From the NCBI GenBank assembly GCA_938036345.1, contig CALHPJ010000002.1:1-64000 (forward strand): a DNA stretch of 64,000 nt, written 5' to 3'. This DNA comes from an uncultured Thermofilaceae archaeon. Its GTDB lineage: Archaea; Thermoproteota; Thermoprotei; Thermofilales; Thermofilaceae. A model generated the notes under the pieces. That model was given only the letters and a program-made list of their open reading frames with translations. It searched no databases and was not told the origin of the DNA. Positions 1 through 64,000 of this stretch are shown here, one piece after another; within the stretch, counting starts at the first letter, position 1, and each line of letters opens with the position of its first letter. The translations under genes were made by a program, and so were the position numbers.

Positions 1-751
1 CGCGCGTTATCTCGCCGCCAGGTTCTCCAAGCCCCTGGTGCCGGTGAACCACGCAGTAGCCCACGTGGAGGTAGCCAGGCTTTCAACCGGCTTTAAGGAT
101 CCCTTGGTAGTCTACATCGCCGGGGGGAATACCCTCATTACTACGTTCGTGGAGGGTAGGTACAGGGTTTTCGGTGAAACTCTCGATATCCCGCTGGGGA
201 ACTGCCTAGATACCTTCGCAAGGGAAGCGGGGCTTGGCTTCCCGGGAACCCCTAGGGTCGAGGAGCTCGCAGCGAGGGGGGAGCGGCTGCTGGAGTTGCC
301 CTACGTGGTGAAGGGGCAAGACCTCCAGTTCTCCGGGCTTCTCACAAAAGCCCTCAGGCTCCTAAAAGAGGGGGCCAAGCTGGAGGATGTGTGTTACAGC
401 ATCGTGGAAACAGCCTACTCCATGCTCGTTGAAGTAGCTGAAAGGGCGCTAGCCCTTACAGGGAAGAGCGAGGTTACGCTAACCGGCGGCGTGGCGAGGA
501 GCAGGATACTCTGCGAGAAGCTCGCGAAGATGAGCGAGATGCACGGCGCAGTGTTCAAGCCGGTGGAGCCCAGGTACGCCGGCGACAACGGGGGTATGAT
601 CGCGTACACGGGCGCGCTCGCCTACTCTAGCGGGGTTACCATAAAAATCGAGGAGAGCCGAGTAAGGCCTATGTGGCGATTAGATCAGGTCGAAATCCTC
701 TGGAGGACCCAAAGCCGCTGCGGCTCGGTTGCCGCTTTGGACTTCCCCTAG
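1..751 (+). CDS. kae1: tRNA N6-threonylcarbamoyladenosine synthase catalytic subunit Kae1/TsaD, 5'-truncated
   Basis: The gene runs in from beyond the left edge; the reading frame is open from base 2 and ends at 751. The visible part has the HxxxH metal-binding motif (NHAVAHVE), a GGNT phosphate-type loop, and the late GGVARS and GDNGGMIA motifs of the ASKHA fold. Kae1 transfers the threonylcarbamoyl group from TC-AMP onto A37 of ANN-decoding tRNAs within the KEOPS complex. The protein stops after the ASKHA domain, so the Bud32 kinase is not fused to it as in some archaea. Sua5, which makes the TC-AMP substrate, lies about 22 kb downstream. The N-terminal third is missing from the window. Confidence 0.93.
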   Translation, partial: ARYLAARFSKPLVPVNHAVAHVEVARLSTGFKDPLVVYIAGGNTLITTFVEGRYRVFGETLDIPLGNCLDTFAREAGLGFPGTPRVEELAARGERLLELPYVVKGQDLQFSGLLTKALRLLKEGAKLEDVCYSIVETAYSMLVEVAERALALTGKSEVTLTGGVARSRILCEKLAKMSEMHGAVFKPVEPRYAGDNGGMIAYTGALAYSSGVTIKIEESRVRPMWRLDQVEILWRTQSRCGSVAALDFP

Positions 752-823
752 CCCGTAGGTTACCACGGAGTTATGAGTGAGGCTCGCGGAGGGATTACGC
801 AGGGGTAAAAGTGACCATAAGTG

Positions 824-2032
824 CTAAAGCTCCTCTGCATGCTTGCGTACTTTCTCAACGGCCTCGGCGATTTCATCCATGTCGTCTTTCGAAGCTAGGA
901 ACACCCACTGCGGGATTATTACTGCTTCCTCGAGGGCCTTCTCGGCGACAGGGTACTTCGTCTTCTTCACAATTCTCCCGAAGAGCCCGGGAGCCAGCGT
1001 CATATGGAGGGGTTGATGGTCCAGCGTGGAGCAGGGGATCCCCTCAGCTCTCAGCGCTTCAACTATCCTCTCGACAGCTACACCTTTAAAGCAGCCAACT
1101 TCTACTTTAAAGCAGTAGGGCCAGGGCTGGTGCCTAGTCAACCTTTGGTCGACCTTCACTGGCGTGACGCCATCGATCTCGGAGAGCCGCTTGGAGAGGT
1201 ACTCGCAGTTCTCCTGCCTCCTCCTCAGCTGCTCATCGAACCTCTCGAGCTGGGCGAGTAGGATCGCGGCCTGGAACTGCGTCATCCTAAGGTTGAACCA
1301 ATTGATCCAGTAGGGCACGCCCACATCGTAGACCTCCCCCCGGACCCTGCCGCAATCCTTGACCGAGTAGCAGCGAGCCGCGTATACTTTGCTGTTGGTG
1401 GTGACTATCCCTCCCTCCCCGGCCGTCATGAACTTCCCCTGCTGGAAGCTGAAGCAGCCCATGTCGCCGATCGAGCCGGCGGGCTTACCTCTCCACTCGA
1501 AGCCGTGCCCTCTAGCGCAGTCCTCTATCAGGACTATGTTGTGCTCGCGGGCTAGCTTTAATAAGGCGTCCATGTCCGGGGCGGTGCCGTAGTTGTAGAC
1601 CGCTATGATTGCCTTCGTGCGCTCGGTTATGCTCTTCTCTACCTCGTTGACATCCATGCAGTAGGTCTCAGCGTCGACGTCTACGATCACTACGGTAGCC
1701 CCAACCGCTAGGGCAGCGCCCCCCGTGGCATGGAAGGTGAGAGCGGGCACTACTACCTCGTCCCCGGGGCCTACGCCGGCGGCCAGGAGCGCTGTTAAGA
1801 GCGCGGCGGTGCCGTTAACTACGCAAATGCCGTACTTACAGCCGTGGCGGGCGGCGAACGCTTTTTCGAACCTCTGCTCCCAGGGACCGCTTTCCCCTAC
1901 GCCCCCGCCCCAGTACCTGCTTTTCAGAACTTCCTCGAGAGCCTTCAGCTCCCGCTTATCGTATGCGGGCCATTCAGGCCATTTCTTCCCCTTCCTTACA
2001 GGTTCTCCGCCCCTAATGGCGAGGGATGCCAT
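824..2032 (-). CDS. DegT/DnrJ/EryC1/StrS-family PLP-dependent sugar aminotransferase
   Basis: A full-length (402 aa) fold-type I aminotransferase. The PLP lysine lies in QQGKFMTAGEGG, the PLP phosphate-binding stretch in VVNGTAALLTAL, and the ring-stacking region in IEDCARGHG. The N-terminus (IRGGEPVRKGKKWPEWP) resembles scyllo-inosose/keto-sugar aminotransferases that add an amino group to a keto-sugar or cyclitol; the substrate is inferred only. I chose the ATG at 2032 over an in-frame ATG at 2080 because box A (2054-2060, minus sense TTTTAAC) sits about 25 bp upstream of it, which would make the longer start untranscribed. It faces a zinc dehydrogenase across a divergent promoter region; with the Gfo/Idh gene downstream this looks like a sugar- or cyclitol-modifying set. 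Confidence 0.88.
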   Translation of the reverse strand: MASLAIRGGEPVRKGKKWPEWPAYDKRELKALEEVLKSRYWGGGVGESGPWEQRFEKAFAARHGCKYGICVVNGTAALLTALLAAGVGPGDEVVVPALTFHATGGAALAVGATVVIVDVDAETYCMDVNEVEKSITERTKAIIAVYNYGTAPDMDALLKLAREHNIVLIEDCARGHGFEWRGKPAGSIGDMGCFSFQQGKFMTAGEGGIVTTNSKVYAARCYSVKDCGRVRGEVYDVGVPYWINWFNLRMTQFQAAILLAQLERFDEQLRRRQENCEYLSKRLSEIDGVTPVKVDQRLTRHQPWPYCFKVEVGCFKGVAVERIVEALRAEGIPCSTLDHQPLHMTLAPGLFGRIVKKTKYPVAEKALEEAVIIPQWVFLASKDDMDEIAEAVEKVRKHAEEL

Positions 2033-2246
2033 GAGCAGAATGTTAGGCGGCGCGTTAAAATGGTTTGCATTAATGGGCATACACTTCCCCTCAACGTTTG
2101 GTCGAGCGATCCCAAAAGTTAAAGCATAACCTGCCCTAGAGGGACCTCGACGCTACGGTGAGCTACACGGGTTAACAGCCGCTGCCGCTCTTCGGTGCTT
2201 GGAAATCGGGGTAAAATACTTTAGAGACTTGAATGGATATGACTCT

Positions 2247-3278
2247 ATGAGGGCCGCCGTACTCTACGGTCCAGGAGACTTAAAGCTGGAGGAGAGACCT
2301 AAGCCTACGCCCAAGCCGGGTGAGGCGGTAGTAAGGGTAAAGGTCTGCGGCATTTGCCGATCAGACTACCACTACTGGAAGCACGGCCGGATCGGGGAGT
2401 TTGTAGTCAGAAAACCCCTGATCCTCGGCCACGAGGCGTGCGGAGTGGTGGAGGAGGTCGGGGAGGGAGTTGAATTAAAGCCCGGCGACCCGGTAGTAAT
2501 CGAGCCCGGCGTCCCCTGCGGGAAGTGCTGGTACTGTAGGACAGGTAGGTACAACCTATGCCCAGGTGTCGTCTTCATGGGAACGCCGCCGGTTGACGGG
2601 GCCTTTGTCGAGTACGTTGCTTGGAGGAGCGACTTCCTCTACAGGATGCCTCCTGCGATGAGCTTCGAAGAGGGGGCGATGGTCGAGCCGCTAGCTGTCG
2701 CGCTGCAGGCCGTCAGCAGGGCCGGCCTGAGGCCGGGCTCCACCGTAGCCATCTTCGGCGTGGGGGCCATTGGGATGGTGACGCTAGAGGCGGTGAAAGC
2801 TGCTGGTGCCGGGAAGATCATCACTGTCGACGTGGACGATTGGAAACTCGACTTAGCTTTGAGGAGTGGAGCTGACGTAACCGTTAACGCAAGAAAAGAG
2901 GATCCTGTAGAGGCTATCCGGAGGGCGACTGGAGGGGAGGGTGTTGACTATGCTTTCGAGGCATCGGGAGCTGAAAGGGCATCGTACCAGGCGGTGAAGA
3001 GCACGCGAAGAGGGGGTGTGGTGACCCTCATAGGCCTCTACGCGAGCGACGAGTTCCAGTACCCGGTCCTTGAAGCAGTAATCAAGGAGGTGGACATCAG
3101 GGGTGTGCACCGCTACGCGAACATGTTCCAGCCAGCCATCCGACTCGTGAGCAAGCGTGCGGTGAAAGTCAAGCATCTGGTGACTCACAAGCTGCCCCTC
3201 GAAAAAATAGAGGAGGGTTTCAGGATCATGGACGAGGGAAGGGAAAAGTACGTGAAAATTCAGGTAGATGTCAGCTAA
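2247..3278 (+). CDS. Zinc-dependent alcohol/polyol dehydrogenase (MDR family)
   Basis: A 343-aa medium-chain dehydrogenase oxidising a secondary alcohol with NAD(P). Catalytic zinc ligands are Cys37 (VCGICRSD) and the GHE motif at 61-63. The structural zinc site is Cys91, 94, 97 and 105 (CGKCWYCRTGRYNLC). The Rossmann glycines are in FGVGAIGMV and an acidic residue follows the second strand (VDVDDWKL), favouring NAD. It is closest in style to sorbitol/L-iditol and threonine dehydrogenases. The ATG at 2247 is preferred because A/T-rich box A (2214-2223) is about 28 bp upstream; an in-frame upstream start at 2199 would precede the promoter. The specific polyol is not readable from sequence. Confidence 0.9.
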   Translation: MRAAVLYGPGDLKLEERPKPTPKPGEAVVRVKVCGICRSDYHYWKHGRIGEFVVRKPLILGHEACGVVEEVGEGVELKPGDPVVIEPGVPCGKCWYCRTGRYNLCPGVVFMGTPPVDGAFVEYVAWRSDFLYRMPPAMSFEEGAMVEPLAVALQAVSRAGLRPGSTVAIFGVGAIGMVTLEAVKAAGAGKIITVDVDDWKLDLALRSGADVTVNARKEDPVEAIRRATGGEGVDYAFEASGAERASYQAVKSTRRGGVVTLIGLYASDEFQYPVLEAVIKEVDIRGVHRYANMFQPAIRLVSKRAVKVKHLVTHKLPLEKIEEGFRIMDEGREKYVKIQVDVS

Positions 3279-3289
3279 TGCTGACCTTC

Positions 3290-3802
3290 TTAAAGGGTCA
3301 GCTTATTCCCCCACTTGTTTTCGAAGGCGATTTCCTCGAGGGGCTTCCTAGGCCTAGGGGGCGGGGCCTCGCCCGGGACTCCCACCGGCGTCAGTGCCAC
3401 GACTTTGTACTGCTCGGGGATCCCGAGTATCTCCTTAACCTTAGCTTCGTCGAAAGCGCCGATCCAGCATGTGCCGTAGCCGAGCTCCGTAGCCTCAAGT
3501 ATTAGGTGCTCCATCGCGGTCATAGTGTCTTTATCATGCCACCTGGGCGATGCGTTTGGGTCACTTACCGCTACGATTATGGCTCCTGCGTCGGCTATAA
3601 ACATTTGCCTAGAAGCCGCCTCGGCTATACGCCTTTTGGTCTCCGTGTCTCTCACAACTACGAAGTACCAGGGCTGCCGGTTCCCGGCGGAGGGCGCTAA
3701 ACGGGCAGCTTCCAGCATCTTTAAAAGATCCTCCTCTTTCACAGGGTCAGGTTTGTACTTCCTGATGCTCCTCCGCTTCGCGATCACCTCTAGAGTCTGC
3801 AT
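3290..3802 (-). CDS. Nitroreductase-family FMN oxidoreductase
   Basis: About 170 aa with the nitroreductase FMN-binding signature near the N-terminus (RRSIRKYKPDPV), the APSAGNRQPW motif and the GYGTCWIGAF motif near residue 125. It probably reduces small organic substrates with NAD(P)H through FMN; the natural substrate is unknown. The ATG at 3802 lies about 26 bp from box A (minus-sense TATTAG, 3824-3830), so this start is chosen over one 21 bp upstream. It converges on the zinc dehydrogenase gene and diverges from the Gfo/Idh gene; the two starts are 73 bp apart and the promoters nearly overlap. Confidence 0.88.
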   Translation of the reverse strand: MQTLEVIAKRRSIRKYKPDPVKEEDLLKMLEAARLAPSAGNRQPWYFVVVRDTETKRRIAEAASRQMFIADAGAIIVAVSDPNASPRWHDKDTMTAMEHLILEATELGYGTCWIGAFDEAKVKEILGIPEQYKVVALTPVGVPGEAPPPRPRKPLEEIAFENKWGNKLTL

Positions 3803-3874
3803 GAGAATCTTCCCTGTGCTCAACCTAATAAGCGTTTGGTTATCATTTTATACGAGATACGGAACCCTTTTCCG

Positions 3875-4882
3875 ATGAAGGTCGCGCTCATTGGATGTGG
3901 TGGAATGGGGGAGGCGCACCTGCGTGACCTGCTTAAGTTCCGGGAGAAAAATCCCGATGTGGAGGTAAAGTACTTAGTGGACGTGAATAAAGAGAGGCTA
4001 GCGCAGCTGAAGGCGAAGTACGGTTTAAGCGGAGCTGGTCTCTTAACGGATTTCAGGAAGGTTCTCGGAAAGGTGGATGCGGCCATCGTGGCGACGCCGC
4101 ATTCCGAGCACTACCAGCAGGTAATGGAGCTCATTGCTAGCGGGGTGCACGTTCTGGTCGAGAAGCCGATGGTCTGTAACTTAAGGCAGGCGCTCGACGT
4201 TTACGAAGCCTGGAGGAAGAGCGGGTTAGTCGTCGAAGTGGGCTACCAGCGGCATTTCGAGCAGCCCTTCATGGCTGCGAAGGACATCGTCTCTAAGGGC
4301 GAGCTGGGTAAGCTCCAAATGGTATCGATGATTCTGGGACAGGACTATCTCCGGGGAGTTAAGGGCACGTGGCGCACAGTCAAGAGCATCAGCTGCGGTG
4401 GAGAGCTTATCGACTCGGGAAGTCACTTCATAGACATAGCGCTTTGGGTGTCCGGCCTCGCGGCCCAAGAGGCCTTCGCCTACGTGGATACGCGCGGCAC
4501 GGAGGTGGACATTAACACGGCCCTGGTGGCGAAGCTTGAAGGGGATGCGCTTCTGCTCTTCACAGTGGCCGGAGATGATCCAGGCTGGCTTGAAGTAGAG
4601 ATATTCTGGGGTGAGGAGGGCAGGTTGATTGTGCAGCCGCCCGCTGTGCTGGTGCAGAGGAGAGGGGGTGAAGGTGATGCAGTGAAGCTGGATAGCTACA
4701 CACCCTCCAGGCCGGTCTACAATTTCCTTAGGGCTATCGAGGGCAAGGAGGAGAACAGGGTCCCACCCACCTGTGGGCTTAGGGTGCAGGAGCTATCCGA
4801 CGCGGCTTACCGATCAGTAGAGCTCGGAAGGCCAGTTAAGGTGGCTGAGCTTTACGAGGAGCTGGGTGCTCGGAGACCCTAA
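3875..4882 (+). CDS. Gfo/Idh/MocA-family NAD(P)-dependent oxidoreductase
   Basis: A 335-aa enzyme with an N-terminal Rossmann motif (ALIGCGGMGEAHL) and the family EKPM motif carrying the substrate-contacting lysine near residue 105, followed by the alpha/beta substrate domain. A conserved Asp-x-x-x-His region (SGSHFIDIALW) supplies the likely catalytic acid/His. The family oxidises or reduces hydroxyls of sugars, inositols and sugar acids. The start at 3875 fits box A at 3845-3851; an in-frame ATG at 3836 lies upstream of that promoter. Neighbouring DegT aminotransferase and zinc dehydrogenase make a keto-sugar or cyclitol pathway plausible, but that is inference. Confidence 0.9.
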   Translation: MKVALIGCGGMGEAHLRDLLKFREKNPDVEVKYLVDVNKERLAQLKAKYGLSGAGLLTDFRKVLGKVDAAIVATPHSEHYQQVMELIASGVHVLVEKPMVCNLRQALDVYEAWRKSGLVVEVGYQRHFEQPFMAAKDIVSKGELGKLQMVSMILGQDYLRGVKGTWRTVKSISCGGELIDSGSHFIDIALWVSGLAAQEAFAYVDTRGTEVDINTALVAKLEGDALLLFTVAGDDPGWLEVEIFWGEEGRLIVQPPAVLVQRRGGEGDAVKLDSYTPSRPVYNFLRAIEGKEENRVPPTCGLRVQELSDAAYRSVELGRPVKVAELYEELGARRP

Positions 4883-4887
4883 TCTCC

Positions 4888-6420
4888 TCAGTGCTCTAGG
4901 GAGATCAGGGGCTCGTAGTGCAAGTGTGCTAATACCATGCTCTCTTCAGGTTTACCGACGCTTACAGCCATGGTTGTTTTCAGGTATTCCTCAGCAGCTT
5001 GAAGCTTTGCGCTGTGTTCGCTGTACACAGTGAGCAGGGGTTGGCCGGCTTTAACCACGCTCCCCATTTTAACGTGCAGCTCGACGCCAGCCCCCTTGTC
5101 CTTAGGGGCTCCCGCGAGCCTGGCTGCCGTCGCGACAGCTACATTGTTGATCCAGATTACCATGCCCTCCCGCTCGGCGCGCAGGGTGAAGCGCTTGTCT
5201 CCAACCGGTATGTCTTGAGGCTTGACGTCGGGGTCTCCTCCCTGTGCCTCAACGATCTCCCTCATCCTCAGGTAGGCTTTCCCGCTCCTGAGCACCTCGA
5301 GGGCTACGGCTTTCCCGCTTGCAATTCCGACCATCTCCAGGAGGACGCCGGCGAGGCTTGCGGCCTTATCCACGAGGTCGGCGGGGCCCTCGCCCAGCAA
5401 AGCGGAGAGCGCCTCGCGCGCCTCCAGAGCTGGCCCTGCAGTTAGCCCCACGGGTTGGTCGCCCAGCGTTGCCACGCACGCCAGCTTGATGCCCATGCGC
5501 CTACCGACTTCCACAAGGATCCTGGAGAGGTTACGTGCCTCCTCTAGCGTCTTGACTTTCGCCCCCCGGCCCACGGGGAGATCCATCACCACGTGTGTGG
5601 CGCCAACTGCGGCTTTCTTCGCTATTATGGAGGGAACCAGGAACGGGTCGATCGCCAACGGGTACTCAACCCTGATGATTTTATCGTCAGCTGGCGCTAA
5701 GCCCAGAGCCCCTCCCCAGGCAATACAGCCTCCAACCTTGAGCACAATTCTGCGGACCTCCTCCAGCGTTAAGTTGACAGGCATCAACACCTCAGCCCTA
5801 TCAGCAGTGCCCGCTGGGCTGGTGATAGCCCGCGAGCTGGTCTTCGGTATGTAGTACCCGAGGGAGGCTATTATTGGCACAACGAGCAACGTTGTTTTAT
5901 CCCCCGGTACACCGCCGATGCTGTGCTTGTCCAGGACGGGGCTAACCCCGAGGTCCAGGCGCTCGCCTGTCTCAACCATTGCGCGTGAGAAGTAGTAGGC
6001 TTCCTCGATACTCAACCCCCGCTGGTTAGCCGCCGTTACGAGGGCAGCGAGCTCCACCTCGTCCAGCGCGTTCCTAACGATGTCCTCGACAATCGCGCGT
6101 ACCTCTTCGTAGCTGAGCGAGGAGCCGGAGAGGAACGCCCTAACGTACCGCGACGACCGCGGGGGCTGCACCGCCAGGACCTCGACGACGTCGCCGTTCT
6201 CCAAACCCAGGGCCCTCGCCACCTCATCGTTAACTAGGGCGATGTCCTGTGGGAGGTTCTGGGCGACGTTGACCACAGCTATTACTTCGCTACCGCCGCG
6301 CCTGACTAGCAGCCTGTCGTGAGGTCTGACGCCCAGGCTGTACGCAGCCGTGTCATCGAGTACCAGGAGCGGGGTACCGCTCGCGAAGCCCAGTAGCCGC
6401 ACTTTGAGCTGCAGACTCAT
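4888..6420 (-). CDS. deoA: AMP phosphorylase (archaeal thymidine phosphorylase-like)
   Basis: A 510-aa protein with an N-terminal beta-barrel extension (about residues 1-80) that separates archaeal AMP phosphorylases from bacterial thymidine phosphorylase. Core motifs include KHSIGGVPGDKTTLL (phosphate and base site) and KTSSRAITSPAGTADRAEVL (allosteric/active loop). It should cleave AMP (also CMP, UMP) with phosphate to ribose-1,5-bisphosphate and base. In the known archaeal pathway that product passes to ribose-1,5-bisphosphate isomerase and type III RuBisCO; neither is in this window. The start ATG at 6420 gives the usual N-terminus. It converges on the Gfo/Idh gene with a 5-bp gap. Confidence 0.93.
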   Translation of the reverse strand: MSLQLKVRLLGFASGTPLLVLDDTAAYSLGVRPHDRLLVRRGGSEVIAVVNVAQNLPQDIALVNDEVARALGLENGDVVEVLAVQPPRSSRYVRAFLSGSSLSYEEVRAIVEDIVRNALDEVELAALVTAANQRGLSIEEAYYFSRAMVETGERLDLGVSPVLDKHSIGGVPGDKTTLLVVPIIASLGYYIPKTSSRAITSPAGTADRAEVLMPVNLTLEEVRRIVLKVGGCIAWGGALGLAPADDKIIRVEYPLAIDPFLVPSIIAKKAAVGATHVVMDLPVGRGAKVKTLEEARNLSRILVEVGRRMGIKLACVATLGDQPVGLTAGPALEAREALSALLGEGPADLVDKAASLAGVLLEMVGIASGKAVALEVLRSGKAYLRMREIVEAQGGDPDVKPQDIPVGDKRFTLRAEREGMVIWINNVAVATAARLAGAPKDKGAGVELHVKMGSVVKAGQPLLTVYSEHSAKLQAAEEYLKTTMAVSVGKPEESMVLAHLHYEPLISLEH

Positions 6421-6464
6421 AGCTAACAGGCGACGTGCACCCTATTAACCGTTACGCCTCGATG

Positions 6465-6836
6465 CTAACGGCTTTCCTTAATGGAGTAGATGCCGAAAAC
6501 CAACAGCTTTCCTCCGCACTTGGGGCACATCCCTTTCTCCTTAAGCACGTAATCACTCGGCTCCACGTTTTTCTCTTCGGCGTAGCTGCAGCTCTCGCAC
6601 TTGAGAAGTTCCACGACGCGCATCCTAGTTACCCTTATTCTCCTCAGCCTATTCAGGCCCGTGAACGCGAGGTACACCCCCATGGCTGAGAGGACCGCTA
6701 GGTTGGCGTAAGCCGCGTCACCTGTGTGAACATACATAATCAGCATGTGAACCGCTACGAGCGCTAAGGCGACGATCAGGACTAAGTACACGGGCATCCA
6801 GCGCGACTTCAGCTCGGCCAGCTTCTCCTCGCTCAT
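6465..6836 (-). CDS. Small membrane protein with cytoplasmic zinc ribbon
   Basis: A 123-aa protein of unknown function. Two hydrophobic helices (about residues 15-36 and 42-62) are followed by a basic loop (RLRRIRVTRMR) and a C-terminal four-cysteine zinc ribbon (CESC near 80, CPKC near 104). The positive-inside rule places the ribbon in the cytoplasm. Similar small proteins with a membrane hairpin and a zinc ribbon are common in Thermoproteota but none is characterised that I can name. It is 15 bp downstream of the YjbQ-fold gene pair, so it may be the last gene of that operon. Confidence 0.75.
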   Translation of the reverse strand: MSEEKLAELKSRWMPVYLVLIVALALVAVHMLIMYVHTGDAAYANLAVLSAMGVYLAFTGLNRLRRIRVTRMRVVELLKCESCSYAEEKNVEPSDYVLKEKGMCPKCGGKLLVFGIYSIKESR

Positions 6837-6851
6837 GGGACCGGAAGTCCT

Positions 6852-7274
6852 TTAGATGCCGCTATTAATATCTGCTGAGGCTGTAATCAAGGACGCCACG
6901 ATCCTCCTTCGCCTCCTCGAAGCAGGCTGATTCTCCAGGAAGAAGATACCCGCCCCCTCCAGGGGTATGCTACCCTCGATCACGGGTAAAGCTAGCATCG
7001 TGCCGATGAGGGTAGAGCGCAGGTGCGCGTACGCGTTCCCTGGATGCCTCCAGCCCAACGTGGGTACTAAATCCCACAGATTATGCTCGAAAGCCTCCGC
7101 GAGTTCGCGCCTCCTGGGCAGCAGTACAAGCGCGCCGGTTGAGCCTACCGCTTGCAGAGCTAGTATGCCCAGCTTAACGCCCTTTGCCATCTCTTCCACC
7201 CTGTCCGTTATGTCGAACAGCTTGTTTGGCCCGTACGTGGTCAGCTCTATGCTCCCCAGGCGGGCGACCTTCAC
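6852..7274 (-). CDS. YjbQ/UPF0047-fold protein, histidine-motif copy
   Basis: A 140-aa member of the YjbQ (UPF0047) family, some members of which show weak thiamine-phosphate synthase activity. It keeps the family's central motif (HPGNAYAHL, then GTMLALPVIEG), which carries the metal/active-site histidines. The upstream HTTAAL region reads VGSTGAL and the downstream LGTWQ motif reads EGAGIFF. Its GTG start overlaps the stop of the upstream YjbQ-fold gene by 4 bases (GTGA), implying translational coupling. The partner has the opposite pattern of retained motifs, so the two probably form one hetero-oligomer. Function is unknown. Confidence 0.78.
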   Translation of the reverse strand: MKVARLGSIELTTYGPNKLFDITDRVEEMAKGVKLGILALQAVGSTGALVLLPRRRELAEAFEHNLWDLVPTLGWRHPGNAYAHLRSTLIGTMLALPVIEGSIPLEGAGIFFLENQPASRRRRRIVASLITASADINSGI

Positions 7275-7627
7275 TGCACCACCTCCACTATAAGCTTCCG
7301 GACTCCCTCTCTCTCGTTGAGGTCCAAAAGGCAGATCTGCTGGAACGAGCCCAAGAGCAGCCCTTTCTCTACAGGTATTACCAGGCTGGGCTGGAAGACG
7401 GAGGCGATGACGTAGGGATCCTTAACCTTCCAGCTGCTCACCAGGGCTAACAAGTCCTCTATCAAATCGGGGTCGTACTCGATCGTGATAAGGCGGACGA
7501 GGGGGTCCACCGAGTAAAGCAACACCGCTCCGCTTTCGAGACCGGCCGATTTAACCACTTTCTCCACGTACGGGGTTAAGTCGTAAACCCCCCTTCCGGC
7601 GCTCTGTATCTTTATCTCGGCGATCAC
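7271..7627 (-). CDS. YjbQ/UPF0047-fold protein, divergent partner copy
   Basis: About 118 aa. The C-terminal half fits the YjbQ family (PSLVIPVEKG, LLLGSFQQICLLDL), keeping the LGxxQ segment. The histidine-containing NAHAHL motif is replaced by YVIASVF, so this chain alone probably lacks activity. The GTG at 7627 is chosen because box A (7649-7655, minus-sense AAAAATA) lies 25 bp upstream and homology begins just after it; the open frame extends to 7765 without family similarity. The roughly 225 bp between this start and the GH5 stop shows no gene. It is coupled to the next gene by a GTGA overlap. Confidence 0.72.
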   Translation of the reverse strand: MIAEIKIQSAGRGVYDLTPYVEKVVKSAGLESGAVLLYSVDPLVRLITIEYDPDLIEDLLALVSSWKVKDPYVIASVFQPSLVIPVEKGLLLGSFQQICLLDLNEREGVRKLIVEVVQ

Positions 7628-7852
7628 GCTGGTGCCGGTGCATCCCAGTATTTTTGCATTGCTGCCCGATGCGCAGCGCACTGGCTGCTTCGGAGGCAGG
7701 CCACTGGAGACCATACCGGCAGCCCACGCGAGGGCTCGGACTGCTGTCCCCAGCAGGGGTTTCAATTACGGTGAACCCGTAAACAGGTTTATCTATTCCG
7801 TTGAGAAAGCTTGCATTGAATGCTATCGGAGAGGGCTTCCCAACATCTGGTG

Positions 7853-9223
7853 CTAAGCGGTTCTTCCTACCCGCCTCCCCCTTGAAAGCAGCACAGATGC
7901 GAGGATTAGAAGGATGCCGACTACCCCCACTATGATAAGGGGTAGGAGGGCTTCCAGGTAGTCGAGCCTCCAAACAGCTTTGAGGGATCTGGGGGCGTTG
8001 ACGTAGACCTCCATGGTTCCAGCGCCTACAACCCTATCCATTTCGTTAAGACCCTCGAAATGGTCAAAGACGTAGGGGCCTACCTTGGTTGGGCTGACGG
8101 ATACTCGAGCGTAAGTGCCTTCCCAGTAAAGGCCCTCCCCGGCGGCAGCACCATATTCTGTGTCCACGGTAACAAGGTACATTCTTCGATTCCCCGGGAG
8201 TAGAGCCTCCAGCAGCTCTGTTCTCCATCTCCCCCGAAACTGGTCGTAGACGCCGAAACCAGCTGCGAACTCCCAGTAGCACCAGGCTATCCCCCTTTTC
8301 TCGGCCTCTCTGGCTACGAAGTAGGTCCACCTGACGCGGGATTCCATGTCCGCCTTGCTGTACGCTCCAAACTCACCCATAAACAGGGGGACGCCGCCGT
8401 GCTTCTCAGCCCAGCTTGCAGCAGTGTCGAGCTCCCTTGCTACCTCCAGCTGCTCTGCGCGCGTGCCGTACCATTTCACACCGACCCGCGGGCTTGGGCT
8501 AACCCACTCGGCCCCTTGGTGGGTGAATTCAAAGGGCGTGTAGAAGTGGAATGTCACAACGATGTTTTCGTCGCCATCGTGAAGCTGGAGTTGCTGGAGA
8601 GCGTAGGCGCTGTTCCAATTAACTGGACCGACGATTATTTTCCGAGTCGGGTTCGTCGCACGTATAACAGCTATGGTTTCGCGCGCCAGCTGGTTCCACA
8701 GGTCGGCAGTCAGCTTGCCGTGGGGCTCGTTTAAAAGCTCGAAGATCAGCTTCTCCGGGTAGTGCCTATACCTGGTGGAAATCTGCTGCCAGATAGCTAT
8801 GAAGCGCTCCCTGTGCTCCAGGGGGTTCTGCATAATCTCCTCGTAATGGTGGACATTGATGATAACGTAAAGTCCCTGCTCTAAAGCCTTGTTGACCACG
8901 TGATCGACTCGCTGGAAAAACCTTTCGTCGATTGTGTAAGGCGGATCGTTACTGGCGTGCGCGCTCCAGCGTATCGGTATTCTAACAGCCTCGAAGCCTG
9001 CCTCCTTTATAATTTTGAAAAACTCGTCCCTAATGTAGACTCCCCACTGCCCCTCCACCGGGGCCTCAAGCGCATTACCGATGTTGATGCACTTGCAGAA
9101 AGGCAGCTTTGCTGAGCAGCCTCCTTGACTCAAGCCGCCAGGCGGCTGAGACAAAGATAACGGTATAAGGGTCAACGCGCATGCAAGCATCAACGCCACC
9201 TTTCTAAGTTTGCGAGGAGGCAT
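7853..9223 (-). CDS. Secreted, membrane-anchored GH5 glycoside hydrolase (endoglucanase-like)
   Basis: A 456-aa protein. Residues 1-25 form a signal peptide (basic start, then LMLACALTLIPLSLS). The GH5 barrel spans about 40-345: INVHHY at about 123-128, acid/base Glu166 in LLNEPHG, HFYTP at 226-230, nucleophile Glu284 in FMGEFGAY, and a substrate-stacking Trp in WCYWEF. A beta-sandwich-like region follows, and a C-terminal transmembrane helix (about 424-446) with a basic tail anchors it outside the cell. It should hydrolyse beta-1,4-glucan or mannan; the exact polymer is uncertain. Box A lies about 26 bp before the ATG. The GH116 glucosidase in this window could finish the released oligosaccharides. 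Confidence 0.9.
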   Translation of the reverse strand: MPPRKLRKVALMLACALTLIPLSLSQPPGGLSQGGCSAKLPFCKCINIGNALEAPVEGQWGVYIRDEFFKIIKEAGFEAVRIPIRWSAHASNDPPYTIDERFFQRVDHVVNKALEQGLYVIINVHHYEEIMQNPLEHRERFIAIWQQISTRYRHYPEKLIFELLNEPHGKLTADLWNQLARETIAVIRATNPTRKIIVGPVNWNSAYALQQLQLHDGDENIVVTFHFYTPFEFTHQGAEWVSPSPRVGVKWYGTRAEQLEVARELDTAASWAEKHGGVPLFMGEFGAYSKADMESRVRWTYFVAREAEKRGIAWCYWEFAAGFGVYDQFRGRWRTELLEALLPGNRRMYLVTVDTEYGAAAGEGLYWEGTYARVSVSPTKVGPYVFDHFEGLNEMDRVVGAGTMEVYVNAPRSLKAVWRLDYLEALLPLIIVGVVGILLILASVLLSRGRRVGRTA

Positions 9224-9279
9224 GAATCTAAGAAGCGTGCAGGAGTAAAAAGGCTTTTCCTAACCGCGCGGAACGCCAC

Positions 9280-10230
9280 CCACTACCATTAGCCTTCGAG
9301 CGCGCGAGCCGCCACAGCTCGCTGAGCGACTCGTAGAAGGAGCCCGGTTACAGCTCCCCAAGCCCCCCACGCTAAGCACTAGGTGCAGACGTATATCCAG
9401 GCAGAGGTGGCAATGGCTTACATACCCGCTGCGCAACTCTCTGTACCCGTATCCCTCGACCGCCAACCGGTACAGCGAGCCCAGGTCCCTAGATAGCGCT
9501 GCTAGGACCGGTCTATCACTCAGGTCAACCCCCTTAGTACGTGGTTCGGCATCTGAGCATCTCCTAAGCTTATCCCGGCGAGCACCCTGGGACATAGTTG
9601 CAGTGAGGGTCTACGTGTACGTGCCATGGCCTTGCGAGCCCCCCAGGCAAGACATGTTAAAATAGGCTTTAGCGGGCTCCTCTCGTAAAGGTAGCCCAAC
9701 GTGTAGACTAGGCGACCCATCGGCAGCAGGATTGAGGGGTTAAAGGCCAGCTTGAAAAGCGGGGGAGCTACCTTAATGGCCCTGCCAGCCATCTCTTCGA
9801 GACTAATCTTGCCGGAAGACCCCACCGATTCTAGCAGCTCCAGGTAAACCGGGTGGTAGACGAACATCCCTCCCTCGTCCACTACATCGAACGCCGCTCT
9901 GATAGCGAGCTTCGCCCTGCTGTATGGGACAAACTTCGTTGTGAAGGGGTTTACGCTGATGAGAACCCCCAGGCCGGCTCCTTTCAGCTCTTCGAATCTG
10001 CTTTTAGCGCCAGTGTAGCTCGTAACCCAGAAGCAGTTGGTTTCGACGAAGACCGACGGTAGCCGAGTTCTTCGGCAATCTTTACGCTCTCCAATGTCAA
10101 GCAGTATTGCCCTCAGCGTGCGGGCGTACACGCAGTGCTTGCACTCGCAGATGCACTGGTAGGAGAGCATAATGCCCACAGAGGTCGGAGGTTCTGCTCT
10201 GAGCACCCAGCGTTCGTCATTGTCTACCAA
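9280..10230 (-). pseudogene. Decayed radical SAM/SPASM-type gene
   Basis: Pieces of one radical SAM protein read in three frames. The first frame (TTG at 10230) has the CxxxCxxC cluster motif (CICECKHC), then after a loss of roughly 50 residues, including the expected GGEPF segment, FVETNCFW and ISVNPFTTKFVP. Near 9560 the reading shifts to a frame with VDLSDRPVLAAL and the SPASM cysteines GYVSHCHLCLDIRLHL (about 9400). Near 9360 it shifts again, hits a TAA at 9348-9350 and continues as PGSFYESLSELW. A box A remains upstream of the TTG, so the 5' end may still be transcribed. Multiple lesions argue against a single sequencing error. Confidence 0.8.
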
Positions 10231-10349
10231 TCCAAGCGCACCAAACTCCTAGTAATTTCCCTGCCTCCATGCTGTCTGGGCTCTGCAACGGCCTTTTAAC
10301 TAGTTGCGGGGTGCCACCTACTAGTCTAGCCCAGGCTTGGCGTTCCCGG

Positions 10350-11477
10350 CTACTGAGCACCAGGGGCACGGCCGCTCGATATAAGGTGTTCGATGAGCTC
10401 CTCGTGACTCTTGAAGATGTTTGTTGTATAATACTCAAAGAACGGGCTTTTGAGCTGGTGGGGGAATATGGCGAAGACGTCCTTGTTGTGGGTGTAACCG
10501 TAGTGTATCTCGTTTAACACTCCGGGGGAAACCTGGGTGGTGGGGTAGAATACGACTATAGTATCTGCCTGATCGATAAGTTTGTAGTCGCGCGCGACTA
10601 TCTGGTCGATGATGTCGTCCCTGGCCTTCATTATCTCGTCCACGCTTAACCGCAGCTTGGATCCATCGACATCCAGCTCGACGTACTCTAAACCTTTTCT
10701 CCGGGCCTCCTCGGCTAACCCGATCAGCGCGGCTTCGTCTATGGTTATCGGGTCGAAAACCACAATGCCGGCTTTTCTGAGCGCCTCTTTGACCTCATCC
10801 TTCTTCTTGAAAAGCGACTCGTCGCCAGCAACGTGGGTTATCGGGTAGCTGAGGTAGGCCTTCAGCGCTGGCGGACGATCGGCTAGCTTTTCTCTTTCAA
10901 CTCTGTAAATGAGGTCTAGCAGCAGGCTTGGGGGCTCCCGCCTGGCCACTATGTAGAAGGGTTTTCGCTGGTACTCTGCCAGGATCTCTGTCACGAAAGT
11001 CTCCTCGTCCCTCCACACAAGGATATCCTTCAGGTCGAGCCTACCTTTCCACTGTGTCGCCTCTAACCGGGCCTTGACCGAGTGCGCGTTGTCGACTATT
11101 GTGATGTACATGTCCGGGTTTATCCTGTTCAGGTAGTAGAGGTTGAACGCTGTGGAGAGGTGCTTTTTCCAGCGGAAGCAAACGTGAGTGCTTATGACTA
11201 AGTCTTTACTGCTTAGCCCCCGGAATTTGTCTACTTCGGCTAAAAGTTCCTCGAAGGTAACCGCTCTCAAGTAGCTTAAAGCGAAGGGGTCCAAGTCCAG
11301 TATCTTGCCCTGAGGTATGCGTATACCCAGCTCGGCGGATTTACGGAACATTCTCGCTCCAACATCTATAATCTGCAGCCTCCCTCCACTGCTCTTCGCC
11401 GCCTCTTCGATGAAATCTAAGCGCCCGCTGCCGCTTATCCCAGTAGCGAAGATTATCACAGGAGCTTTTGAACACAA
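10350..11477 (-). CDS. Two-domain protein: P-loop kinase-like plus nucleoside 2-deoxyribosyltransferase-like
   Basis: A 375-aa protein. The first ~195 residues look like a nucleotide-kinase fold: a glycine loop (FATGISGSGRLDF) in the Walker A position lacking the usual Lys-Thr/Ser, then STHVCFRWKK and a late VWRDEETF. Residues about 205-345 resemble the nucleoside 2-deoxyribosyltransferase fold: AYLSYPITH, VVFDPIT, LIDQADTIVVFYP and SPGVLNEIHYGY, where the Glu is at the catalytic position. That family moves or hydrolyses N-glycosidic bonds of nucleosides/nucleotides. Whether either half is active is unknown. The TTG at 11477 follows a box A (minus-sense CTAATAATC, near 11512). Upstream lies a divergent glutaredoxin-fold gene. 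Confidence 0.7.
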   Translation of the reverse strand: MCSKAPVIIFATGISGSGRLDFIEEAAKSSGGRLQIIDVGARMFRKSAELGIRIPQGKILDLDPFALSYLRAVTFEELLAEVDKFRGLSSKDLVISTHVCFRWKKHLSTAFNLYYLNRINPDMYITIVDNAHSVKARLEATQWKGRLDLKDILVWRDEETFVTEILAEYQRKPFYIVARREPPSLLLDLIYRVEREKLADRPPALKAYLSYPITHVAGDESLFKKKDEVKEALRKAGIVVFDPITIDEAALIGLAEEARRKGLEYVELDVDGSKLRLSVDEIMKARDDIIDQIVARDYKLIDQADTIVVFYPTTQVSPGVLNEIHYGYTHNKDVFAIFPHQLKSPFFEYYTTNIFKSHEELIEHLISSGRAPGAQ

Positions 11478-11552
11478 GCTGGATAACTGTTTCGATTACT
11501 TTCGCCCGATTATTAGGGGAAGTATTATCCGCGTTCTCAGTAGCGTATAACT

Positions 11553-11834
11553 GTGAGCGCTGTCGGTTACTCAGAACTTAGGCTAGAGGAAGCCTCTAAA
11601 CGGTGGGGAAGTTTGGGAGAAGCCCTTCTATTCGTGGATGGGGATAGAGATTCGGAGGAGGCTGAGGAACTGCTCAATAAGCTCGGAGTTAAGTACCGTA
11701 AAATCGATGTGAGAAATGGACTGCGCGGCTGGCTGTTATTCGACTACGGAACCGCAGAAGTACCCCTGCTCGTAGTAGGCGAAAAGGTGTTAGTAGGGCT
11801 CGAAGAGATAAAGAAGTACTACGCGTTCCGTTAA
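11553..11834 (+). CDS. Glutaredoxin-fold protein lacking the CxxC motif
   Basis: A 93-aa protein with the glutaredoxin pattern: strand LLFVDGD, helix SEEAEELLNKLG, strand YRKIDV, cis-proline EVPLLVV, then GEKVLVGLEEI. The CxxC active site is replaced by DGDR, and no cysteine is present, so dithiol redox chemistry is excluded. It may bind a partner protein or a thiol ligand. The GTG start at 11553 fits box A (agtattat, 11520-11529) at the leaderless distance. It is followed 29 bp later by thiL on the same strand, so the two may be co-transcribed. Confidence 0.68.
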   Translation: MSAVGYSELRLEEASKRWGSLGEALLFVDGDRDSEEAEELLNKLGVKYRKIDVRNGLRGWLLFDYGTAEVPLLVVGEKVLVGLEEIKKYYAFR

Positions 11835-11863
11835 CCTCTTTTCCCCCCTGTTCCTCTTGCGTT

Positions 11864-12847
11864 GTGGATGAACGTGAGCTAATCGAGAGAGTGTGGAAGT
11901 TCCTTAGACGCGACCCCCGCGAGCTACTCGGCTTTGATGATGCCCAAGCAGTTGAGCTGAAGGGTAAAGTCGTAGTAAACCTGGACGTGTTCGACGAAGT
12001 TACCGACTGGCTGCCGGGGATGACACTTCGCGACGTGGGTTGGAAATCGGTCGTAATGGGTGTAAGCGACGTCCTGGTAAAGGGGGCTAAACCGCTTGGA
12101 GTCATGCTCGGCTTAGGCCTACCGGGGGAGCTGCTGGACGCGGTCGACGACCTCTTTCTGGGCATCCGGGAGGCGTGCGATGCTCTGGGTGTTCACTTAT
12201 GGGGCGGTGACACGGGGTCGTCCAACCACCTTTATGTGGCGGTCGTTGCCGTAGGTGTTACCGACAGGCTCATAGCTAGGCGAGGCGCTAAGCCCGGCGA
12301 CCTGCTGATGGTCGCATCGGCCGGCGAGGGGATAGAGACACCGGTTGCGTATGGAGTGCTGCTTAAGGGCGCGCCGCTCTGCGGTAAGGCCCGCGAAGCC
12401 ATTCGGAGGGCTTTCAGGCCCAGACTGGTTAACGCTGAATTCTGGCTAGAGATCGCGGATCACGTTACAGCCTCGATCGACGATAGCGACGGCTTCGCAC
12501 TGTCGCTCCACCTGTTGGCCGAGTCCAGCGGCGTGCGGCTAGCTTTAGACCGGGTTCCCCTGAGCCCCGCGCTGGTGGAGTGTGCTGAGGCTTGGGGGGT
12601 AAATCCGATGGAAATGGCCCTCTACGCTGGGGGCGAGGAGTACTCCTTCATCTTCACGGTGCCCCGCGAAAGCGAGGAGGAGGTAGCCGAAAAAGCTAGG
12701 GAGCACAGTGTACAAGTTTGGAAAATAGGCAGGGTTGAGGAGGGCGCTGGAGTCTACTTAAAGGGCTATGGCGAGGTTGAAAGGCGCGGCTGGATGCACT
12801 TCGCTACGGACCAGTGGTTTGCTAGCCTAAGGGCCATGCGCACGTAG
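11864..12847 (+). CDS. thiL: Thiamine-monophosphate kinase ThiL
   Basis: A 327-aa AIR-synthase/PurM-like ATP enzyme that phosphorylates thiamine monophosphate to thiamine diphosphate. Motifs are FDDAQAV near the N-terminus, MGVSDVLVKGAKP, GGDTGSS (ATP/metal), SIDDSDGFALSL and GGEEYSFIF. The order and length match ThiL. The start is GTG at 11864. No dedicated thiamine-phosphate synthase is in the window; the YjbQ-fold pair 4-5 kb upstream belongs to a family with reported side activity of that kind, but a link is only speculative. Confidence 0.92.
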   Translation: MDERELIERVWKFLRRDPRELLGFDDAQAVELKGKVVVNLDVFDEVTDWLPGMTLRDVGWKSVVMGVSDVLVKGAKPLGVMLGLGLPGELLDAVDDLFLGIREACDALGVHLWGGDTGSSNHLYVAVVAVGVTDRLIARRGAKPGDLLMVASAGEGIETPVAYGVLLKGAPLCGKAREAIRRAFRPRLVNAEFWLEIADHVTASIDDSDGFALSLHLLAESSGVRLALDRVPLSPALVECAEAWGVNPMEMALYAGGEEYSFIFTVPRESEEEVAEKAREHSVQVWKIGRVEEGAGVYLKGYGEVERRGWMHFATDQWFASLRAMRT

Positions 12848-12892
12848 AAAAGCTGCCCGTGCAACATTTTAATTTCTCCGCCCTCAGCTAAA

Positions 12893-14608
12893 GTGAAAAT
12901 GCGCGCGCTGATTATCGACGGGTACACGGACGAGCCAGCAGGGCTCGGCGTTCCGCCGTACGTAGACGTATACCCGAGGTACGTTGCTGGCGCCATCTGG
13001 AGCGCGGATAGCGGGGCTGAAGTCCGATACGTGACTGTTGATTACGCTAGGCAGTACCTCGACTCAATGCTCAAATACGCCGCAAGCTGCGACCTCGTAG
13101 TTTTCGTAGCTGGCGTGGTTGTGCCCGGAAAGTACTTGGGGGGAGAGCCTATCAAACTCGAGGAGCTGGTTCGGTGGGCATCGCTCATTGAGGGGGGTGT
13201 GAAGGTTCTCGGGGGGCCGGTAGCGAGGTTCGGGTACGGAGCAGCTGGTGGAAGGCCAGCAGTACCTCCTGAAAGCTTTGAGAGCTACTTCGACTTAGTT
13301 GTAAGGGGGGATATCGAGGTAGTGGTTTACAATTTAGTCAAGGAGAAGCTCAGAGTTGAAGCCGTCGATCCCGCCGAAGTCAGATACGGGTACGAGCTGG
13401 TTAACAAGTTTGCAGTGAAGGGGTCTAGGATCGTTGAGCAGCACCCCAACTGGGGCTGGAATCTTATTGCTGAAATTGAGACGTACAGGGGCTGCCCCCG
13501 GTGGGTTACCGGGGGCTGCAGCTTCTGCGTTGAGCCGCTCTACGGCGCTGTAATATTTAGGGACGCGGAGTCGATAGCAGCTGAGGTGGAAGCCCTGTAC
13601 AGGTGCGGGGTGAGGCACTTTAGGCTCGGCAGACAGCCGGATATCCTAGCCTACGGGGCGAAGGGTGTAAACGAGGTGGAATTCCCCAAGCCGAACCTGG
13701 AGACGATCGAGGAGCTGTTCAGGAACGTGAGGGCGGCCGCACCGGGGCTGGAGGTGCTCCACATAGACAACGTTAACCCCGGCACAATTGCGCACCACGA
13801 GGAAGATGCGAGAAAGGCTCTCAAAGTCATCGTCAAGTACCACACGCCAGGCGACGTGGCGGCGCTGGGTATCGAGAGCGCCGACCCTAGAGTAGTCAAG
13901 GCTAACAACTTGAAGGCAAGCCCGGAAGACTCCCTCAAGGCGGTTAAGGTGGTGAACGAGGTAGGTGCAGCTAGAGGCCGGAACGGGATGCCTGAGCTCC
14001 TCCCGGGGGTAAACTTCGTGCTCGGCTTGAGGGGTGAAACCAAAGATACGTACCGGCTTAACATGGAGTTCCTCCAATCGATACTGAGGGAGGGGCTAAT
14101 GGTGCGGCGGGTTAACATTCGCCAAGTGCTCGCTCTACCGGGCACGCGCATGTGGCCTATCGGCGACCGTGTCGTAAGGGCTCATAGGAGGTACTTCCGA
14201 GAGTTCAAAAAGAGGGTGCGAGCGGAGTTCGACAAGCCCATGCTGAGGCTCGTGGCGCCCCGGGGGACCGTGCTGAAGACCCTGTTCGTAGAAGCCCACG
14301 AAGGCAAGTACAGTCTCGCGAGACAGGCGGGCTCGTACCCACTGCTAGTCTATGTGACCGAAAACCTGAGGGTGAGGACAAAGCTCGACATAGTGGTAGT
14401 TGAGCACGGGTACAGGTCGGTGAAGGGGATCCCGTACCCCCTAGACGCCAACACCGCCTCCCACAAGTCGCTGGCATTAGTCCCCGGGCTGAGTAAAAGC
14501 GCTGTTGTCAAGGTCTTGAGGAGGAGGCCATTCCGGGATTCCGCAGAGCTTGGAAAAATTGTAGGGGCCGAAGCTTTGAAGTACCTCAGCGTTAACCCGA
14601 GAGGGTAG
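12893..14608 (+). CDS. Radical SAM enzyme with C-terminal helix-hairpin-helix (COG1031 type)
   Basis: A 571-aa archaeal protein. The N-terminal ~190 residues look like a B12-binding-like Rossmann region. The radical SAM cluster site is Cys201, Cys209 and Cys212 (RGCPRWVTGGCSFCVEP), a widened CX7CX2C spacing typical of this family. The barrel continues to about 430. The last ~60 residues (ANTASHKSLALVPGLSKSAV) form a helix-hairpin-helix, usually a nucleic-acid-binding element, which suggests an RNA or DNA substrate. The reaction is not known. Start may be GTG at 12893 or ATG at 12899; box A (ttttaat, 12867-12873) suits either. It overlaps the AOR gene by 17 bp in convergent orientation. Confidence 0.87.
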   Translation: MKMRALIIDGYTDEPAGLGVPPYVDVYPRYVAGAIWSADSGAEVRYVTVDYARQYLDSMLKYAASCDLVVFVAGVVVPGKYLGGEPIKLEELVRWASLIEGGVKVLGGPVARFGYGAAGGRPAVPPESFESYFDLVVRGDIEVVVYNLVKEKLRVEAVDPAEVRYGYELVNKFAVKGSRIVEQHPNWGWNLIAEIETYRGCPRWVTGGCSFCVEPLYGAVIFRDAESIAAEVEALYRCGVRHFRLGRQPDILAYGAKGVNEVEFPKPNLETIEELFRNVRAAAPGLEVLHIDNVNPGTIAHHEEDARKALKVIVKYHTPGDVAALGIESADPRVVKANNLKASPEDSLKAVKVVNEVGAARGRNGMPELLPGVNFVLGLRGETKDTYRLNMEFLQSILREGLMVRRVNIRQVLALPGTRMWPIGDRVVRAHRRYFREFKKRVRAEFDKPMLRLVAPRGTVLKTLFVEAHEGKYSLARQAGSYPLLVYVTENLRVRTKLDIVVVEHGYRSVKGIPYPLDANTASHKSLALVPGLSKSAVVKVLRRRPFRDSAELGKIVGAEALKYLSVNPRG

Positions 14609-16379
14609 GCTCCAGCTGCTTGAGCTCTTCGCTAATCCTGGCTCTGTAGAGTTCGACTGCCGTGCTCATGAATTCCGGTGAGATATTGCCGTGCGGGGTC
14701 GGGGTTTCGAATATTCTTTTCGGGAATCTCAGCTTTGAGTAATCAAAACCTTCGTCGAGCTTGTACTTGATTTTTAAAAGGTGGATCTTCTTACCGATCT
14801 CTTTCAAATCGTTCTCGCCGACTTCCCACTTTAGCGGTTTAAAGGCCTCTACTACTACCTGCGGCGTGTAGACGCCTCGGGCGAAGAGACACAAAACCAA
14901 GCTGGTGAGCACCTGCCTCCATCGCTCCTCCTGGATCAGGTAATCGACCACCCCTTCAACGCTTATCTCCTTTCCGACCATTTTCTGATCATAGCTGTAG
15001 CCGGCGGAGTCGAGGTGGCTGTGCCTTGCTCCTAGCGCGTAACCTAGGTGAGCCCCAGGACCTGTATGGTACCCGGGCATCTCGTTTCCGCAGAACGTTA
15101 AGGCGAAATCCCTGCCCCCGTAAACGCTGGCCGCGTACTCGGTTCCCTTAGCCAGAGCCGAGTAGAACTCGTTAGGCTGCTCAACTATGAGCTCGATAGC
15201 CTTCAGGTAACTGACGTACTCCCCCCACGAGGGTCTAACGCCCATCGTCTCCTTCTCCGTAATCATTCCCCTTTCAAAAGCCTCCGTCATCCAGGCTAGC
15301 GCGACCCCGGTGCTCATTGCGTCGAGACCGTAGACTTCAACCGCGTCCAGCAGTTTAAGCAGGTGCGCCCCGCTTTTTATACCGAGCATCGTACCCATGG
15401 CATATATCGGCTCGTAGTCATAGGAGACGAAGGTAGTCTTGTAAAAGTACGCCTCTGCCTTGTATGGCTCCCTCAGAGCTCCCAAGTGTATACAAGCTAC
15501 CGGGCAATGGGCGCACGACACCCTCCTCCCCAAGTATACCTCTGCAAGCTTCTCGCCGGAAAGCTCCAAAGCGTATTCGAACTGGGCTTTCTGGAGGTTC
15601 TTCGTGGGTAGGGCGCCGAGTTCGTTCAGAGGGAGCACGTTTTCCGCCGTACCTAGTTCATGGTACTTTTTAGTAGCAGGAGTCCCCATGATCGCATCGT
15701 ATATTTTGTCGTACACCTTCCTGTAAGATGCTTTATCGGCTATGGGTATGCCTCTCTTGCCTGATATCACCAGTGCTTTTAGCTTCTTACTTCCGAATAC
15801 TGCTCCTAACCCGAGTCTGCCAAAATGCCGGAAGGTATCAACGACTACGCACGCGTACCTTACCATTCTCTCTCCTGCGCGGCCTATCCTCATTATCGTT
15901 CTAAAGCCGTGACCAGTTTCGATTTCTCGCAGTACGCGTCCCACAGTGTGTGTGCTCCTAACTCCCCAAAGCGCCCTAGCGTCGTGAAAGCTTACCTTAT
16001 CGCCGTGCACCGAGATCCATATTGGAATTTCGCTGGCGCCCTTGATCACTATCGCGCCGTAGCCCGCAAGCCTGACTGCCACCGAGCTCCTACCTCCAGC
16101 GTGGCTTTCGCCCAAGTTGTTGGTGAGGGGGCTTTTGAACATGGCAACAGTCTTGCTGGCCATCGGATACACACCGTTGAAGGGGCCAGTAGCCATCACG
16201 ATGACATTTTCGGGGCCAAGCGGATCTGCGCCGCGCGGTATCTCTTCTCTCAGCAGTTTAATCGCTACACCCGTGCCGCCGATGTACTCCTCGAACAAGT
16301 CTTTGCGGTCCTCTACCCAGTGCTTTTTCGATGTCAGATCTATGTAGAGGACACGGGATAGTGGATCCCTATTATACAC
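14592..16379 (-). CDS. Tungsten-containing aldehyde:ferredoxin oxidoreductase family protein
   Basis: A 595-aa AOR-family enzyme. The N-terminal domain (1-205) has the tungstopterin-binding pattern (ATGPFNGVYPMASK, NLGESHAGGRSSV). The [4Fe-4S] ligands are Cys289, 292 and 296 (CAHCPVAC) and Cys497. AORs oxidise aldehydes to acids and pass electrons to ferredoxin; substrate specificity of this branch is not evident. The start is a GTG that overlaps the end of the upstream ferredoxin gene by 8 bp. A paired four-cluster ferredoxin is seen in other AOR-family two-subunit enzymes (YdhV-YdhY, BamB-BamC styles), so this may be a complex rather than the single-subunit AOR. Confidence 0.93.
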   Translation of the reverse strand: MYNRDPLSRVLYIDLTSKKHWVEDRKDLFEEYIGGTGVAIKLLREEIPRGADPLGPENVIVMATGPFNGVYPMASKTVAMFKSPLTNNLGESHAGGRSSVAVRLAGYGAIVIKGASEIPIWISVHGDKVSFHDARALWGVRSTHTVGRVLREIETGHGFRTIMRIGRAGERMVRYACVVVDTFRHFGRLGLGAVFGSKKLKALVISGKRGIPIADKASYRKVYDKIYDAIMGTPATKKYHELGTAENVLPLNELGALPTKNLQKAQFEYALELSGEKLAEVYLGRRVSCAHCPVACIHLGALREPYKAEAYFYKTTFVSYDYEPIYAMGTMLGIKSGAHLLKLLDAVEVYGLDAMSTGVALAWMTEAFERGMITEKETMGVRPSWGEYVSYLKAIELIVEQPNEFYSALAKGTEYAASVYGGRDFALTFCGNEMPGYHTGPGAHLGYALGARHSHLDSAGYSYDQKMVGKEISVEGVVDYLIQEERWRQVLTSLVLCLFARGVYTPQVVVEAFKPLKWEVGENDLKEIGKKIHLLKIKYKLDEGFDYSKLRFPKRIFETPTPHGNISPEFMSTAVELYRARISEELKQLEPTLSG

Positions 16380-16785
16380 TTGGCACCACCTCCTCCAGCT
16401 TGATAACCCCGTACGGGCAGTACCGGGTGCAGTACCCGCAGTGAGTGCAGATTACAGGTCTATTCGTCTCCTCGTCCCACATGATAGCTCTGTAAGGGCA
16501 CGCTGCAACACAGTTACCGCACTCAATGCACCTTGCTAAGTCAATGACTACTCCACCCCCCTCCCTCCGCTTAAGAGCACCAGTTGGGCAGACGTGTATG
16601 CAAGGGGGATCGAGGCATGCCCTGCATACGATTACCTTAAAACCCCTCTCTATACCGCCAATACTCGCAACTTTAATTGCCGACTTCGAGACACCCCCAT
16701 CCCCAAAGCGGCGCGAACAAGCGAATACGCACATCATGCATCCGACACATAGGTCTACGTCAACTACAGAAAGCCTCTTGGCCAT
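16372..16785 (-). CDS. Polyferredoxin with four [4Fe-4S] clusters, AOR partner
   Basis: A 137-aa iron-sulfur protein with sixteen cysteines in four groups: CVGCMMCVFAC near the start, CRACLDPPCIHVCP, CIECGNCVAACP and CTHCGYCTRYCP. The arrangement matches the DMSO-reductase-type/HycB electron-transfer family, which bridges a catalytic subunit to an acceptor. The AOR catalytic gene starts inside its 3' end, so the two are translationally linked. An A/T-rich promoter with box A (minus-sense CTTAAATTC, near 16809) lies about 24 bp before the ATG. It should act in the cytoplasm as the electron wire for the AOR. Confidence 0.92.
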   Translation of the reverse strand: MAKRLSVVDVDLCVGCMMCVFACSRRFGDGGVSKSAIKVASIGGIERGFKVIVCRACLDPPCIHVCPTGALKRREGGGVVIDLARCIECGNCVAACPYRAIMWDEETNRPVICTHCGYCTRYCPYGVIKLEEVVPSV

Positions 16786-16858
16786 ACGCGTCTAGCTATT
16801 TAGAATTTAAGGCGATTATAATATTCTCCTTTATAGTTCTTGTAAGGCGGCAAAGAAC

Positions 16859-17404
16859 TCACCTTAGCCCGGGCAGCGTCCTCGCCCTCTTTAGAACGAG
16901 AGACGCGAAATAGCCCCCGATCACCATAGTTAGGAGGTAGTTGACCGTGGATACGATTACTGAGGCAAGGAAAACGGCGGCGGAGAATATCCCAGGCGTA
17001 GCAAATAGGAGGTAAGGTGTGTAGCTGAAAACTCCACCTACTAGGCTAGCCAGTACGCACTCGGCTGCACTAAACTTCTCGGCTTTGAGCAGCGCAAGCT
17101 CGACGCCAACTCCTAGCAGGATATTCCTGGGCACCCTTAGGCTGAGGTCTCTCGGATGGAAAAACGCGCCGGTCGTTGCAAGCAAAATTCCCTCTTTAAT
17201 CGCTCCGCCTCTACCGATATACGCTCTAGCAAGCACCGTTACGGTGGTTAGCGGCAGAAGACCTAGCCGCGGAGAGATGGGCATGCCTGCGAGCGATGCG
17301 GCCCCGCTCACAGCCCGAGTTAGGGGGCCGAGAACGTACCCCAAAGCTGTTGGGATGGCCGCGAGAAGCGACAACACCGCAGCTTCCAAGGCTGCGCGCT
17401 TCAA
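16859..17404 (-). CDS. Multi-pass membrane protein of unknown function
   Basis: A 181-aa strongly hydrophobic protein with about five or six membrane segments and a short basic tail (LKRARTLPGLR). I cannot name the family; the size and topology would fit an S-component-like transporter subunit, but no diagnostic motif is visible. The TTG start at 17404 overlaps the TGA of the upstream gene as TTGA; the open frame extends further but would lie inside the upstream coding region. Coupling to the molybdopterin-fold membrane protein implies a joint function at the membrane, perhaps in cofactor or redox handling near the tungsten enzyme, which is inference. Confidence 0.7.
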   Translation of the reverse strand: MKRAALEAAVLSLLAAIPTALGYVLGPLTRAVSGAASLAGMPISPRLGLLPLTTVTVLARAYIGRGGAIKEGILLATTGAFFHPRDLSLRVPRNILLGVGVELALLKAEKFSAAECVLASLVGGVFSYTPYLLFATPGIFSAAVFLASVIVSTVNYLLTMVIGGYFASLVLKRARTLPGLR

Positions 17405-18222
17405 CCCCTTGTCACCAGGTGAATCGCCACCAAATGGCGAACCCAGGTGCTCTTGGGTCGCCCCCTCACAACTGCGCGTAAGGGTCCTAGCTCCCTCACA
17501 AGAGCATCGGGAACCAGCATGACGTGTATGTCGGAGATTGCACTGGGATGCAGTACGCACCGGTATCCGTCTGAGCCCACTAGCTCGACTACCTCTACGT
17601 TTTCTACATCGATCCCATGCTCAGCTAGCAGCTGGGAGAGCGGGACGGTTAACCCCACCCCCTCCAAGTTGACAGCCGCACCTAGGAGATCACTTAGCTC
17701 CAAAAAGGCTGCCGTTTCGTTGTCCACAAGCAAGACTAACCCCCATTGCTTAGTTTCTACGTCCACGCGCACCAGCATTTTCACCCAGTACTTGCTACTT
17801 AAACCCTTCACGGCCAGCCTGAGGGGACCCCAATCCGCTTCCTGCCCCTCAGCCAGGATTACATAAGTGCCGGGCAGGTAGAGGAACGCCCGCTCTATCG
17901 ATCGAGAGTAACCGTCTGCTCCTGAGGCGTGTATCCTGTAGACAAGCGTGGTGTTCAAGTCGACCCCGCTCAAGAGGAGCAACTTGGACAGAGGGACCGC
18001 TTTGACCCTCCCCACGCCGGGCAGGTCTACGGCTTCCGAAACCGCCTTGAGTTCGTTCAGAGTGAAAACCCCCTGCACGCTACCCGTAGTGATAGCGAGT
18101 TTCCACTCCACCCTACGGGGTAGAAGAACTAAGTAGTGCACGGCTAGGGCAACCACCACTAGGATAGCAACTGCCGTGATTACCACGCCCCTTGTAGAGG
18201 GTTTGGGCACGGAACGGTTCAT
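17401..18222 (-). CDS. Membrane-anchored protein with duplicated molybdopterin-oxidoreductase-like fold
   Basis: A 273-aa protein. Residues about 12-33 are a transmembrane anchor, so the rest is probably outside the cell. Two repeats follow, each resembling a short sulfite-oxidase-type molybdopterin-binding fold: WKLAITTGSVQGVFTLNEL with DGYSRSI and PLRLAVKG, then WGLVLLVDNETAAFLELSD with SDGYRCVL and PLRAVVRG. The conserved cysteine that ligates molybdenum in sulfite oxidases is not at the expected place, so catalysis is doubtful. Stop overlaps the next gene (TTGA). Its divergent neighbour is a DMT transporter. Confidence 0.65.
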   Translation of the reverse strand: MNRSVPKPSTRGVVITAVAILVVVALAVHYLVLLPRRVEWKLAITTGSVQGVFTLNELKAVSEAVDLPGVGRVKAVPLSKLLLLSGVDLNTTLVYRIHASGADGYSRSIERAFLYLPGTYVILAEGQEADWGPLRLAVKGLSSKYWVKMLVRVDVETKQWGLVLLVDNETAAFLELSDLLGAAVNLEGVGLTVPLSQLLAEHGIDVENVEVVELVGSDGYRCVLHPSAISDIHVMLVPDALVRELGPLRAVVRGRPKSTWVRHLVAIHLVTRG

Positions 18223-18297
18223 CGCGGTAGTTAAAAAAAGCTATACTACGTAGGGTTGAGGATAACGGTTTTAAACGACTGGAGGCGACCTCTGCGG

Positions 18298-19188
18298 ATG
18301 CTCTCGAAGCGCGCCAAAGGCATAGCCTCGCTGGTGGCCTTGACCGCTATATGGGGCACAACTTTTCCGGCGATAAAAGTAGTGGTCGAGGATACTGGTT
18401 TCCTCTACTATGTCGCATTCCGCTTTACTTTAGCATCAGCTATCCTAGCCCCCTTTGCCTTTAAGAAATTGAAAGAAATCCCCAATTTCGCGCCGGAGGG
18501 GCTGCTGATCGGTTCCCTGTACTTCGGCGGAATCACGCTCCAGGGTTGGGGCATGGAGTACACCCGCGCGTCGAATGCCGCATTCGTTACCGGCCTCAGC
18601 GTAGTCTTCGTGTACGTTCTAGAGGTAGCTCTGGGGAAGGTTAAGCCCAGCCTCCGCCTCATAGGGGCCCTGCTGCTAGCGGTTCTAGGTCTCTACGCTC
18701 TCTCCTTCAGCGAAGGAGTTTACGAGCTGATGTTGGGGGACCTCATAGTGCTGGCGGGCTCGCTGTTCTGGGCCCTCCAGATAATCTCGGTCGACAGGGT
18801 AGCTGGAGGGGACCTCTACTCGCTACTTTTCCTCGAATGCTTGGTGAACGCTGCAGGCGCCTCCCTCCTGTCCTTTGCATTCAGCACTTTGAACGTCGGA
18901 AGCCTCGGGGACACGGTAATACCCTTGGCCTACCTAGCCACTGTGTGCACCCTCGGCGCGAACGCCCTGCAGCTCTACGGCCAGCGCTGGGTGAGAAGCG
19001 TCGAGGCAGCCATGCTCTACCTCCTCGAGCCCGTGTTTGCCGCCGCCTTTTCCTACATTCTCCTGGGGGAGCAGCTGGGCCCTGCGCAGGCGTTGGGAGC
19101 CTCGGCAATACTGGCATCCATGGCTCTCAGTATGGTGGGGGTTCCGAGCCGCAGCGCCCGCCGGGGGGCGCCAGGCACAGTAAAATAG
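18298..19188 (+). CDS. DMT-superfamily (EamA) drug/metabolite transporter
   Basis: A 297-aa protein with ten predicted membrane helices in two EamA repeats: LVALTAIWGTTFPAIKV begins the first and LIVLAGSLFWALQIISVDR begins the second. The second repeat ends in a typical LEPVFAAAFSYILLGEQL. Such proteins move small metabolites across the cytoplasmic membrane; substrate and direction are unknown. The ATG at 18298 lies 26 bp after box A (ttttaaac, 18269-18276), which rules out the longer frame start at 18256. The GH116 gene follows 22 bp downstream on the same strand with its own box A. Confidence 0.9.
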   Translation: MLSKRAKGIASLVALTAIWGTTFPAIKVVVEDTGFLYYVAFRFTLASAILAPFAFKKLKEIPNFAPEGLLIGSLYFGGITLQGWGMEYTRASNAAFVTGLSVVFVYVLEVALGKVKPSLRLIGALLLAVLGLYALSFSEGVYELMLGDLIVLAGSLFWALQIISVDRVAGGDLYSLLFLECLVNAAGASLLSFAFSTLNVGSLGDTVIPLAYLATVCTLGANALQLYGQRWVRSVEAAMLYLLEPVFAAAFSYILLGEQLGPAQALGASAILASMALSMVGVPSRSARRGAPGTVK

Positions 19189-19210
19189 GCCTTCTCTATA
19201 CAGGTAGTAT

Positions 19211-21847
19211 GTGCGCTCTGACCGGCTAGTGAGTAAAGCCTGGGGGGAGGTTCCGAAGCTCTTAGCCGAGAGGGTCGCTAGGATCGCCCCTAGCTTCACG
19301 TACAGCGGGCCTGAAACCCGTGCCATCTCGTTCCCGCTCGGGGGCATTGGAAGCGGGTGCATTGGACTCGCCGGCAACGGGCAGCTAGTTGATTGGGAGA
19401 TTTTCAACCGTCCAAACAAGGGCAGTTTAAACGGCTTCACTTTCTTCGCGATTAAAGCGGAGTCCGACGGCAAGGTTCTAGACGCGAGAGTTCTGGTCAG
19501 CGACCCGCACCCGCCCTACGCCGGGGACGGCCGCGGCTTCGGGTTTGGGCTGCAAAGGGAGCGCCTGGGCGGTTTACCGCACTTCAAAGACTCGGAGTTC
19601 GAGGGGATGTACCCCATTGCCAGGGTCCGCTTCATCGATGAAACCTTCCCGGGAAGTGTTCAGATCACGGCGTTTAACCCCTTTATCCCGCTGGAGGCAG
19701 ACGACTCGAGTCTTCCAGCGGCCTTCTTCGAAATCGAGGTTGAGAACACGAGGGACTATCCAATTGAGTACGTCCTCTGCCTAACGGCTCAAAACCCCTC
19801 GCCGCCCGGCAGAACGGTAAACGAGTATCGCGAAGTCAAAGGCGCCAAGCTCGTACTGATGCGCCCCGAGGGCGTGGACGAGAGTAATCCCGAGTACGGC
19901 ATGCTGGCGATAGCGACGGACGCTGTCGACGTCAGCTACCAGGAGTACTGGTTCAGGGGGTCCTGGTTCGACAGCCTGCAGGTTTTCTGGAGGGATTTCA
20001 CAGCAGCTGGCGACCTGCGAAACCGGCGCTATCCAAGGCCTCAAGCCGGGGTGAGGGATCACGGCTCCATCGCAGCCCGTTTAAAGGTCGATCCGAACCG
20101 AGTTGCCAAACTCAGGTTCCTAATAGCGTGGTTCTACCCCAACTGCCACAATTACTGGAACCCAGAATCCGGTAGGCCGAGAACCTGGAGGAACTACTAC
20201 GCCTTCCTGTTCCCCAGCGTAGTCGAGGTAGCAGTTTACTGCTTCGAGAACTGGGAGCGCCTCTATGGGAAAACGCGGGAGTTCAGGGACTGCCTCTTCG
20301 CCTCCACCCTCCCGGTCCACGTAATTGATGCAGTCTCAGCCAACCTCTCGATCCTCAAGTCGCCGACGGTGATGAGGCTCGAGGACGGCTCGCTTTACGG
20401 CTTTGAGGGCTGCGGGGTTGACGCGGGGTGCTGCGAAGGCAGCTGCGCCCACGTGTGGAGGTACGCCGTAGCGCCGCTATACCTCTTCCCGCGCCTCGAC
20501 CGCACGATGTGGGACTTGCACCTAAAGTACAGCGTGCAGCCGAACGGTAAAATGAGCTTCCGGCTGATGCTCCCCTTAGGCAGGGAGTGGCCCTTCCCGC
20601 ACGCGGCTGTAGACGGCCAGTATGGTGCTCTGCTCAGGGTCTACGCGCTCTGGAGGCTTACCGGCGATGAAGGGTGGTTGAGAGGGCATTGGGATCGGCT
20701 TAAGCGCATGATCGAGTACGCGTGGTCGGATGCTAACGACGATGCCTGGGACCGTGATCGGGATGGCGTTATTGAGGGTCGGCAGCACAACACCTTCGAC
20801 GTCGAGCTCTTCGGACCCAACCCGTGGCTGACAGGCTTGTACCTCACGGCTCTCAAGGCCGCGGCGGAGATCGCGGAACACCTGGGCGACAGGGAAGCCG
20901 CTAGGGAGTACGCGCGGTTGCTGGAAAAGGGTAAAGCCTGGGTCGAAAGCAAGCTGTTCAACGGAGAGTACTTCGTCCAATTAGTTGACTTGAAGGATAA
21001 GGGGGTGCTTGAGACGTACCTCAAATCGGATCCGGGCGTCCTGGAGGGATACTGGGACGAGGAGCACGGCGAGGTAAAGTACCAGCTAGGCGAGGGGTGT
21101 TTCATAGGCCAGGTCGAGGCCCAGTTCTATGCAAACCTCTTCGGCTTGGGCGAAATCTTCGATAGAAGAAAGGTGAGGGCGGCCCTAACCTCCATATACC
21201 GTTACAACTTCAAAAGCGCCCGCGAACACTTCAACCCATGTAGAATCTACATGCTTAACGATGAAAGGGGGGTGGTGAATTGCTCCTGGCCTGAGGGTAA
21301 GGTTAAACCGGCAATACCGATCCCGTACGCCGAGGAGGTTTGGAGCGGGACCGAATACTTGGTTGCCGCCCACATGATACAGGAGGGGTTGCTTGACGAA
21401 GCCTTAGAGATAGTTAAGTCGGTTAGGGAAAGGTACGATGGCGAGAAAAGGAACCCTTGGAACGAAATCGAGTGCGGCAGCAACTACAGTAGGTCGATGT
21501 CATCCTATGCGCTCTTAATCGCTTTAACGGGCTTCGACTTCGACGCGAGGTCGAAGTCGCTCAGCTTGGATCCGAGGATTTGGGTGGATGGGGAGTTCAT
21601 CGGCTTATGGTGCACGAGCACGGGGTGGGGTGTGTTCCATGCCTCGCCGGAGGGATGCGCAATAGTCGTAAGGCATGGCAGCTTAGAGTTGAGAACTCTG
21701 CGCCTCCCCTTCCTAAAGGGGAGGGCGATCCAGCAGGTCACTGTAGATGGTAACCCCGTGGAGTTCACAGCAGGGGACGGCGAGCTGGGGTTCGCACGCA
21801 CAGTCGTGGTAAGGGAGGGATCGACGCTGGAGGTATTGTTAAAGTAG
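19211..21847 (+). CDS. GH116-family beta-glucosidase/glucosylceramidase-like enzyme
   Basis: An 878-aa protein of the non-lysosomal glucosylceramidase (GBA2) family. The N-terminal beta domain carries SFPLGGIGSGCIGLAG and NGFTFFAI. The (alpha/alpha)6 barrel has the cysteine-rich CCEGSCAHVW motif, MLPLGREWPFPHAAVDGQYG and NTFDVELFGPNPWLTGLYL, the latter carrying the likely acid/base Asp; it ends in CGSNYSRSMSSYA. Archaeal members hydrolyse beta-glucosides or beta-xylosides. No signal peptide is present, so it acts in the cytoplasm on imported oligosaccharides or on glycolipid. The start is GTG at 19211, fitting box A at 19181-19188. Confidence 0.92.
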   Translation: MRSDRLVSKAWGEVPKLLAERVARIAPSFTYSGPETRAISFPLGGIGSGCIGLAGNGQLVDWEIFNRPNKGSLNGFTFFAIKAESDGKVLDARVLVSDPHPPYAGDGRGFGFGLQRERLGGLPHFKDSEFEGMYPIARVRFIDETFPGSVQITAFNPFIPLEADDSSLPAAFFEIEVENTRDYPIEYVLCLTAQNPSPPGRTVNEYREVKGAKLVLMRPEGVDESNPEYGMLAIATDAVDVSYQEYWFRGSWFDSLQVFWRDFTAAGDLRNRRYPRPQAGVRDHGSIAARLKVDPNRVAKLRFLIAWFYPNCHNYWNPESGRPRTWRNYYAFLFPSVVEVAVYCFENWERLYGKTREFRDCLFASTLPVHVIDAVSANLSILKSPTVMRLEDGSLYGFEGCGVDAGCCEGSCAHVWRYAVAPLYLFPRLDRTMWDLHLKYSVQPNGKMSFRLMLPLGREWPFPHAAVDGQYGALLRVYALWRLTGDEGWLRGHWDRLKRMIEYAWSDANDDAWDRDRDGVIEGRQHNTFDVELFGPNPWLTGLYLTALKAAAEIAEHLGDREAAREYARLLEKGKAWVESKLFNGEYFVQLVDLKDKGVLETYLKSDPGVLEGYWDEEHGEVKYQLGEGCFIGQVEAQFYANLFGLGEIFDRRKVRAALTSIYRYNFKSAREHFNPCRIYMLNDERGVVNCSWPEGKVKPAIPIPYAEEVWSGTEYLVAAHMIQEGLLDEALEIVKSVRERYDGEKRNPWNEIECGSNYSRSMSSYALLIALTGFDFDARSKSLSLDPRIWVDGEFIGLWCTSTGWGVFHASPEGCAIVVRHGSLELRTLRLPFLKGRAIQQVTVDGNPVEFTAGDGELGFARTVVVREGSTLEVLLK

Positions 21848-21889
21848 GCTTACTCGCAAAGTTTTTCCGTCCTTTAGCTCTGGATCCCC

Positions 21890-22267
21890 GTGAAACGGAT
21901 TAAGCTAGTTTTCGAGGAAGCGGGGGTGGTGGTTGTCGAGTTAACGGGGCAAAACCCAGTTACCGCGGAAGCGATCATTGGTTCGCTGCCGTTCGAAAGT
22001 GAGGCCCAGAGGTGGGGGAGTGAGGTATACTTCGAAACACCCGTGTCGGTCGGGGAGGAGCATGTCAGCGAGCTGGTGCAGGTTGGAGATGCCGCATACT
22101 GGCCGCCTGGCAGGGCCCTCTGCCTCTTCTTCGGAGCAACGCCGATAAGTGGCCCAGGCGAAGTGAGGCCGGCTAGTCCTGTGAACGTGATCGGTAAGGT
22201 TGTTGAAGGGCTGGATGCCTTAAAGAAGGTCAGAAGCGGAGAGAGGGTAAGGCTGGAGCTCCTCTAA
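21890..22267 (+). CDS. Cyclophilin-like fold protein (COG2164 type)
   Basis: A 125-aa small beta-barrel protein of the cyclophilin-like group found in archaea and Thermotoga: MKRIKLVFEEAGVVVVEL, ENPVTAEAIIGSLPFES-like segment and VGDAAYWPPGRALCLFFG. The residues needed for peptidyl-prolyl isomerase activity in true cyclophilins are not evident. Function is unknown. The GTG start at 21890 follows an A/T-rich box (aaagttttt, 21857-21865). A GC-rich inverted repeat lies in the intergenic region before the next gene. Confidence 0.78.
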   Translation: MKRIKLVFEEAGVVVVELTGQNPVTAEAIIGSLPFESEAQRWGSEVYFETPVSVGEEHVSELVQVGDAAYWPPGRALCLFFGATPISGPGEVRPASPVNVIGKVVEGLDALKKVRSGERVRLELL

Positions 22268-22359
22268 ACTAAACTGAGCGGGGAACCTGCTGAATCGCGG
22301 GCCGAAGCGGCCCGGATCAAAACAACTAATACTTTAAAAAATAATAATGGATAGTACTG

Positions 22360-23016
22360 GTGAGTTCGGGTATGTTTGAGGAGGTTATCCTCACGGAGGA
22401 TAACATGGAAGACGTGGCCAAATATGTTGGGAGGCGCTTAACGGGGAAGGTGGCCGCGATTCCTACGGATACATCCTACGGTCTAGCGGCAAACGCCTAC
22501 GACAAGGTGGGGGTCGATAAAGTTTTCAGCATAAAAGCGAGGGAGCGGTCGAAAGTGTTCTCGGTGTTTGTTTCCTCGGTGGAAATGATCAGAAGCATGT
22601 GCATTGTGGATGAAATAGCTGAAGGTTTTCTCGAAATTTTACCCGAGTGTTTGACGCTGATTCTTAAGGTTAAGGAGCCGGGGAAATTCGCTCCTGGTAT
22701 AGTGAGCCCGGAGGGGAAGATTGGGGTGCGGCTTCCGCCGCACCGCTTCCCTCCGCTGCTAGCTAGGGAGGTGGGCGCACCGATCACTGCGACTAGCGCG
22801 AACATTTCTGGCGAACCCCCAATCTACACTCCGAAGCTCTTGAAGGAGAAGTTAACTGGCATCGATATAATAGTTAACGGGGGCGATCTTCCACCTACAC
22901 CTCCATCGACTGTCGTCGACGTTACCAGGTCCCCTCCAGTTGTCCTGAGGGTCGGACCTGTTTCTCCACAGGAAATTCGAAGGAGGCTGAAGATCGACGT
23001 GCTGGTCCAGGTCTAG
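22360..23016 (+). CDS. sua5: L-threonylcarbamoyladenylate synthase (Sua5/YrdC family)
   Basis: A 218-aa YrdC-domain protein that makes threonylcarbamoyl-AMP from threonine, bicarbonate and ATP for t6A tRNA modification. Motifs are AAIPTDTSYGLAANA, KARERSKVFSVFVSS, the ATSANISGEPP nucleotide loop and PSTVVDVT. It ends after the YrdC domain, so it lacks the C-terminal Sua5 domain of longer homologues. The GTG start at 22360 lies 26 bp from box A (tttaaaaaata, 22332-22342). Kae1, the next enzyme in the pathway, is at the left edge of the window. Confidence 0.92.
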   Translation: MSSGMFEEVILTEDNMEDVAKYVGRRLTGKVAAIPTDTSYGLAANAYDKVGVDKVFSIKARERSKVFSVFVSSVEMIRSMCIVDEIAEGFLEILPECLTLILKVKEPGKFAPGIVSPEGKIGVRLPPHRFPPLLAREVGAPITATSANISGEPPIYTPKLLKEKLTGIDIIVNGGDLPPTPPSTVVDVTRSPPVVLRVGPVSPQEIRRRLKIDVLVQV

Positions 23017-23022
23017 CGGCTA

Positions 23023-23113
23023 AGCCCCGGCCGGGAATCGAACCCGGGTCCTCCGCCTCCCTGGAGCAGCGGAGCTTTACCAGAGCGGCGCTCTACCACT
23101 AAGCCACCGGGGC
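23023..23113 (-). tRNA. tRNA-Thr(GGT) with canonical intron
   Basis: Acceptor GCCCCGG pairs with CCGGGGC, discriminator T, as in several archaeal tRNA-Thr. D arm GCTTAGTGGTAGAGC, anticodon stem CCGCT/GGCGG, T arm CCGGG-TTCGATT-CCCGG. Removing 19 bases (23059-23077) from the 37/38 position leaves loop CTGGTAA with anticodon GGT. CCA is not encoded. The intron position is the standard archaeal one and is expected to form a bulge-helix-bulge for the splicing endonuclease. Confidence 0.9.
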
Positions 23114-23157
23114 TGCGCTATCCAAAAACAGCCGGGGTAAAAAATTGTTTCCTTATG

Positions 23158-24492
23158 CTACACAAACGGTCTTGATATCCCTATGCCCCTAGCCATTATG
23201 TAGGGCGCCCTGACCGCTGGGTTAACTTCCCACCAGCTGATATCGTAGAGATCTCTGCCCAGCAGTTCTATGTTGGAGAGAAGCTTAGGTAGGCGATCCG
23301 CGACTCTTATGCGGGTAACCGGGTGCTTAATTTCTCCGTTTTCGACGTAGAAGGCGGCATCCCTTGCTATAGTTGAGAATATACCCTCAACGTAGTTCTG
23401 CAGCCTCGTGTACCAGTTGTTGGTGATCACTACACCCCTTTTCAGTTCCCTAACCATTTCATCGAGGGCGGAGTCACCGGGGGGTATGCTTAGAGTCCAA
23501 GCGCGCGGGAACATCATACCGGCGTTACCCGTGGTCTTAGTTCCAAATTTAGCCGCGGTTTTCGAGTTGTGTAGGAGGGTCTTAAGTACACCGTTCTCGA
23601 TTATCGGCTTGTTCTGTGTCGGCTGGCCCTCATCATCGAATGAGGCGGAGCCCAGTAGCTCCGAGTTCCTTGGAGCGTCTATGAGGCTGAATTTCTCGCT
23701 CGCCACCTTGGATCCCGGCTCTGTTCTGGCGAACATGGAGCTGCCCATTAGCACGGAGAGGGCGCTGGCCATCATGCCCACCAGGTTCATCAGGTTACCC
23801 ACAACCATGGGCGACAGCACGACGTCGTAAACTCCGGGCTCGATCTGCTTCGGCTCCCCTTTAGCCATTTCGGCCAGCTCGAGGGCTGTTTCCGCTGTCT
23901 GCTTGACATTCTCGATGGACAGCTTCCTGCTACCGTAGGACCACTGCCCAGAGGCCTCCCCGATGAAAACTCTCAAGTAGGCTTCAACGCCGGTAGCCGC
24001 CTCCTCGAGCTTAGCCCCCTTGGAGTTCGCTAGCCCGCGTTCTACGTAAGAAAGCGTCAGCGCACCGGCAACACGATCGGCAGCAGATGTCGCAGATAGA
24101 AGGGTTTCAGCTAGAGTGCTCGGGTCCTCCATAGCTTTCACAACGGAGCTGTCAACAAGGTCGAGGGGTTCGACCTCGGCCGGCTCCGGTAGAGGTGCGT
24201 ACAACATGCTTGGCCTAACCTGCGCTGCCGCGGATACTGCCCGCTCGACTAACCTATTCGCTTGCTCGAGATTAGCCGGGTGAATCTCCGTGAGTAAGAT
24301 CTTCCCCTCCTTCGCTAAATACAGACCGACAGCGAGTGTGCTCCACCTCTGCACCACGCTTATCTCGCTGTTGGCCAGCTTTACCATCACGCTGTTGCTC
24401 CTATTGATCTGAACGGCGGCCTCTTCAAAACCCCGCCCCAGGGCTGTTTGGACAAGCCTCTCGGCCGCCTCCGAAATCGAGTTGCAGGCCAT
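23158..24492 (-). CDS. tldE: TldE/PmbA-family metallopeptidase partner subunit
   Basis: A 444-aa TldD/PmbA-fold protein: the N-terminal domain has the NSVMVKLANSEIS region and the C-terminal domain the PGVYDVVLSPMVVGNL and DDEGQPTQNKPIIENG motifs. It lacks the HExxxH zinc site, as is usual for TldE, which forms a heterodimer with the catalytic TldD. The ATG at 24492 overlaps the TldD stop by one base (TAATG); the open frame runs 57 bases further upstream inside tldD. The pair degrades unfolded peptides through a small tunnel-like chamber in known homologues. Confidence 0.9.
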   Translation of the reverse strand: MACNSISEAAERLVQTALGRGFEEAAVQINRSNSVMVKLANSEISVVQRWSTLAVGLYLAKEGKILLTEIHPANLEQANRLVERAVSAAAQVRPSMLYAPLPEPAEVEPLDLVDSSVVKAMEDPSTLAETLLSATSAADRVAGALTLSYVERGLANSKGAKLEEAATGVEAYLRVFIGEASGQWSYGSRKLSIENVKQTAETALELAEMAKGEPKQIEPGVYDVVLSPMVVGNLMNLVGMMASALSVLMGSSMFARTEPGSKVASEKFSLIDAPRNSELLGSASFDDEGQPTQNKPIIENGVLKTLLHNSKTAAKFGTKTTGNAGMMFPRAWTLSIPPGDSALDEMVRELKRGVVITNNWYTRLQNYVEGIFSTIARDAAFYVENGEIKHPVTRIRVADRLPKLLSNIELLGRDLYDISWWEVNPAVRAPYIMARGIGISRPFV

Positions 24493-25925
24493 TACCCGAC
24501 CACCCCCAATGGGATCCCCCTCAGCCTCACATCGGGTCCCCCGAACCAAACAGGTACGCCCTGGCTCGGCTCTCCTTTCCCGCAGGTCCCAGGCTCAAAG
24601 CGCAGCTCCTTGCCAGCGGCGTCGATGCTCGAGTAAAAGCTCTTGGTCGTCACCTCGAGCACGGGGTTTCGTACAGGTTTCGTTAAATTCCCGTTTTCCA
24701 CGAGATAGCATTCCAGCCCAACGTAACGCTGTCCCCATCTAATGTCGTCGATGTTCCACTCCATGTAGCTCCCCATGTAGACGCCCAGCTTTACCTCTTC
24801 CAAAAGCTCCTCGAAAGTGTAATCGCCCGGGGCTAGGTATGTGTTAGCCATCCTGATTATTGGTTCGCTGTTATGGTCCATGGCGCGGGCCGCCGCGTTG
24901 CTAGTTGTTCCAAAGACGCTAGCGGTCCACCGGTTATGGAGGTGCTCGTTGATCATGCCCTCCTTGTAGAGGTAGCGTGCTCTTGCAGGCACCCCCTCGT
25001 CATCGTAGAGGTAGAATCCGTAGCTGCCTGGGATTGTTGGATCGTCGATCACCGTCGCGTACTTACCTCCTATACGCTGGCCGAGCATCCCGGGTTTTAT
25101 GAAGCTCATGCCAGCTTGCGCCGCCTCCCTCCCCCAGATTCTATCGGCCTCGCTCGGGTGACCGCAGCTTTCGTGGACTATCAAGCCGACTATCTCGCTG
25201 CCGACGATTACGTCGATGGGCCCCTTAGGTGGCTCAACCCCCTCGAGTAGGACTCTCTCTAACCTTTCAGCCTCTTCTGCGGCTTTCTCCGGCATCCTCC
25301 AAGCGTCTAACTGCTCAAGCCCCCCGCTGCCGCCGAACGCTCGGGAGCGCTGGAGAGTTCCCTTCTGAGGGTGGAGCAGGACGAAGTTGTAGCCGACGCT
25401 CAGTCGTGGGATTCGGCTGACCACGTAAGCTCCATCAGAGTTGATCAGGGTTTTCTCCTCGATTTCTTCGCCGTACCGGGCCGTTAGCGTCATTACTTTG
25501 GCGTCTTTAACGGAGCCCTTCACTCTGTCCCACGTTTCAACCAGAATGCTGTGCTTCCCCTCTATGTCGAGCGAGTCAAACGGCTTCGAGCAGGCGACCT
25601 CGTACTTCGCCCTGCCCATTCTAGCGTCGGCGAACTTTATCGGGTTCTTCATCAGCTTGGAATGAGCTTTGGCCAGCTTTACAGCCCTTTTGACAGCCTC
25701 CTCCGCGCTACTCCAGTCGAGTGAGTTTGTCGCGGAGAACCCGAGAGCCCCATCAACGATAACTCTTATCCCAACGCCTTCCTTAAGCGCTTCGCCGTAG
25801 CCTACCATTTCACCGTTCCTGGTAAAAATGGAAGTCTGTATATGGCGGTGGTAGCGAGCCTCCGAGTAGCTCGCTCCGAGCCTGAGGGCGAGGTCCAAGC
25901 ACTTTTGGAGCAAGTCTTCTTGCAC
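24492..25925 (-). CDS. tldD: TldD metalloprotease catalytic subunit
   Basis: A 477-aa TldD. The zinc site is HESCGH (HExxxH) about residue 227, with the downstream Cys ligand in FEPGTCGKGEPSQG near the C-terminus. Other family motifs are GVGIRVIVDGALGFSAT and GSYGFYLYDDEGVPA. With TldE it forms a cytosolic peptidase acting on short unstructured peptides. The GTG start at 25925 fits box A (minus-sense CTTTTATTTAC, near 25950). tldE follows with a one-base overlap, so the subunits are co-translated. The 200 bp between this start and the next gene on the plus strand shows only the two divergent promoters. Confidence 0.93.
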   Translation of the reverse strand: MQEDLLQKCLDLALRLGASYSEARYHRHIQTSIFTRNGEMVGYGEALKEGVGIRVIVDGALGFSATNSLDWSSAEEAVKRAVKLAKAHSKLMKNPIKFADARMGRAKYEVACSKPFDSLDIEGKHSILVETWDRVKGSVKDAKVMTLTARYGEEIEEKTLINSDGAYVVSRIPRLSVGYNFVLLHPQKGTLQRSRAFGGSGGLEQLDAWRMPEKAAEEAERLERVLLEGVEPPKGPIDVIVGSEIVGLIVHESCGHPSEADRIWGREAAQAGMSFIKPGMLGQRIGGKYATVIDDPTIPGSYGFYLYDDEGVPARARYLYKEGMINEHLHNRWTASVFGTTSNAAARAMDHNSEPIIRMANTYLAPGDYTFEELLEEVKLGVYMGSYMEWNIDDIRWGQRYVGLECYLVENGNLTKPVRNPVLEVTTKSFYSSIDAAGKELRFEPGTCGKGEPSQGVPVWFGGPDVRLRGIPLGVVG

Positions 25926-26125
25926 GCTGGCTTCATGTAGTAGTAAATAAAAGTTTAACGTTACAGCGGACTTTGCAAATGATCAACAGCTAGGTTAGCG
26001 TCCCCTTTCAGACTTTTAAACCACTAGCGTTAGAAGCTGCATAGGACTTGAGAGTCTCCTCAAACTGCTTAAGCCGCCGCGTAGTCCGATTAAGTATTTT
26101 TACGAGAAGTTGGAAGTGTAAAACG

Positions 26126-27124
26126 ATGGAGGGCTCCGAACTAGCGAGGCTGGTATCCCGCTACTCCGCTGCCGCTACCCTCAAGAAAGGCAGGGCCGAG
26201 GTCCTAATACTGGAGAGAGGGGGGAGGGTTCTCGCCCTGCAGTACGATGGGATAAACCTTCTCTGGGTTAACCCGAACATTGAGTTGGTGCTGGAGACCG
26301 GTGGCTGGAACACAGGGGGACTAAGGTTATGGATTTCCCCCGAGAGGAACTTCTTCTACGAAAGGCCGGCGGAGTTCGGGGGGTGGTTCTGCCCAAGGGG
26401 GATCGACCCGGCTGAGTTCAGGCTTGTTAGGGTGGGCCAGGAGAGCGCTACTGTGGAAGGGGTTTTCGACGCCCAAGACAGGGTTACAGGCTGGAGGCTG
26501 CGTGCCTGCGTGCGTAGGGATTTTCACCTAGTATCCGAAAACCGGCTACTGGTACGCGAAGTCTTGCTTGCCGACTACCCAGGTGACTTCAACCTATGGG
26601 CGTTAACGCAGGTTCCTCCGGAGGGAACTGTCATAGTGCCGGTTAAAGAAGGCGCATCTCCGGTACACTACTTCGGGCCTATCCCGGAGGACCGGCTGAG
26701 GGTGGCGGGAGACCACGTCGCGTTCAAGATCGACGGAAGGAAGGTGTGTAAACTCGGCATCCGGCCGGAGGATCTGCCGGTGGAGGGCTCGGCTTCGATC
26801 GCGTACGTTTCGCGAAGCGATGGGAAGTGGACACTAGTTGCGAAAAAGACGCACGACGCACCCCGAAGCCAAGCGGATTGCTTGGACCCGGCGAAGTTCG
26901 ACCCGCAGGGCCCAAAGGGTTCTGTCCAGTCGTATAACTCTGGTCCGGAGGGTGGGCCGGAGTGCTTTGGCGAGATCGAGTTACACTTTAAACCGGCGAT
27001 CGACATAGGTGGGCGCAAAGTGGCTGTCGCTGAGTATGAGGTGGTCTTTGCGGCCGAAACCGAGGGCGAGATACTTGAGCTCCTGAGGAGGGAAACCGGG
27101 GTAAAAAAACCCTACCTCTTTTAA
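26126..27124 (+). CDS. Galactose-mutarotase-fold protein (DUF4380-like)
   Basis: A 332-aa beta-sandwich protein. The motifs GGLRLWISPERNFFYERP, GDFNLWALTQVPPEG and SYNSGPEGGPECFGEIELH fit the DUF4380/aldose-epimerase-like superfamily, which binds carbohydrates. It may act as a mutarotase or sugar-binding enzyme; this is inferred. The ATG at 26126 lies 26-30 bp after box A (aagtattttta, 26093-26102), which excludes a longer frame from 26048. It is followed by a Gfo/Idh oxidoreductase on the same strand, a common partnership in sugar catabolism. Confidence 0.68.
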   Translation: MEGSELARLVSRYSAAATLKKGRAEVLILERGGRVLALQYDGINLLWVNPNIELVLETGGWNTGGLRLWISPERNFFYERPAEFGGWFCPRGIDPAEFRLVRVGQESATVEGVFDAQDRVTGWRLRACVRRDFHLVSENRLLVREVLLADYPGDFNLWALTQVPPEGTVIVPVKEGASPVHYFGPIPEDRLRVAGDHVAFKIDGRKVCKLGIRPEDLPVEGSASIAYVSRSDGKWTLVAKKTHDAPRSQADCLDPAKFDPQGPKGSVQSYNSGPEGGPECFGEIELHFKPAIDIGGRKVAVAEYEVVFAAETEGEILELLRRETGVKKPYLF

Positions 27125-27228
27125 TAAACACAGGTTTTTCCTGCTTCTCTCCCCCACGCGTAAAAGTGCGGACAGGTGGCGCGCTCCGGGAGCAAGTATA
27201 TTACGTGCTTTTGGTTTCCGCTTTAATC

Positions 27229-28224
27229 GTGAAGGTAAAGGTCGGGTTTATCGGATGCGGGGGGATAGCGAAGCTGCATGCCGATATCCTATCAAAGTTC
27301 GAAGACGTTGAGCTGAGGGCTTTCAGCGACGTCGAGAAAAACAGGGCAGAGGCATTTGCCACTAGGTATGGGGGCAGGGCTTACGGCGATTACCGGGAAA
27401 TGCTCGAGAAAGAGGGGTTGGATGCGTGCTTCATCTGCATACCACCCTATGCGCACGTTGACCAGGAAATTCTTTGCGCCGAGCGCGGGATTCACATTTT
27501 CGTAGAGAAACCAGTTGCGCTGACGCTGGAGAAGGCGGTTGAAGTCCTGAACGCTGTGAGGAGAGCCGGTATTATTACGCAGGTCGGATACGTGCGGAGA
27601 TTCGCTGAATCCTACGCAAAAGCAAGGAGCATCCTCCTCGAGCGGGGTGGCCGTGTAGGGCTCTTCGAGGCATGGTGGATTGGGGGCGTAGCCGGTGGCC
27701 CAGACCACTGGTGGAGGAGGAGGGAGCTGAGCGGCGGGCAGCTGGTTGAGCAAACAACCCACCTGGTCGACCTGGCTCGGTGGATGACGGACGACGAGGT
27801 AGCGGAGGTTTCAGCGTTTTTCGAGGAGGAGCTCCTTAAGGACCTCCCCAACTTTAACATAGAGTCTGCTTCCGCGGTAATCATGCGATACAGGTCGGGC
27901 GCGGTCGCCTCGATCACCAGCACCTGCGCTGCACAGCCGAAGGGGATGAGCGTGGGCTTCAGGGTTACAGCCAGGAACCTCCAGGTCATGAGCGGATCGA
28001 GTTGGTGGTCGGTCATCGTGGTGGAAGGTGAAAAGAGTGAGGCGCTTGAGGTCTCAGCCGACCCCTACACTGTGCAGGACCGGCATTTCATCGACTGCGT
28101 TAAAGCTGGGCGGGAGAGCGAAGTACCCTACCTTGAAGGTGTAAAAGCCCTCGAAATAACACTAGCCGCGGTTAAGTCTGCCAAAACCGGCCAACCGGTT
28201 AGGCTGCCAATGGCGGTTTACTGA
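27229..28224 (+). CDS. Gfo/Idh/MocA-family oxidoreductase (second copy)
   Basis: A 331-aa NAD(P)-dependent sugar oxidoreductase. It has the Rossmann motif GFIGCGGIAKLH, the EKPVAL motif with the family lysine, the VGYVRRF segment and the substrate-domain motif GGQLVEQTTHLVDLARW with a conserved His-x-x-Asp. It shares fold but little sequence with the copy near the left end, so it serves another substrate. The GTG at 27229 is chosen because box A (agtatatta, 27194-27202) is at leaderless spacing; the open frame upstream has no family similarity. It overlaps the convergent JAMM gene by 7 bp. Confidence 0.88.
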   Translation: MKVKVGFIGCGGIAKLHADILSKFEDVELRAFSDVEKNRAEAFATRYGGRAYGDYREMLEKEGLDACFICIPPYAHVDQEILCAERGIHIFVEKPVALTLEKAVEVLNAVRRAGIITQVGYVRRFAESYAKARSILLERGGRVGLFEAWWIGGVAGGPDHWWRRRELSGGQLVEQTTHLVDLARWMTDDEVAEVSAFFEEELLKDLPNFNIESASAVIMRYRSGAVASITSTCAAQPKGMSVGFRVTARNLQVMSGSSWWSVIVVEGEKSEALEVSADPYTVQDRHFIDCVKAGRESEVPYLEGVKALEITLAAVKSAKTGQPVRLPMAVY

Positions 28225-28712
28225 GTGGCGATCTGGTACCTTTCCACAGAAATCCCCAGCCTGCTGAGCAGGGCGTGTTGCTCGCGAAGCTGCTTCTCCG
28301 AGGTAGAGGGCGAGAAAGCGTTAATGTAGTTTAACTCCTCGTATTTAAGTGCTTGATCCGCGATTACCTTCTCGGCTCCGCGCGGGATAGGCCTAGTAGC
28401 CGTGTACAGCGTTACTGTCACTTTCCCGCTGGAGAAGTAGGCTGTAGCGAGGTAAGCCGGTACGATCCCCAATCTGGTCATCGATACGAGCACTGCGAGA
28501 TCTTGGAGTGAGGGTGCTGTGCGCGGAACCGGGTGGGTGTGTATAACGGCAACAGCTCTGCCGTGCTGTCCGGCTAAGGGTATCAGGACTTCCATCGCCG
28601 CCCCCTTGAACACTGCCCGTGAGCCGTCCTCGTAGATGACCATGGCGTATTCCTCCCTTTCCGAGGCCATTGATGCCAATTCGCGGGCCGATTCAAGTAT
28701 TATATCTTTCAC
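28218..28712 (-). CDS. JAMM/MPN-type metalloprotease domain protein
   Basis: A 164-aa protein whose VIHTHPVPRTAPSLQD segment gives His58, His60 and Asp71 in the exact HxHx(10)D spacing of the JAMM zinc motif, with an upstream Glu in EREEYAM. The C-terminal third is a coiled or helical region (EKQLREQHALLSRLG). JAMM proteins of archaea can cleave isopeptide bonds of ubiquitin-like SAMPs or act on sulfur-carrier conjugates; this one is a stand-alone, divergent member and its substrate is unknown. The GTG start lies about 28 bp from box A (minus-sense TATAAAA) and a perfect palindrome sits between the two. Confidence 0.78.
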   Translation of the reverse strand: MKDIILESARELASMASEREEYAMVIYEDGSRAVFKGAAMEVLIPLAGQHGRAVAVIHTHPVPRTAPSLQDLAVLVSMTRLGIVPAYLATAYFSSGKVTVTLYTATRPIPRGAEKVIADQALKYEELNYINAFSPSTSEKQLREQHALLSRLGISVERYQIATQ

Positions 28713-28717
28713 GTAAT

Positions 28718-28729
28718 GGAATATATTCC
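28718..28729. repeat. Perfect palindrome in the JAMM promoter
   Basis: GGAATATATTCC is a 12-bp perfect palindrome between box A (28738-28744) and the GTG at 28712, covering the expected transcription start. Its placement is that of an operator for a dimeric repressor. Confidence 0.5.
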
Positions 28730-28737
28730 TCAGTCAT

Positions 28738-28744
28738 TTTATAC
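28738..28744 (-). promoter_or_regulatory. Box A of the JAMM gene
   Basis: Minus-sense TATAAAA lies about 28 bp before the GTG of the JAMM gene, spacing consistent with a near-leaderless transcript. Confidence 0.6.
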
Positions 28745-28814
28745 CTTTCGGTTAAAGAGACCTTAGGGCCTACTCGGGCGGCTTCCGGACCACTAGGCCT
28801 CTTCATATGCAGCT

Positions 28815-29558
28815 CTAATCCCTATTCCATCCGGCTTCTTTAAGGGCTCTTGCCATTGCAAGCAGCTCTAGTGGCTCGAGCTCGAATACCCGCTTCTCTA
28901 GATCGACGATGCCCTGGAGGAGGCTGGTGTCTAGGTGCGCCTTCTTTAAAACTTTGGATAACTTTTTCCTCCTCTGGGAGAATAGCAGGGCCGTGAGCTT
29001 CTCCACGGTGCTGAACAGGTTCATGTCTCCTTTCCTCGGTCTCACATTCACGATCAGCGAGTCGACCTCAGGCTCGGGATAGAAGGCTTTTCGGCTTATA
29101 CTCCCAACGATTTCCACCTCCGCGTAAAGCTGGGTAATAACACTTATGCGCCCGTAATCCGGGGTTCTGGGCCTTGCGACGAGCCTTAGGGCGAACTCTC
29201 TCTGCAGGGTTAGGGACGCTAGCTCGTAGGCCGGCTCGCGCAGCAGTTTGACTATGAGCCGGGAGGAGATGGTGTACGGTACGTTGCCGGCCACCCTCTC
29301 AACGCGGGGAACCGGGAAGCTAAGGGCGTCCGCGTGGACGATCGAGACTGCGCTGGAGCCCTTGAACCTGCTCTTCAGTAGCTTGATCAACCGGTGATCC
29401 ACTTCGACGGCTACGACCTCCGCACCCATCTCGGTGAAAGCTTTCGTTAGAGTTCCGAGGCCGGCTCCTATCTCGTAAACTACGTGGCCCGGCTGCAGGT
29501 TCGCCGCCCTAAGTAAAGCCTCCACGGCCTCGCGGCTCACGACGAAGTGCTGCCCCAA
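28815..29558 (-). CDS. ksgA: 16S rRNA adenine N6-dimethyltransferase (KsgA/Dim1)
   Basis: A SAM-dependent enzyme that dimethylates the two adjacent adenines in helix 45 of 16S rRNA. Motifs are VVYEIGAGLGTLT (SAM), VAVEVDHRL and the catalytic NVPYTISS, with the C-terminal helical domain SQRRKKLSKVLKKA. Coordinates use the TTG before GQHF, but the family's conserved N-terminus (SLLKEYGIRPKKRLGQHF) is also encoded upstream in the same frame as far as a CTG at 29615, just after a TAG. No ATG, GTG or TTG starts that extension, so initiation may be at CTG. A divergent zinc-ribbon gene shares the upstream A/T-rich region. Confidence 0.88.
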   Translation of the reverse strand: MGQHFVVSREAVEALLRAANLQPGHVVYEIGAGLGTLTKAFTEMGAEVVAVEVDHRLIKLLKSRFKGSSAVSIVHADALSFPVPRVERVAGNVPYTISSRLIVKLLREPAYELASLTLQREFALRLVARPRTPDYGRISVITQLYAEVEIVGSISRKAFYPEPEVDSLIVNVRPRKGDMNLFSTVEKLTALLFSQRRKKLSKVLKKAHLDTSLLQGIVDLEKRVFELEPLELLAMARALKEAGWNRD

Positions 29559-29676
29559 CCTTTTCTTGGGTCTAATGCCGTACTCCTTAAGCAGGGACTT
29601 GGTCTCCGCTAGCAGCTATCAGGCACCCGGGTAGCTTGGGCGAAACCTCTTTTAATAATTGCGCAGACGTTTTCCT

Positions 29677-30069
29677 GTGGGAGAGGGTACACGCGAGAGA
29701 GAGGATGCTGTAGTAAAGAAAATGGCCTCAATGCTGAAATCCGGTGCGGCGATGCTGGAGCAGCTTTGCCCGAGGTGCGGGGTTCCGCTCTTCAGAACGA
29801 AGAGTGGGGAGGTTGTTTGCCCAAGCTGCGGGCAGCGTTTCATCATAGTGAGGAGCGACGAGGAAGAGCTCGAGGTGAGGGGAAACATTGTTCTCCAGGA
29901 GCTGGAGCAGGCCGCCGTAAACAAGCTGGTTCAGGTGGTTTCAAGCCTTATGAGCACGCGGGATTACTCCGAGACCTCGGAGGTGCTCAACACCGCCCTG
30001 AACCTGCTCAGAGTAATCGAATATGCGCGCCGAATCCGGCGCGGGGTCGAGATTGGTAAAACCGGTTAA
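29677..30069 (+). CDS. Zinc-ribbon protein of the Sjogren/scleroderma autoantigen p27 family
   Basis: About 130 aa. The family pattern KKMASMLKSGAAMLEQLCPRCG is followed by PLFRTKSGEVVCPSCG, giving a CxxC...CxxC zinc ribbon; the rest is helical. Archaeal homologues are of unknown role. The GTG at 29677 is preferred since box A (ttttaata, 29649-29656) is about 26 bp upstream; a TTG at 29659 would sit inside the promoter region. The following nucleotidyltransferase gene overlaps its 3' end, so the two form an operon. Confidence 0.82.
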   Translation: MGEGTREREDAVVKKMASMLKSGAAMLEQLCPRCGVPLFRTKSGEVVCPSCGQRFIIVRSDEEELEVRGNIVLQELEQAAVNKLVQVVSSLMSTRDYSETSEVLNTALNLLRVIEYARRIRRGVEIGKTG

Positions 30070-30748
30070 AGTAAGGGACGCGATCGAGGTCGCATACTCG
30101 GCGGAGCACTGGGCTTTGTTGAACTCGCTCCGCTCCCGCGCTCGCCCGATCATGGCTTTACTGCCTAACTCTTTGCTTGTTGGCAGCGTGGCGCGTGGGG
30201 ACGTGCACAGCAGTAGCGACGTAGATGTGGCGCTAGTGGAACCAGTAGCGCCATCCCTTGTGGAGGAGAAGCTGCTGAGGGCTGGCCTGGTAGCCGAAGC
30301 GCGGGAAATAGTGCAAGCCACGCCGCGCTCCACGCCTAAGCTTTACATCCACCTGGAGGGGAACGCCAAAGTATCCTTACCCCTAGCACCCCTCTTGCCT
30401 CTAGAGGAGGAGTTCTTCAAGTTTGCAGGCTCCGTAGATTACAGTGAGCTAGAGCGCTGTATCCGCAAGCCGGGTGTGAACAAGAGGCTGCTGCTCGTGC
30501 TGCCAACAGATAAGGGGCACGTCGAGTACTCAATCATAGGGAGAGGGGAGGAGGTTGCCAGGTTATTAGGTGTCTCGCCCGCCTTAGTTGAGGAAAGGGT
30601 TACCATGCTGCTGCGCAGGGATGAGAGGGGGAGGAGCGGGCTCTTCCTGAAGGTGCAGATCCCGCAGTGGGAGAGCAGCGAGAGTGCGATACTCCGCTTA
30701 GCTCGGCAGGTGCCAGCCTTCAAAAAGCGGTTAAAGGGTTGGTTCTAG
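30023..30748 (+). CDS. Predicted nucleotidyltransferase (Pol-beta fold)
   Basis: A protein of up to 241 aa with the nucleotidyltransferase signature LLVGSVARGDVHSSSDVDVAL (GS...D-x-D) at about residues 51-71. The two aspartates would bind Mg-NTP. The C-terminal portion (about 150-225) has KGHVEYSIIGRGEEVARLLGVS, resembling a helix-turn-helix. It fits archaeal predicted nucleotidyltransferases of unknown target. Either the ATG at 30023 or the TTG at 30053 is the start; both overlap the upstream gene. It ends in a 4-bp overlap with the convergent DUF711 gene. Confidence 0.8.
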   Translation: MRAESGAGSRLVKPVKVRDAIEVAYSAEHWALLNSLRSRARPIMALLPNSLLVGSVARGDVHSSSDVDVALVEPVAPSLVEEKLLRAGLVAEAREIVQATPRSTPKLYIHLEGNAKVSLPLAPLLPLEEEFFKFAGSVDYSELERCIRKPGVNKRLLLVLPTDKGHVEYSIIGRGEEVARLLGVSPALVEERVTMLLRRDERGRSGLFLKVQIPQWESSESAILRLARQVPAFKKRLKGWF

Positions 30749-31836
30749 CAAAGCGGGTCCAGCACGGGCGTTTTGCCGAAGAAGCCGAGATCAACCTCGG
30801 TGCCGGGCTCCGCGTCGACCAGCAGTATTCGCATTCCGAGGGTTCTCCCCTTTATTTTCCTAGCCGCCTCTAGGTCGTCTATCACCCCTTTTAGGACGGC
30901 GTCGTCGGTGGTTGAGGGTAGGGGGATCATGTCCAGGCCCGCTACGCAGACTAGAGTGAGGTAGAGGAAATCCTTGAACGTTACCTGCCCTATGTTCACG
31001 AGTTCTTTAAGCCGGTCGTCCTCAGCCAGCGGTAGCATAACTTCGTTGAACCCGGTGGTTTTCAACGACGATGCTAAGAATCGGAGAGCCTCGTTGAGAG
31101 CCTCAACTGTAGAGATGGTCCCAGGGTTTCCGAAGAGTTTACCCTGCAGCTTCTCGATAAGTGCGGCAACGCTGTCCTTTTGCCACGGCGACAGCGATAG
31201 ATCGATGCCGTGGAGAGGCGCAGCTGCGCTTACGCCGTCAAGCGCCTCGTAAGCTACCCTGTAGGCGTCAAGCGCCGTCTTCCTGAGCGAGTCCGGAAAG
31301 GTACCCCCCTCTGAAACCTCTTTTTCGATATGCGAAGGGTACAGCAGGCTGAGCGTATACCCCTCGGCTTCGCTCGTCGTAACTGGGAAGTACGGGGTAA
31401 CTGGCCGCTTTCCGAAGGAAACCGCGAAGCGGGACCCAGCTAGCCATCCCGCCCTCTCGGACACCTCTCTCAGCGCTCCGATTATTTCACTTGCCAGCTC
31501 TTCGGTGTAGGCTACTGAGAAGTACGCTCTCTCGAACGACAACATGAGGTCGGCGAGCTCTACCGGGTTCAACCGGGAAAGCGGGAAAGCCACATAGTTG
31601 GCGGCTTCGATCACCGTGTCGTAGAAAGCTTCCAGAAACTTTTCCACGTTGACGTTAAATATCGAAGACGCCTCGTACACTGGGGGGCAAACGACTCTCA
31701 AGCTCCACACTTCCCGGCGTTTAGAAAGCTCCTTTGCTAGACACTTCAACTCGTCTATCTTAAGCCTGGAGAGGTAGTTTTCTAGGCTGCCCGAGGCGGG
31801 CGGAGCGTGGTACGTAAGTGCTCTGAACTTATACAT
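30745..31836 (-). CDS. DUF711 family protein
   Basis: A 363-aa protein of the DUF711 family, related by fold to glycyl radical/ribonucleotide-reductase-type barrels but with unknown function. Recognisable pieces are SRFAVSFGKRPVTPYFP, LHGIDLSLSP and the C-terminal GRTLGMRILLVDAEPG with VDLGFFGKTPVL. It follows the DUF362 gene by 16 bp on the same strand, suggesting co-transcription. Many DUF711 genes are linked to small ACT-domain proteins; none is visible here. The ATG at 31836 is used. Confidence 0.85.
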   Translation of the reverse strand: MYKFRALTYHAPPASGSLENYLSRLKIDELKCLAKELSKRREVWSLRVVCPPVYEASSIFNVNVEKFLEAFYDTVIEAANYVAFPLSRLNPVELADLMLSFERAYFSVAYTEELASEIIGALREVSERAGWLAGSRFAVSFGKRPVTPYFPVTTSEAEGYTLSLLYPSHIEKEVSEGGTFPDSLRKTALDAYRVAYEALDGVSAAAPLHGIDLSLSPWQKDSVAALIEKLQGKLFGNPGTISTVEALNEALRFLASSLKTTGFNEVMLPLAEDDRLKELVNIGQVTFKDFLYLTLVCVAGLDMIPLPSTTDDAVLKGVIDDLEAARKIKGRTLGMRILLVDAEPGTEVDLGFFGKTPVLDPLC

Positions 31837-31852
31837 CGCAGGTCACCTGTGC

Positions 31853-33487
31853 CTACGCGGTTGCTAGAAACTTGAGAGGTAAGCTAATACCTTTATCGAT
31901 CACGTCGAAGGCGTGCCTGTAGAGCTTCTCAGTTAAGTACACGCACTTAAGCAGGTTCTTCGTAGAGATATAGACGTGCTTCGGCAACTCGAAAGGTGGC
32001 CCGCTCCTGAGATCCCAGGGTGCGTGGACGTCGCCAGCCCCCTCGAAGTCTATAAGCGTAAGGGTGTAACGGCTTGGATCCCTTTCCTCTCTCAGAAGCT
32101 CTTCCGCTAATCTCAAGGTCCATGGATCCATCGCATCCATGAGCGCATCCTCCCTCAAGTCTTCCTCAATGAGGTACATGTTGCAGAACCGCTCATTTAG
32201 TTGCGCCAGCACATGGTCGAAGCCTCCCCCTGCACTGCCGAACATCACATCCAACGCCAGGGTCTCAAGCGCTAGAGGGTTCTTACCGGCGAACATAAAG
32301 CCTCCGAACCTCCTCCTGCCGTATAATAGCGGGCCTTCCCCCTCCATTCCGATAACGCCCGAGATAAGCCCGGCCACCCTTGTTCCAACTCTATCCAGCT
32401 CATCCAAAACGGTAGCGAACATTCCAATGTACCTAATGATCGAATAGCCCATGCTAAGCAAGAATGGGACTAGGTTGCTTGCATGCACATGCGGTTCGCT
32501 GACGACTAGCTCCTCTCCGCCTTCGACGCATACATCCAGGGGGACGGAGAAGGAATACCCATTAGTCAAAATTGCTTTCCTCCCCGCCCTTATTATCTCG
32601 AAGGTTCTGTCACTCGGGATCTCGCAGCCCAGGTACTGCTCGGCAAACTCCCTGTTGAATAACCTAAGGGGTACGCCGTTGATGTGCCACCTGTAGCGTC
32701 TGGGTATCCAAAGCCATCCGAAGTTTTTCATGAGCAGGGAGTACACCGTTGTTGAGTGAGTCTTAGCGGTGGATAGGGGGAGCACAAGGTCGTACCTTTC
32801 ATCGAAGAGGGATTTCGGAGGCATAGCGTAGGTGAAAAACCCCAACTCATAGCCTTCGGCCCATTTTATCGGCAAGTTTTCAAGCTCGGTTGAGTTGCTG
32901 TAAAGGTCGACGAAGAAGACCTTTCCCTCATACTTTTTATCCGAGAGCACTTTCACATAGCCGAGCTCCCACGCGACTTTAAGGGGGTTCAGCCATGGCG
33001 AGTCCATAGCCACGTGTATCTCTTCGGCCCCATGCTCCAGTAGCGCATCGATAACACCCGCAAGAACAGCGGGTTGCGTTGACAGCGGCTGCAGGTCGGC
33101 GTGGGCACTCACCCCGTTTTCGCGGGCGATAGGTTTCAGTTTTGGATCGGTTAAAAATTGCCCCGCGCTGATGTCGGAGTCCGGTTTAATCAGGACTTTC
33201 TCAGCAGCTCCCAGCCCCTGCAACAGCTCTGAAACGAGGGCCCGCGAAGCCGCGTAGCTGCATTTAGGAACTTCTATCCACTCGGGTACTCTTGCGGCGA
33301 AAATCTCCCCCTCGCTTCCGGACCATAACTCGGACCTACGTATGGGCTTCAGCGGTACATAGAGCTCCGGGTTTACTAGCGGTGTAAACCAATCACTTGC
33401 AGCTCGCTCGTGTATCGCACGTGGGGGTATCCTCTCAAAGTTGGCCACAGATCTCAGCGGAAGTAAGGCGTAAAAGTGTTTCCGCAC
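31853..33487 (-). CDS. DUF362 domain protein
   Basis: About 544 aa. The core segment VLIKPDSDISAGQFL, VSAHADLQPLSTQPAVLAGV, then LVLPLSTAKTHSTTVYSLLMKN and a downstream RRYRWHING fits DUF362, whose biochemical role is unknown; some members carry iron-sulfur sites, absent here. The open frame begins at 33550, but box A (minus-sense TATAAAT, 33561-33567) places the RNA start near 33538, so the in-frame GTG at 33487 is the more probable start. A perfect 22-bp palindrome falls in the resulting leader. DUF711 is the next gene. Confidence 0.75.
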   Translation of the reverse strand: MRKHFYALLPLRSVANFERIPPRAIHERAASDWFTPLVNPELYVPLKPIRRSELWSGSEGEIFAARVPEWIEVPKCSYAASRALVSELLQGLGAAEKVLIKPDSDISAGQFLTDPKLKPIARENGVSAHADLQPLSTQPAVLAGVIDALLEHGAEEIHVAMDSPWLNPLKVAWELGYVKVLSDKKYEGKVFFVDLYSNSTELENLPIKWAEGYELGFFTYAMPPKSLFDERYDLVLPLSTAKTHSTTVYSLLMKNFGWLWIPRRYRWHINGVPLRLFNREFAEQYLGCEIPSDRTFEIIRAGRKAILTNGYSFSVPLDVCVEGGEELVVSEPHVHASNLVPFLLSMGYSIIRYIGMFATVLDELDRVGTRVAGLISGVIGMEGEGPLLYGRRRFGGFMFAGKNPLALETLALDVMFGSAGGGFDHVLAQLNERFCNMYLIEEDLREDALMDAMDPWTLRLAEELLREERDPSRYTLTLIDFEGAGDVHAPWDLRSGPPFELPKHVYISTKNLLKCVYLTEKLYRHAFDVIDKGISLPLKFLATA

Positions 33488-33512
33488 GCTAGCTAGCAAG
33501 CATGTCTTCTCG

Positions 33513-33534
33513 AGCGCCGCCGTACGGCGGCGCT
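33513..33534. repeat. 22-bp perfect palindrome in the DUF362 leader
   Basis: AGCGCCGCCGT and ACGGCGGCGCT form a gap-free 22-bp palindrome. The predicted RNA start from box A (33561-33567) lies just upstream near 33538, so it would sit at the very 5' end of the DUF362-DUF711 transcript. It could act as an operator or, in RNA, as a stable hairpin. Confidence 0.6.
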
Positions 33535-33606
33535 TTCCTAGCTGGCTCACGGCTGGTAAAATTTATAGCGGGAGTTTTCAGGCGCAACTAGCTGGTGCGT
33601 TAGCCC

Positions 33607-34281
33607 ATGGGCGTGGTGCGCTTTGTGTCGCTAGACCTGGACGGCACGCTAGTGACTAGGGAGTACGTCGATTACTTTTGGCTTGAACTCGTGCCGAGGC
33701 TGTACGCCGAGAAGCACGGGGTAGACCTCGACAAGGCTAGGAAGGAGGTTTTAAACAAGTACGACGAGATTGGACCCCGGGATCTGCGCTGGTACCTCCC
33801 AAGGTACTGGTTCGCGAGGCTTGGGTTGGACCTCGAGCTTCTACCTAAGGCTTTGGAAGAGGCCGGGCGCTTAATCAAGCCTTACGATGACGCGATATGC
33901 TTCCTAAGCGAGGCCCGGGATAAGGTTGAGCTCGTGCTCTGCACGAGCGCCTCTCGTGAGTTCGTGGAGCTAGTTTTTAGTAAAGTCCCGGCGATAGCAG
34001 AGTCTATATCAAGGGTTTTCTCTTCGGTGTCTGATTTCTCGCTGCCCGGTAAGCCGGTGAAGTTCTACAGAGCTGTACTGAAGGCCTTGAAGGCGGCTCC
34101 CAGCGAGGTTGTGCATGTAGGTGATGACCCGGAAGCAGATTACAGGTCTCCCTCATCTATCGGAGTAAGGGCTTACCTCGTCGATCGAAGCGGGAAATGC
34201 GGGCTAAGCAGCCTCATCGAGTTGCTCAACATTATGCCTGAGCTTTGGAGCCCTCAACCGCACAATTTTAATCCCCCTTAA
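33607..34281 (+). CDS. HAD-superfamily phosphatase
   Basis: A 224-aa haloacid-dehalogenase-type hydrolase. Motif I is SLDLDGTLV (nucleophile and acid/base Asp), motif II is VLCTSAS, motif III is the Lys in LPGKPVKF, and motif IV is HVGDDPEADYRS. The cap region (about residues 20-85) is helical, so this is a C1-type phosphatase for a small phosphorylated metabolite; substrate unknown. The A/T-rich stretch between 33557 and 33568 serves as promoter for this gene and for the divergent DUF362 gene. tRNA-Pro follows 15 bp downstream. Confidence 0.88.
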   Translation: MGVVRFVSLDLDGTLVTREYVDYFWLELVPRLYAEKHGVDLDKARKEVLNKYDEIGPRDLRWYLPRYWFARLGLDLELLPKALEEAGRLIKPYDDAICFLSEARDKVELVLCTSASREFVELVFSKVPAIAESISRVFSSVSDFSLPGKPVKFYRAVLKALKAAPSEVVHVGDDPEADYRSPSSIGVRAYLVDRSGKCGLSSLIELLNIMPELWSPQPHNFNPP

Positions 34282-34296
34282 AAGCAAGGCAGGATG

Positions 34297-34394
34297 GGGG
34301 CCGTAGTCTAGCTTGGTAGGATGCCAGCCTGGGGACGTACCCCGAGGTGACGATGGAACGCTGGTGAACCCGGGTTCAAGTCCCGGCGGCCCCA
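34297..34394 (+). tRNA. tRNA-Pro(GGG) with canonical intron
   Basis: Acceptor GGGGCCG/CGGCCCC, discriminator A, D arm GTCTAGCTTGGTAGGAT, anticodon stem CCAGC/GCTGG, T arm CCGGG-TTCAAGT-CCCGG. Removing 24 bases (34335-34358) at position 37/38 leaves loop CTGGGGC and anticodon GGG. CCA is not encoded. A box A (attttaat, near 34265-34272) lies about 28 bp upstream. Confidence 0.9.
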
Positions 34395-34410
34395 TTACTG
34401 CGCGCCTCCG

Positions 34411-34542
34411 CTAAGTACGCTTGCCTCCTGAGTTTCTTGGGGCTTTCTCGAACGACTCTATTAGCCGGGCCGCTTTCTCCAGTACGCGTTTGTTTTCAAC
34501 AGCAACTCGGTAAAGCCTGCGGTAATCCTCTTCTTTAACCAC
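34411..34542 (-). CDS. Small helical protein (hypothetical, 43 aa)
   Basis: A short open frame from GTG at 34542 encoding a lysine- and glutamate-rich helical peptide (KEEDYRRLYRVAVENKRV, then EKAARLIESFEKAP). A good box A (minus-sense TTTTATACC, 34558-34564) precedes it. The frame remains open upstream but that extension reads through the promoter and is low in helical character. It lies between tRNA-Pro and the GNAT gene. No family is recognised; composition and promoter make it a plausible gene. Confidence 0.45.
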   Translation of the reverse strand: MVKEEDYRRLYRVAVENKRVLEKAARLIESFEKAPRNSGGKRT

Positions 34543-34603
34543 GGACAAAATAGACGGTATAAAAGGCGGGAAGCCTAGCCCGCTGCGAGGGCTGAAGCGG
34601 GGG

Positions 34604-35074
34604 CTAGAGCTCCTTCTGCATGTAGACTCTACTGATAGCGAATCCCTTTCTTCGATACCACTCAATCGCCTCCTTGTTTCTCGCCGGTGTCGTCAAAGCC
34701 AATCTCCTGACGCCTTTCAACCTGCAGAACTCCTCCACTGCAGAAAGGAGCTTAGTACCTATACCGTGCCCCCTAGAATCTTCGCTTACCTCTAGATCGT
34801 AAATGTAGCAAATGGGTATAAAGTCCACTGGGTCGACTCTGATGCCGGCCCACACGGCTCCGACCACCCTACCTCCCTCGTCTACAGCTAAGCGTATGAA
34901 GTTCTCTAAGTTACTCGAGTATAGCCTCTTAACCAGCTCTTCATGCCTTCGGGCATACTCGTCGTAGCTAAGCAGCTTCTTGGCACTCTCGCTTACAAAC
35001 GGCCAGCTCATTGCCCTATCGAACTCGATGAAGCTCTCCAAGTCCCCCTCAACGATCCTAAAGAACTTCCTCAC
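34604..35074 (-). CDS. GNAT-family N-acetyltransferase
   Basis: About 156 aa. The acetyl-CoA motif A is VSEDSRGHGIGTKLLSAVEEF, preceded by strand CYIYDLEV and followed by RLALTTPARNKEAIEWYRRKGF, the GNAT C-terminal signature. It transfers an acetyl or similar acyl group to an amine. The GTG at 35074 overlaps the TGA of the upstream PP-loop gene (GTGA), indicating translational coupling; an in-frame GTG 6 bases earlier is possible. Shared translation with a MurL-like ATP enzyme suggests the two modify the same small molecule or peptide, which is inference. Confidence 0.87.
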   Translation of the reverse strand: MRKFFRIVEGDLESFIEFDRAMSWPFVSESAKKLLSYDEYARRHEELVKRLYSSNLENFIRLAVDEGGRVVGAVWAGIRVDPVDFIPICYIYDLEVSEDSRGHGIGTKLLSAVEEFCRLKGVRRLALTTPARNKEAIEWYRRKGFAISRVYMQKEL

Positions 35075-36612
35075 GAGCACCCACCCAGCCTCAAGACCGT
35101 CTCCCTGGTGGTCTCAACCCATTCGCCGTTCTGCAGAATGGTGTAACCCAGCGTATACGGCTCGAGGATGTCGAAGATCCTCTCCCGCAATTCGCAGTAG
35201 GGGATAGCGTCCGCGTGGGAGGATACCGGATCGAAGTGCATTGTCTCCACATGCGGGTGCGCTACTCCTCTCGGTAGATTTAGGCCCCAGATGCTGTTGG
35301 CCAGGTACGCGGAGTGCTCCAGCTCGGATTCGTCAAGCCTATACTTCCCCTCCAGGATCCTACGGGGTAAGTCTAGGTAGTGCCTCCTTTTGTAGCCTAT
35401 AAGCGCCGCATCGATGCCATTAGCTAGGAGGAAGAGCAGTATCCCGGTGCACTTAGAACACTTGCCGCAAGGCGCAAGTGAACCCCCCTTCAATATTGGC
35501 GAGTGGCAGCTCATCTGCAGTTTGAAGATCTCCGGGTACCTCCTAGTGAGCACCCGCTCGACCACCAAGCCGGTCACCGGCCGGATGGGCGACCACTGCT
35601 TGACGTTTATACCCCGCTGCTCGAACCAATTGCTGACGTACTTCTCGAATTCCTGGGACTGGTCAAACGTAGCGTAGTAGTGCTTAATCCCCTTAAACTC
35701 GAATGTCAGGTTTGAAGGGTCGTCAAACTCGTTGCCGAAGCAGATGTTACCGATCCCGTACTTCCCAGCCACGGGAAGGAATGAGAAAGCATAGTGCTCA
35801 AACCAGAACAGCCTAATCGGGTACAGTTCCTTACTCCTCCTGAGGAAGTTGGGTACGACGATTTTCATGTTGCGCTCGATGAACGTGAAAAGGCGGTCCA
35901 GGTTGCTCCAGACCTTCCTGGTTTCCGGGATATTCGCCGAGAAGTACCTGTACGCCTTAAGCGCAACTAACCAGTGCCTCCCCGATTCATTGAAAAAGCA
36001 GGGGTAAACTCTCATTCCGATTTCCCTCAGTAGCGAGTAGGTGAGCAGGCTATCCTTACCGCCCGACGTCATCACGATGCAGCTCGAGGGGTCGGTCTCA
36101 AAGTCCAGCGAAGTCCCACTAAAAGTCTCGGGCAGGTCGACGTGGGCTCTCGGCTTCGCGTCATCGGGTTGCACATCCTCAGGGTTGGGTACGTACTCGT
36201 CGCGGATTAGCCCGGTTCTCTCTACTATCCTGTTCACGAAGATGTCGCGCGCTGTGGCATCGCTCATATCCGTAAAGAACTTGTAGTCTAGCTCGTGCAG
36301 CGGGAAATCGAAGCGTACTTCCTCCGTAAAAAGGCAGTAGTTGGTAACCGGTACCAAGCTAACCAGCTTCGCCACCTCCTCAAGCTGCCGCTCTTCAAAC
36401 TTCTCTCTGTAGCTTTGGATTAAAGTGTAGCTCTTCTTCAGGCCGTCGTACTCGAGGGTATAGCTCACCTGAAAACCCTTGGACTTAGCCTTAATGCCGT
36501 GCACGGTTATTCTGTCAAAGCACTTCAGGTTCGCCACCGCTACCGTGGAGTTAGGCTTAGGGTCGCTTATTAATAAGTAGCCCTGGCCCACCTGCCCCGG
36601 TCTTAGGTCCAT
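35071..36612 (-). CDS. PP-loop ATP pyrophosphatase-family protein, MurL-like
   Basis: About 513 aa. The N-terminal ~170 residues are a beta-rich domain of unknown type. The PP-loop SSCIVMTSGGKDSLLTYSLL (SGGKDS) binds ATP for substrate adenylation. A four-cysteine cluster follows (MSCHSPIL...APCGKCSKC), placed as in the MurL family, which uses ATP to epimerise the L-Glu of a muropeptide, and in related uncharacterised proteins. Archaea of this kind have no murein, so the substrate must differ. The ATG at 36612 is used; an in-frame TTG lies at 36648 next to the promoter (TTTAAC near 36653). The GNAT gene is coupled downstream. Confidence 0.68.
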   Translation of the reverse strand: MDLRPGQVGQGYLLISDPKPNSTVAVANLKCFDRITVHGIKAKSKGFQVSYTLEYDGLKKSYTLIQSYREKFEERQLEEVAKLVSLVPVTNYCLFTEEVRFDFPLHELDYKFFTDMSDATARDIFVNRIVERTGLIRDEYVPNPEDVQPDDAKPRAHVDLPETFSGTSLDFETDPSSCIVMTSGGKDSLLTYSLLREIGMRVYPCFFNESGRHWLVALKAYRYFSANIPETRKVWSNLDRLFTFIERNMKIVVPNFLRRSKELYPIRLFWFEHYAFSFLPVAGKYGIGNICFGNEFDDPSNLTFEFKGIKHYYATFDQSQEFEKYVSNWFEQRGINVKQWSPIRPVTGLVVERVLTRRYPEIFKLQMSCHSPILKGGSLAPCGKCSKCTGILLFLLANGIDAALIGYKRRHYLDLPRRILEGKYRLDESELEHSAYLANSIWGLNLPRGVAHPHVETMHFDPVSSHADAIPYCELRERIFDILEPYTLGYTILQNGEWVETTRETVLRLGGCS

Positions 36613-36726
36613 AGATCGCCCGGCTGGGGCGAAGCCGCTCTTCAACAATCGTTAAAGATCGGATGAAGAGGCACCAGGCTGCAGCCTCTCGCACAACTAT
36701 TAATAGGGCGGCAACCTGCCCTGGTC

Positions 36727-37668
36727 GTGCCAAGACCAGCCATCATAGTCCACGGCGGGGCTGGCAGGATTCGAGGGGAAAATATCGATGCTAGATTAAA
36801 GTTCCTGAGAGAGGCAGCGGATAGGGGTTTCGAGATCCTAACCGGCGGAGGGTCGGCGCTTGACGCGGTTGTGGAGGCGGTTGTCGTACTCGAAGACTCC
36901 GGGGTGTTCAACGCTGGCTTGGGGAGCTGCCTAACATTCGACGGGAGCGTCGAAATGGATGCAGGCGTAATGGACTGCGAAGGCAAGATAGGGGCTGTCG
37001 CGGCTGTCAGGCGTGTCAAGAACCCGGTTTTACTCGCCAGGAAAGTGATGGAGCTTACGGATCACGCACTGATGGTGGGCGAAGGAGCTGAGAGGCTGGC
37101 CTCCGCGCTGGGTTTAGCGGTCTCGGAGGGGCTTCTCGTTACACCCGAGAAGCTGAGGAGGCTCGAAGAGCTCAAAGCGAAGTGGCTTAAAGGTGAGGAT
37201 TTCACGTGGTTGCGGAAACTTAGAACCCTGCTCCAAGAATACCCCTTCCTCGGAACTGTGGGAGCCGCCGCGGTCGACGCCAACGGGTGTGTCGCGGCGG
37301 CAACCTCTACCGGAGGTTACTGGCTGAAGCTTAGGGGCAGAGTCGGGGATTCGCCAATCCCGGGAGCTGGGTTTTACGCTTTGAAAAACGTAGGGGCCTG
37401 CTCGGCGACTGGCATCGGGGAGGCGATCATCAAATCGATGCTATGTCTAAATGTCTGCGAGTACATGAAAGCCGGTTTAAGCGCGGAGGAAGCGGCCTCG
37501 AGAGCTGTCGAGCATATGGGTGCTACCTTAGGGCGGGGTTTAGCTGGCGTAATAGCAGTTGGTGCAAATGGGGACGTTGGATACGCGTTTAACACGGAAG
37601 CTATGCTAGTTGGTTTCAAGTACAAGGGCTTGCGGAAGGCGGAAGCGCTATTTGCACATAAACCTTAA
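36727..37668 (+). CDS. Isoaspartyl peptidase/L-asparaginase (plant-type Ntn hydrolase)
   Basis: A 313-aa Ntn-hydrolase precursor. It starts with AIIVHGGAGRI and has VVVLEDSGVFNAGLGSCLTF and DAGVMD. Self-cleavage is expected before the Thr of LGTVGAAAVD (near residue 180), giving alpha and beta chains with Thr as nucleophile; the beta chain has ATSTGGYWLKLRGRVGDSP and GIGEAIIK. It hydrolyses isoaspartyl dipeptides and asparagine, i.e. repair or recycling of damaged protein. The GTG start is 26 bp from box A (ctattaata, 36697-36705). Confidence 0.92.
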   Translation: MPRPAIIVHGGAGRIRGENIDARLKFLREAADRGFEILTGGGSALDAVVEAVVVLEDSGVFNAGLGSCLTFDGSVEMDAGVMDCEGKIGAVAAVRRVKNPVLLARKVMELTDHALMVGEGAERLASALGLAVSEGLLVTPEKLRRLEELKAKWLKGEDFTWLRKLRTLLQEYPFLGTVGAAAVDANGCVAAATSTGGYWLKLRGRVGDSPIPGAGFYALKNVGACSATGIGEAIIKSMLCLNVCEYMKAGLSAEEAASRAVEHMGATLGRGLAGVIAVGANGDVGYAFNTEAMLVGFKYKGLRKAEALFAHKP

Positions 37669-37693
37669 CTTTCACGGCTTAGATTCATAATAA

Positions 37694-38524
37694 GTGCTCA
37701 ACATGCCAAGCTGCCTCAAGCTGCGCATTCGCTTAAACGAGGGTAGCTTAGACCTGCGCATTACTGCGAAGGGGATCGGCGAAGTACTTCCGCACGAAGA
37801 GGTGATACCTACACACTTGGACAGGCTAAAGCTCGCGTTGATCAACAGCACCTTCCAGCGAAACCCTATAATCGTGGATGCGGCTTCGGGGCTCATACTC
37901 GACGGCACACACCGATGGGCCGCAATGCGCGACCTAGGTTATAGGTGGATCGTCGTTTGCGAAGTCGACTACAGTAACCCGCTAGTAGTTCTAGACAGGT
38001 GGGTGAGGGCGTACAGGCACGTCGAGAGCTCCTTAGCCGAGGAAATTGCCAAGGAGTTCGAAGCAGAGCCCGTCGAGCGGGATGAGATCAGAAACGAGGA
38101 TCTGGTTTTAGAAACTCCGAGCACACTGTACCGGGTTAGCTGCGTATCAGTTAAGGAAGCGTTCGCCAAGCTTCGCGCGATCGAAGAGAGGCTCCTACAG
38201 TATGGGTACGCGCCGTTTTATGTTACCGGCGACTATAAAAGTGGAGTCGGGAAGCGTTATTCGCTCTTCCTGATACCTCCTCTGCCGAGTAAGAGCAACG
38301 TAGTGGAGTTCGCGAGAGGGGGCTCTCTGCTTCCGCCGAAAAGCACAAGGCACTTAGTTCCAGCTCGCCCCCTAGGTGTTAACGTACCGTTAAAACTGCT
38401 GAGTAATGAGTCGCTAGATTTTGAGGCGTTAAGCGAGATCCTGCGCCAAAGGAACCCTGTGCTTTTGAGGCCGCCCGTCCGGTTAGACCGGGACTACCAA
38501 GAGCTGCTGCTATATTTTATTTAG
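37694..38524 (+). CDS. ParB/Srx-fold kinase, SerK-like (free serine kinase)
   Basis: A 276-aa protein. The N-terminal domain resembles the archaeal SerK family and ParB: LPHEEVIPTHLDRLKLALIN, PIIVDAASGLILDGTHRWAAM and a following RWIVVCEVDY. The DG-x-HR motif contains the catalytic/ADP-binding residues of SerK, which phosphorylates free L-serine with ADP towards cysteine synthesis. The C-terminal ~140 residues are less conserved. Start GTG at 37694 or ATG at 37703. The serine-kinase role is by family resemblance only; a DNA-binding ParB role is less likely given the missing helix-turn-helix. Confidence 0.72.
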   Translation: MLNMPSCLKLRIRLNEGSLDLRITAKGIGEVLPHEEVIPTHLDRLKLALINSTFQRNPIIVDAASGLILDGTHRWAAMRDLGYRWIVVCEVDYSNPLVVLDRWVRAYRHVESSLAEEIAKEFEAEPVERDEIRNEDLVLETPSTLYRVSCVSVKEAFAKLRAIEERLLQYGYAPFYVTGDYKSGVGKRYSLFLIPPLPSKSNVVEFARGGSLLPPKSTRHLVPARPLGVNVPLKLLSNESLDFEALSEILRQRNPVLLRPPVRLDRDYQELLLYFI

Positions 38525-38554
38525 GCACCCGGGGCGGAGAATGCGGGGTACCCC

Positions 38555-40027
38555 TTGCGCAGGGACTACCTGCTGGCTTTCAGAGTGCCTGAGAAGCCGC
38601 CAACCGAGGCTGTTAGCAAGGCTATGAGGGAGGCCGGAGCGTGGGTTGAATCCCGCGGCGCGCTACTCGGGGGCTGGGACTACGATGAGAGCGAAGGCTT
38701 CATCCTCGTTCACCTCAAGTCGGAGGAGGCGGAGATCGAGCAGCTTAAAGCTGCTTTTGCCGAGCTTGTCTCGGAAAGCTTAGGGCAGGCCGTCGAGAGC
38801 GCTGTCATATCGCCCCAAGGGGGTAGCTATGTGAAAGCGCAGGGGATTCTACCGAGCCCATCGGTGATGGGCTTTCTACTCCGGGTCTCTCACCAGCGCG
38901 AAGCCAAGTGTGACTTAACAGGGAACGAGGTGTTCACGCTGCTTCTGTTCTATATGCTAGGAGGCGACACGACTCGCGTGGTGCTGGCTTCCTCCTTTTT
39001 CGACTTGGACCCGGACGAGGCCGAAGCCGCCTTGCATAAGCTCTCCGGCCGCTACATAGACGTCGAAAGGGGGGAACTTCTAAAGCCAGGCGAGAAACTG
39101 CTGGACTCCCTGATACGCGATCTTCGCGCGCGCCCGGTTGCTGGGGAGCGCGCGCTGCTATCCCTTATAGATGAGGAGTATCGCACAGAGGATTTCAGCA
39201 TGGATAAGCTAGCGCGTTCCCTCTACTTGAGCGGGGTTCCATACAGGTACATCCCCGAAATAGTGAAACAGGTGGCTGGCACGCTGCGCGGCAGAAGGTT
39301 TGTTTCGAGAAGGTCTCTCGCCTCCGTAGTGAGAAGCCTGATAGAGGATATGGATCGCACGGATACCGCTCTAAGGTTTTACGCCTACGTACACGCGCTT
39401 GACAGGGTCTACGTGCTGCGAGATGGGAGGGAGGAACGCATTAGCTGGAGCCTGCTAAGGGGGATCGCCCGCGCTACCCTAGGTAAAAGAGCCTTAAAGG
39501 TACCATCGGCCCTGGCGGAGGCCTTGGCAGAGCTGATTGCAGACAGGATCAGGGAGGCTATAGCCTCAGAGCCGTGGAGAAGCGAAGGCGTAACTCTGAG
39601 CGAGGAGGAGCTAGCTGGGATCGCCGAAGATGCGGCACCGCTAGTTTCGAGGGCGTGGGCGGAGCTCCGCGAAGCTGATCCTCGCGAGTGCGCACGCATC
39701 TACAAGCTGAGGGGAAGGGAGAATCTTCAAGCAGCTAAAGGAACTTATGATTTCGGGGAAAGAAAGGATTTAATCCTCAGAGGGCTTCACTTGACGACTT
39801 CAGGCTTACTGTTGGAGCTGGGCGTCCTCCCCTCCAACTACATAGAGCAGAACCTCGGTGTGCTTAGGACAATGCTTAAGTCGAGGGCGGAGACTAGCGA
39901 TGAAGGAATCAGGCGTTACATTTCCCTTGCTCTAAAGCTCGCCCGCTCACCCACCATAGTGAGCCCGAGAGAGAACAGGCAGGTGCTTAAGTGGCTCGAT
40001 GAGCTAATTAAGCTTGAGATGGGGTGA
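38555..40027 (+). CDS. Hypothetical protein with ATP-cone-like domains
   Basis: A 490-aa protein I cannot assign. The middle contains two ATP-cone-like modules: FSMDKLARSLYLSGVPYRYI with VSRRSLASVVRSLIEDMD (about 205-275) and VYVLRDGREERISWSLLRGI with LAEALAELIADRIREAI (about 290-345). ATP-cones sense nucleotides in ribonucleotide reductases, NrdR and archaeal 2-phosphoglycerate kinase, but no catalytic domain is attached here. The N-terminal ~100 residues look ferredoxin-like and the C-terminus is helical. The TTG start follows an A/T-rich box (38509-38523). Its neighbours are a SerK-like kinase and ApgM, so a role in sensing energy charge or phosphoglycerate flux is possible. Confidence 0.6.
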   Translation: MRRDYLLAFRVPEKPPTEAVSKAMREAGAWVESRGALLGGWDYDESEGFILVHLKSEEAEIEQLKAAFAELVSESLGQAVESAVISPQGGSYVKAQGILPSPSVMGFLLRVSHQREAKCDLTGNEVFTLLLFYMLGGDTTRVVLASSFFDLDPDEAEAALHKLSGRYIDVERGELLKPGEKLLDSLIRDLRARPVAGERALLSLIDEEYRTEDFSMDKLARSLYLSGVPYRYIPEIVKQVAGTLRGRRFVSRRSLASVVRSLIEDMDRTDTALRFYAYVHALDRVYVLRDGREERISWSLLRGIARATLGKRALKVPSALAEALAELIADRIREAIASEPWRSEGVTLSEEELAGIAEDAAPLVSRAWAELREADPRECARIYKLRGRENLQAAKGTYDFGERKDLILRGLHLTTSGLLLELGVLPSNYIEQNLGVLRTMLKSRAETSDEGIRRYISLALKLARSPTIVSPRENRQVLKWLDELIKLEMG

Positions 40028-40149
40028 GTGGCGCGGGTTGTTCACGCGGAAAATACTGCACGGCATGAGTACTTCGGAATGCCCCGGCAAGCCTATGGCG
40101 GCTAGGTGCACGATCAGCTATTAATATCGGCCATTCAAGGGGCCTATCG

Positions 40150-41442
40150 ATGCGTAGGTTGATCTATTTAGTGCTGGATGGGGCCGCCGACTCAACCTCC
40201 GCGGGGGAGACCAGCCTCGAGATAGCAAGGACGCAGGCTCTGGACAAGTTAGCCACTGTTTCGATTGGGGGCTTAATGTACCCGATAGAGGAGGGGGTTG
40301 CACCCGAAAGCGATGCGGCGGTGCTATCCTTGCTGAGCTACGACCCCCACCGCTACTATACTGGAAGGGGTCCGCTTGAGGCCCTCGGAGCCGGTATCGA
40401 GATCAGGGAGGGTTACGAAGTAGCGTTCCGCGCTAACTTTGCAACCATCAACGAGGATACACTAGAGATCGTCGATAGGAGGGTTGGGAGGAGCCTAACC
40501 TCGAGCGAAGCCCGGAAACTCGGTGCTGCGGTTGATGGGCTTGAGCTGGGGCTGTATGGTGGCTACGCTCGGGTGAAGGCAACAGTCGGCCATAGGGCGG
40601 TGGTCGTTATCGGCAGCAGGAGCCATAGGCTATCTGACGAGGTCGACAACACGGACCCGGCGTACGCGAAAGTTGGGAGTTTTTCGGTGGCGCGCCCCTC
40701 GTTCGAGAAACGCATTGCACGCTGCAAACCCTTGAGGGATACTCCCGAGGCTAAAGCAACTGCGGATTTAGTGAACGAGTTTACAATGAGAGCTATTGAG
40801 ATACTGTCCAAACACCCAGTCAACCTGGAGAGAGTGGCTAGGAGCCAGCCAAAAGCAAACGCGATCCTGCTCAGGGATTCGGGGAGTGCGCTTCCAAGGG
40901 TTGAACCGATATCCAAGAAGTTCGGCGTAAAGTTTGGTGCGGTTGTAGAGATGCCGGTCGAGCTGGGAATAGCGAAGCTGCTCGGGATGGAGGTGGCAGA
41001 GGTTGAAGAGCCTACTGGCAACAAAGCGCACGATTACAGCCGCCGCTTGGAGGCTGTGTTAAACTTGCTGAAGCGCGTGGACGCCGTCTACGTGCACCTC
41101 AAGGGCCCGGATGAGCCGGGGCATGACGGGCTCCTTTCCGAGAAAGCTAAGGCTATCGAGGAGATCGATAGGTTCTTTGTCGAACCCTTACTCGAGGCGG
41201 TAAACCTCGGTGAAACAGCGGTGATAGTGACCGCTGATCATGCAACTCCTCCCAGCGCTAAATCCCACACAGGGGACCCGGTACCCGTGCTTTTGCATGT
41301 TCCGGGTGTGGAAGGCGATAGGCTTAGACGTTTTACTGAACGCGAGTGCGCTAAGGGGTCACTGGGCATGCTGCCGCATGGCTGGGAGTTGCTACCTAGA
41401 GTCTTCGATATCTTTGGGAAAGCCGGCTTCAGACTGGGTTAG
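40150..41442 (+). CDS. apgM: 2,3-bisphosphoglycerate-independent phosphoglycerate mutase, archaeal type
   Basis: A 430-aa alkaline-phosphatase-fold enzyme interconverting 3- and 2-phosphoglycerate in glycolysis and gluconeogenesis. It starts with LIYLVLDGAADS (metal Asp), has GVAPESDAAVLSLLSYDP with the phospho-acceptor Ser, VYVHLKGPDEPGHDG and the late metal-binding ADHATPPSAKSHTGDPVP. The ATG is 26 bp from box A (ctattaata, 40119-40127). A run of seven T at 41478-41484 downstream is a likely terminator. Confidence 0.95.
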   Translation: MRRLIYLVLDGAADSTSAGETSLEIARTQALDKLATVSIGGLMYPIEEGVAPESDAAVLSLLSYDPHRYYTGRGPLEALGAGIEIREGYEVAFRANFATINEDTLEIVDRRVGRSLTSSEARKLGAAVDGLELGLYGGYARVKATVGHRAVVVIGSRSHRLSDEVDNTDPAYAKVGSFSVARPSFEKRIARCKPLRDTPEAKATADLVNEFTMRAIEILSKHPVNLERVARSQPKANAILLRDSGSALPRVEPISKKFGVKFGAVVEMPVELGIAKLLGMEVAEVEEPTGNKAHDYSRRLEAVLNLLKRVDAVYVHLKGPDEPGHDGLLSEKAKAIEEIDRFFVEPLLEAVNLGETAVIVTADHATPPSAKSHTGDPVPVLLHVPGVEGDRLRRFTERECAKGSLGMLPHGWELLPRVFDIFGKAGFRLG

Positions 41443-41601
41443 CGGGCAGGAAAGGCGGTAAAGCGCATCCTCCAAACTTTTTTTCACTTCGCCTCGGGTA
41501 GGCTTAGCGAAGTTTGCCCCTCTGTTGTAATCGTGACGTGGGTCCGGGTCACGCAGCCAGAGTAAAGCGTACTTGAGTGAGCTGCAACCCTTTCTTCTCA
41601 C
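41392..41601 (-). CDS. Hypothetical small protein (69 aa)
   Basis: An open frame from GTG at 41601 with a natural-looking charged composition (WLRDPDPRHDYNRGANFAKP, then GEVKKSLEDALYRL). Support comes from a box A (minus-sense TTTTTAAC, centred near 41627) at the exact leaderless distance. Its 3' end overlaps apgM by 51 bp in convergent orientation. No family is recognised and it could be a remnant of a larger gene. Together with the 49-aa frame on the other strand it occupies an otherwise gene-free 356-bp interval between apgM and radA. Confidence 0.4.
   Translation of the reverse strand: MRRKGCSSLKYALLWLRDPDPRHDYNRGANFAKPTRGEVKKSLEDALYRLSCPLTQSEAGFPKDIEDSR
41478..41484 (+). terminator. T-tract terminator after apgM
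   Basis: Seven consecutive T residues 35 bp after the apgM stop, the usual signal for intrinsic archaeal termination. No strong hairpin precedes it, as expected for archaea. Confidence 0.5.
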
Positions 41602-41621
41602 TGAATTGGAGTTCTCGGAAT

Positions 41622-41631
41622 GTTAAAAAGA
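41622..41631. promoter_or_regulatory. Bidirectional TATA box for two small ORFs and radA
   Basis: The run gttaaaaag reads as a box A on both strands. It is centred 26 bp from the GTG at 41601 (minus strand) and 26-27 bp from the ATG at 41653 (plus strand), so it probably drives both the 69-aa gene and the short ORF-radA transcript. Confidence 0.5.
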
Positions 41632-41652
41632 GAGTTATGTGGGTTAAACATA

Positions 41653-41802
41653 ATGGGGAGATTTTGCAGAATGCCTTTAATGGTAACCGGAGGCTTGAGC
41701 TCGATGAAAGCGCTGAGCTGGGTTAGCTGGATAGCAGACGTGCAGAGTGAAGGGGGTGGGAGCATGGTTTCAGCTGGCGGCGAGCCGCCAGTGAGAGCAT
41801 GA
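41653..41802 (+). CDS. Small ORF upstream of and coupled to radA (49 aa)
   Basis: Starts with ATG at 41653, 26 bp after an A/T-rich box (gttaaaaag, 41622-41630), and its TGA overlaps the radA ATG as ATGA. The peptide (MGRFCRMPLMVTGGLSSMKA start) resembles no known family. No other promoter-like sequence lies within 35 bp of radA, so this frame probably sits in the radA transcript. It could be a short gene or a leader ORF that sets radA translation. Confidence 0.42.
   Translation: MGRFCRMPLMVTGGLSSMKALSWVSWIADVQSEGGGSMVSAGGEPPVRA
41774..41791 (+). repeat. GC-rich inverted repeat just before radA
   Basis: CTGGCGGC and GCCGCCAG separated by GA form a perfect 8-bp stem ending 7 bases before the radA ATG and inside the 49-aa upstream frame. 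In RNA it would fold over the radA initiation region, so it could limit initiation unless ribosomes from the upstream frame open it. Confidence 0.55.
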
Positions 41803-42749
41803 AGCCAACGCCGGTGCGCGAGCTTAAAGTAAGCGGAGTAGGTAGACTGACGCTGGAGAAAGTGGAGGAGGTCGTCAAGTACGTAGAGGATCTCGCGCTG
41901 TTCAATCCCGAGGAGCTGGCAGAACGGGCAGGCATCGAGCTCGACAAGGCAGCCTCAATAGTGAGGGCTGCCCGCAGGTTTGTAAGGAGCAGCGTTGGAG
42001 GCCGCGTCTACAGGGGAAGCGAGTACGCGCATATCCTTGAGGCTCGAGAAACACTAACAACGGGTGTGAAAGCCATAGATGAGCTGCTCGGGGGTGGGTT
42101 AAAGGTATGGGATGTGTACGAGTTCGCGGGGGAGTTCGGTAGCGGGAAGACCCAGCTGTGCCACCAGGTTTCTGTAACAGTTCAGCTTCCACCCGAGAAG
42201 GGGGGTTTAGCTGGCAAGGCGGTCTACATCGACACCGAAGGAACTTTCAGCCCGTCTCGCATAAAAATGGTTGGAGAGAGGTTCAACGTTGAGGATCCGC
42301 TCGATAACCTCTACGTGGTGAGGCCCCTCAACGTGGACGAGCTAGAGGAGGTGGTGGTCGAGGAGCTCCCCAAGCTCTTAAGAGAGGGGATTCGGCTAAT
42401 CCTCGTCGATAGCGTAATCGCGCTTTACAGGGCGGAATTTAAGGGGAGGGAAATGCTGGCAATGCGGCAGCAGAGGATTAATTACCTTTTGGACTGGCTA
42501 AAAAGGTACGCTAGGAGGTACAGGTCCGTTGTGGTTATAACGAACCAGGTTCTCAGCCAACCGGTTCCGTGGGGGATTGCCCTAAAGATACCGGCTGGCG
42601 GGAACATAATCGCTCACGCGTCGACGCACAGGTTTTTCATGAGGAGAGCGGGGGAGGCTTTGCTGCTAGAGTGCTTCGATTCGCCGACGATAGCCCGAGG
42701 GGCTTCGGCGAAGTTCCAGATAACCGATAGAGGATTAGAAGATGTTTGA
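41799..42749 (+). CDS. radA: DNA repair and recombination protein RadA
   Basis: A 316-aa RecA/Rad51-family recombinase. The N-terminal helix-hairpin-helix domain (about 8-62) precedes the ATPase core: Walker A GEFGSGKTQ (111-119), QLPPEKGG, VYIDTEGTFSPSRI, Walker B LILVDSVIALYR, and the L2-region GGNIIAHASTHRF. These match RadA rather than RadB. It forms filaments on single-stranded DNA for strand exchange. The ATG overlaps the stop of a small upstream frame. A C/D box sRNA and the cdc6 initiator gene lie immediately downstream. Confidence 0.95.
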   Translation: MKPTPVRELKVSGVGRLTLEKVEEVVKYVEDLALFNPEELAERAGIELDKAASIVRAARRFVRSSVGGRVYRGSEYAHILEARETLTTGVKAIDELLGGGLKVWDVYEFAGEFGSGKTQLCHQVSVTVQLPPEKGGLAGKAVYIDTEGTFSPSRIKMVGERFNVEDPLDNLYVVRPLNVDELEEVVVEELPKLLREGIRLILVDSVIALYRAEFKGREMLAMRQQRINYLLDWLKRYARRYRSVVVITNQVLSQPVPWGIALKIPAGGNIIAHASTHRFFMRRAGEALLLECFDSPTIARGASAKFQITDRGLEDV

Positions 42750-42751
42750 AA

Positions 42752-42762
42752 ATATGTTTAAA
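42752..42762 (+). promoter_or_regulatory. Box A of the C/D box sRNA
   Basis: The sequence atatgtttaaa just after the radA stop is centred about 25 bp before the first base of the predicted sRNA stem, the spacing expected of an independent promoter. Confidence 0.5.
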
Positions 42763-42780
42763 GGATCGGGCCACTCCGAT

Positions 42781-42847
42781 AAGGGGGCGATGAAGACCCA
42801 TTGCAGCGCGTAGCTGTGAAGACAAGGTTTCCGGCCTGAGCCCCCTG
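42781..42847 (+). ncRNA. C/D box sRNA (2'-O-methylation guide)
   Basis: A 67-nt element with a 7-bp terminal stem (AGGGGGC at 42782-42788 and GCCCCCT at 42840-42846). Box C-like GCGATGA is at 42787-42793 and a perfect box D CTGA at 42836-42839. Internal CTGT/GTGAAGA at 42814-42822 serve as D'/C'-like boxes. The first guide (42798-42811) is complementary to ACGCGCTGCAATGG, close to the conserved 16S segment around E. coli position 1230 (GUGCUACAAUGG). The second guide, AAGGTTTCCGGC, targets GCCGGAAACCTT. The size and layout are those of archaeal C/D sRNAs assembled with L7Ae, Nop5 and fibrillarin. Confidence 0.72.
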
Positions 42848-42887
42848 CGGTGGGAGATGCGCCGGGAGCCTTGCGATCGTTTGCACG

Positions 42888-44087
42888 TTACCGGGCGACC
42901 AGCTCCGTTACCCCCAGCATGAAGAGGTCCTCCTGAAGCCCCTCCTCGATGCTCTTTAGGCTCGCGCTCAGCCTGATTACCTTAGTGCGGCCATAGCGCC
43001 CCAGGCTAACCACTCTCGCGTTAACTATCCCGGCCATATCCAGCTCATTGATTATGTCGCTAACCCGCCTCTGCGTAACAGGATCCATGCCGAGCATCTT
43101 TGCGATCTCCATGTACTTGTTGTATATCATGCCGGTAGTCAGGTTCCTCGCACCCTCTTTCTCGAGCAAGTAAACTGCTATAAGAACCATCTTTACGTGC
43201 AGCGGCATCGACTTTATCACGTCAACGGTAACGTTCTTTTCAATTTCCCTCTGGGCCTGCTTTACGTGCTCCAGCGTGACCTTGCTAGCCCCCTCCCTTT
43301 CAGCCAGATCCGCGGCTTTCAATAAGAGGTCGAGGGCGAGTCTGCAGTCCCCGTTCTGTTTTGCAGCAATTGCCGCGCAGGCCGGTATCACTTCTGGCGC
43401 TAGTACCCCGTCCTGGAAGGCTTCAGCGGCCCTCTGCTGCAAGATGTCCTCGAGCTCCTTCGCCGTATACGGGGGGAAAACGAGCTCCTCCTCGCATAGG
43501 CTGCTCTTCACTCTCGAATCCAGGAACTCTGTGAATTTCAGGTCGTTGGTTATGCCGATGAGCGAAAGACGCGAGCGGGAGAGCTGCTCGTTGATTCGGG
43601 TGAGGAAATAGAGTACGTCGTCGCCGTTTTTCTTAACCAGGTGGTCTACCTCGTCCAAAACCGCGACCATCATCCTTCCGCGCCGATCCAGGGCTTCAGC
43701 GAACCTTTTGTAGACCTCGCTGGTGGCCAGCCCGGTAAAAGGGACTTTTACACCCAGCTCTCTGGCTAGCTCGGCCATTACCCGGTAGCTAGTATCGTTT
43801 TGCCGGCAGTTAACGTACGCGAAAACAACTTTCTCCTGCGCCTTTTCGGACAATTTCCTTACCACGTGTTTCGTAACCGCCGTTTTCCCGGTGCCAGTCA
43901 ACCCATATATGAAGACATTTGAGGGCCTAGATCCTGCTAAAGCCGGCGCCAGTATTCTAGCTAAAGCAATGATCTGTTGTTTCCTATGGGGTAGCTCTTC
44001 CGGTACATAGTCCGGTAGAAGCCTTTCTCTATCCTTAAATATCTGTGAATGCAGGACGAAGTGCTCGAAAATTTCGTCCAAGCTCAT
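42888..44087 (-). CDS. cdc6: Replication initiator Orc1/Cdc6
   Basis: A 399-aa AAA+ protein. Walker A is FIYGLTGTGKTAVT, Walker B AVLDEVDHL, sensor 1 LIGITNDLKF; the C-terminal winged-helix domain spans about 300-390. It binds origin repeats and loads MCM. The ATG at 44087 gives the normal N-terminus (SLDEIFEHFVLHSQIFKDRE); the frame stays open to 44309 but that part runs through the tRNA-Ser gene and is not coding. The intergenic region between this start and tRNA-Ser (about 178 bp) has no clear origin-recognition boxes. Confidence 0.94.
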   Translation of the reverse strand: MSLDEIFEHFVLHSQIFKDRERLLPDYVPEELPHRKQQIIALARILAPALAGSRPSNVFIYGLTGTGKTAVTKHVVRKLSEKAQEKVVFAYVNCRQNDTSYRVMAELARELGVKVPFTGLATSEVYKRFAEALDRRGRMMVAVLDEVDHLVKKNGDDVLYFLTRINEQLSRSRLSLIGITNDLKFTEFLDSRVKSSLCEEELVFPPYTAKELEDILQQRAAEAFQDGVLAPEVIPACAAIAAKQNGDCRLALDLLLKAADLAEREGASKVTLEHVKQAQREIEKNVTVDVIKSMPLHVKMVLIAVYLLEKEGARNLTTGMIYNKYMEIAKMLGMDPVTQRRVSDIINELDMAGIVNARVVSLGRYGRTKVIRLSASLKSIEEGLQEDLFMLGVTELVAR

Positions 44088-44265
44088 ACATTCTCCACTT
44101 GAAGCATTAGAACCGGGGGACTCAATGGTGCAACAGAATCGATAAGACGTAGTACGCTTAGTATCACGCGCCTCATACTCGGATCTTCCTCCCGCCGTGT
44201 TTCCCCGGTAAAGTAGACCACACCAATGGTAAACGTTATATCCAGCCCAGATTTGGTAGCCATAA

Positions 44266-44363
44266 GCCGGGGTGGCCGAGCGGTCCAAGGCGGTGGACAC
44301 GCTAGCCACACTCGAGATCCATTGTCCCTCGGGGACGCCCGGGTTCGAATCCCGGCCCCGGCG
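44266..44363 (+). tRNA. tRNA-Ser(CGA) with short non-canonical insertion
   Basis: Acceptor GCCGGGG/CCCCGGC, discriminator G, and CCA encoded at 44364-44366. D arm GCCGAGCGGTCCAAGGC, long variable arm (44323-44338) as in class II tRNA, T arm CCGGG-TTCGAAT-CCCGG. The anticodon stem GTGGA/TCCAT closes properly only if 13 bases (about 44298-44310) are removed, leaving loop CTCGAGA with anticodon CGA. The exact ends are ambiguous by one or two bases (30/31 to 32/33), all outside the usual 37/38 site. Confidence 0.85.
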
Positions 44364-44377
44364 CCACTGCCCACTGG

Positions 44378-45490
44378 TTAAGTAATCAAACCGATAATTT
44401 TTCTTTTCCTTTTCAAATAGTAAAGGTAGTGACTGTAAGGAACGTCGGCGGGCACTCTGTGGTCAACGTGAGGTATGTACCCTCCCTCCTCTACGAGCGG
44501 CTTAACTCTTTCCAGCTCACTATCAATGGCCTTGGGGCCTTCGATAAGGGCTCGCTTATCTATACCGCCCATTAACAGAAGCTCCCGGCCGAACATGCCC
44601 CTCAGCTTCACAGGGTCGGAGCCCGCTTTCACCTCGCACGGAAAATGGCAGTTAATGCCGGCTTTCAGCCACAGGGGTAGCAGCCGCTCTATGTTGCCGT
44701 CGCAATCCATTATGTTGAGCCATACCCCGTGCTCCCTGAGGAACTCGGTGATTCTTTGGTACTGTGGCACCATAAGCTCCTCAAAGTGCTTGGGGGATAT
44801 TAGAGGGCCGCTGTTGTAGCACATGTCCTCCCACCAGTGAGCAAAGTCCAGCTTTACTTCCCGAAGCGGCTTCTCAACAACTTTCAGTATCATCTTGGTC
44901 CTAAACTCGAACATATCCTTCACTAGCTCGGGCTCCCTAAGTATTGCGTTGCAGAGACCCCGCAGCCCCATGAGGTCGCGGGCCCAACCGAAGAAACCTC
45001 CAGCGAATATGCCGAGCGGGTAGTCCCGTTCCCTCCACTCATCCTTAAGCTCTTCAAAGCCCGGGTACTGAATGTTTTCTAGGTCGAAGCGCTCCTTATA
45101 GCTTTCCCAGGTTTCCCGGTCCTTAACAGGGTACTCTAGAAAAGAGGGTATGGAGGTACCGCACCCCTCTTTAAAATCCATTTTAACCACGCCGGTTTCG
45201 TCGCGGAAAATCCGCCTGCGGTCGTCCTCCCACAGCACCTTGTATTCGAACTTCTTAAAGGGGATGTAGACGGGTACTTCATTCCAGTACCACGCTTCGA
45301 ACCCGAAGTACTGGTCGGCCTTGTAGTCGTTGTTAACAAACTCCGGCAACCCCTCGCGATGCCACCTCTTGAGAGTCTCTTCCCAGTAGCCGAACTCCAC
45401 GTCTGGGACGTGGTCGACCTCCTTGTACATGAACACATTTAAGAAGCGCTCGCGCCTGGTCAGCCTTAACGAGGGGTTGATTATCCCCAC
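44378..45490 (-). CDS. Uroporphyrinogen decarboxylase (URO-D)-family protein
   Basis: A 370-aa TIM-barrel protein of the URO-D/methyltransferase superfamily. Features are the RRERFLNVFMYKEVDHVPD start, GIFAGGFFGWARDLMGLRGL, FAHWWEDMCYNSGPLISPKHF and CEVKAGSDP. No heme-biosynthesis genes are nearby. Members with this pattern are usually corrinoid methyltransferases or enzymes of unknown role, rather than true HemE. Start GTG at 45490, about 25 bp from box A (minus-sense CTTATTTACT). Substrate unknown. Confidence 0.82.
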   Translation of the reverse strand: MGIINPSLRLTRRERFLNVFMYKEVDHVPDVEFGYWEETLKRWHREGLPEFVNNDYKADQYFGFEAWYWNEVPVYIPFKKFEYKVLWEDDRRRIFRDETGVVKMDFKEGCGTSIPSFLEYPVKDRETWESYKERFDLENIQYPGFEELKDEWRERDYPLGIFAGGFFGWARDLMGLRGLCNAILREPELVKDMFEFRTKMILKVVEKPLREVKLDFAHWWEDMCYNSGPLISPKHFEELMVPQYQRITEFLREHGVWLNIMDCDGNIERLLPLWLKAGINCHFPCEVKAGSDPVKLRGMFGRELLLMGGIDKRALIEGPKAIDSELERVKPLVEEGGYIPHVDHRVPADVPYSHYLYYLKRKRKIIGLIT

Positions 45491-45561
45491 ATCCTAACTG
45501 CTCACGCGTAGTAAATAAGGCCATCGAGCGTTTTCCGTGAGCAGCGCAATTGAGCGAGCGC

Positions 45562-46716
45562 TTAAGTAGGGACTTTTTCCTCGGAAGGGGGGCTCCACTC
45601 CTTTGTCAGTGTCGCTAACCTCCTTAGTGCCCACCTTGAGCGGACTCGCCGGGTAAGTTCGCCTAGAATCTTGAGCAGCTCGTCGTAGGTTCTCCTATCG
45701 ACCGGAAAGGGGACGCCGTCTTTCCCACCTACAGCATAGGCGAATTTAAAGGGGTCAACCGGATGCGTAACCGGGTCCCTCCACGATGGAGGGGTCTCGT
45801 AAACTAGCTCGGCTACTAGAGCCAGCGCCCTCAAGGTACTAGGCCCAAACCCCCTAATCCCCAGCAGCTCCTGGTAACTGTTAACCCCCAGCTCGCTCGC
45901 GTTCTTCAAGGCGGCAGTGTTTACGGAGACCCCTCCCAGCTTAAGGTACCTTTTGACGATTTCTCGGGTTTCTCTAACGGGGTAGGGCGAGTAGTAGCTG
46001 AGTAGCGGCGCGTCGCCTTGAGCGATTGCCAGCGCCTGCTTCACCATGGACTCCAGCCTGCGGGGGTTTTCCGATGCTAAATCTACGAGCAGCCTCTGGT
46101 GTTTATCCATACCTTTATCGACAGTATTCAGCGCCAAGCCGGCAATGCCGCTAACGCCTGAATGCGGGGTTTCCACGAAGCTGTACAGCATCTCTGAGAA
46201 CCAGTGGTAGCGCCGCGCCATCCTGGCTTTTTCGTTCATTCCTTGCTGCACTACAGCCCACCTTCCATCGGAGTCGACGAAGAACACGTGGTGGTACAGC
46301 TGGTAGCCAGCCTGTAGCGCCACGCCGTCAACCTTGGCTACGAGAGCGGATATTCTCGTCAGCCTATCTCCCTCGAGCCCCAACCTCTCGGCTATCCTCC
46401 TTAGTTCGAGCGGTGTGCGTAAGCTCGCGTCGCCTTTCCCACCAGCCGCGTACACGCCCAGGTCGAGCTTCTTTAGCACGTCCCTTATGATTGCGGACGT
46501 TACTGTGGTGGAGCCCGAGCTGTCCCAGTCCATCCCAATTATGTTGTTCAACGCCTGGAACCATACTGGGTCGGCTATGCGCTCCAGAAACCCCCAACTG
46601 CCGTACTCTTCCACCACGAGCTTCACTATCACCTCTGCGAGCTCCTTCATGCGTATAAGAAGCCAGCTGGGCACGTGGCCTGTGTGTAAAGGTAGCTCAG
46701 CTACTCCCCTCCTCAC
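45562..46716 (-). CDS. DUF763 family protein with helix-hairpin-helix
   Basis: A 384-aa archaeal protein of the DUF763 family. It begins RRGVAELPLHTGHVPSWLL, has QGMNEKARMARRYHWFS and a helix-hairpin-helix (YQELLGIRGFGPSTLRALAL, about residues 285-310) typical of DNA repair proteins, suggesting DNA binding. The biochemical role is not established. The GTG start lies about 29 bp from box A (minus-sense CTTTTAATC). Confidence 0.88.
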   Translation of the reverse strand: MRRGVAELPLHTGHVPSWLLIRMKELAEVIVKLVVEEYGSWGFLERIADPVWFQALNNIIGMDWDSSGSTTVTSAIIRDVLKKLDLGVYAAGGKGDASLRTPLELRRIAERLGLEGDRLTRISALVAKVDGVALQAGYQLYHHVFFVDSDGRWAVVQQGMNEKARMARRYHWFSEMLYSFVETPHSGVSGIAGLALNTVDKGMDKHQRLLVDLASENPRRLESMVKQALAIAQGDAPLLSYYSPYPVRETREIVKRYLKLGGVSVNTAALKNASELGVNSYQELLGIRGFGPSTLRALALVAELVYETPPSWRDPVTHPVDPFKFAYAVGGKDGVPFPVDRRTYDELLKILGELTRRVRSRWALRRLATLTKEWSPPSEEKVPT

Positions 46717-46841
46717 CTCGAAAGAGGAGGCAGCTAGCGATTAAAAGCTAACGCGGACAGTGCGTTGAAAGTTAACCGCCAAGCTAGGCCGCGTAACGGT
46801 AAACAATATAACGCCCCCGGTGCTGACTTATCGGTTGTAGA

Positions 46842-46939
46842 GGGCCCGTGGTCTAGCGGCTAGGACACCCGCCTCACGAACGTGTGTACAGCGGGTTTGA
46901 GAGCGCGGGAGATCCCGGGTTCGAATCCCGGCGGGCCCA
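46842..46939 (+). tRNA. tRNA-Val(CAC) with canonical intron
   Basis: Acceptor GGGCCCG/CGGGCCC, discriminator A, D arm GTCTAGCGGCTAGGAC, anticodon stem CCCGC/GCGGG, T arm CCGGG-TTCGAAT-CCCGG. Removing 25 bases (46879-46903) at 37/38 leaves loop CTCACGC with anticodon CAC. No CCA. The identity depends on the intron being at 37/38; a Glu reading was considered and rejected because no placement gives a CTC or TTC loop. Confidence 0.8.
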
Positions 46940-46957
46940 CCTCTCTGGGTATTGTTT

Positions 46958-48270
46958 TTATCGTGCAATAAACTTGGGAGAAGCGTAGGCTCTGACTGAG
47001 GTTTCCCTGCCGTTTGCCCCGTCAGTTTGGCTTTCCGAATCCGCCACGTCGAACCTAATGTACGCGGCGTCTCCAGGCACTTTAATTCTAAGCCTCTTTG
47101 CGAACCACTCCACCTCTATTTTCTCAGTGTAGATAACTTCACCCACCGAAATTAACCTTAAAGTGGCTCCGCGTGCTCCGCGCACCTCAACCTGCACTTT
47201 AATCAACCTCCTATCCGCGTACTCCACCTCATACCACAGGAAGGGCCCCTCTGGAGACTCCGAAATGGTCACCATGCCAGCCCTTACGGCGTCAAGTATG
47301 CTCTCGTAGCCGGCCCTATTCACGTAAACCCAGGTTGTCGGGTGCCCGGTGCTTAGCATGGGATGCTTCCGCTTTATGCTGTGAGTATCGCTGCCTCCTA
47401 CGATCCCAACTCTGTAACCCCTCGATAGCGGTTCATCGAGCAGCCTGGAGGACATGTAGTTGAGTAGCGCCCAGTTCCCCTGCCATACCTCCATGAATCC
47501 GATTCTTTCAGTACCGCCTAGCTGCCAGGTAGGCCCGAAAGGCTTGGGGTGATTTACCGAAGCTAGGTACCCTTTTCTCTGCACGTAGTCGATAAGCCTC
47601 TCAAGCTCTTCGCGGCTCTTAACCCTGAAGTCCACCCACTCACCAACATTAAGCACATTCATGTGCCCGTAGTAAGTTGTAACCTCCTCACCGGGCAGCA
47701 GAGGACCCCTCGGCGCACTCCGCACTCGGGCACGTGGCTTACCGTATTGTGGTCAGTGATAGCGACGAAATCTAGCCCCTTTTCTGCGGCAGCCTTGGCG
47801 ATCTCCTCTGGGGTAGAGTCTCCGTCACTATGCACGGAATGCGCGTGAAAATCGCCCTTCAACCAGCCGCTCAAAGAGATCGCGGCGGAGGGCTCGCAGC
47901 CCTGCAACCTTTTCTCTTTCGGCCCGCTACTCGCGCTTTCTTCCTTACCACTACCGAGTACGTGCACCCCGCCTGCGACACCCTGTACAGACCTAGAGCG
48001 ATTTTCCAAGTACCTGGCTTTATACTACGTGGAATGTAGCCGGGGGTAGCATCGGAGCGAGAAATAGTGATGGCCTTCTTACCGGATCCGCTCCAACCTC
48101 TGAAGCTTCTGCCGGCTTCCAGGAAGCCGAGGGGTCTGGGTTCGAAGACTCCTACGTCGATTACGCTCTCGCCGCATCCCACCGGTGTGTAGGAGGTACT
48201 CAATCCCTATTTTCTCGCACCATTTGGGCACCTCGAACGGTAAGTAAATAAAAATCGTCCTTGCTCTTAT
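46958..48270 (-). pseudogene. PHP-domain metallohydrolase (CehA/McbA family), frameshifted
   Basis: Four frames assemble one protein. An N-terminal beta domain appears in pieces: FEVPKWCEKIGIEY near 48230, then ESVIDVGVFEP with FRGWSGSGKKAI and TPGYIPRSIKPGTW (48170-48010), the next shift near 47900 leads to WLKGDFHAHSVHSDGDSTP and VAITDHNTVSH (PHP metal site), and a further shift near 47720 leads to LLPGEEVTTYYGHMNV, ASVNHPKPF and GGSDTHS. Each junction changes frame without plausible overlap signals. The family hydrolyses phosphoesters or carboxyesters with metal. Several shifts suggest an inactive gene. Confidence 0.8.
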
Positions 48271-48419
48271 CCTGCGGCGATAGAAACCCTTCAAAGCGCT
48301 GCTCCTTTAATGCCTGCATATAACACGAGCGCTCCCGCCTACACATAGGTTTCAGCCCACTTCGGCGCTTAACGTCATTCCCACGGAAGCAATTTTAGCC
48401 AGGTTGGGCAAGTCCCCTC

Positions 48420-49463
48420 GTGAAGCATGTTAAGTTGGGCGAGAGCTGCGGGCTGAAGGTTTCCTCGCTCTCGCTGGGTACATGGCACCTGCCCCGGTTA
48501 TCGGAGAAGGATGAAGCTGGAGCCCATAAAATAGACTATGAAGAGTTTAAGAAAGTGCTAAAAAGAGCCTACGAGGAGGGACTTACCTTCATCGACACAG
48601 CCAATAGATACCACGGCGGGGTTTCCCCCGTTCCGCTAACGCACGTAGGTAACGCGGAAAAGCTGCTGGGCACCGCTATCAGGGAGCTGAAGTTAGATAG
48701 GGAGGAGATTGTCATCGCGACCAAAGTTGGGGTGCGGATGTCACCGGGCCCCAACGGGGAGGGTTTAAGCAGGAAGCATATCATGTGGCAGATATCGGAG
48801 AGCCTGAAGCGCCTTCAAATAGACTACGTCGACATCTACTACGCGCACGCGTTCGATCCGGAAACGCCGAAGCTCGAGACACTCACCACGTTTAACGATG
48901 TAGTTCGCCGAGGCTTCGTCAGGTACATAGGCATGAGCAATATCCCTGTGCACCACTTAGTCGAGTACATTATGCTTGCAATCGCGAATAAGCTGGAACC
49001 CGTGGCGGTGCTCCAGTACCGTTACAACTTATTCGATAGAGGCGTTGAGAACGATATAATACCGGTAGCGAAGCGCTTCGGAGTAGGCTTCACCGCCTAC
49101 TCACCCTTGGGGGAGGGGCTGCTGACCGGTAAGTATGTTGACTTTGAATCGAAGAGATGGGTGGTGCCTCCCGGCTCGAGGGCTGAGTACCGCGATCTCA
49201 GTCACATGTTCACCGAGCGCAACCTGCAGCGCTTACTCAGGCTTAAAGAGCTAGCAGGGGAGCAAGGGCTCACCCTGCCTCAGCTAGCAATTGCGTGGCT
49301 CATCAACATTGGCGAAAAGGTATGGAAGATCCCTATAGTGCCCATAATCGGCATCACCAGGCTGCAGCACCTGGAGGAGGCGCTCATGGCAGTTGACGCA
49401 AACCTGTCGCATGATGCTCTGAAAGCTATAGATGAAGTCACGCGCGGACCACCTTTATCCTGA
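48420..49463 (+). CDS. Aldo/keto reductase
   Basis: A 347-aa (beta/alpha)8 oxidoreductase using NADPH. The catalytic tetrad is Asp and Tyr in FIDTANRYHGG, Lys in VIATKVGV and His in DIYYAHAFDP. The cofactor-binding end has AYSPLGEGLLTGKY and PIVPIIGITRLQHLEEAL. It resembles the potassium-channel beta-subunit/YghZ-like group that acts on sugars or aldehydes; the substrate is unknown. Start GTG at 48420, about 26 bp from box A (caattttag, 48389-48397). Confidence 0.9.
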   Translation: MKHVKLGESCGLKVSSLSLGTWHLPRLSEKDEAGAHKIDYEEFKKVLKRAYEEGLTFIDTANRYHGGVSPVPLTHVGNAEKLLGTAIRELKLDREEIVIATKVGVRMSPGPNGEGLSRKHIMWQISESLKRLQIDYVDIYYAHAFDPETPKLETLTTFNDVVRRGFVRYIGMSNIPVHHLVEYIMLAIANKLEPVAVLQYRYNLFDRGVENDIIPVAKRFGVGFTAYSPLGEGLLTGKYVDFESKRWVVPPGSRAEYRDLSHMFTERNLQRLLRLKELAGEQGLTLPQLAIAWLINIGEKVWKIPIVPIIGITRLQHLEEALMAVDANLSHDALKAIDEVTRGPPLS

Positions 49464-49583
49464 GCCGCAGTCTTGAGCTGTTTCATCGCTCGGGCACCCC
49501 GCTGAAACGATCCTCGGCAGCGGTTGAGTAGAATCGACGCCTCTAGCTAAACTCAGCTAGGTGGAGAGCTGTTCCACGGATGG

Positions 49584-49700
49584 CGGGCCGGCCGGGATTC
49601 GAACCCGGGACCTACGGGTAGCTTCCCCCGCATTGGGGGTTAAGAGCCTCGACAGCGCCTTAGGCGCGACCGTCGCTCCACCAAGCTGAGCTACCGGCCC
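49584..49700 (-). tRNA. tRNA-Lys(CTT) with two introns
   Basis: Acceptor GGGCCGG/CCGGCCC, discriminator G, CCA encoded at 49581-49583. D arm GCTCAGCTTGGTGGAGC, T arm CCGGG-TTCGAAT-CCCGG. The 3' anticodon strand CCCGT pairs only with ACGGG, which is split: ACGG at 49670-49673 and G at 49647. Removing 22 bases (49648-49669, position 30/31) and 21 bases (49620-49640, canonical 37/38) gives loop CTCTTAA, anticodon CTT. Multiple introns, one in the anticodon stem, are known from Thermoproteota tRNAs. Confidence 0.88.
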
Positions 49701-49808
49701 GCTGCTCCCAGTGGAAAGGGGGTTTTAATAAGTTTATCTTGCGTAGAATGACTTCGGGTTGCGAAAAGCTTAAGGCTACCGTTATCTCACCAAGCGAGGG
49801 GGTCAGTT

Positions 49809-49970
49809 ATGCCGAGCCACGGATCACTAACTAAGGCTGGTAAGGTGAGAAACGCTACTCCGAAAATCCCGCCTAAACCCAAGAAGAACCTAATGCCGAG
49901 AAGGAGGAATGAGAGGAACTACTTGAGGAGGCTCGTATACGCTTCCAGCAAATCCCCGGCTGAAGCCTAA
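49809..49970 (+). CDS. rps30e: Small ribosomal subunit protein eS30
   Basis: A 53-aa basic protein beginning [14 protein letters not shown] and ending [20 protein letters not shown], matching archaeal eS30 in length and motif order. It binds the decoding region of the 30S subunit. It lies 16 bp before gatD on the same strand, so the two are probably co-transcribed. An upstream A/T-rich promoter lies near 49760-49790. Confidence 0.9.
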
Positions 49971-49986
49971 AGGGCTGGCCTAGATA

Positions 49987-51336
49987 ATGGGCGAGTTAGA
50001 GGGTTACGGAGACCTAGCGCTAGAGGTACTTGAGGGTGTAAGCGTATTCGACGAGATTGAGGTTGAAAGGGAGGACGGAGCTGTTCTGAGAGGCGTTCTG
50101 CTCCCGCGCCCGCGGTACGGGGACCCCGATGTTCTGGTACTTAAATTGCCGAATGGATACAATATAGGCGTTAGCGCTAGGAGAATTAAGCAGTTGCGCA
50201 GGATCGGCAGAGTCGAGCCCACCAGAGGGGCAGCGGCACCCCAGTTATCCATTAAGCGAAGCCTGCCCCGTATCCACCTCATCGGAACCGGGGGTACGAT
50301 AGCTTCCAGGGTCGATTACTTAACCGGCGCCGTGTATCCGTACTTCACAGCAGAGGAAATCTACTCGATGGTTCCGGAGCTTGAGGAAGTTGCACTCTTA
50401 TCATGTGAAACCCTTCTCAACGTGTTTAGCGAGGACCTTACCCCTAGCCATTGGTCTAAGATAGCTGAGAGAGTTGCCCAAGTGTTCGAGAGGGAGCAGC
50501 CAGCAGGGGTGGTTATTGCCCACGGTACAGATACTATGGGCTATACCGCGGCTGCCTTGGCTTTTGCTCTGAGGAGAATCCCGGGTCCAGTTGTGCTGGT
50601 TGGCGCTCAGCGCTCAAGTGACAGGCCGTCTTCCGACGCCGCCACCAACATGCTCGCAGCCGCAATTGCGGCGATAAAAGCCCCGTTTGCGGAGTCTGTC
50701 GTGGTGATGCACGCAGGGCTTGACGATACAAGCTTCTACGTACATAGGGGGGTTAAGGTTCGGAAAATGCACACCAGCAGGAGGGATGCGTTCAGGAGCG
50801 TGAATGCGATACCGCTGGCTAAGGTTTCGCTCCCCGATAGGAGCTTCCATATGCTTGCCAGGCGTTACCTCCCCCGCTCAAACGAGGTCACCCTAGAGAA
50901 TGGATTTGATGAAAAGGTGGCTCTCCTGAAATTCTACCCCGGCATGGGACCTGAGGTGCTGGAGTTCCTGGTGGATAGAGGCTACCATGGTGTAGTCATA
51001 GAGGGTACAGGCTTAGGGCACGTAGCTACACGCTTAATTCCCTCGGTGAGGAGAGCTGTCGATGAAGGGGTTGCGGTGGTTATAGCCTCGCAGTGCCTAT
51101 GGGGGCGCGTTAACATGAACGTCTACAGGACTGGTGTGGAGCTGCTAAAGGCGGGCGCGATGCCGGCGGAGGACATGCTCCCCGAGACAGCCTACGTTAA
51201 GCTTTCGTGGGTATTGGCTAGAACCAGGGAGTTAAAGGAGGTGAAAAGGATCTTCTCGACGAACTTAGCTTTCGAGATAGAAGAGCGGAGCGAAAACCGC
51301 TTCTACCCTCCGCAAAGCTACATTGAGAGGGAGTAG
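49987..51336 (+). CDS. gatD: Glu-tRNA(Gln) amidotransferase subunit D
   Basis: A 449-aa L-asparaginase-like subunit. The N-terminal ~85 residues are the GatD-specific barrel; the core has HLIGTGGTIASRVDY and VVIAHGTDTMGYTAA with the catalytic Thr/Lys/Asp set, and VVLVGAQRSSDRPSSDA. It releases ammonia from glutamine or asparagine for GatE, which amidates Glu on tRNA-Gln; archaea use this route instead of a glutaminyl-tRNA synthetase. gatE follows on the same strand with its own box A. Confidence 0.95.
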   Translation: MGELEGYGDLALEVLEGVSVFDEIEVEREDGAVLRGVLLPRPRYGDPDVLVLKLPNGYNIGVSARRIKQLRRIGRVEPTRGAAAPQLSIKRSLPRIHLIGTGGTIASRVDYLTGAVYPYFTAEEIYSMVPELEEVALLSCETLLNVFSEDLTPSHWSKIAERVAQVFEREQPAGVVIAHGTDTMGYTAAALAFALRRIPGPVVLVGAQRSSDRPSSDAATNMLAAAIAAIKAPFAESVVVMHAGLDDTSFYVHRGVKVRKMHTSRRDAFRSVNAIPLAKVSLPDRSFHMLARRYLPRSNEVTLENGFDEKVALLKFYPGMGPEVLEFLVDRGYHGVVIEGTGLGHVATRLIPSVRRAVDEGVAVVIASQCLWGRVNMNVYRTGVELLKAGAMPAEDMLPETAYVKLSWVLARTRELKEVKRIFSTNLAFEIEERSENRFYPPQSYIERE

Positions 51337-51378
51337 AGGGAGCGCTCGTTTTATAGGGCGCTGCTGTTTACCTCTGCG

Positions 51379-53280
51379 ATGCTGAAGGTCAAGGTTGGGC
51401 TAGAGATTCACCAGATGCTCGATACTAAGGAGAAGCTCTTCTGCGCGTGCCCCACTGTCCTAAGGCGCGAGGAACCTAGCGTAAGGTTCAGAAGGTGGTT
51501 AAGGCTGGCTAGAAGCGAGCTCGGTGAGCTAGATCCGGCTGCGCTCTTCGAGTATCAGAAGGGCAAGTCGTACCTGTATGAGCACTACGAGGACAGCGTC
51601 TGTTTGGTTGAAATGGATGAGGAACCCCCCCACCAGCTGAACCCCGAGGCGCTGGAAATTGCGTTAACTGTCTGCTTGATGCTCAACTGCAAAATTGTAG
51701 ACGAGGTTCAAGTTATGAGGAAAATCGTTATCGACGGCTCCAACACCACTGGTTTTCAACGCACCGCTCTAATAGGTATAGACGGTTACGTCGAAGCCAG
51801 AGGAAGGCGGATACCGATAAATACCGTGTGCCTTGAGGAGGACGCTGCGAGAAAAATCAGTGAAAGTGCAAAGGAAGTCGTGTATAGGCTCGATAGGCTG
51901 GGCATACCATTGATCGAGATATCGACCGGACCTGTTATCGAAAGCCCGGAGGAAGCCGGCCTCGTGGCCCTTAGGATCGGGCAGCTCCTTCGCATGACCG
52001 GCGGGGTTAAACGCGGGTTGGGGACTATCAGGCAGGACCTCAATATATCGGTGGAGGGAGGTGCGCGAGTCGAGGTTAAAGGGGTTCAAGAGCTGGATTT
52101 GATACCGAAGATAGTGGAGCTCGAAGCAAAAAGGCAGACCTCCCTACTGGAAATACGGGATGAGCTGCGGAAGAGGGGCGTAACAGAGGATATGATAGAG
52201 CTTAACGTTGCCGATGTTACGGAGGTGTTCGAGGGGACCAATAGCCGCGTGGCCAAGAGGGCTCTCGAAGGCGGCGGCGTAGCGCTGGCGGCAAAGCTAC
52301 CCGCCTTTGCAGGCCTTCTAGGTCGCGAAATCCAACCCGGGAGGCGCCTCGGCACGGAGATGGCCGAACGCGCCCGGTACTACGCCGAGGTAGGTGGCAT
52401 ATTCCACAGCGACGAACTCCCCGCTTACGGTATAGCGCCAGACGAAGTGGAAAAGGTACGTAAGCTGTTGAACTGCGATGTAATGGACGCGTTTGTCTTG
52501 GTTTTCGAAAGGGAAGAGAGGGCCATCGCAGCTCTCAAGGCAGTAGTTGAAAGGGCTAGGGAGGCGCTGAAGGGTGTTCCAGAGGAAACGAGAGCCGCAA
52601 ATCCGGATGGAACTACGAAGTTTATGAGGCCCATGCCGGGGAAGGCGAGGATGTACCCTGAAACAGATATCAGGCCCATCAGTATAACACCCGAGCTGCT
52701 GGAGCGCGTTCGAAAGGCGCTTCCGGAGCCTCCGGAGGTGAAGTACGAAAAGTTCGTGAAGGTATACGGCTTAAACCCATCACTGGCTAAAAGAATGGTT
52801 TCCTCCTACTGGCTCGACTTGTTTGAGAAAGCGGTTGAGGAGCTAAGGGCCCCGCCAACCGTTGTAGCCACTACCCTGGAGGGGACGTTAGTCGAGCTGC
52901 GTAGAGACGGGGTGCCGGTTCCGAACTTAACCGATGAGCACCTCCTCGGGCTTTTCAAGCTTTTATCCAAGGGGCTGCTCGTTAAAGAAGCTATACCCAT
53001 TGTTCTCAGGCATTTGGCTGAGAACCCCTCTTTAAGCGTAGAAGATGCTTTAAGAGAGCTGGGCGTAACACCGATGAGCGAGGAGGAGGCTAGGGAGAGG
53101 ATTAGGAGTGTGCTGGGCAGCATGTCGAATGTGGTTAGGGAGAGGGGGGTTAAAGCCTTCGGTCAGGTGATGGGGGCGGCGATGAAGGAACTTCGAGGTC
53201 GCGTGGACGGCGAGGTGGTTAGCAAACTTGTCAAGGAAGAATTCGAGAAGCTTTTGAAGGAGCAAGCTTCATCTTCTTGA
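51379..53280 (+). CDS. gatE: Glu-tRNA(Gln) amidotransferase subunit E
   Basis: A 633-aa kinase/amidotransferase subunit. The N-terminal cradle has KVGLEIHQMLDTKEKLFCACP, VMRKIVIDGSNTTGFQRT and GVKRGLGTIRQDLNISV; an AspRS-like insert follows, then the helical YqeY-like tail (about 560-630). It activates Glu-tRNA(Gln) with ATP and adds ammonia from GatD. Box A (ttttatagg, 51349-51357) is at leaderless spacing. The 3' end overlaps the convergent SRP19 gene by 50 bp, unusually deep for this window. Confidence 0.95.
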   Translation: MLKVKVGLEIHQMLDTKEKLFCACPTVLRREEPSVRFRRWLRLARSELGELDPAALFEYQKGKSYLYEHYEDSVCLVEMDEEPPHQLNPEALEIALTVCLMLNCKIVDEVQVMRKIVIDGSNTTGFQRTALIGIDGYVEARGRRIPINTVCLEEDAARKISESAKEVVYRLDRLGIPLIEISTGPVIESPEEAGLVALRIGQLLRMTGGVKRGLGTIRQDLNISVEGGARVEVKGVQELDLIPKIVELEAKRQTSLLEIRDELRKRGVTEDMIELNVADVTEVFEGTNSRVAKRALEGGGVALAAKLPAFAGLLGREIQPGRRLGTEMAERARYYAEVGGIFHSDELPAYGIAPDEVEKVRKLLNCDVMDAFVLVFEREERAIAALKAVVERAREALKGVPEETRAANPDGTTKFMRPMPGKARMYPETDIRPISITPELLERVRKALPEPPEVKYEKFVKVYGLNPSLAKRMVSSYWLDLFEKAVEELRAPPTVVATTLEGTLVELRRDGVPVPNLTDEHLLGLFKLLSKGLLVKEAIPIVLRHLAENPSLSVEDALRELGVTPMSEEEARERIRSVLGSMSNVVRERGVKAFGQVMGAAMKELRGRVDGEVVSKLVKEEFEKLLKEQASSS

Positions 53281-53539
53281 GCTGCTCCGCTACTCTCCTA
53301 ATAACAACGGTTTTAGGCTCGTCCGCGGTTACGAAAACTCTCCCGCTGCTTTCAAACCAGGTAGCTGGGTGCTTTGCCTCGCTGTCCAGCTCCGCCTCGT
53401 AACCAGCAGCCCTGGCGGCTTTCAGCAAGTCCTCTGCTGAAACCGGTGTCACAGCGAGGCGGGCAGGTACCCTACGCCCTTGCTCCCTGCTCCTGCTGGC
53501 GTCGAAGTACACAGGCCATAGTACCAGTTTTTTGGCCAC
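53231..53539 (-). CDS. srp19: Signal recognition particle protein SRP19
   Basis: A 102-aa protein that binds helices 6 and 8 of SRP RNA and helps SRP54 assemble. Motifs: LWPVYFDASRSREQGRRVPA near the start and SSGRVFVTADEPKTVVIRRVAEQL later. The GTG at 53539 is the start; an eS8 gene diverges from it about 47 bp away. The last 50 bases overlap gatE on the opposite strand. Confidence 0.9.
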   Translation of the reverse strand: MAKKLVLWPVYFDASRSREQGRRVPARLAVTPVSAEDLLKAARAAGYEAELDSEAKHPATWFESSGRVFVTADEPKTVVIRRVAEQLKKMKLAPSKASRILP

Positions 53540-53556
53540 AAGCCACCAGCCGGTGA

Positions 53557-53567
53557 AGTTTAAAAAG
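53557..53567 (+). promoter_or_regulatory. Box A of the eS8 gene
   Basis: gtttaaaaagg is centred about 26 bp before the GTG of the eS8 gene, the common leaderless spacing in this window. Confidence 0.55.
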
Positions 53568-53586
53568 GTGTGTAAGAGGGGCCACC

Positions 53587-53976
53587 GTGGGTATCTACCA
53601 GGATAACGATCTCAGGAAGATAACCGGAGGTTTAAAGAGGCGGCATTATAAGGTGAAAAGAAAGCACTGGATGGGCAGACCGCCGACAGAAACCCTGCTG
53701 GGCAAGGAAAAGATTGTTGTAATCAGAGCGAGAGGGGGTAACAGTAAAGTTAGAGTCAGATTCGCTGAGTACGCCAACGTGATCGATCCTCAGTCGAAAA
53801 AAGCGAAAAAAGTCAGAATAGAGCGTGTCGTATCTAATCCGTCCAGTAAAGATTACGATCGCAGGGGGGTTATTACTAGGGGCGCGTTAATTGAAACAGA
53901 GCTGGGTCTCGCAAGAGTCACATCTAGACCCGGTCAGGACGGTACGGTAAATGCCGTCCTGGTGAAACCTAAATAA
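53587..53976 (+). CDS. rps8e: Small ribosomal subunit protein eS8
   Basis: A 129-aa ribosomal protein. GIYQDNDLRKITGG, RRHYKVKRKHWMGRPPTET and the ARGGNSKVRVR region match archaeal eS8. It binds 16S rRNA in the lower 30S body. The GTG start fits box A at 53557-53567. A PAC2-family chaperone gene follows 20 bp downstream. Confidence 0.94.
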   Translation: MGIYQDNDLRKITGGLKRRHYKVKRKHWMGRPPTETLLGKEKIVVIRARGGNSKVRVRFAEYANVIDPQSKKAKKVRIERVVSNPSSKDYDRRGVITRGALIETELGLARVTSRPGQDGTVNAVLVKPK

Positions 53977-53996
53977 CCCTCTGCGGTTCAAAACCT

Positions 53997-54731
53997 GTGC
54001 TTTCAAGGGTAAGGGTAAAGCTTGAAAGCTCGGTTTTAAAAGATAAGGTGCTAATAGCCGGGTTTCACGGAATAGGCTATGTTGGCTACTTAGCGGTTAA
54101 GCACCTGGTTAAGGTCCTGAATGGGAAACTCGTGGGCCACATTCTCACTGCATGGCTGCCCCAGTTAGTAGCAGCCACGCCGGACGGGATCTCCTCCCCC
54201 TACGAGATCTACGACTTAGGAACATCAGCAGTCTTTGTTCCGAACGTGCCGATGTCCCGCTACGATACAAACCTTGTCCCACTGGCGTTGGCAGAGGCAA
54301 GCGTATCGGGTGGGGCCAGGTTCGCCCTATTAATCGGCGGGCTCGATAATAGATTCAGGAGAGACGAGGGGGATTTCAGGTATGCGGCAACTCGCGCATT
54401 CCTAGCAGTTCATGGAGAGCTCCTAAAAGGCGCTAAAAGGCTTGAGGAGGGGTTGTACATAGTGGGTCCTCTAGCTACTATGCTGGCCTACTACTCCGCG
54501 TACGATTTCCCGGCTGTAGCTATCCTACCTTACGCGGATCCCAGCAGCGTAGACCCGCTCGCGGCTAAGGTGGCTGTAGACCTCGTATCGAGAATGCTAG
54601 GCGTTGAGGTGGATACCTCCGAGCTTATACGGCTAGCAGAGGAGAAGGTAAAGCTAGAAAGGGAACTGGAGGAGATCAGGAAAAGAGCAGCAAAAGGTGA
54701 GGAAGGGGCTGTTCCCACGTTCTACGTGTGA
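53997..54731 (+). CDS. Proteasome assembly chaperone (PAC2-family) protein
   Basis: A 244-aa protein of the PAC2 family: KDKVLIAGFHGIGYVGYLAVKH, TAWLPQLVAATPDGI and ARFALLIGGLDNRF. The C-terminal part is a coiled coil (SELIRLAEEKVKLERELEEIRKR) ending in Phe-Tyr-Val, an HbYX motif like those that dock into pockets of the 20S proteasome alpha ring. Archaeal PbaA/PbaB proteins use the same device. A role as proteasome assembly factor or regulator is likely. It overlaps the convergent tgtA gene by 10 bp. Confidence 0.82.
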   Translation: MLSRVRVKLESSVLKDKVLIAGFHGIGYVGYLAVKHLVKVLNGKLVGHILTAWLPQLVAATPDGISSPYEIYDLGTSAVFVPNVPMSRYDTNLVPLALAEASVSGGARFALLIGGLDNRFRRDEGDFRYAATRAFLAVHGELLKGAKRLEEGLYIVGPLATMLAYYSAYDFPAVAILPYADPSSVDPLAAKVAVDLVSRMLGVEVDTSELIRLAEEKVKLERELEEIRKRAAKGEEGAVPTFYV

Positions 54732-56335
54732 AGCCCCAAGACGAGTTTCACAAAGGAAACGACGTCGTCGGCGCTTCTGAATGGCCTAACGTAGGCCGGT
54801 AACCCCCTCCTTCTAAGCTGCTCAGCGATCCTCATCGCCACGCGTCGTTGCCCCTCCTCATGCACGATAACGGCTACCTTGTAGCGGCCCAAGCCTGCTA
54901 CGTACCAAGCCACGTCGGCAGCGATTGCCTGAGCATTCTCGGCTTTTCTTAAATCGATCGCCGATTCGTGCTGCGAAAGTGGATAAACGGAGTCAAGCTC
55001 TATGGGAATAGGTCCGAAGGCGCTGCTCACTACGACAACATGCACTTTACCGTTTAGCTCCATGTCGCTAGCAAGCTGTTTTTGGAGTTCAGCTATCCAC
55101 CCAAACCTGGAGAACGGCTTGGCCTCCGTTTCAAGCGCTAGGACTACTGCGCTAGCCGCGGGGGATATGTACCGGCTTTTTAGCCTCGAAAGGTGCCGGT
55201 AAACCTCCGGTCTTGCTCTGCTAATCTCCTCGTAGAAGAAGAGTCCGCTAACCAATCCTTTAGTGACTCTGTGGAATTTCTCGATGTAAAAAGTGTACTT
55301 CTTATATTCGTCAAGTGCTTTGGCCAGGCTCGGGTGGCTACGAGCCCTTAGCTCGACTAACTCCCACAACCTCCCCTCATGTATGGCGTTCTTGATTCTC
55401 CTGAGTTCTCCCCGTAATACGTGTAAGTTGTGGAGCGCTAACATGTAAACGCGTTCCTGGTAAAGCATTTCAGCAAACTCCTTCGCTGTCAGCTTGGAAC
55501 AGACGGGACACTCGCAGGGGAGATCTTCCAGCTCCTCCAGCCTGTAAACACCGTGAGGGGTCATGTAGCGTCCCCCCTTGGCATACAAGGCATAGGAGGC
55601 TGAATCGAAGAGGTCGGCTCCCATAGCAACGGCTAGCGCCAGCATGTGAGGGTTGCCGGCGCCGAAGAGGTGGACCGGCCTACCCGGGGGAAGGTAAAGT
55701 TTCGCTGTCATGAAGAGGCGAACCAGCTCGCTGTAACTGTAACTTGCCATCAATTGAACAGGTCCGCCGACCGCGTATAGATCAAAATCCAGTGCAGCCA
55801 TCTCCATAGCCGACCTGGAAACAAGATCTAGGTAAGTGCCTCCCTGAACAGGGCCGACGAGTAGCATGCCTTTCCTATCGACAGTTAATGCTTCTTGCGC
55901 CCTTCGGAGGGTCTCATCAACCTCCTTAGCCACAGTTTCGCGTGGCGAGCCGTACCTGGTTGGAATGTCAAGTATAACGCCAATGTCGCTGCCTAGGTTA
56001 ACCTGGTACTCAACAATCTCGAGCGGCGCAACCCCAACCTCGCCGTACTCCATAAGCTGGTAAGCCCCAGAGTCCGTCATGACCGGACATTGAACGCCCA
56101 AGATCCCGCGGACTCCCAGCTCAGGGCCTATATCTCCGTAGCGCTTCTTGATCAGGTAGGCGTTGGTCATCACTAAGCTGAAACCCAGGCTAACGATTTC
56201 GCTGGGGGGGACGAGGTTCCTCCCAGGGTCGATAACAGGGGCTAAGGCTGGTGTTTCGACCCATCCCCTTCGCGTTCTGAGCCGGCCAATCCTGCCCAGC
56301 AGATCCTCTTCCTTTATTTCGAAGTAATCACTCAT
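54722..56335 (-). CDS. tgtA: Archaeosine tRNA-guanine transglycosylase
   Basis: A 537-aa enzyme that replaces G15 of tRNA by preQ0 on the way to archaeosine. The TGT barrel has VMTDSGAYQLMEYG (nucleophile/proton donor region), GPVQGG and LFGAGNPHMLALAVAMGADLFDSASY. The zinc site is CECPVC with a later His (LALHNLHVL). The C-terminal part is shorter than enzymes with a full PUA domain. The ATG overlaps the stop of the Lsm gene by 4 bases (ATGA), so the pair is translationally coupled. Confidence 0.94.
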   Translation of the reverse strand: MSDYFEIKEEDLLGRIGRLRTRRGWVETPALAPVIDPGRNLVPPSEIVSLGFSLVMTNAYLIKKRYGDIGPELGVRGILGVQCPVMTDSGAYQLMEYGEVGVAPLEIVEYQVNLGSDIGVILDIPTRYGSPRETVAKEVDETLRRAQEALTVDRKGMLLVGPVQGGTYLDLVSRSAMEMAALDFDLYAVGGPVQLMASYSYSELVRLFMTAKLYLPPGRPVHLFGAGNPHMLALAVAMGADLFDSASYALYAKGGRYMTPHGVYRLEELEDLPCECPVCSKLTAKEFAEMLYQERVYMLALHNLHVLRGELRRIKNAIHEGRLWELVELRARSHPSLAKALDEYKKYTFYIEKFHRVTKGLVSGLFFYEEISRARPEVYRHLSRLKSRYISPAASAVVLALETEAKPFSRFGWIAELQKQLASDMELNGKVHVVVVSSAFGPIPIELDSVYPLSQHESAIDLRKAENAQAIAADVAWYVAGLGRYKVAVIVHEEGQRRVAMRIAEQLRRRGLPAYVRPFRSADDVVSFVKLVLGLHT

Positions 56336-56778
56336 GCCGATGCTTTCTGCTTTTCTTTCCACTCTTCAACGAATTTATCGAATATGCTCCTCACCCTATC
56401 GGCGATGGGACCCGTCCCCTCAACGCCTCTTTCAGTGACCCTAATTCTCTCAAGCACCGTTATCACCCTAGCCTCCGGTATGTACCTCACCATCTTGGGG
56501 AACACCTCCTCGAGCCTCCTAGCAAACTCCTCCATGTCTAGAGGAGGTTCGGTTAACCGGACATCGGCTATCACGTGGCCGTAGACTATTAGCCTCGGGT
56601 ACGTTTCACCGCTCGACGTTCTGGCATCTTTCAGGATAATGTTGTACCTGGAGGTTTCGTAGCCGAGTAAGACGCCTTCGTAACTTTCACCGCTAACCGT
56701 CTTTACGATTACATGCTTGTCGACTAGGGAGCTTAGCTCGGCGTTAAATCTTCTAAGAGCCGTATCGACAACCGCCAT
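56332..56778 (-). CDS. Lsm/Sm-like archaeal protein with C-terminal extension (SmAP3-like)
   Basis: A 148-aa protein. The Sm1 motif is VIVKTVSGESYEGVLLGYE and the Sm2 motif IVYGHVIADVRL, forming an Sm fold in about residues 15-75. The helical C-terminal half (EEFARRLEEVFPKM and VRSIFDKFVEEWKE) fits the SmAP3 type. It should form a ring that binds U-rich RNA. Coupled to tgtA by an ATGA overlap. Confidence 0.85.
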   Translation of the reverse strand: MAVVDTALRRFNAELSSLVDKHVIVKTVSGESYEGVLLGYETSRYNIILKDARTSSGETYPRLIVYGHVIADVRLTEPPLDMEEFARRLEEVFPKMVRYIPEARVITVLERIRVTERGVEGTGPIADRVRSIFDKFVEEWKEKQKASA

Positions 56779-56846
56779 TGCATGAAGGGGAGCGAAGAGT
56801 GGTTATAAGCGTATGCCTTGAATGCCCGCAAGTCGAGTAGCTGGGG

Positions 56847-57239
56847 ATGCGTGTGCTCGCGGTCGCGCTGCGGAACAGTTTTAAGCCGGCGCATATGTCC
56901 CTCTCCGTGGAACTCGTGCTAACTGCTGTTGAAGGCTACGACTATGCTAAGGTCAAGGCCTTGACTTTTCAAGGCGAAGGTTTGGAGGTTAAGCTTGAAC
57001 TACCTCAACGGATTCTCGAAGAGGTGAACTGGAGCCCCTCGCCGGGTGACAGAGTAGTAGCGGAGCTCTCCGGAAAAATAGGCAATCTTGAAGAGTGGGA
57101 TATAGTCCTCTCAGGCACTCTTCTCAAAAGAGAAGCCGAGTATGCGGCATACAGCTTTGGAGGCCTACTTTGCTTAATCAAGGGGTCTTCGGTAGAAGCT
57201 CCTAAGAAGGCCTACTTTGCTCTACGTGTAAAGCGGTAG
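56847..57239 (+). CDS. RNA polymerase subunit Rpo8 (RpoG/Rpb8-like), probable
   Basis: A 130-aa protein with the pattern VELVLTAVEGYDYAKVKALTF, DWDIVLSG-like segment (EEWDIVLSGTLLKREAEYAA) and SFGGLLCLIKG, fitting the crenarchaeal Rpb8-related subunit that binds the Rpo1 surface. Weaker sequence similarity means this remains probable rather than certain. It stands alone between the Lsm-tgtA operon and a hypothetical gene. Confidence 0.62.
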   Translation: MRVLAVALRNSFKPAHMSLSVELVLTAVEGYDYAKVKALTFQGEGLEVKLELPQRILEEVNWSPSPGDRVVAELSGKIGNLEEWDIVLSGTLLKREAEYAAYSFGGLLCLIKGSSVEAPKKAYFALRVKR

Positions 57240-57271
57240 CGTTTTTAAGCTATGGCTACCGAGTTTAGTTA

Positions 57272-57559
57272 ATGATAACGCGCAGCGAGCTCGAGTCCCT
57301 TGTATCCTGGGTAAGATCGGCTTCACGCAAGGTTCGGGTATACTTCACAGGTTATAGGTACATTTTAACTATCGGCAGATACGTGGAGGCTACGGACGCC
57401 TCAGGCCGCACCGTCCCGTGGGCTACTGCCTTTGGATCTAAAGCGCCGCACGACGTGCTGTCCTCCTTCAAAGTCGAAAGAGTACTTCTCGAGGAGGAGG
57501 GCAGCACCAGGACATTTAACAGCGTTGAAGAACTGCTGAAGTACGCTGGTATCCGCTAG
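57272..57559 (+). CDS. Hypothetical protein (95 aa)
   Basis: An ordinary 95-aa mixed alpha/beta protein (SELESLVSWVRSASRKVRV and VERVLLEEEGSTRTFNSVEE segments) with no recognised family. The ATG at 57272 is 26 bp from box A (gcgttttt, near 57240-57249), which supports expression. It ends in a 4-base overlap with the convergent Nudix gene. Confidence 0.65.
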   Translation: MITRSELESLVSWVRSASRKVRVYFTGYRYILTIGRYVEATDASGRTVPWATAFGSKAPHDVLSSFKVERVLLEEEGSTRTFNSVEELLKYAGIR

Positions 57560-58014
57560 TGTACTTTGAGCTCCCACCGGAGAATCTTTTGGTAGTTCTC
57601 GTTGAACCAGAACCTGCCTTCCACGGTTTTACCGGCTAAAACCTGCGGTAGCCAGAATATATCGTCCTCCCACATCTCGCAGTAGGGCAAATACCTTACA
57701 TCGTACCATCCAGGTTCCGCCTCGTCGCTCGGCTTCGGCTCGCCCTCGAACTTCTTGGAACGGTAAATGTATACAACCCAATCAGGGTTATCGCTAGCTG
57801 AGTAAAACTCCAGCTTGCCGGCGGGCTCCAGCTCCAGCACTTTAACCCCAACCTCCTCCAAAACTTCCCTGATAGCCGCCTCAGCTGGAGACTCGCCCGC
57901 CTCGATGCGGCCCCCGACACCGGTAAGCTTGCCTTTACCGAAACCAACCTTTTTCCGTATTAGCAGCACCTTCCCGTCTTTCTCCAGGAAGCACAGCGTA
58001 GCGAATGTAACCAT
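57556..58014 (-). CDS. Nudix hydrolase (8-oxo-dGTP/MutT-like)
   Basis: A 152-aa Nudix enzyme: the box is GGRIEAGESPAEAAIREVLE followed by EVGV, giving the Gx5Ex7REUxEExGU signature. The start VTFATLCFLEKDGKVLLIRKK and the C-terminal WEDDIFWLP resemble MutT/MTH1-type 8-oxo-dGTP diphosphatases. It would clean the nucleotide pool by hydrolysing oxidised nucleotides; substrate is inferred. Confidence 0.87.
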   Translation of the reverse strand: MVTFATLCFLEKDGKVLLIRKKVGFGKGKLTGVGGRIEAGESPAEAAIREVLEEVGVKVLELEPAGKLEFYSASDNPDWVVYIYRSKKFEGEPKPSDEAEPGWYDVRYLPYCEMWEDDIFWLPQVLAGKTVEGRFWFNENYQKILRWELKVH

Positions 58015-58044
58015 CCCGAAGGTGAAAGTAGATGCAGATTAAGA

Positions 58045-58491
58045 TTAACGGTTAAAGCTCTTCATCCAGCGCTTCAGGGTTCTAAACAGAGTTCTTCTTT
58101 CACTCGGAGCACTGCCAGTGCCAGCGCAGGCTCCTAGGAGCTCGGTTGCCCAATTTTCCTTGAGCAGCTCGTCTAAAAGTGCGGATAACCCCCTCGCCAG
58201 CGCAGCGTCGCTTTTTTCCCGCCCTTTCATTGCCGAGTGCACTATTCGAACCATTTTCTCGCTGCTGAACCCTTTCAGCCAGGCGTACCCGATGAGCGCC
58301 TCATAAAGATCCTCCGGGAGGTAATCCCCTATTCTTCGCAACCCCCTCCCTAAGGCTACATTGCGAAGAATTCTATTTGGGACCCGAATTCCCTGCGGCG
58401 AGCCGGTAGATAGAGTAAGAGCGGCCGAAGCTATGAAGTTCACTGCCACGTCTCCTAGCCTGGCGAGCTCCCTCAGCCTCGGATAGCTCAT
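58045..58491 (-). CDS. Archaeal RNase III-like family protein
   Basis: A 148-aa protein with the PF11469-style pattern: RLRELARLGDVAVNFIASAALTL (the LGD-x-x-x-NF helix) and YLPEDLYEALIGYAWL. These helices correspond to the RNase III catalytic helices, but some acidic ligands are replaced, so catalysis is uncertain. The ATG overlaps the stop of rpoL (ATGA), making it the last gene of the aRF1-to-rpoL operon. Confidence 0.75.
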   Translation of the reverse strand: MSYPRLRELARLGDVAVNFIASAALTLSTGSPQGIRVPNRILRNVALGRGLRRIGDYLPEDLYEALIGYAWLKGFSSEKMVRIVHSAMKGREKSDAALARGLSALLDELLKENWATELLGACAGTGSAPSERRTLFRTLKRWMKSFNR

Positions 58492-58769
58492 TTAGGTACC
58501 TGTCTCAAGAGCTCGGCGAAGACAGCCTTTACCTTTTCCGAGGCCTCCCTGATGGCATCCAGCGGTGATTTGCTTCCGTCCGTGATCACGGTCAACAAAT
58601 ATGTGTCGGTGAGCGGGTGCTCCACCTTGTAAGCAGCGAATACCACCTTGGGATCCTTGTTTAACTCCTCTACCAGCACGCCTAGGAGCGCGTGATCCTC
58701 ACCTTTTATTTTCAGACTTAACCTGTTCTCCTCGTTCGTCACGATGGTGATTTCCAGTTTTCTGCTCAT
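58488..58769 (-). CDS. rpoL: DNA-directed RNA polymerase subunit Rpo11 (RpoL)
   Basis: A 93-aa alpha-like subunit that pairs with Rpo3. The signature is LSLKIKGEDHALLGVLVEEL and AYKVEHPLTDTYLLTVITDG, followed by a long C-terminal helix. The ATG lies inside the 3' end of the upstream DUF2067 gene (71-bp overlap), and its stop overlaps the next gene (ATGA). Confidence 0.93.
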   Translation of the reverse strand: MSRKLEITIVTNEENRLSLKIKGEDHALLGVLVEELNKDPKVVFAAYKVEHPLTDTYLLTVITDGSKSPLDAIREASEKVKAVFAELLRQVPK

Positions 58770-59403
58770 GGCTGTCCTCCTGTGGTGCAGATAAAAAAGC
58801 CTTTACCCTTTGTAGGGCTTCGTTATAACCCGTGGCCAACGTGCAGCACTTAGCGCTGGCGTCCTCATGTGCCAACCCTAATACCTTAAGGCGCTCCAGA
58901 GCTTCTTTGACTTCCGCTCCAGTGGCGGCAGCTAGAATTGCTGCTAACCTCTTCAATAAGGGAGTTGCCCGCAGGGAAAGTGCCTCCAAGTACTTCTCGG
59001 AGAGGGTCTCAGCAATCTTGCACACTTCAGAGTAGTCGGCGTTGGTTATTATGTACCCTTTCTCTAGACGGGCCTGGTAACCCTTCAAAGCAAGGGCGTC
59101 GGCTATTGCCGTTAGGGGTATCCCGACAGCCATCTTAGTGGAGAGCAGTAGTAGGCCTAGGCTATGCCTGAACAAACCTTGCTTGGGCAACCGCCTAGAA
59201 AGCTTCCATTGCCTAACAATTTCCATTACCCTGGCATAGCTTTCTCTCAGCTCCTCGGGCTCCCCGACTAGAGCCAGCTTTAGAAAGCACCCTTTAACCT
59301 CGGCTGCTCCGCTGCCTATGAAGGGCCGTACACGCTCTAGAAACTCTGCAGCCTCGCCGGGTGATTTGAAGTTCAACGCTATAATTTTTTTAGATTTTCT
59401 CAC
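58699..59403 (-). CDS. DUF2067 family protein
   Basis: A 234-aa archaeal protein of the DUF2067 family, conserved in position beside csl4 and rpoL. It starts KKIIALNFKSPGEAAEFL and has LEKGYIITNADYSEVCKIAETL. Function is unknown; the synteny suggests RNA processing. The final ~24 residues (HEQKTGNHHRDERGEQ and on) are hydrophilic and are encoded within rpoL, so this tail may be an incidental read-through. Start GTG just after csl4. Confidence 0.82.
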   Translation of the reverse strand: MRKSKKIIALNFKSPGEAAEFLERVRPFIGSGAAEVKGCFLKLALVGEPEELRESYARVMEIVRQWKLSRRLPKQGLFRHSLGLLLLSTKMAVGIPLTAIADALALKGYQARLEKGYIITNADYSEVCKIAETLSEKYLEALSLRATPLLKRLAAILAAATGAEVKEALERLKVLGLAHEDASAKCCTLATGYNEALQRVKAFLSAPQEDSHEQKTGNHHRDERGEQVKSENKR

Positions 59404-59404
59404 G

Positions 59405-59974
59405 TTACCTTACCAGGTACTCCTTAGACACTTTTTTCCTTTTGAATATCTTCCTACAATTCCCGCAGTAAAGCCAGAGACCCCTCTTCTTAAGCGGATT
59501 CAGGCATTTAGGGCATCTAGCGAAAATCAAGCCGTAGCCAGCCCCCCGTACCGACAGCGAGAAGGGAGGTTTCCCGGAAATTACTCGGGCCCTTACAACG
59601 TCTCCGTAGCCTAAGAGCTCGTAAATGTTCCGCAGCTTCAACCCTACCTCGGAAATATGGAGGGCCCCCCTATACGGTGGTACATACAAGCGCTTCTTGC
59701 TCTCGTTGTAAAATATGTCTAGGAATGCCACAGTATCCCTTAAACCGACCACCATAGCCTGAACAACGTTATTTTCCTCGAGCACTGGAGGGCTTTTAAC
59801 TCGGTGAACCTGCACTTCGTGCTTAAACGCGTCGGCGTGCACGCTCCCAACGACTTTCGCCCTAACAACCCACCCGTGGACGTACGAGTTGAGGGTTGGC
59901 AGGTACTCCTCTAAAACTCCTAGCTCATCGCCGGGTACAACAAACTCCCTATCAACCATACAGGCGACATCCAT
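59405..59974 (-). CDS. csl4: Exosome RNA-binding subunit Csl4
   Basis: A 189-aa cap subunit of the archaeal exosome. N-terminal domain FVVPGDELGVLEEYLP, central S1 domain (GYGDVVRARVISG), and C-terminal zinc ribbon CPKC...CGNC (residues about 154-172). It recruits RNA and DnaG to the Rrp41-Rrp42 ring. The N-terminal MDVACMVDREF is coded just after the methyltransferase stop (4-bp gap). Part of the minus-strand operon from aRF1 to the RNase III-like gene. Confidence 0.93.
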   Translation of the reverse strand: MDVACMVDREFVVPGDELGVLEEYLPTLNSYVHGWVVRAKVVGSVHADAFKHEVQVHRVKSPPVLEENNVVQAMVVGLRDTVAFLDIFYNESKKRLYVPPYRGALHISEVGLKLRNIYELLGYGDVVRARVISGKPPFSLSVRGAGYGLIFARCPKCLNPLKKRGLWLYCGNCRKIFKRKKVSKEYLVR

Positions 59975-59978
59975 TGTT

Positions 59979-60665
59979 CTAAAAAAGCATTATCCCTCTA
60001 TTCACTTTGATCGCAGCCACTCTTACCTCATGCGATTCTTTGCGGTGATGCGGCATAGTCGGAGGTAGGCGGACAACTTCTTCGAATAACACCCCGGGGG
60101 AACAGCCCATCTCCCTACACTTAGCTAGAACGTAATCTAGGGACTCCGCCTTATGTATGCTGAAAACTGTGGGCGCAAGCCTGAGCGCAGTCCGCAAAAA
60201 CTCTATGTCGACCCCCCTTCTATGAACTCCGAAAGGCGGGTTCTGTATTACGCAGTGCACATCTCTGGAGGTTTCGAACCTTGAAGCTTCCGCGCACACG
60301 GCATCCACACAAGCATCCACCCCTAAACTTTTGGCTGCGGCCAGCGCGACACTTAATGCCTTCTTGTCGACATCCACTAGGATCACGTAGGGTGCACCCA
60401 AGATAGCTGCGCCAAGCCCCAATCGCCCGGTTCCAGCCCCAAGATCTACCACTGTTCCCTCGAGGCCGTGGTAGCTGAAAGCAGCGATCCACAGCAGTCT
60501 GGAGGCCAGGTGGGGAGGTGTAGCATACTGTTCAAGTTCAACCCTAGGTTGGGGGTGCGGGGGTACCTTGGATAGAAGCATCTCTAGAGCCTTCTTCTTA
60601 AGCGGCCGCCGTTCCCAGCACGGAGAGCCTTGCATGTGGGGGTGCTCGCAGCACCCTTCAATCAC
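59979..60665 (-). CDS. SAM-dependent N6-adenine methyltransferase (METTL5-like)
   Basis: A 228-aa methyltransferase. SAM motif I is TVVDLGAGTGRLGLGAAILG, motif IV is VIQNPPFGVHRRG (NPPF adenine-N6 signature), preceded by LEQYATPPHLASRL. This matches the COG2263/METTL5 type that methylates an rRNA adenine with Trm112-like help. The GTG start overlaps the aRF1 stop (GTGA), so it is translationally coupled to release factor synthesis. Confidence 0.87.
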   Translation of the reverse strand: MIEGCCEHPHMQGSPCWERRPLKKKALEMLLSKVPPHPQPRVELEQYATPPHLASRLLWIAAFSYHGLEGTVVDLGAGTGRLGLGAAILGAPYVILVDVDKKALSVALAAAKSLGVDACVDAVCAEASRFETSRDVHCVIQNPPFGVHRRGVDIEFLRTALRLAPTVFSIHKAESLDYVLAKCREMGCSPGVLFEEVVRLPPTMPHHRKESHEVRVAAIKVNRGIMLF

Positions 60666-61876
60666 AGCTTATACCTCAAAATAGCAGCTATTCCTCCAAA
60701 GACCTTCAGGAACTCCCTCCCCTCACCTGTCTCCAGAGATACGAGCACTACCTCAGCTCCGCTGCTCTCCGCCAACTTGCTTAACTCCTCGATGAGCGGT
60801 ATTCTTTCGACGATTTCCGTGTCTAGCGACCCGCAGTTGGAGCACTTAACCTCTTCCCCCTCTATAGTCTCTTGGTTTTCGAAACCGCAAGCTCGACACT
60901 TGTAGTGCACCCGGGCTTTCTTTACCGCCTCCGAGACCAACAGCGTTCTGACGGCGCCGGCCTCTATAGCTTTCCTAACTTCTTCCTCCCCATAAATGGC
61001 TAAACCGGTGTCCCTTGCCACATGGTAAAGCAGCTCGTTTACTGCCTCCCTCTCCTTTATATACTGGACGTCCTTTAGCAAATCCTGCGCCCTGTTAAGT
61101 AGCTCGTATATGCCAGCCTCACCTCCGTAGCCCACGTCGAAAACTCCAAGCACCTTATCCTTCAATTGGTAGTGGAGGTAATCGCCCTTTAGGAATTCCT
61201 CTTTTGAGGGGCCGGGTCCACCCACTACTACTCCCTTTAGGTCAGGGATTTCAAGGAATATTTTATTGGCGTACTCGCCGACTCGCTTATAGAACTCATG
61301 GGTAAGTTGTTCGATTATCCTTTCGAATCTCCTAGCCGATTGTCCGCCAGCCCTATGCTTTCGGGGGACCCCCGACTCGATTTCCTTCACTATCTGCAGC
61401 GACTTCCCCCTTAAAACTGCAAAAGCCGCTTCACCCCTGTCGATCACAATTAAACCGTAAGACTCCTTGACCGCAATCATGTCATCCAGAATTTCGGTGT
61501 AGAAGCGTGAGTCGCATCTGTAGAGCCAAACCTTGAGCTTCTCCGGGGGCTCCAGTACGTGAACCTCCAGCTTCTCGCTGCCGGGCGAGTCCCCCTCCAC
61601 GTAGCCAGCGAAAATGACGAGGCCGTTGGGTGGCGTCGTTTTGAAAAGCTTAAGCCTCTGCATAACGGCCGTTAATGCATCGAGCACGTGGTGGCGGGTT
61701 GTCCGATCTTTGATGTTAGATGCTGAAGAGTACTCGCTCCTAAGAACTTCCGCCACCTCGCTTAACGGCCGCCCGGCTGGTATGTAGAGTGAAATCAGCT
61801 CTGTTCCTCTCCCGGTCTTGCTTTTAAGACTGTTCAGGAACTGCTGAAGTTTAAAGCGTTCCAGTTCTGTCGCCAT
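60662..61876 (-). CDS. prf1: Peptide chain release factor aRF1
   Basis: A 404-aa class-1 release factor. The GGQ catalytic loop is PRKHRAGGQSARR (Gly177-Gly178-Gln179). The stop-codon-reading domain has NIKD at 54-57 instead of the common NIKS, and YRCDSRFYTE matches the YxCxxxF element. The C-terminal domain has a zinc ribbon CRAC...CSNC. Box A (minus-sense TTTTTAAAATAG, near 61900) gives a leaderless ATG. First gene of the aRF1-methyltransferase-csl4-DUF2067-rpoL operon. Confidence 0.94.
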   Translation of the reverse strand: MATELERFKLQQFLNSLKSKTGRGTELISLYIPAGRPLSEVAEVLRSEYSSASNIKDRTTRHHVLDALTAVMQRLKLFKTTPPNGLVIFAGYVEGDSPGSEKLEVHVLEPPEKLKVWLYRCDSRFYTEILDDMIAVKESYGLIVIDRGEAAFAVLRGKSLQIVKEIESGVPRKHRAGGQSARRFERIIEQLTHEFYKRVGEYANKIFLEIPDLKGVVVGGPGPSKEEFLKGDYLHYQLKDKVLGVFDVGYGGEAGIYELLNRAQDLLKDVQYIKEREAVNELLYHVARDTGLAIYGEEEVRKAIEAGAVRTLLVSEAVKKARVHYKCRACGFENQETIEGEEVKCSNCGSLDTEIVERIPLIEELSKLAESSGAEVVLVSLETGEGREFLKVFGGIAAILRYKL

Positions 61877-61914
61877 TTTATGGACCCCTCACAAGCTATT
61901 TTAAAAAGAATGTT

Positions 61915-61927
61915 GCCGCTCAGCGGC
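61915..61927. repeat. Inverted repeat between the aRF1 and gar1 promoters
   Basis: GCCGCT-C-AGCGGC is a perfect 6-bp-arm inverted repeat lying between box A of aRF1 (minus strand, near 61900) and box A of gar1 (plus strand, near 61950). It could be an operator for both promoters. Confidence 0.45.
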
Positions 61928-61945
61928 GGCACGTAATTACTGGAG

Positions 61946-62029
61946 CAATTATTTTAACGCGGAGTGCCGAAACTTACGGTCTGCGCCGAACTCAACATAA
62001 GCATGTTACTGCAACACCTCTGCTGAGTT
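61946..62029 (+). promoter_or_regulatory. gar1 promoter and leader with start-adjacent stem
   Basis: Box A attattttaac (61946-61956) would place the RNA start near 61978, leaving about 52 nt of leader. In it AACTCA (61989-61994) can pair with TGAGTT (62024-62029), which abuts the gar1 ATG, and an inner ACAT/ATGT stem (61995-62006) may form. In a genome where most starts appear leaderless this leader stands out. A weaker TATA-like stretch near 62000 could instead give a leaderless start. Confidence 0.4.
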
Positions 62030-62299
62030 ATGATCCCGATAGGCAAGGTTGTGAAGGCGACTCGCGATGGGAAGCTCGTGGTTAAGGCCGAAGCTATACC
62101 ACAGCTCGGCGCGGAGGTTCGTGACGCATCCACCGGCTTGGTTGGCTACGTCGATGACATCATAGGCCCGGTAGCTTCACCTTACATAGTCGTTAAACTG
62201 TCTGAGCAGAGGGTTAGGCAATCCGAGTATTTTGTGAACCGCGTGCTATACGCCACTACTGTAGTAAAAAAGCTGCGCGTAAGGGGTGGTTTAACATGA
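62030..62299 (+). CDS. gar1: H/ACA RNP protein Gar1
   Basis: An 89-aa beta-barrel protein: IPIGKVVKATRDGKLVVKAE, GAEVRDASTGLVGYVDDIIGPV and SPYIVVKL match archaeal Gar1, which binds Cbf5 and speeds release of pseudouridylated RNA. The ATG overlap with the tfb start (ATGA) at the 3' end couples the two, an arrangement common in archaea. Confidence 0.92.
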   Translation: MIPIGKVVKATRDGKLVVKAEAIPQLGAEVRDASTGLVGYVDDIIGPVASPYIVVKLSEQRVRQSEYFVNRVLYATTVVKKLRVRGGLT

Positions 62300-63171
62300 A
62301 TGAGGAGTGCCCGCAGTGTAGATCTGCGAAGCTAATCTTTGACCCGGCTACCGGCGAACGGAAATGCTCCGAGTGCGGCTACGTCGTAGAAGAGACAACA
62401 GTAGACTTAGGACCCGAGTGGAGAGCTTACGATCGCCAGCAGGCGCTGCTTCGAGCGAGGGCGGAGCCGGTTAACCCCCAGCGTGAATTATGGACGCTTA
62501 TAGGAAGTAAAGCCGGTCTAGGGGTGGCTAAGCGGGCTGAGTTCGCTAGGCTTTCCGTAATACAAGAGTTCGTATCTAAGGAAGGCGAGAGGGGACTAAC
62601 CCACGGGTGGAGTGAAGTAAGCAGACTTGCCGCTGCAATACAAGCCTCACCACAAGTGAAGGACGAGGCTTTAAGGATATTTTCGCTGGCTCAGAAGGGG
62701 GGATTGATCAAAGGGAGGAGCATACAGGGGATAGCGGCTGCGAGCATAGCTTTAGCATGTAGGGAGTATGGGCTCCCCAACCCCCTCCCCAAGTTGTGCA
62801 AATACGTCTCCGTCAGCCCAAAGGACTTGAGGAGGTGCTACTTACTTTTGCTGGAAAACCTAGGGGGAGAGCTGAAGCTTAAACCCCCGGACCCCACGAA
62901 ATACATACCAATGATTGCGAACAAGTTGAGCTTAAGCGTGGAAGTTCAGCGCACAGCCGCCAAAATCTTAGGGGCTGTAGCGGAGGCGCGCATCCTGCTG
63001 GGCAAGCCTCCGCGGAGCTTAGCGGCTGCCGCGCTCTACATATCCTCCATAATACATCGCGAGCGCAAATCCAGGGTAGATTTTGCAGCGGCTGTCGGTA
63101 TAACTGAGACTACTCTGAGGAAACACGTGAAGGAGCTCATCAGGAAGTTGGATGTAGAGATTCTCATTTGA
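62296..63171 (+). CDS. tfb: Transcription initiation factor TFB (divergent)
   Basis: A 291-aa TFIIB homologue. The N-terminal zinc ribbon is CPQC...CSEC (residues 5-27), followed by a GPEWRAY start of the B-reader. The next stretch lacks the conserved HDKGLST-type linker seen in most archaeal TFBs and reads NPQRELWTLIGSK instead. Two cyclin folds follow: QGIAAASIALACREYG and LAAAALYISSIIHRERKS, the latter with the recognition helix ITETTLRKHVKEL for the BRE. It positions RNA polymerase with TBP. Coupled to gar1. Confidence 0.88.
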   Translation: MNEECPQCRSAKLIFDPATGERKCSECGYVVEETTVDLGPEWRAYDRQQALLRARAEPVNPQRELWTLIGSKAGLGVAKRAEFARLSVIQEFVSKEGERGLTHGWSEVSRLAAAIQASPQVKDEALRIFSLAQKGGLIKGRSIQGIAAASIALACREYGLPNPLPKLCKYVSVSPKDLRRCYLLLLENLGGELKLKPPDPTKYIPMIANKLSLSVEVQRTAAKILGAVAEARILLGKPPRSLAAAALYISSIIHRERKSRVDFAAAVGITETTLRKHVKELIRKLDVEILI

Positions 63172-63186
63172 GAAGCAAAAAGGGCA

Positions 63187-63197
63187 AGTTAATATAG
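63187..63197 (+). promoter_or_regulatory. Box A of the RPC34-like gene
   Basis: gttaatatagc is centred about 26 bp before the ATG at 63217, in agreement with the leaderless spacing seen elsewhere. Confidence 0.5.
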
Positions 63198-63216
63198 CCT
63201 GTTCTGCAGGAACATT

Positions 63217-63618
63217 ATGGGTATGCGTAGCGAGGCTAGAGAGCTTAAGCTGAGCGAGGGCGGCGGAGATCAGATAGAGAAACGCATACTCGACATAGTT
63301 TCGGCGTCCGGTGATGCAGGGGTACTGCAGCGGAACATATGGCAGCTGTTAAACTTAGACAGCAGAAAGGGAAGCAAAATAGTGAAGCGGCTCGAGCGTA
63401 TGGGATTCATCTCCAGGGAGGTTGTAGTCCATAGGGGGAGGAAAATGTATGTGTTGAAGCCAACGCCCAGGTTACTGCGCGCACCCCGATTGCCGCAGCT
63501 GTTGGAGGAGATTCCGTGCTTCTACTGCCCGCTTCTCCTTTCCTGCTCTAATGAACAGCAGAGAGTTTTGAGTTGCGAGAAACTGAACCAGTGGCTCGTA
63601 AACGGGGTGGACAAGTGA
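63217..63618 (+). CDS. Winged-helix protein with C-terminal cysteine cluster, RPC34-like
   Basis: A 133-aa protein. Residues about 20-75 form a winged helix (ILDIVSASGDAGVLQRNIWQ and KIVKRLERMGFI). The tail CFYCPLLLSCSNEQQRVLSC has four Cys in a pattern like the Fe-S-binding end of RPC34/hRPC39, an RNA polymerase III subunit with crenarchaeal orthologues. Placement next to TFB supports a transcription role. The assignment rests on this pattern only; it could be a MarR-like regulator with an Fe-S cluster. Confidence 0.7.
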   Translation: MGMRSEARELKLSEGGGDQIEKRILDIVSASGDAGVLQRNIWQLLNLDSRKGSKIVKRLERMGFISREVVVHRGRKMYVLKPTPRLLRAPRLPQLLEEIPCFYCPLLLSCSNEQQRVLSCEKLNQWLVNGVDK

Positions 63619-64000
63619 ATATGGTCCGATGCTTCGTGGCTGTGGATGTTGACGATATCGGCGTCGTCTCAAGGGTCACTAGGATTCAACAGCAGATTAG
63701 CGAGACTGGAGCTAAGTTAAAGCTCGTAGAACCCGAGAACCTTCACCTCACCTTGAGGTTTATCGGCGAGGTTGAAGTAGAACAAATTGGCAGAATAGTG
63801 GAGGCACTGGAGCGCGTCGAGTTCGTAAGCTTCCAGGTCGAGTTCGCTAGTCTGGGTGCGTTTCCCAATAATCGCAGGCCTCGTGTTATATGGATTGGGG
63901 TGAGAAGGGGGGCTGCCGAGCTCGCCGAGCTCAGCGCAAATGTGAACTCAGCCCTCTCCAAGTTAAGGTTGCCTAAACCCGAGGAAGAGTTTACCCCGCA
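63615..64000 (+). CDS. thpR: RNA 2',3'-cyclic phosphodiesterase ThpR, 3'-truncated
   Basis: A 2H phosphoesterase running off the right edge. The first HxTx motif is PENLHLTLRF near residue 40; the second should lie beyond the window. It begins MVRCFVAVDV as in archaeal ThpR/LigT, which opens 2',3'-cyclic phosphates on RNA. A GTG at 63615 overlaps the stop of the upstream gene (GTGA); the ATG at 63621 is the alternative start. Confidence 0.88.
   Translation, partial: MNMVRCFVAVDVDDIGVVSRVTRIQQQISETGAKLKLVEPENLHLTLRFIGEVEVEQIGRIVEALERVEFVSFQVEFASLGAFPNNRRPRVIWIGVRRGAAELAELSANVNSALSKLRLPKPEEEFTP

Follow-up and report, generated by a model that had tools for sequence, protein, structure and literature searches.

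A two-gene form of YjbQ with a probable split inter-subunit site in hyperthermophilic Thermoproteota

Two overlapping genes of an uncultured Thermofilaceae archaeon encode YjbQ-fold chains, here called A and B, that divide between them the residues otherwise invariant in a single YjbQ protein. We judge it probable, at roughly three in four, that A and B form an obligate hetero-oligomer whose working site would be present only at the A–B interface; both the assembly and the composite site are predictions. It is also likely that this two-gene YjbQ represents a split inter-subunit site that was fixed once and retained as an overlapping unit across hyperthermophilic Thermoproteota, here comprising Thermofilales relatives and Desulfurococcales-type lineages. 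Judged from the sequences, the hetero-oligomer idea is well supported by comparative genomics, and its structural side is what we infer.

The pair lies on the reverse strand of the window, which is the whole 64,000-nucleotide stretch analyzed (contig CALHPJ010000002.1). The coupling of the two genes through a GTGA, as described in the original prediction, is present at the B–A junction (Table 1). An A/T-rich box upstream of B, picked out by eye, would be weakly consistent with a leaderless transcript whose 5' end is at, or close to, the GTG. Both proteins exceed the Pfam cut-off of 27 bits for UPF0047/YjbQ (PF01894), with 49.3 bits for A and 40.4 bits for B, yet both fall below the 67.75-bit cut-off of TIGR00149, the NCBI equivalog model for secondary thiamine-phosphate synthase YjbQ (40.1 and 32.9 bits, versus 142.4 bits for the canonical copy in the same genome). 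The canonical conserved set (HxT, NE, D, H..N..H, and GTWQ) is not united in either chain. In its own numbering, A retains T46, W75, H77, N80, H84, E114, and R123, and the equivalents of Glu58, Asp66, and GTWQ are gone; B retains Glu50 (equivalent to E58), Asp58 (equivalent to D66), and GSFQQ, and its two-histidine loop is gone.

Table 1. Features of the two-gene YjbQ locus (positions within the window)
Feature	Position	Strand	Remarks
Gene B, YjbQ-fold subunit	7271..7627	-	GTG start, 118 aa
Gene A, YjbQ-fold subunit	6852..7274	-	GTG start, 140 aa
GTGA shared by the B stop and the A start	7271..7274	-	
Gene A GSTGAL; single-gene YjbQ has HATAAI in the alignment	7128..7145	-	T46 invariant
Gene A histidine motif WRHPGNAYAHL, residues 75-85	7020..7052	-	
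Gene A ENQ	6927..6935	-	E114 invariant; ETR in 13 Desulfurococcales-side pairs
Gene B ITIEYD	7472..7489	-	Glu50 invariant (30/30)
Gene B GSFQQ, aligned to GTWQ; within LLLGSFQQI	7337..7351	-	
A/T-rich TATA-box-like box	7648..7655	-	21-28 nt upstream of B start; by eye

The assignment of both genes to the YjbQ fold, made initially from the sequence, is upheld by structure prediction as well as by the Pfam scores. AlphaFold models of the single chains reached a pLDDT of 91.9 and a pTM of 0.86 for A, and 95.8 and 0.87 for B. The 17 best PDB matches of each model were all YjbQ proteins, with TM scores of 0.74-0.91 normalized by query length, and several PDB YjbQ entries have a chain count of 3 or 6. 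Compared with the solved members of YjbQ/UPF0047 (PF01894, TIGR00149; 1VPH, 1VE0, 1VMJ, and 2P6C), A and B share the fold, the length, and, taken together, most motifs; the difference is that motifs found there in one chain are here divided over two overlapping genes.

We surveyed the distribution of the pair at increasing phylogenetic breadth. Searching the source genome and 60 relatives (61 genomes) with Pfam revealed 17 with two extra, divergent YjbQ genes adjoining each other, and profiles of A and B run over 81 genomes of the class returned the same 17. Extending the B profile to the phylum added 13 genomes with shorter B-like genes, each followed by an A-like gene that overlaps it. Once the alignments had been enlarged, the 29 of 398 phylum genomes with an A-type gene proved identical to those with a B-type gene; another genome, G007, provides a 30th pair beyond these. 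Pair members were separated in score from all other matches (149 versus 93 bits for A, 124 versus 99 bits for B). The 30 pairs span nine families and include Ignisphaera aggregans (PMC3035270), Staphylothermus hellenicus (PMC3236042), and S. marinus (PMC3035234), along with Thermofilum and metagenome-assembled genomes of Thermofilaceae and Thermoprotei.

Gene order is equally constant: B lies upstream of A in 30/30 pairs and always overlaps it, by 4 nt in 14 pairs and by 8-38 nt in the others, depending on the start chosen. Both genes together, in the same order and overlapping, is the pattern expected of the proposed hetero-oligomer and is seen in 30/30 genomes. Relatives with only one of the genes had been named as evidence against such a complex, and our search of the 398 phylum genomes and G007 for a lone A-type or B-type gene found none, every genome with either gene carrying both. 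Within g6, a genus of the same family, the pair is present in one genome (G014) and missing from four complete or near-complete ones (G005, G008, G010, and G012), a patchiness that reflects repeated loss or transfer; the function of the pair is dispensable in the complete genomes without A and B.

The residues divided between the two chains were examined at 21 reference columns, each with a constancy of 90% or more among 56 single-gene homologues. All 30 copies of A keep T51, H83, N89, H93, E124, and R132, with P76 also kept (28-30 of 30), and A has lost E58, L63, D66, and GTWQ. All 30 copies of B keep E58, L63, D66, G115, and an aromatic residue (F/W) at W117, and B has lost T51, H83, N89, and H93, with most of the loop that carries them deleted. 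The original description, in which A keeps the HPGNAYAHL histidine motif and lacks LGTWQ while B keeps LLLGSFQQI and lacks the histidine motif, was accurate and holds across the 30-copy alignment. Since Glu58 and Asp66 are also kept by B and are missing from A, the split is wider than the two motifs first named. G41 and P106, kept in both chains, look structural.

The division is not perfectly clean. At Q118, B has Gln in 17 copies and Lys in 13; 28 of 30 copies of B have Asp at E124, a conservative change, so that this position is not clearly lost there; and D126, invariant in single-gene YjbQ, is gone from both chains. Given these three departures, a composite site would be no exact copy of the parental one. 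The first histidine of HxT is also gone from both, replaced by Gly in 30/30 copies of A and by D/E/S/N in B. Because this position is likewise Gly in 16 single-gene relatives of the GST type, the histidine was probably absent before the split. Scored over the 21 columns as a bare count that ignores place, complementarity is not significant: A keeps nine, B keeps six, and both keep two, where 2.6 would be expected if the sets were independent (P=0.48). What makes the complementarity telling is instead the 30/30 constancy, against mean pairwise identities among the 30 copies of 41% for A and 35% for B, and the spatial placement of the residues.

That placement follows from the strands. Strand b4 is immediately preceded by T51 and closes with E58, seven residues further along, and in the next-to-last strand Q118 comes first and E124 last, so that the A-kept residues fall at one end of both strands and the B-kept residues at the opposite end. 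Residues six to seven apart in an extended strand are separated by about 20 Angstrom, and the two sets therefore cannot form one site within a single chain. For the parent protein this leaves two arrangements, one in which the sets came together between neighboring subunits and one with two distinct sites. Duplicated homomers are known to give rise to obligate heteromers in which each copy keeps part of a site, and A and B would have taken the same route as such paralogous heteromers with sites shared by unlike subunits. The ancestor, probably a GST/TIEYE-type protein encoded by a single gene, would have been a homo-oligomeric YjbQ in which the end bearing Thr51, His83, Asn89, His93, and Glu124 met a neighbor's end bearing Glu58, Asp66, and Gly-Trp-Gln. 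After gene duplication, the first of these ends may have survived in A alone and the second in B alone, leaving a working site only where A meets B. A ring could be a trimer of A and B, in which one site would be complete, or an A3B3 hexamer, and a larger alternating A/B assembly could hold three sites; the pair would presumably keep the parent's reaction. Of the original proposal of an obligate hetero-oligomer with composite sites, the strict pairing of the genes is borne out by co-occurrence, the shared sites are favored by strand geometry, and the complex itself stays at the level of prediction.

The main rival to a composite site is a partition of two separate sites. Here, A and B would still form a hetero-oligomer, with the active site wholly in A and B acting as a structural or regulatory partner. 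This reading supposes that the parent had two sites at opposite ends of its subunit, for example a catalytic His/Asn site and a second binding or contact surface. A pair of sites would account for the opposite-end placement just as well as a shared one does, and any obligate complex would explain the co-occurrence and overlap. Nevertheless, both residue sets are invariant in 56/56 single-gene homologues, which is more than a purely structural patch predicts, and A has lost conserved Glu58 and GTWQ as well, leading us to regard the two-site arrangement as unlikely. In the 13 Desulfurococcales-side pairs, Lys at Q118 of B accompanies a one-residue-shorter WxHGNAYAHL and ETR in place of ENQ in A, and because these correlated changes fall on one branch, they amount to a single joint event that is only suggestive of contact.

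Two further readings do without a complex. If A and B were separate proteins, each forming its own homo-oligomer with a changed function and merely co-transcribed, one could account for the confident prediction of each chain folded alone and for the many clade-specific invariant residues in both. We nonetheless consider this improbable, as neither gene stands alone in any of the 398 genomes, order and overlap persist in nine families despite differing surroundings, and roughly half of the residues conserved in the family are missing from each chain. That the pair consists of decaying duplicates without function might be suspected from their low scores against the curated YjbQ model, but the reading frames are intact, and residues stay invariant in 30/30 copies across nine families at 35-41% mean identity; residue conservation already contradicts decay, to which we give almost no credence.

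The family phylogeny suggested as a check on the pair was carried out with 99 proteins, and A and B each formed one clade (support 100/99 and 100/97, respectively). B and the GST type are sisters (98/82), A branches next with weaker support (91/83), and the canonical HTT type lies outside. The distance matrices of A and B are correlated (r=0.84, with 0 of 2,000 permutations as high) and show a similar main division, a correlation to which shared descent alone would contribute. GST-type proteins (e.g., L088 and L102) carry all motifs in one chain, as GSTAA..TIEYEPGL..HDGNGHSHVRAS..GTWQQ, and also HDGNGHSH; they have GST in common with A and TIEYE/GxxQQ in common with B, and are the likely parent type of the pair. 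Among the 398 genomes, GST-type YjbQ occurs in 71 and the pair in 29, with no genome containing both. The naive chance of this zero overlap is 0.003, and as related genomes are not independent, it does no more than hint at the pair taking the place of the GST type. The HTT-type YjbQ of the source genome (L001, G000:C1:34754-35098), on another contig, belongs to the same Pfam family and has complete canonical motifs; its presence in a genome that also has the pair indicates that A and B are no replacement for it. A third single-gene type (L100 and L105-L109) forms its own clade and is marked by HATG..HPSNAHSHLRS..GTWQS with a short loop before the second histidine. Sub-threshold A-like matches (G030, G033:C155, and G123) proved to be of this third type rather than lone A genes.

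YjbQ proteins are widespread in bacteria and archaea, and many structures have been solved. Our literature search turned up neither a consensus on the family's function nor a mapped active site; it yielded nothing useful on quaternary structure or active site and no description of a split or heteromeric YjbQ. A weak thiamin-phosphate synthase activity of E. coli YjbQ is credited to Morett et al. (2008) in passages of PMC3091646 and PMC11551756; the same search found no other activity reported for the family. In this setting, the pair is a natural experiment in which the invariant residues of YjbQ have been sorted into two groups, one per chain. The sorting predicts which YjbQ residues cooperate from opposite sides of a subunit interface, and the pair offers a direct route to locating the YjbQ site and testing its chemistry one half at a time.

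The gene neighborhood gave no better lead to function than the reported thiamin-phosphate synthase activity. Any one neighboring gene was shared by at most two of the nine families, leaving A and B alone as the conserved unit. In the source family, a zinc-ribbon membrane protein gene and an AMP-phosphorylase-like gene follow the pair; neither does so in the other families. The first of these (6465-6836, reverse strand) encodes a small protein with two hydrophobic stretches, a zinc-ribbon-like CxxC...CPxC tail, and no Pfam match; at least four Thermofilaceae-side loci have this gene following the pair. Upstream of the pair is a glycoside hydrolase family 5 (cellulase) gene (7853-9223, reverse strand) with a signal-like N-terminus and a membrane-anchor-like C-terminus. 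Beyond it, a radical-SAM-like gene (9260-10230, reverse strand) appears to be split into two overlapping frames of 236 and 111 amino acids, which match the N- and C-terminal parts of an intact 355-amino-acid gene in L040; the cause would be a frameshift or a sequencing error.
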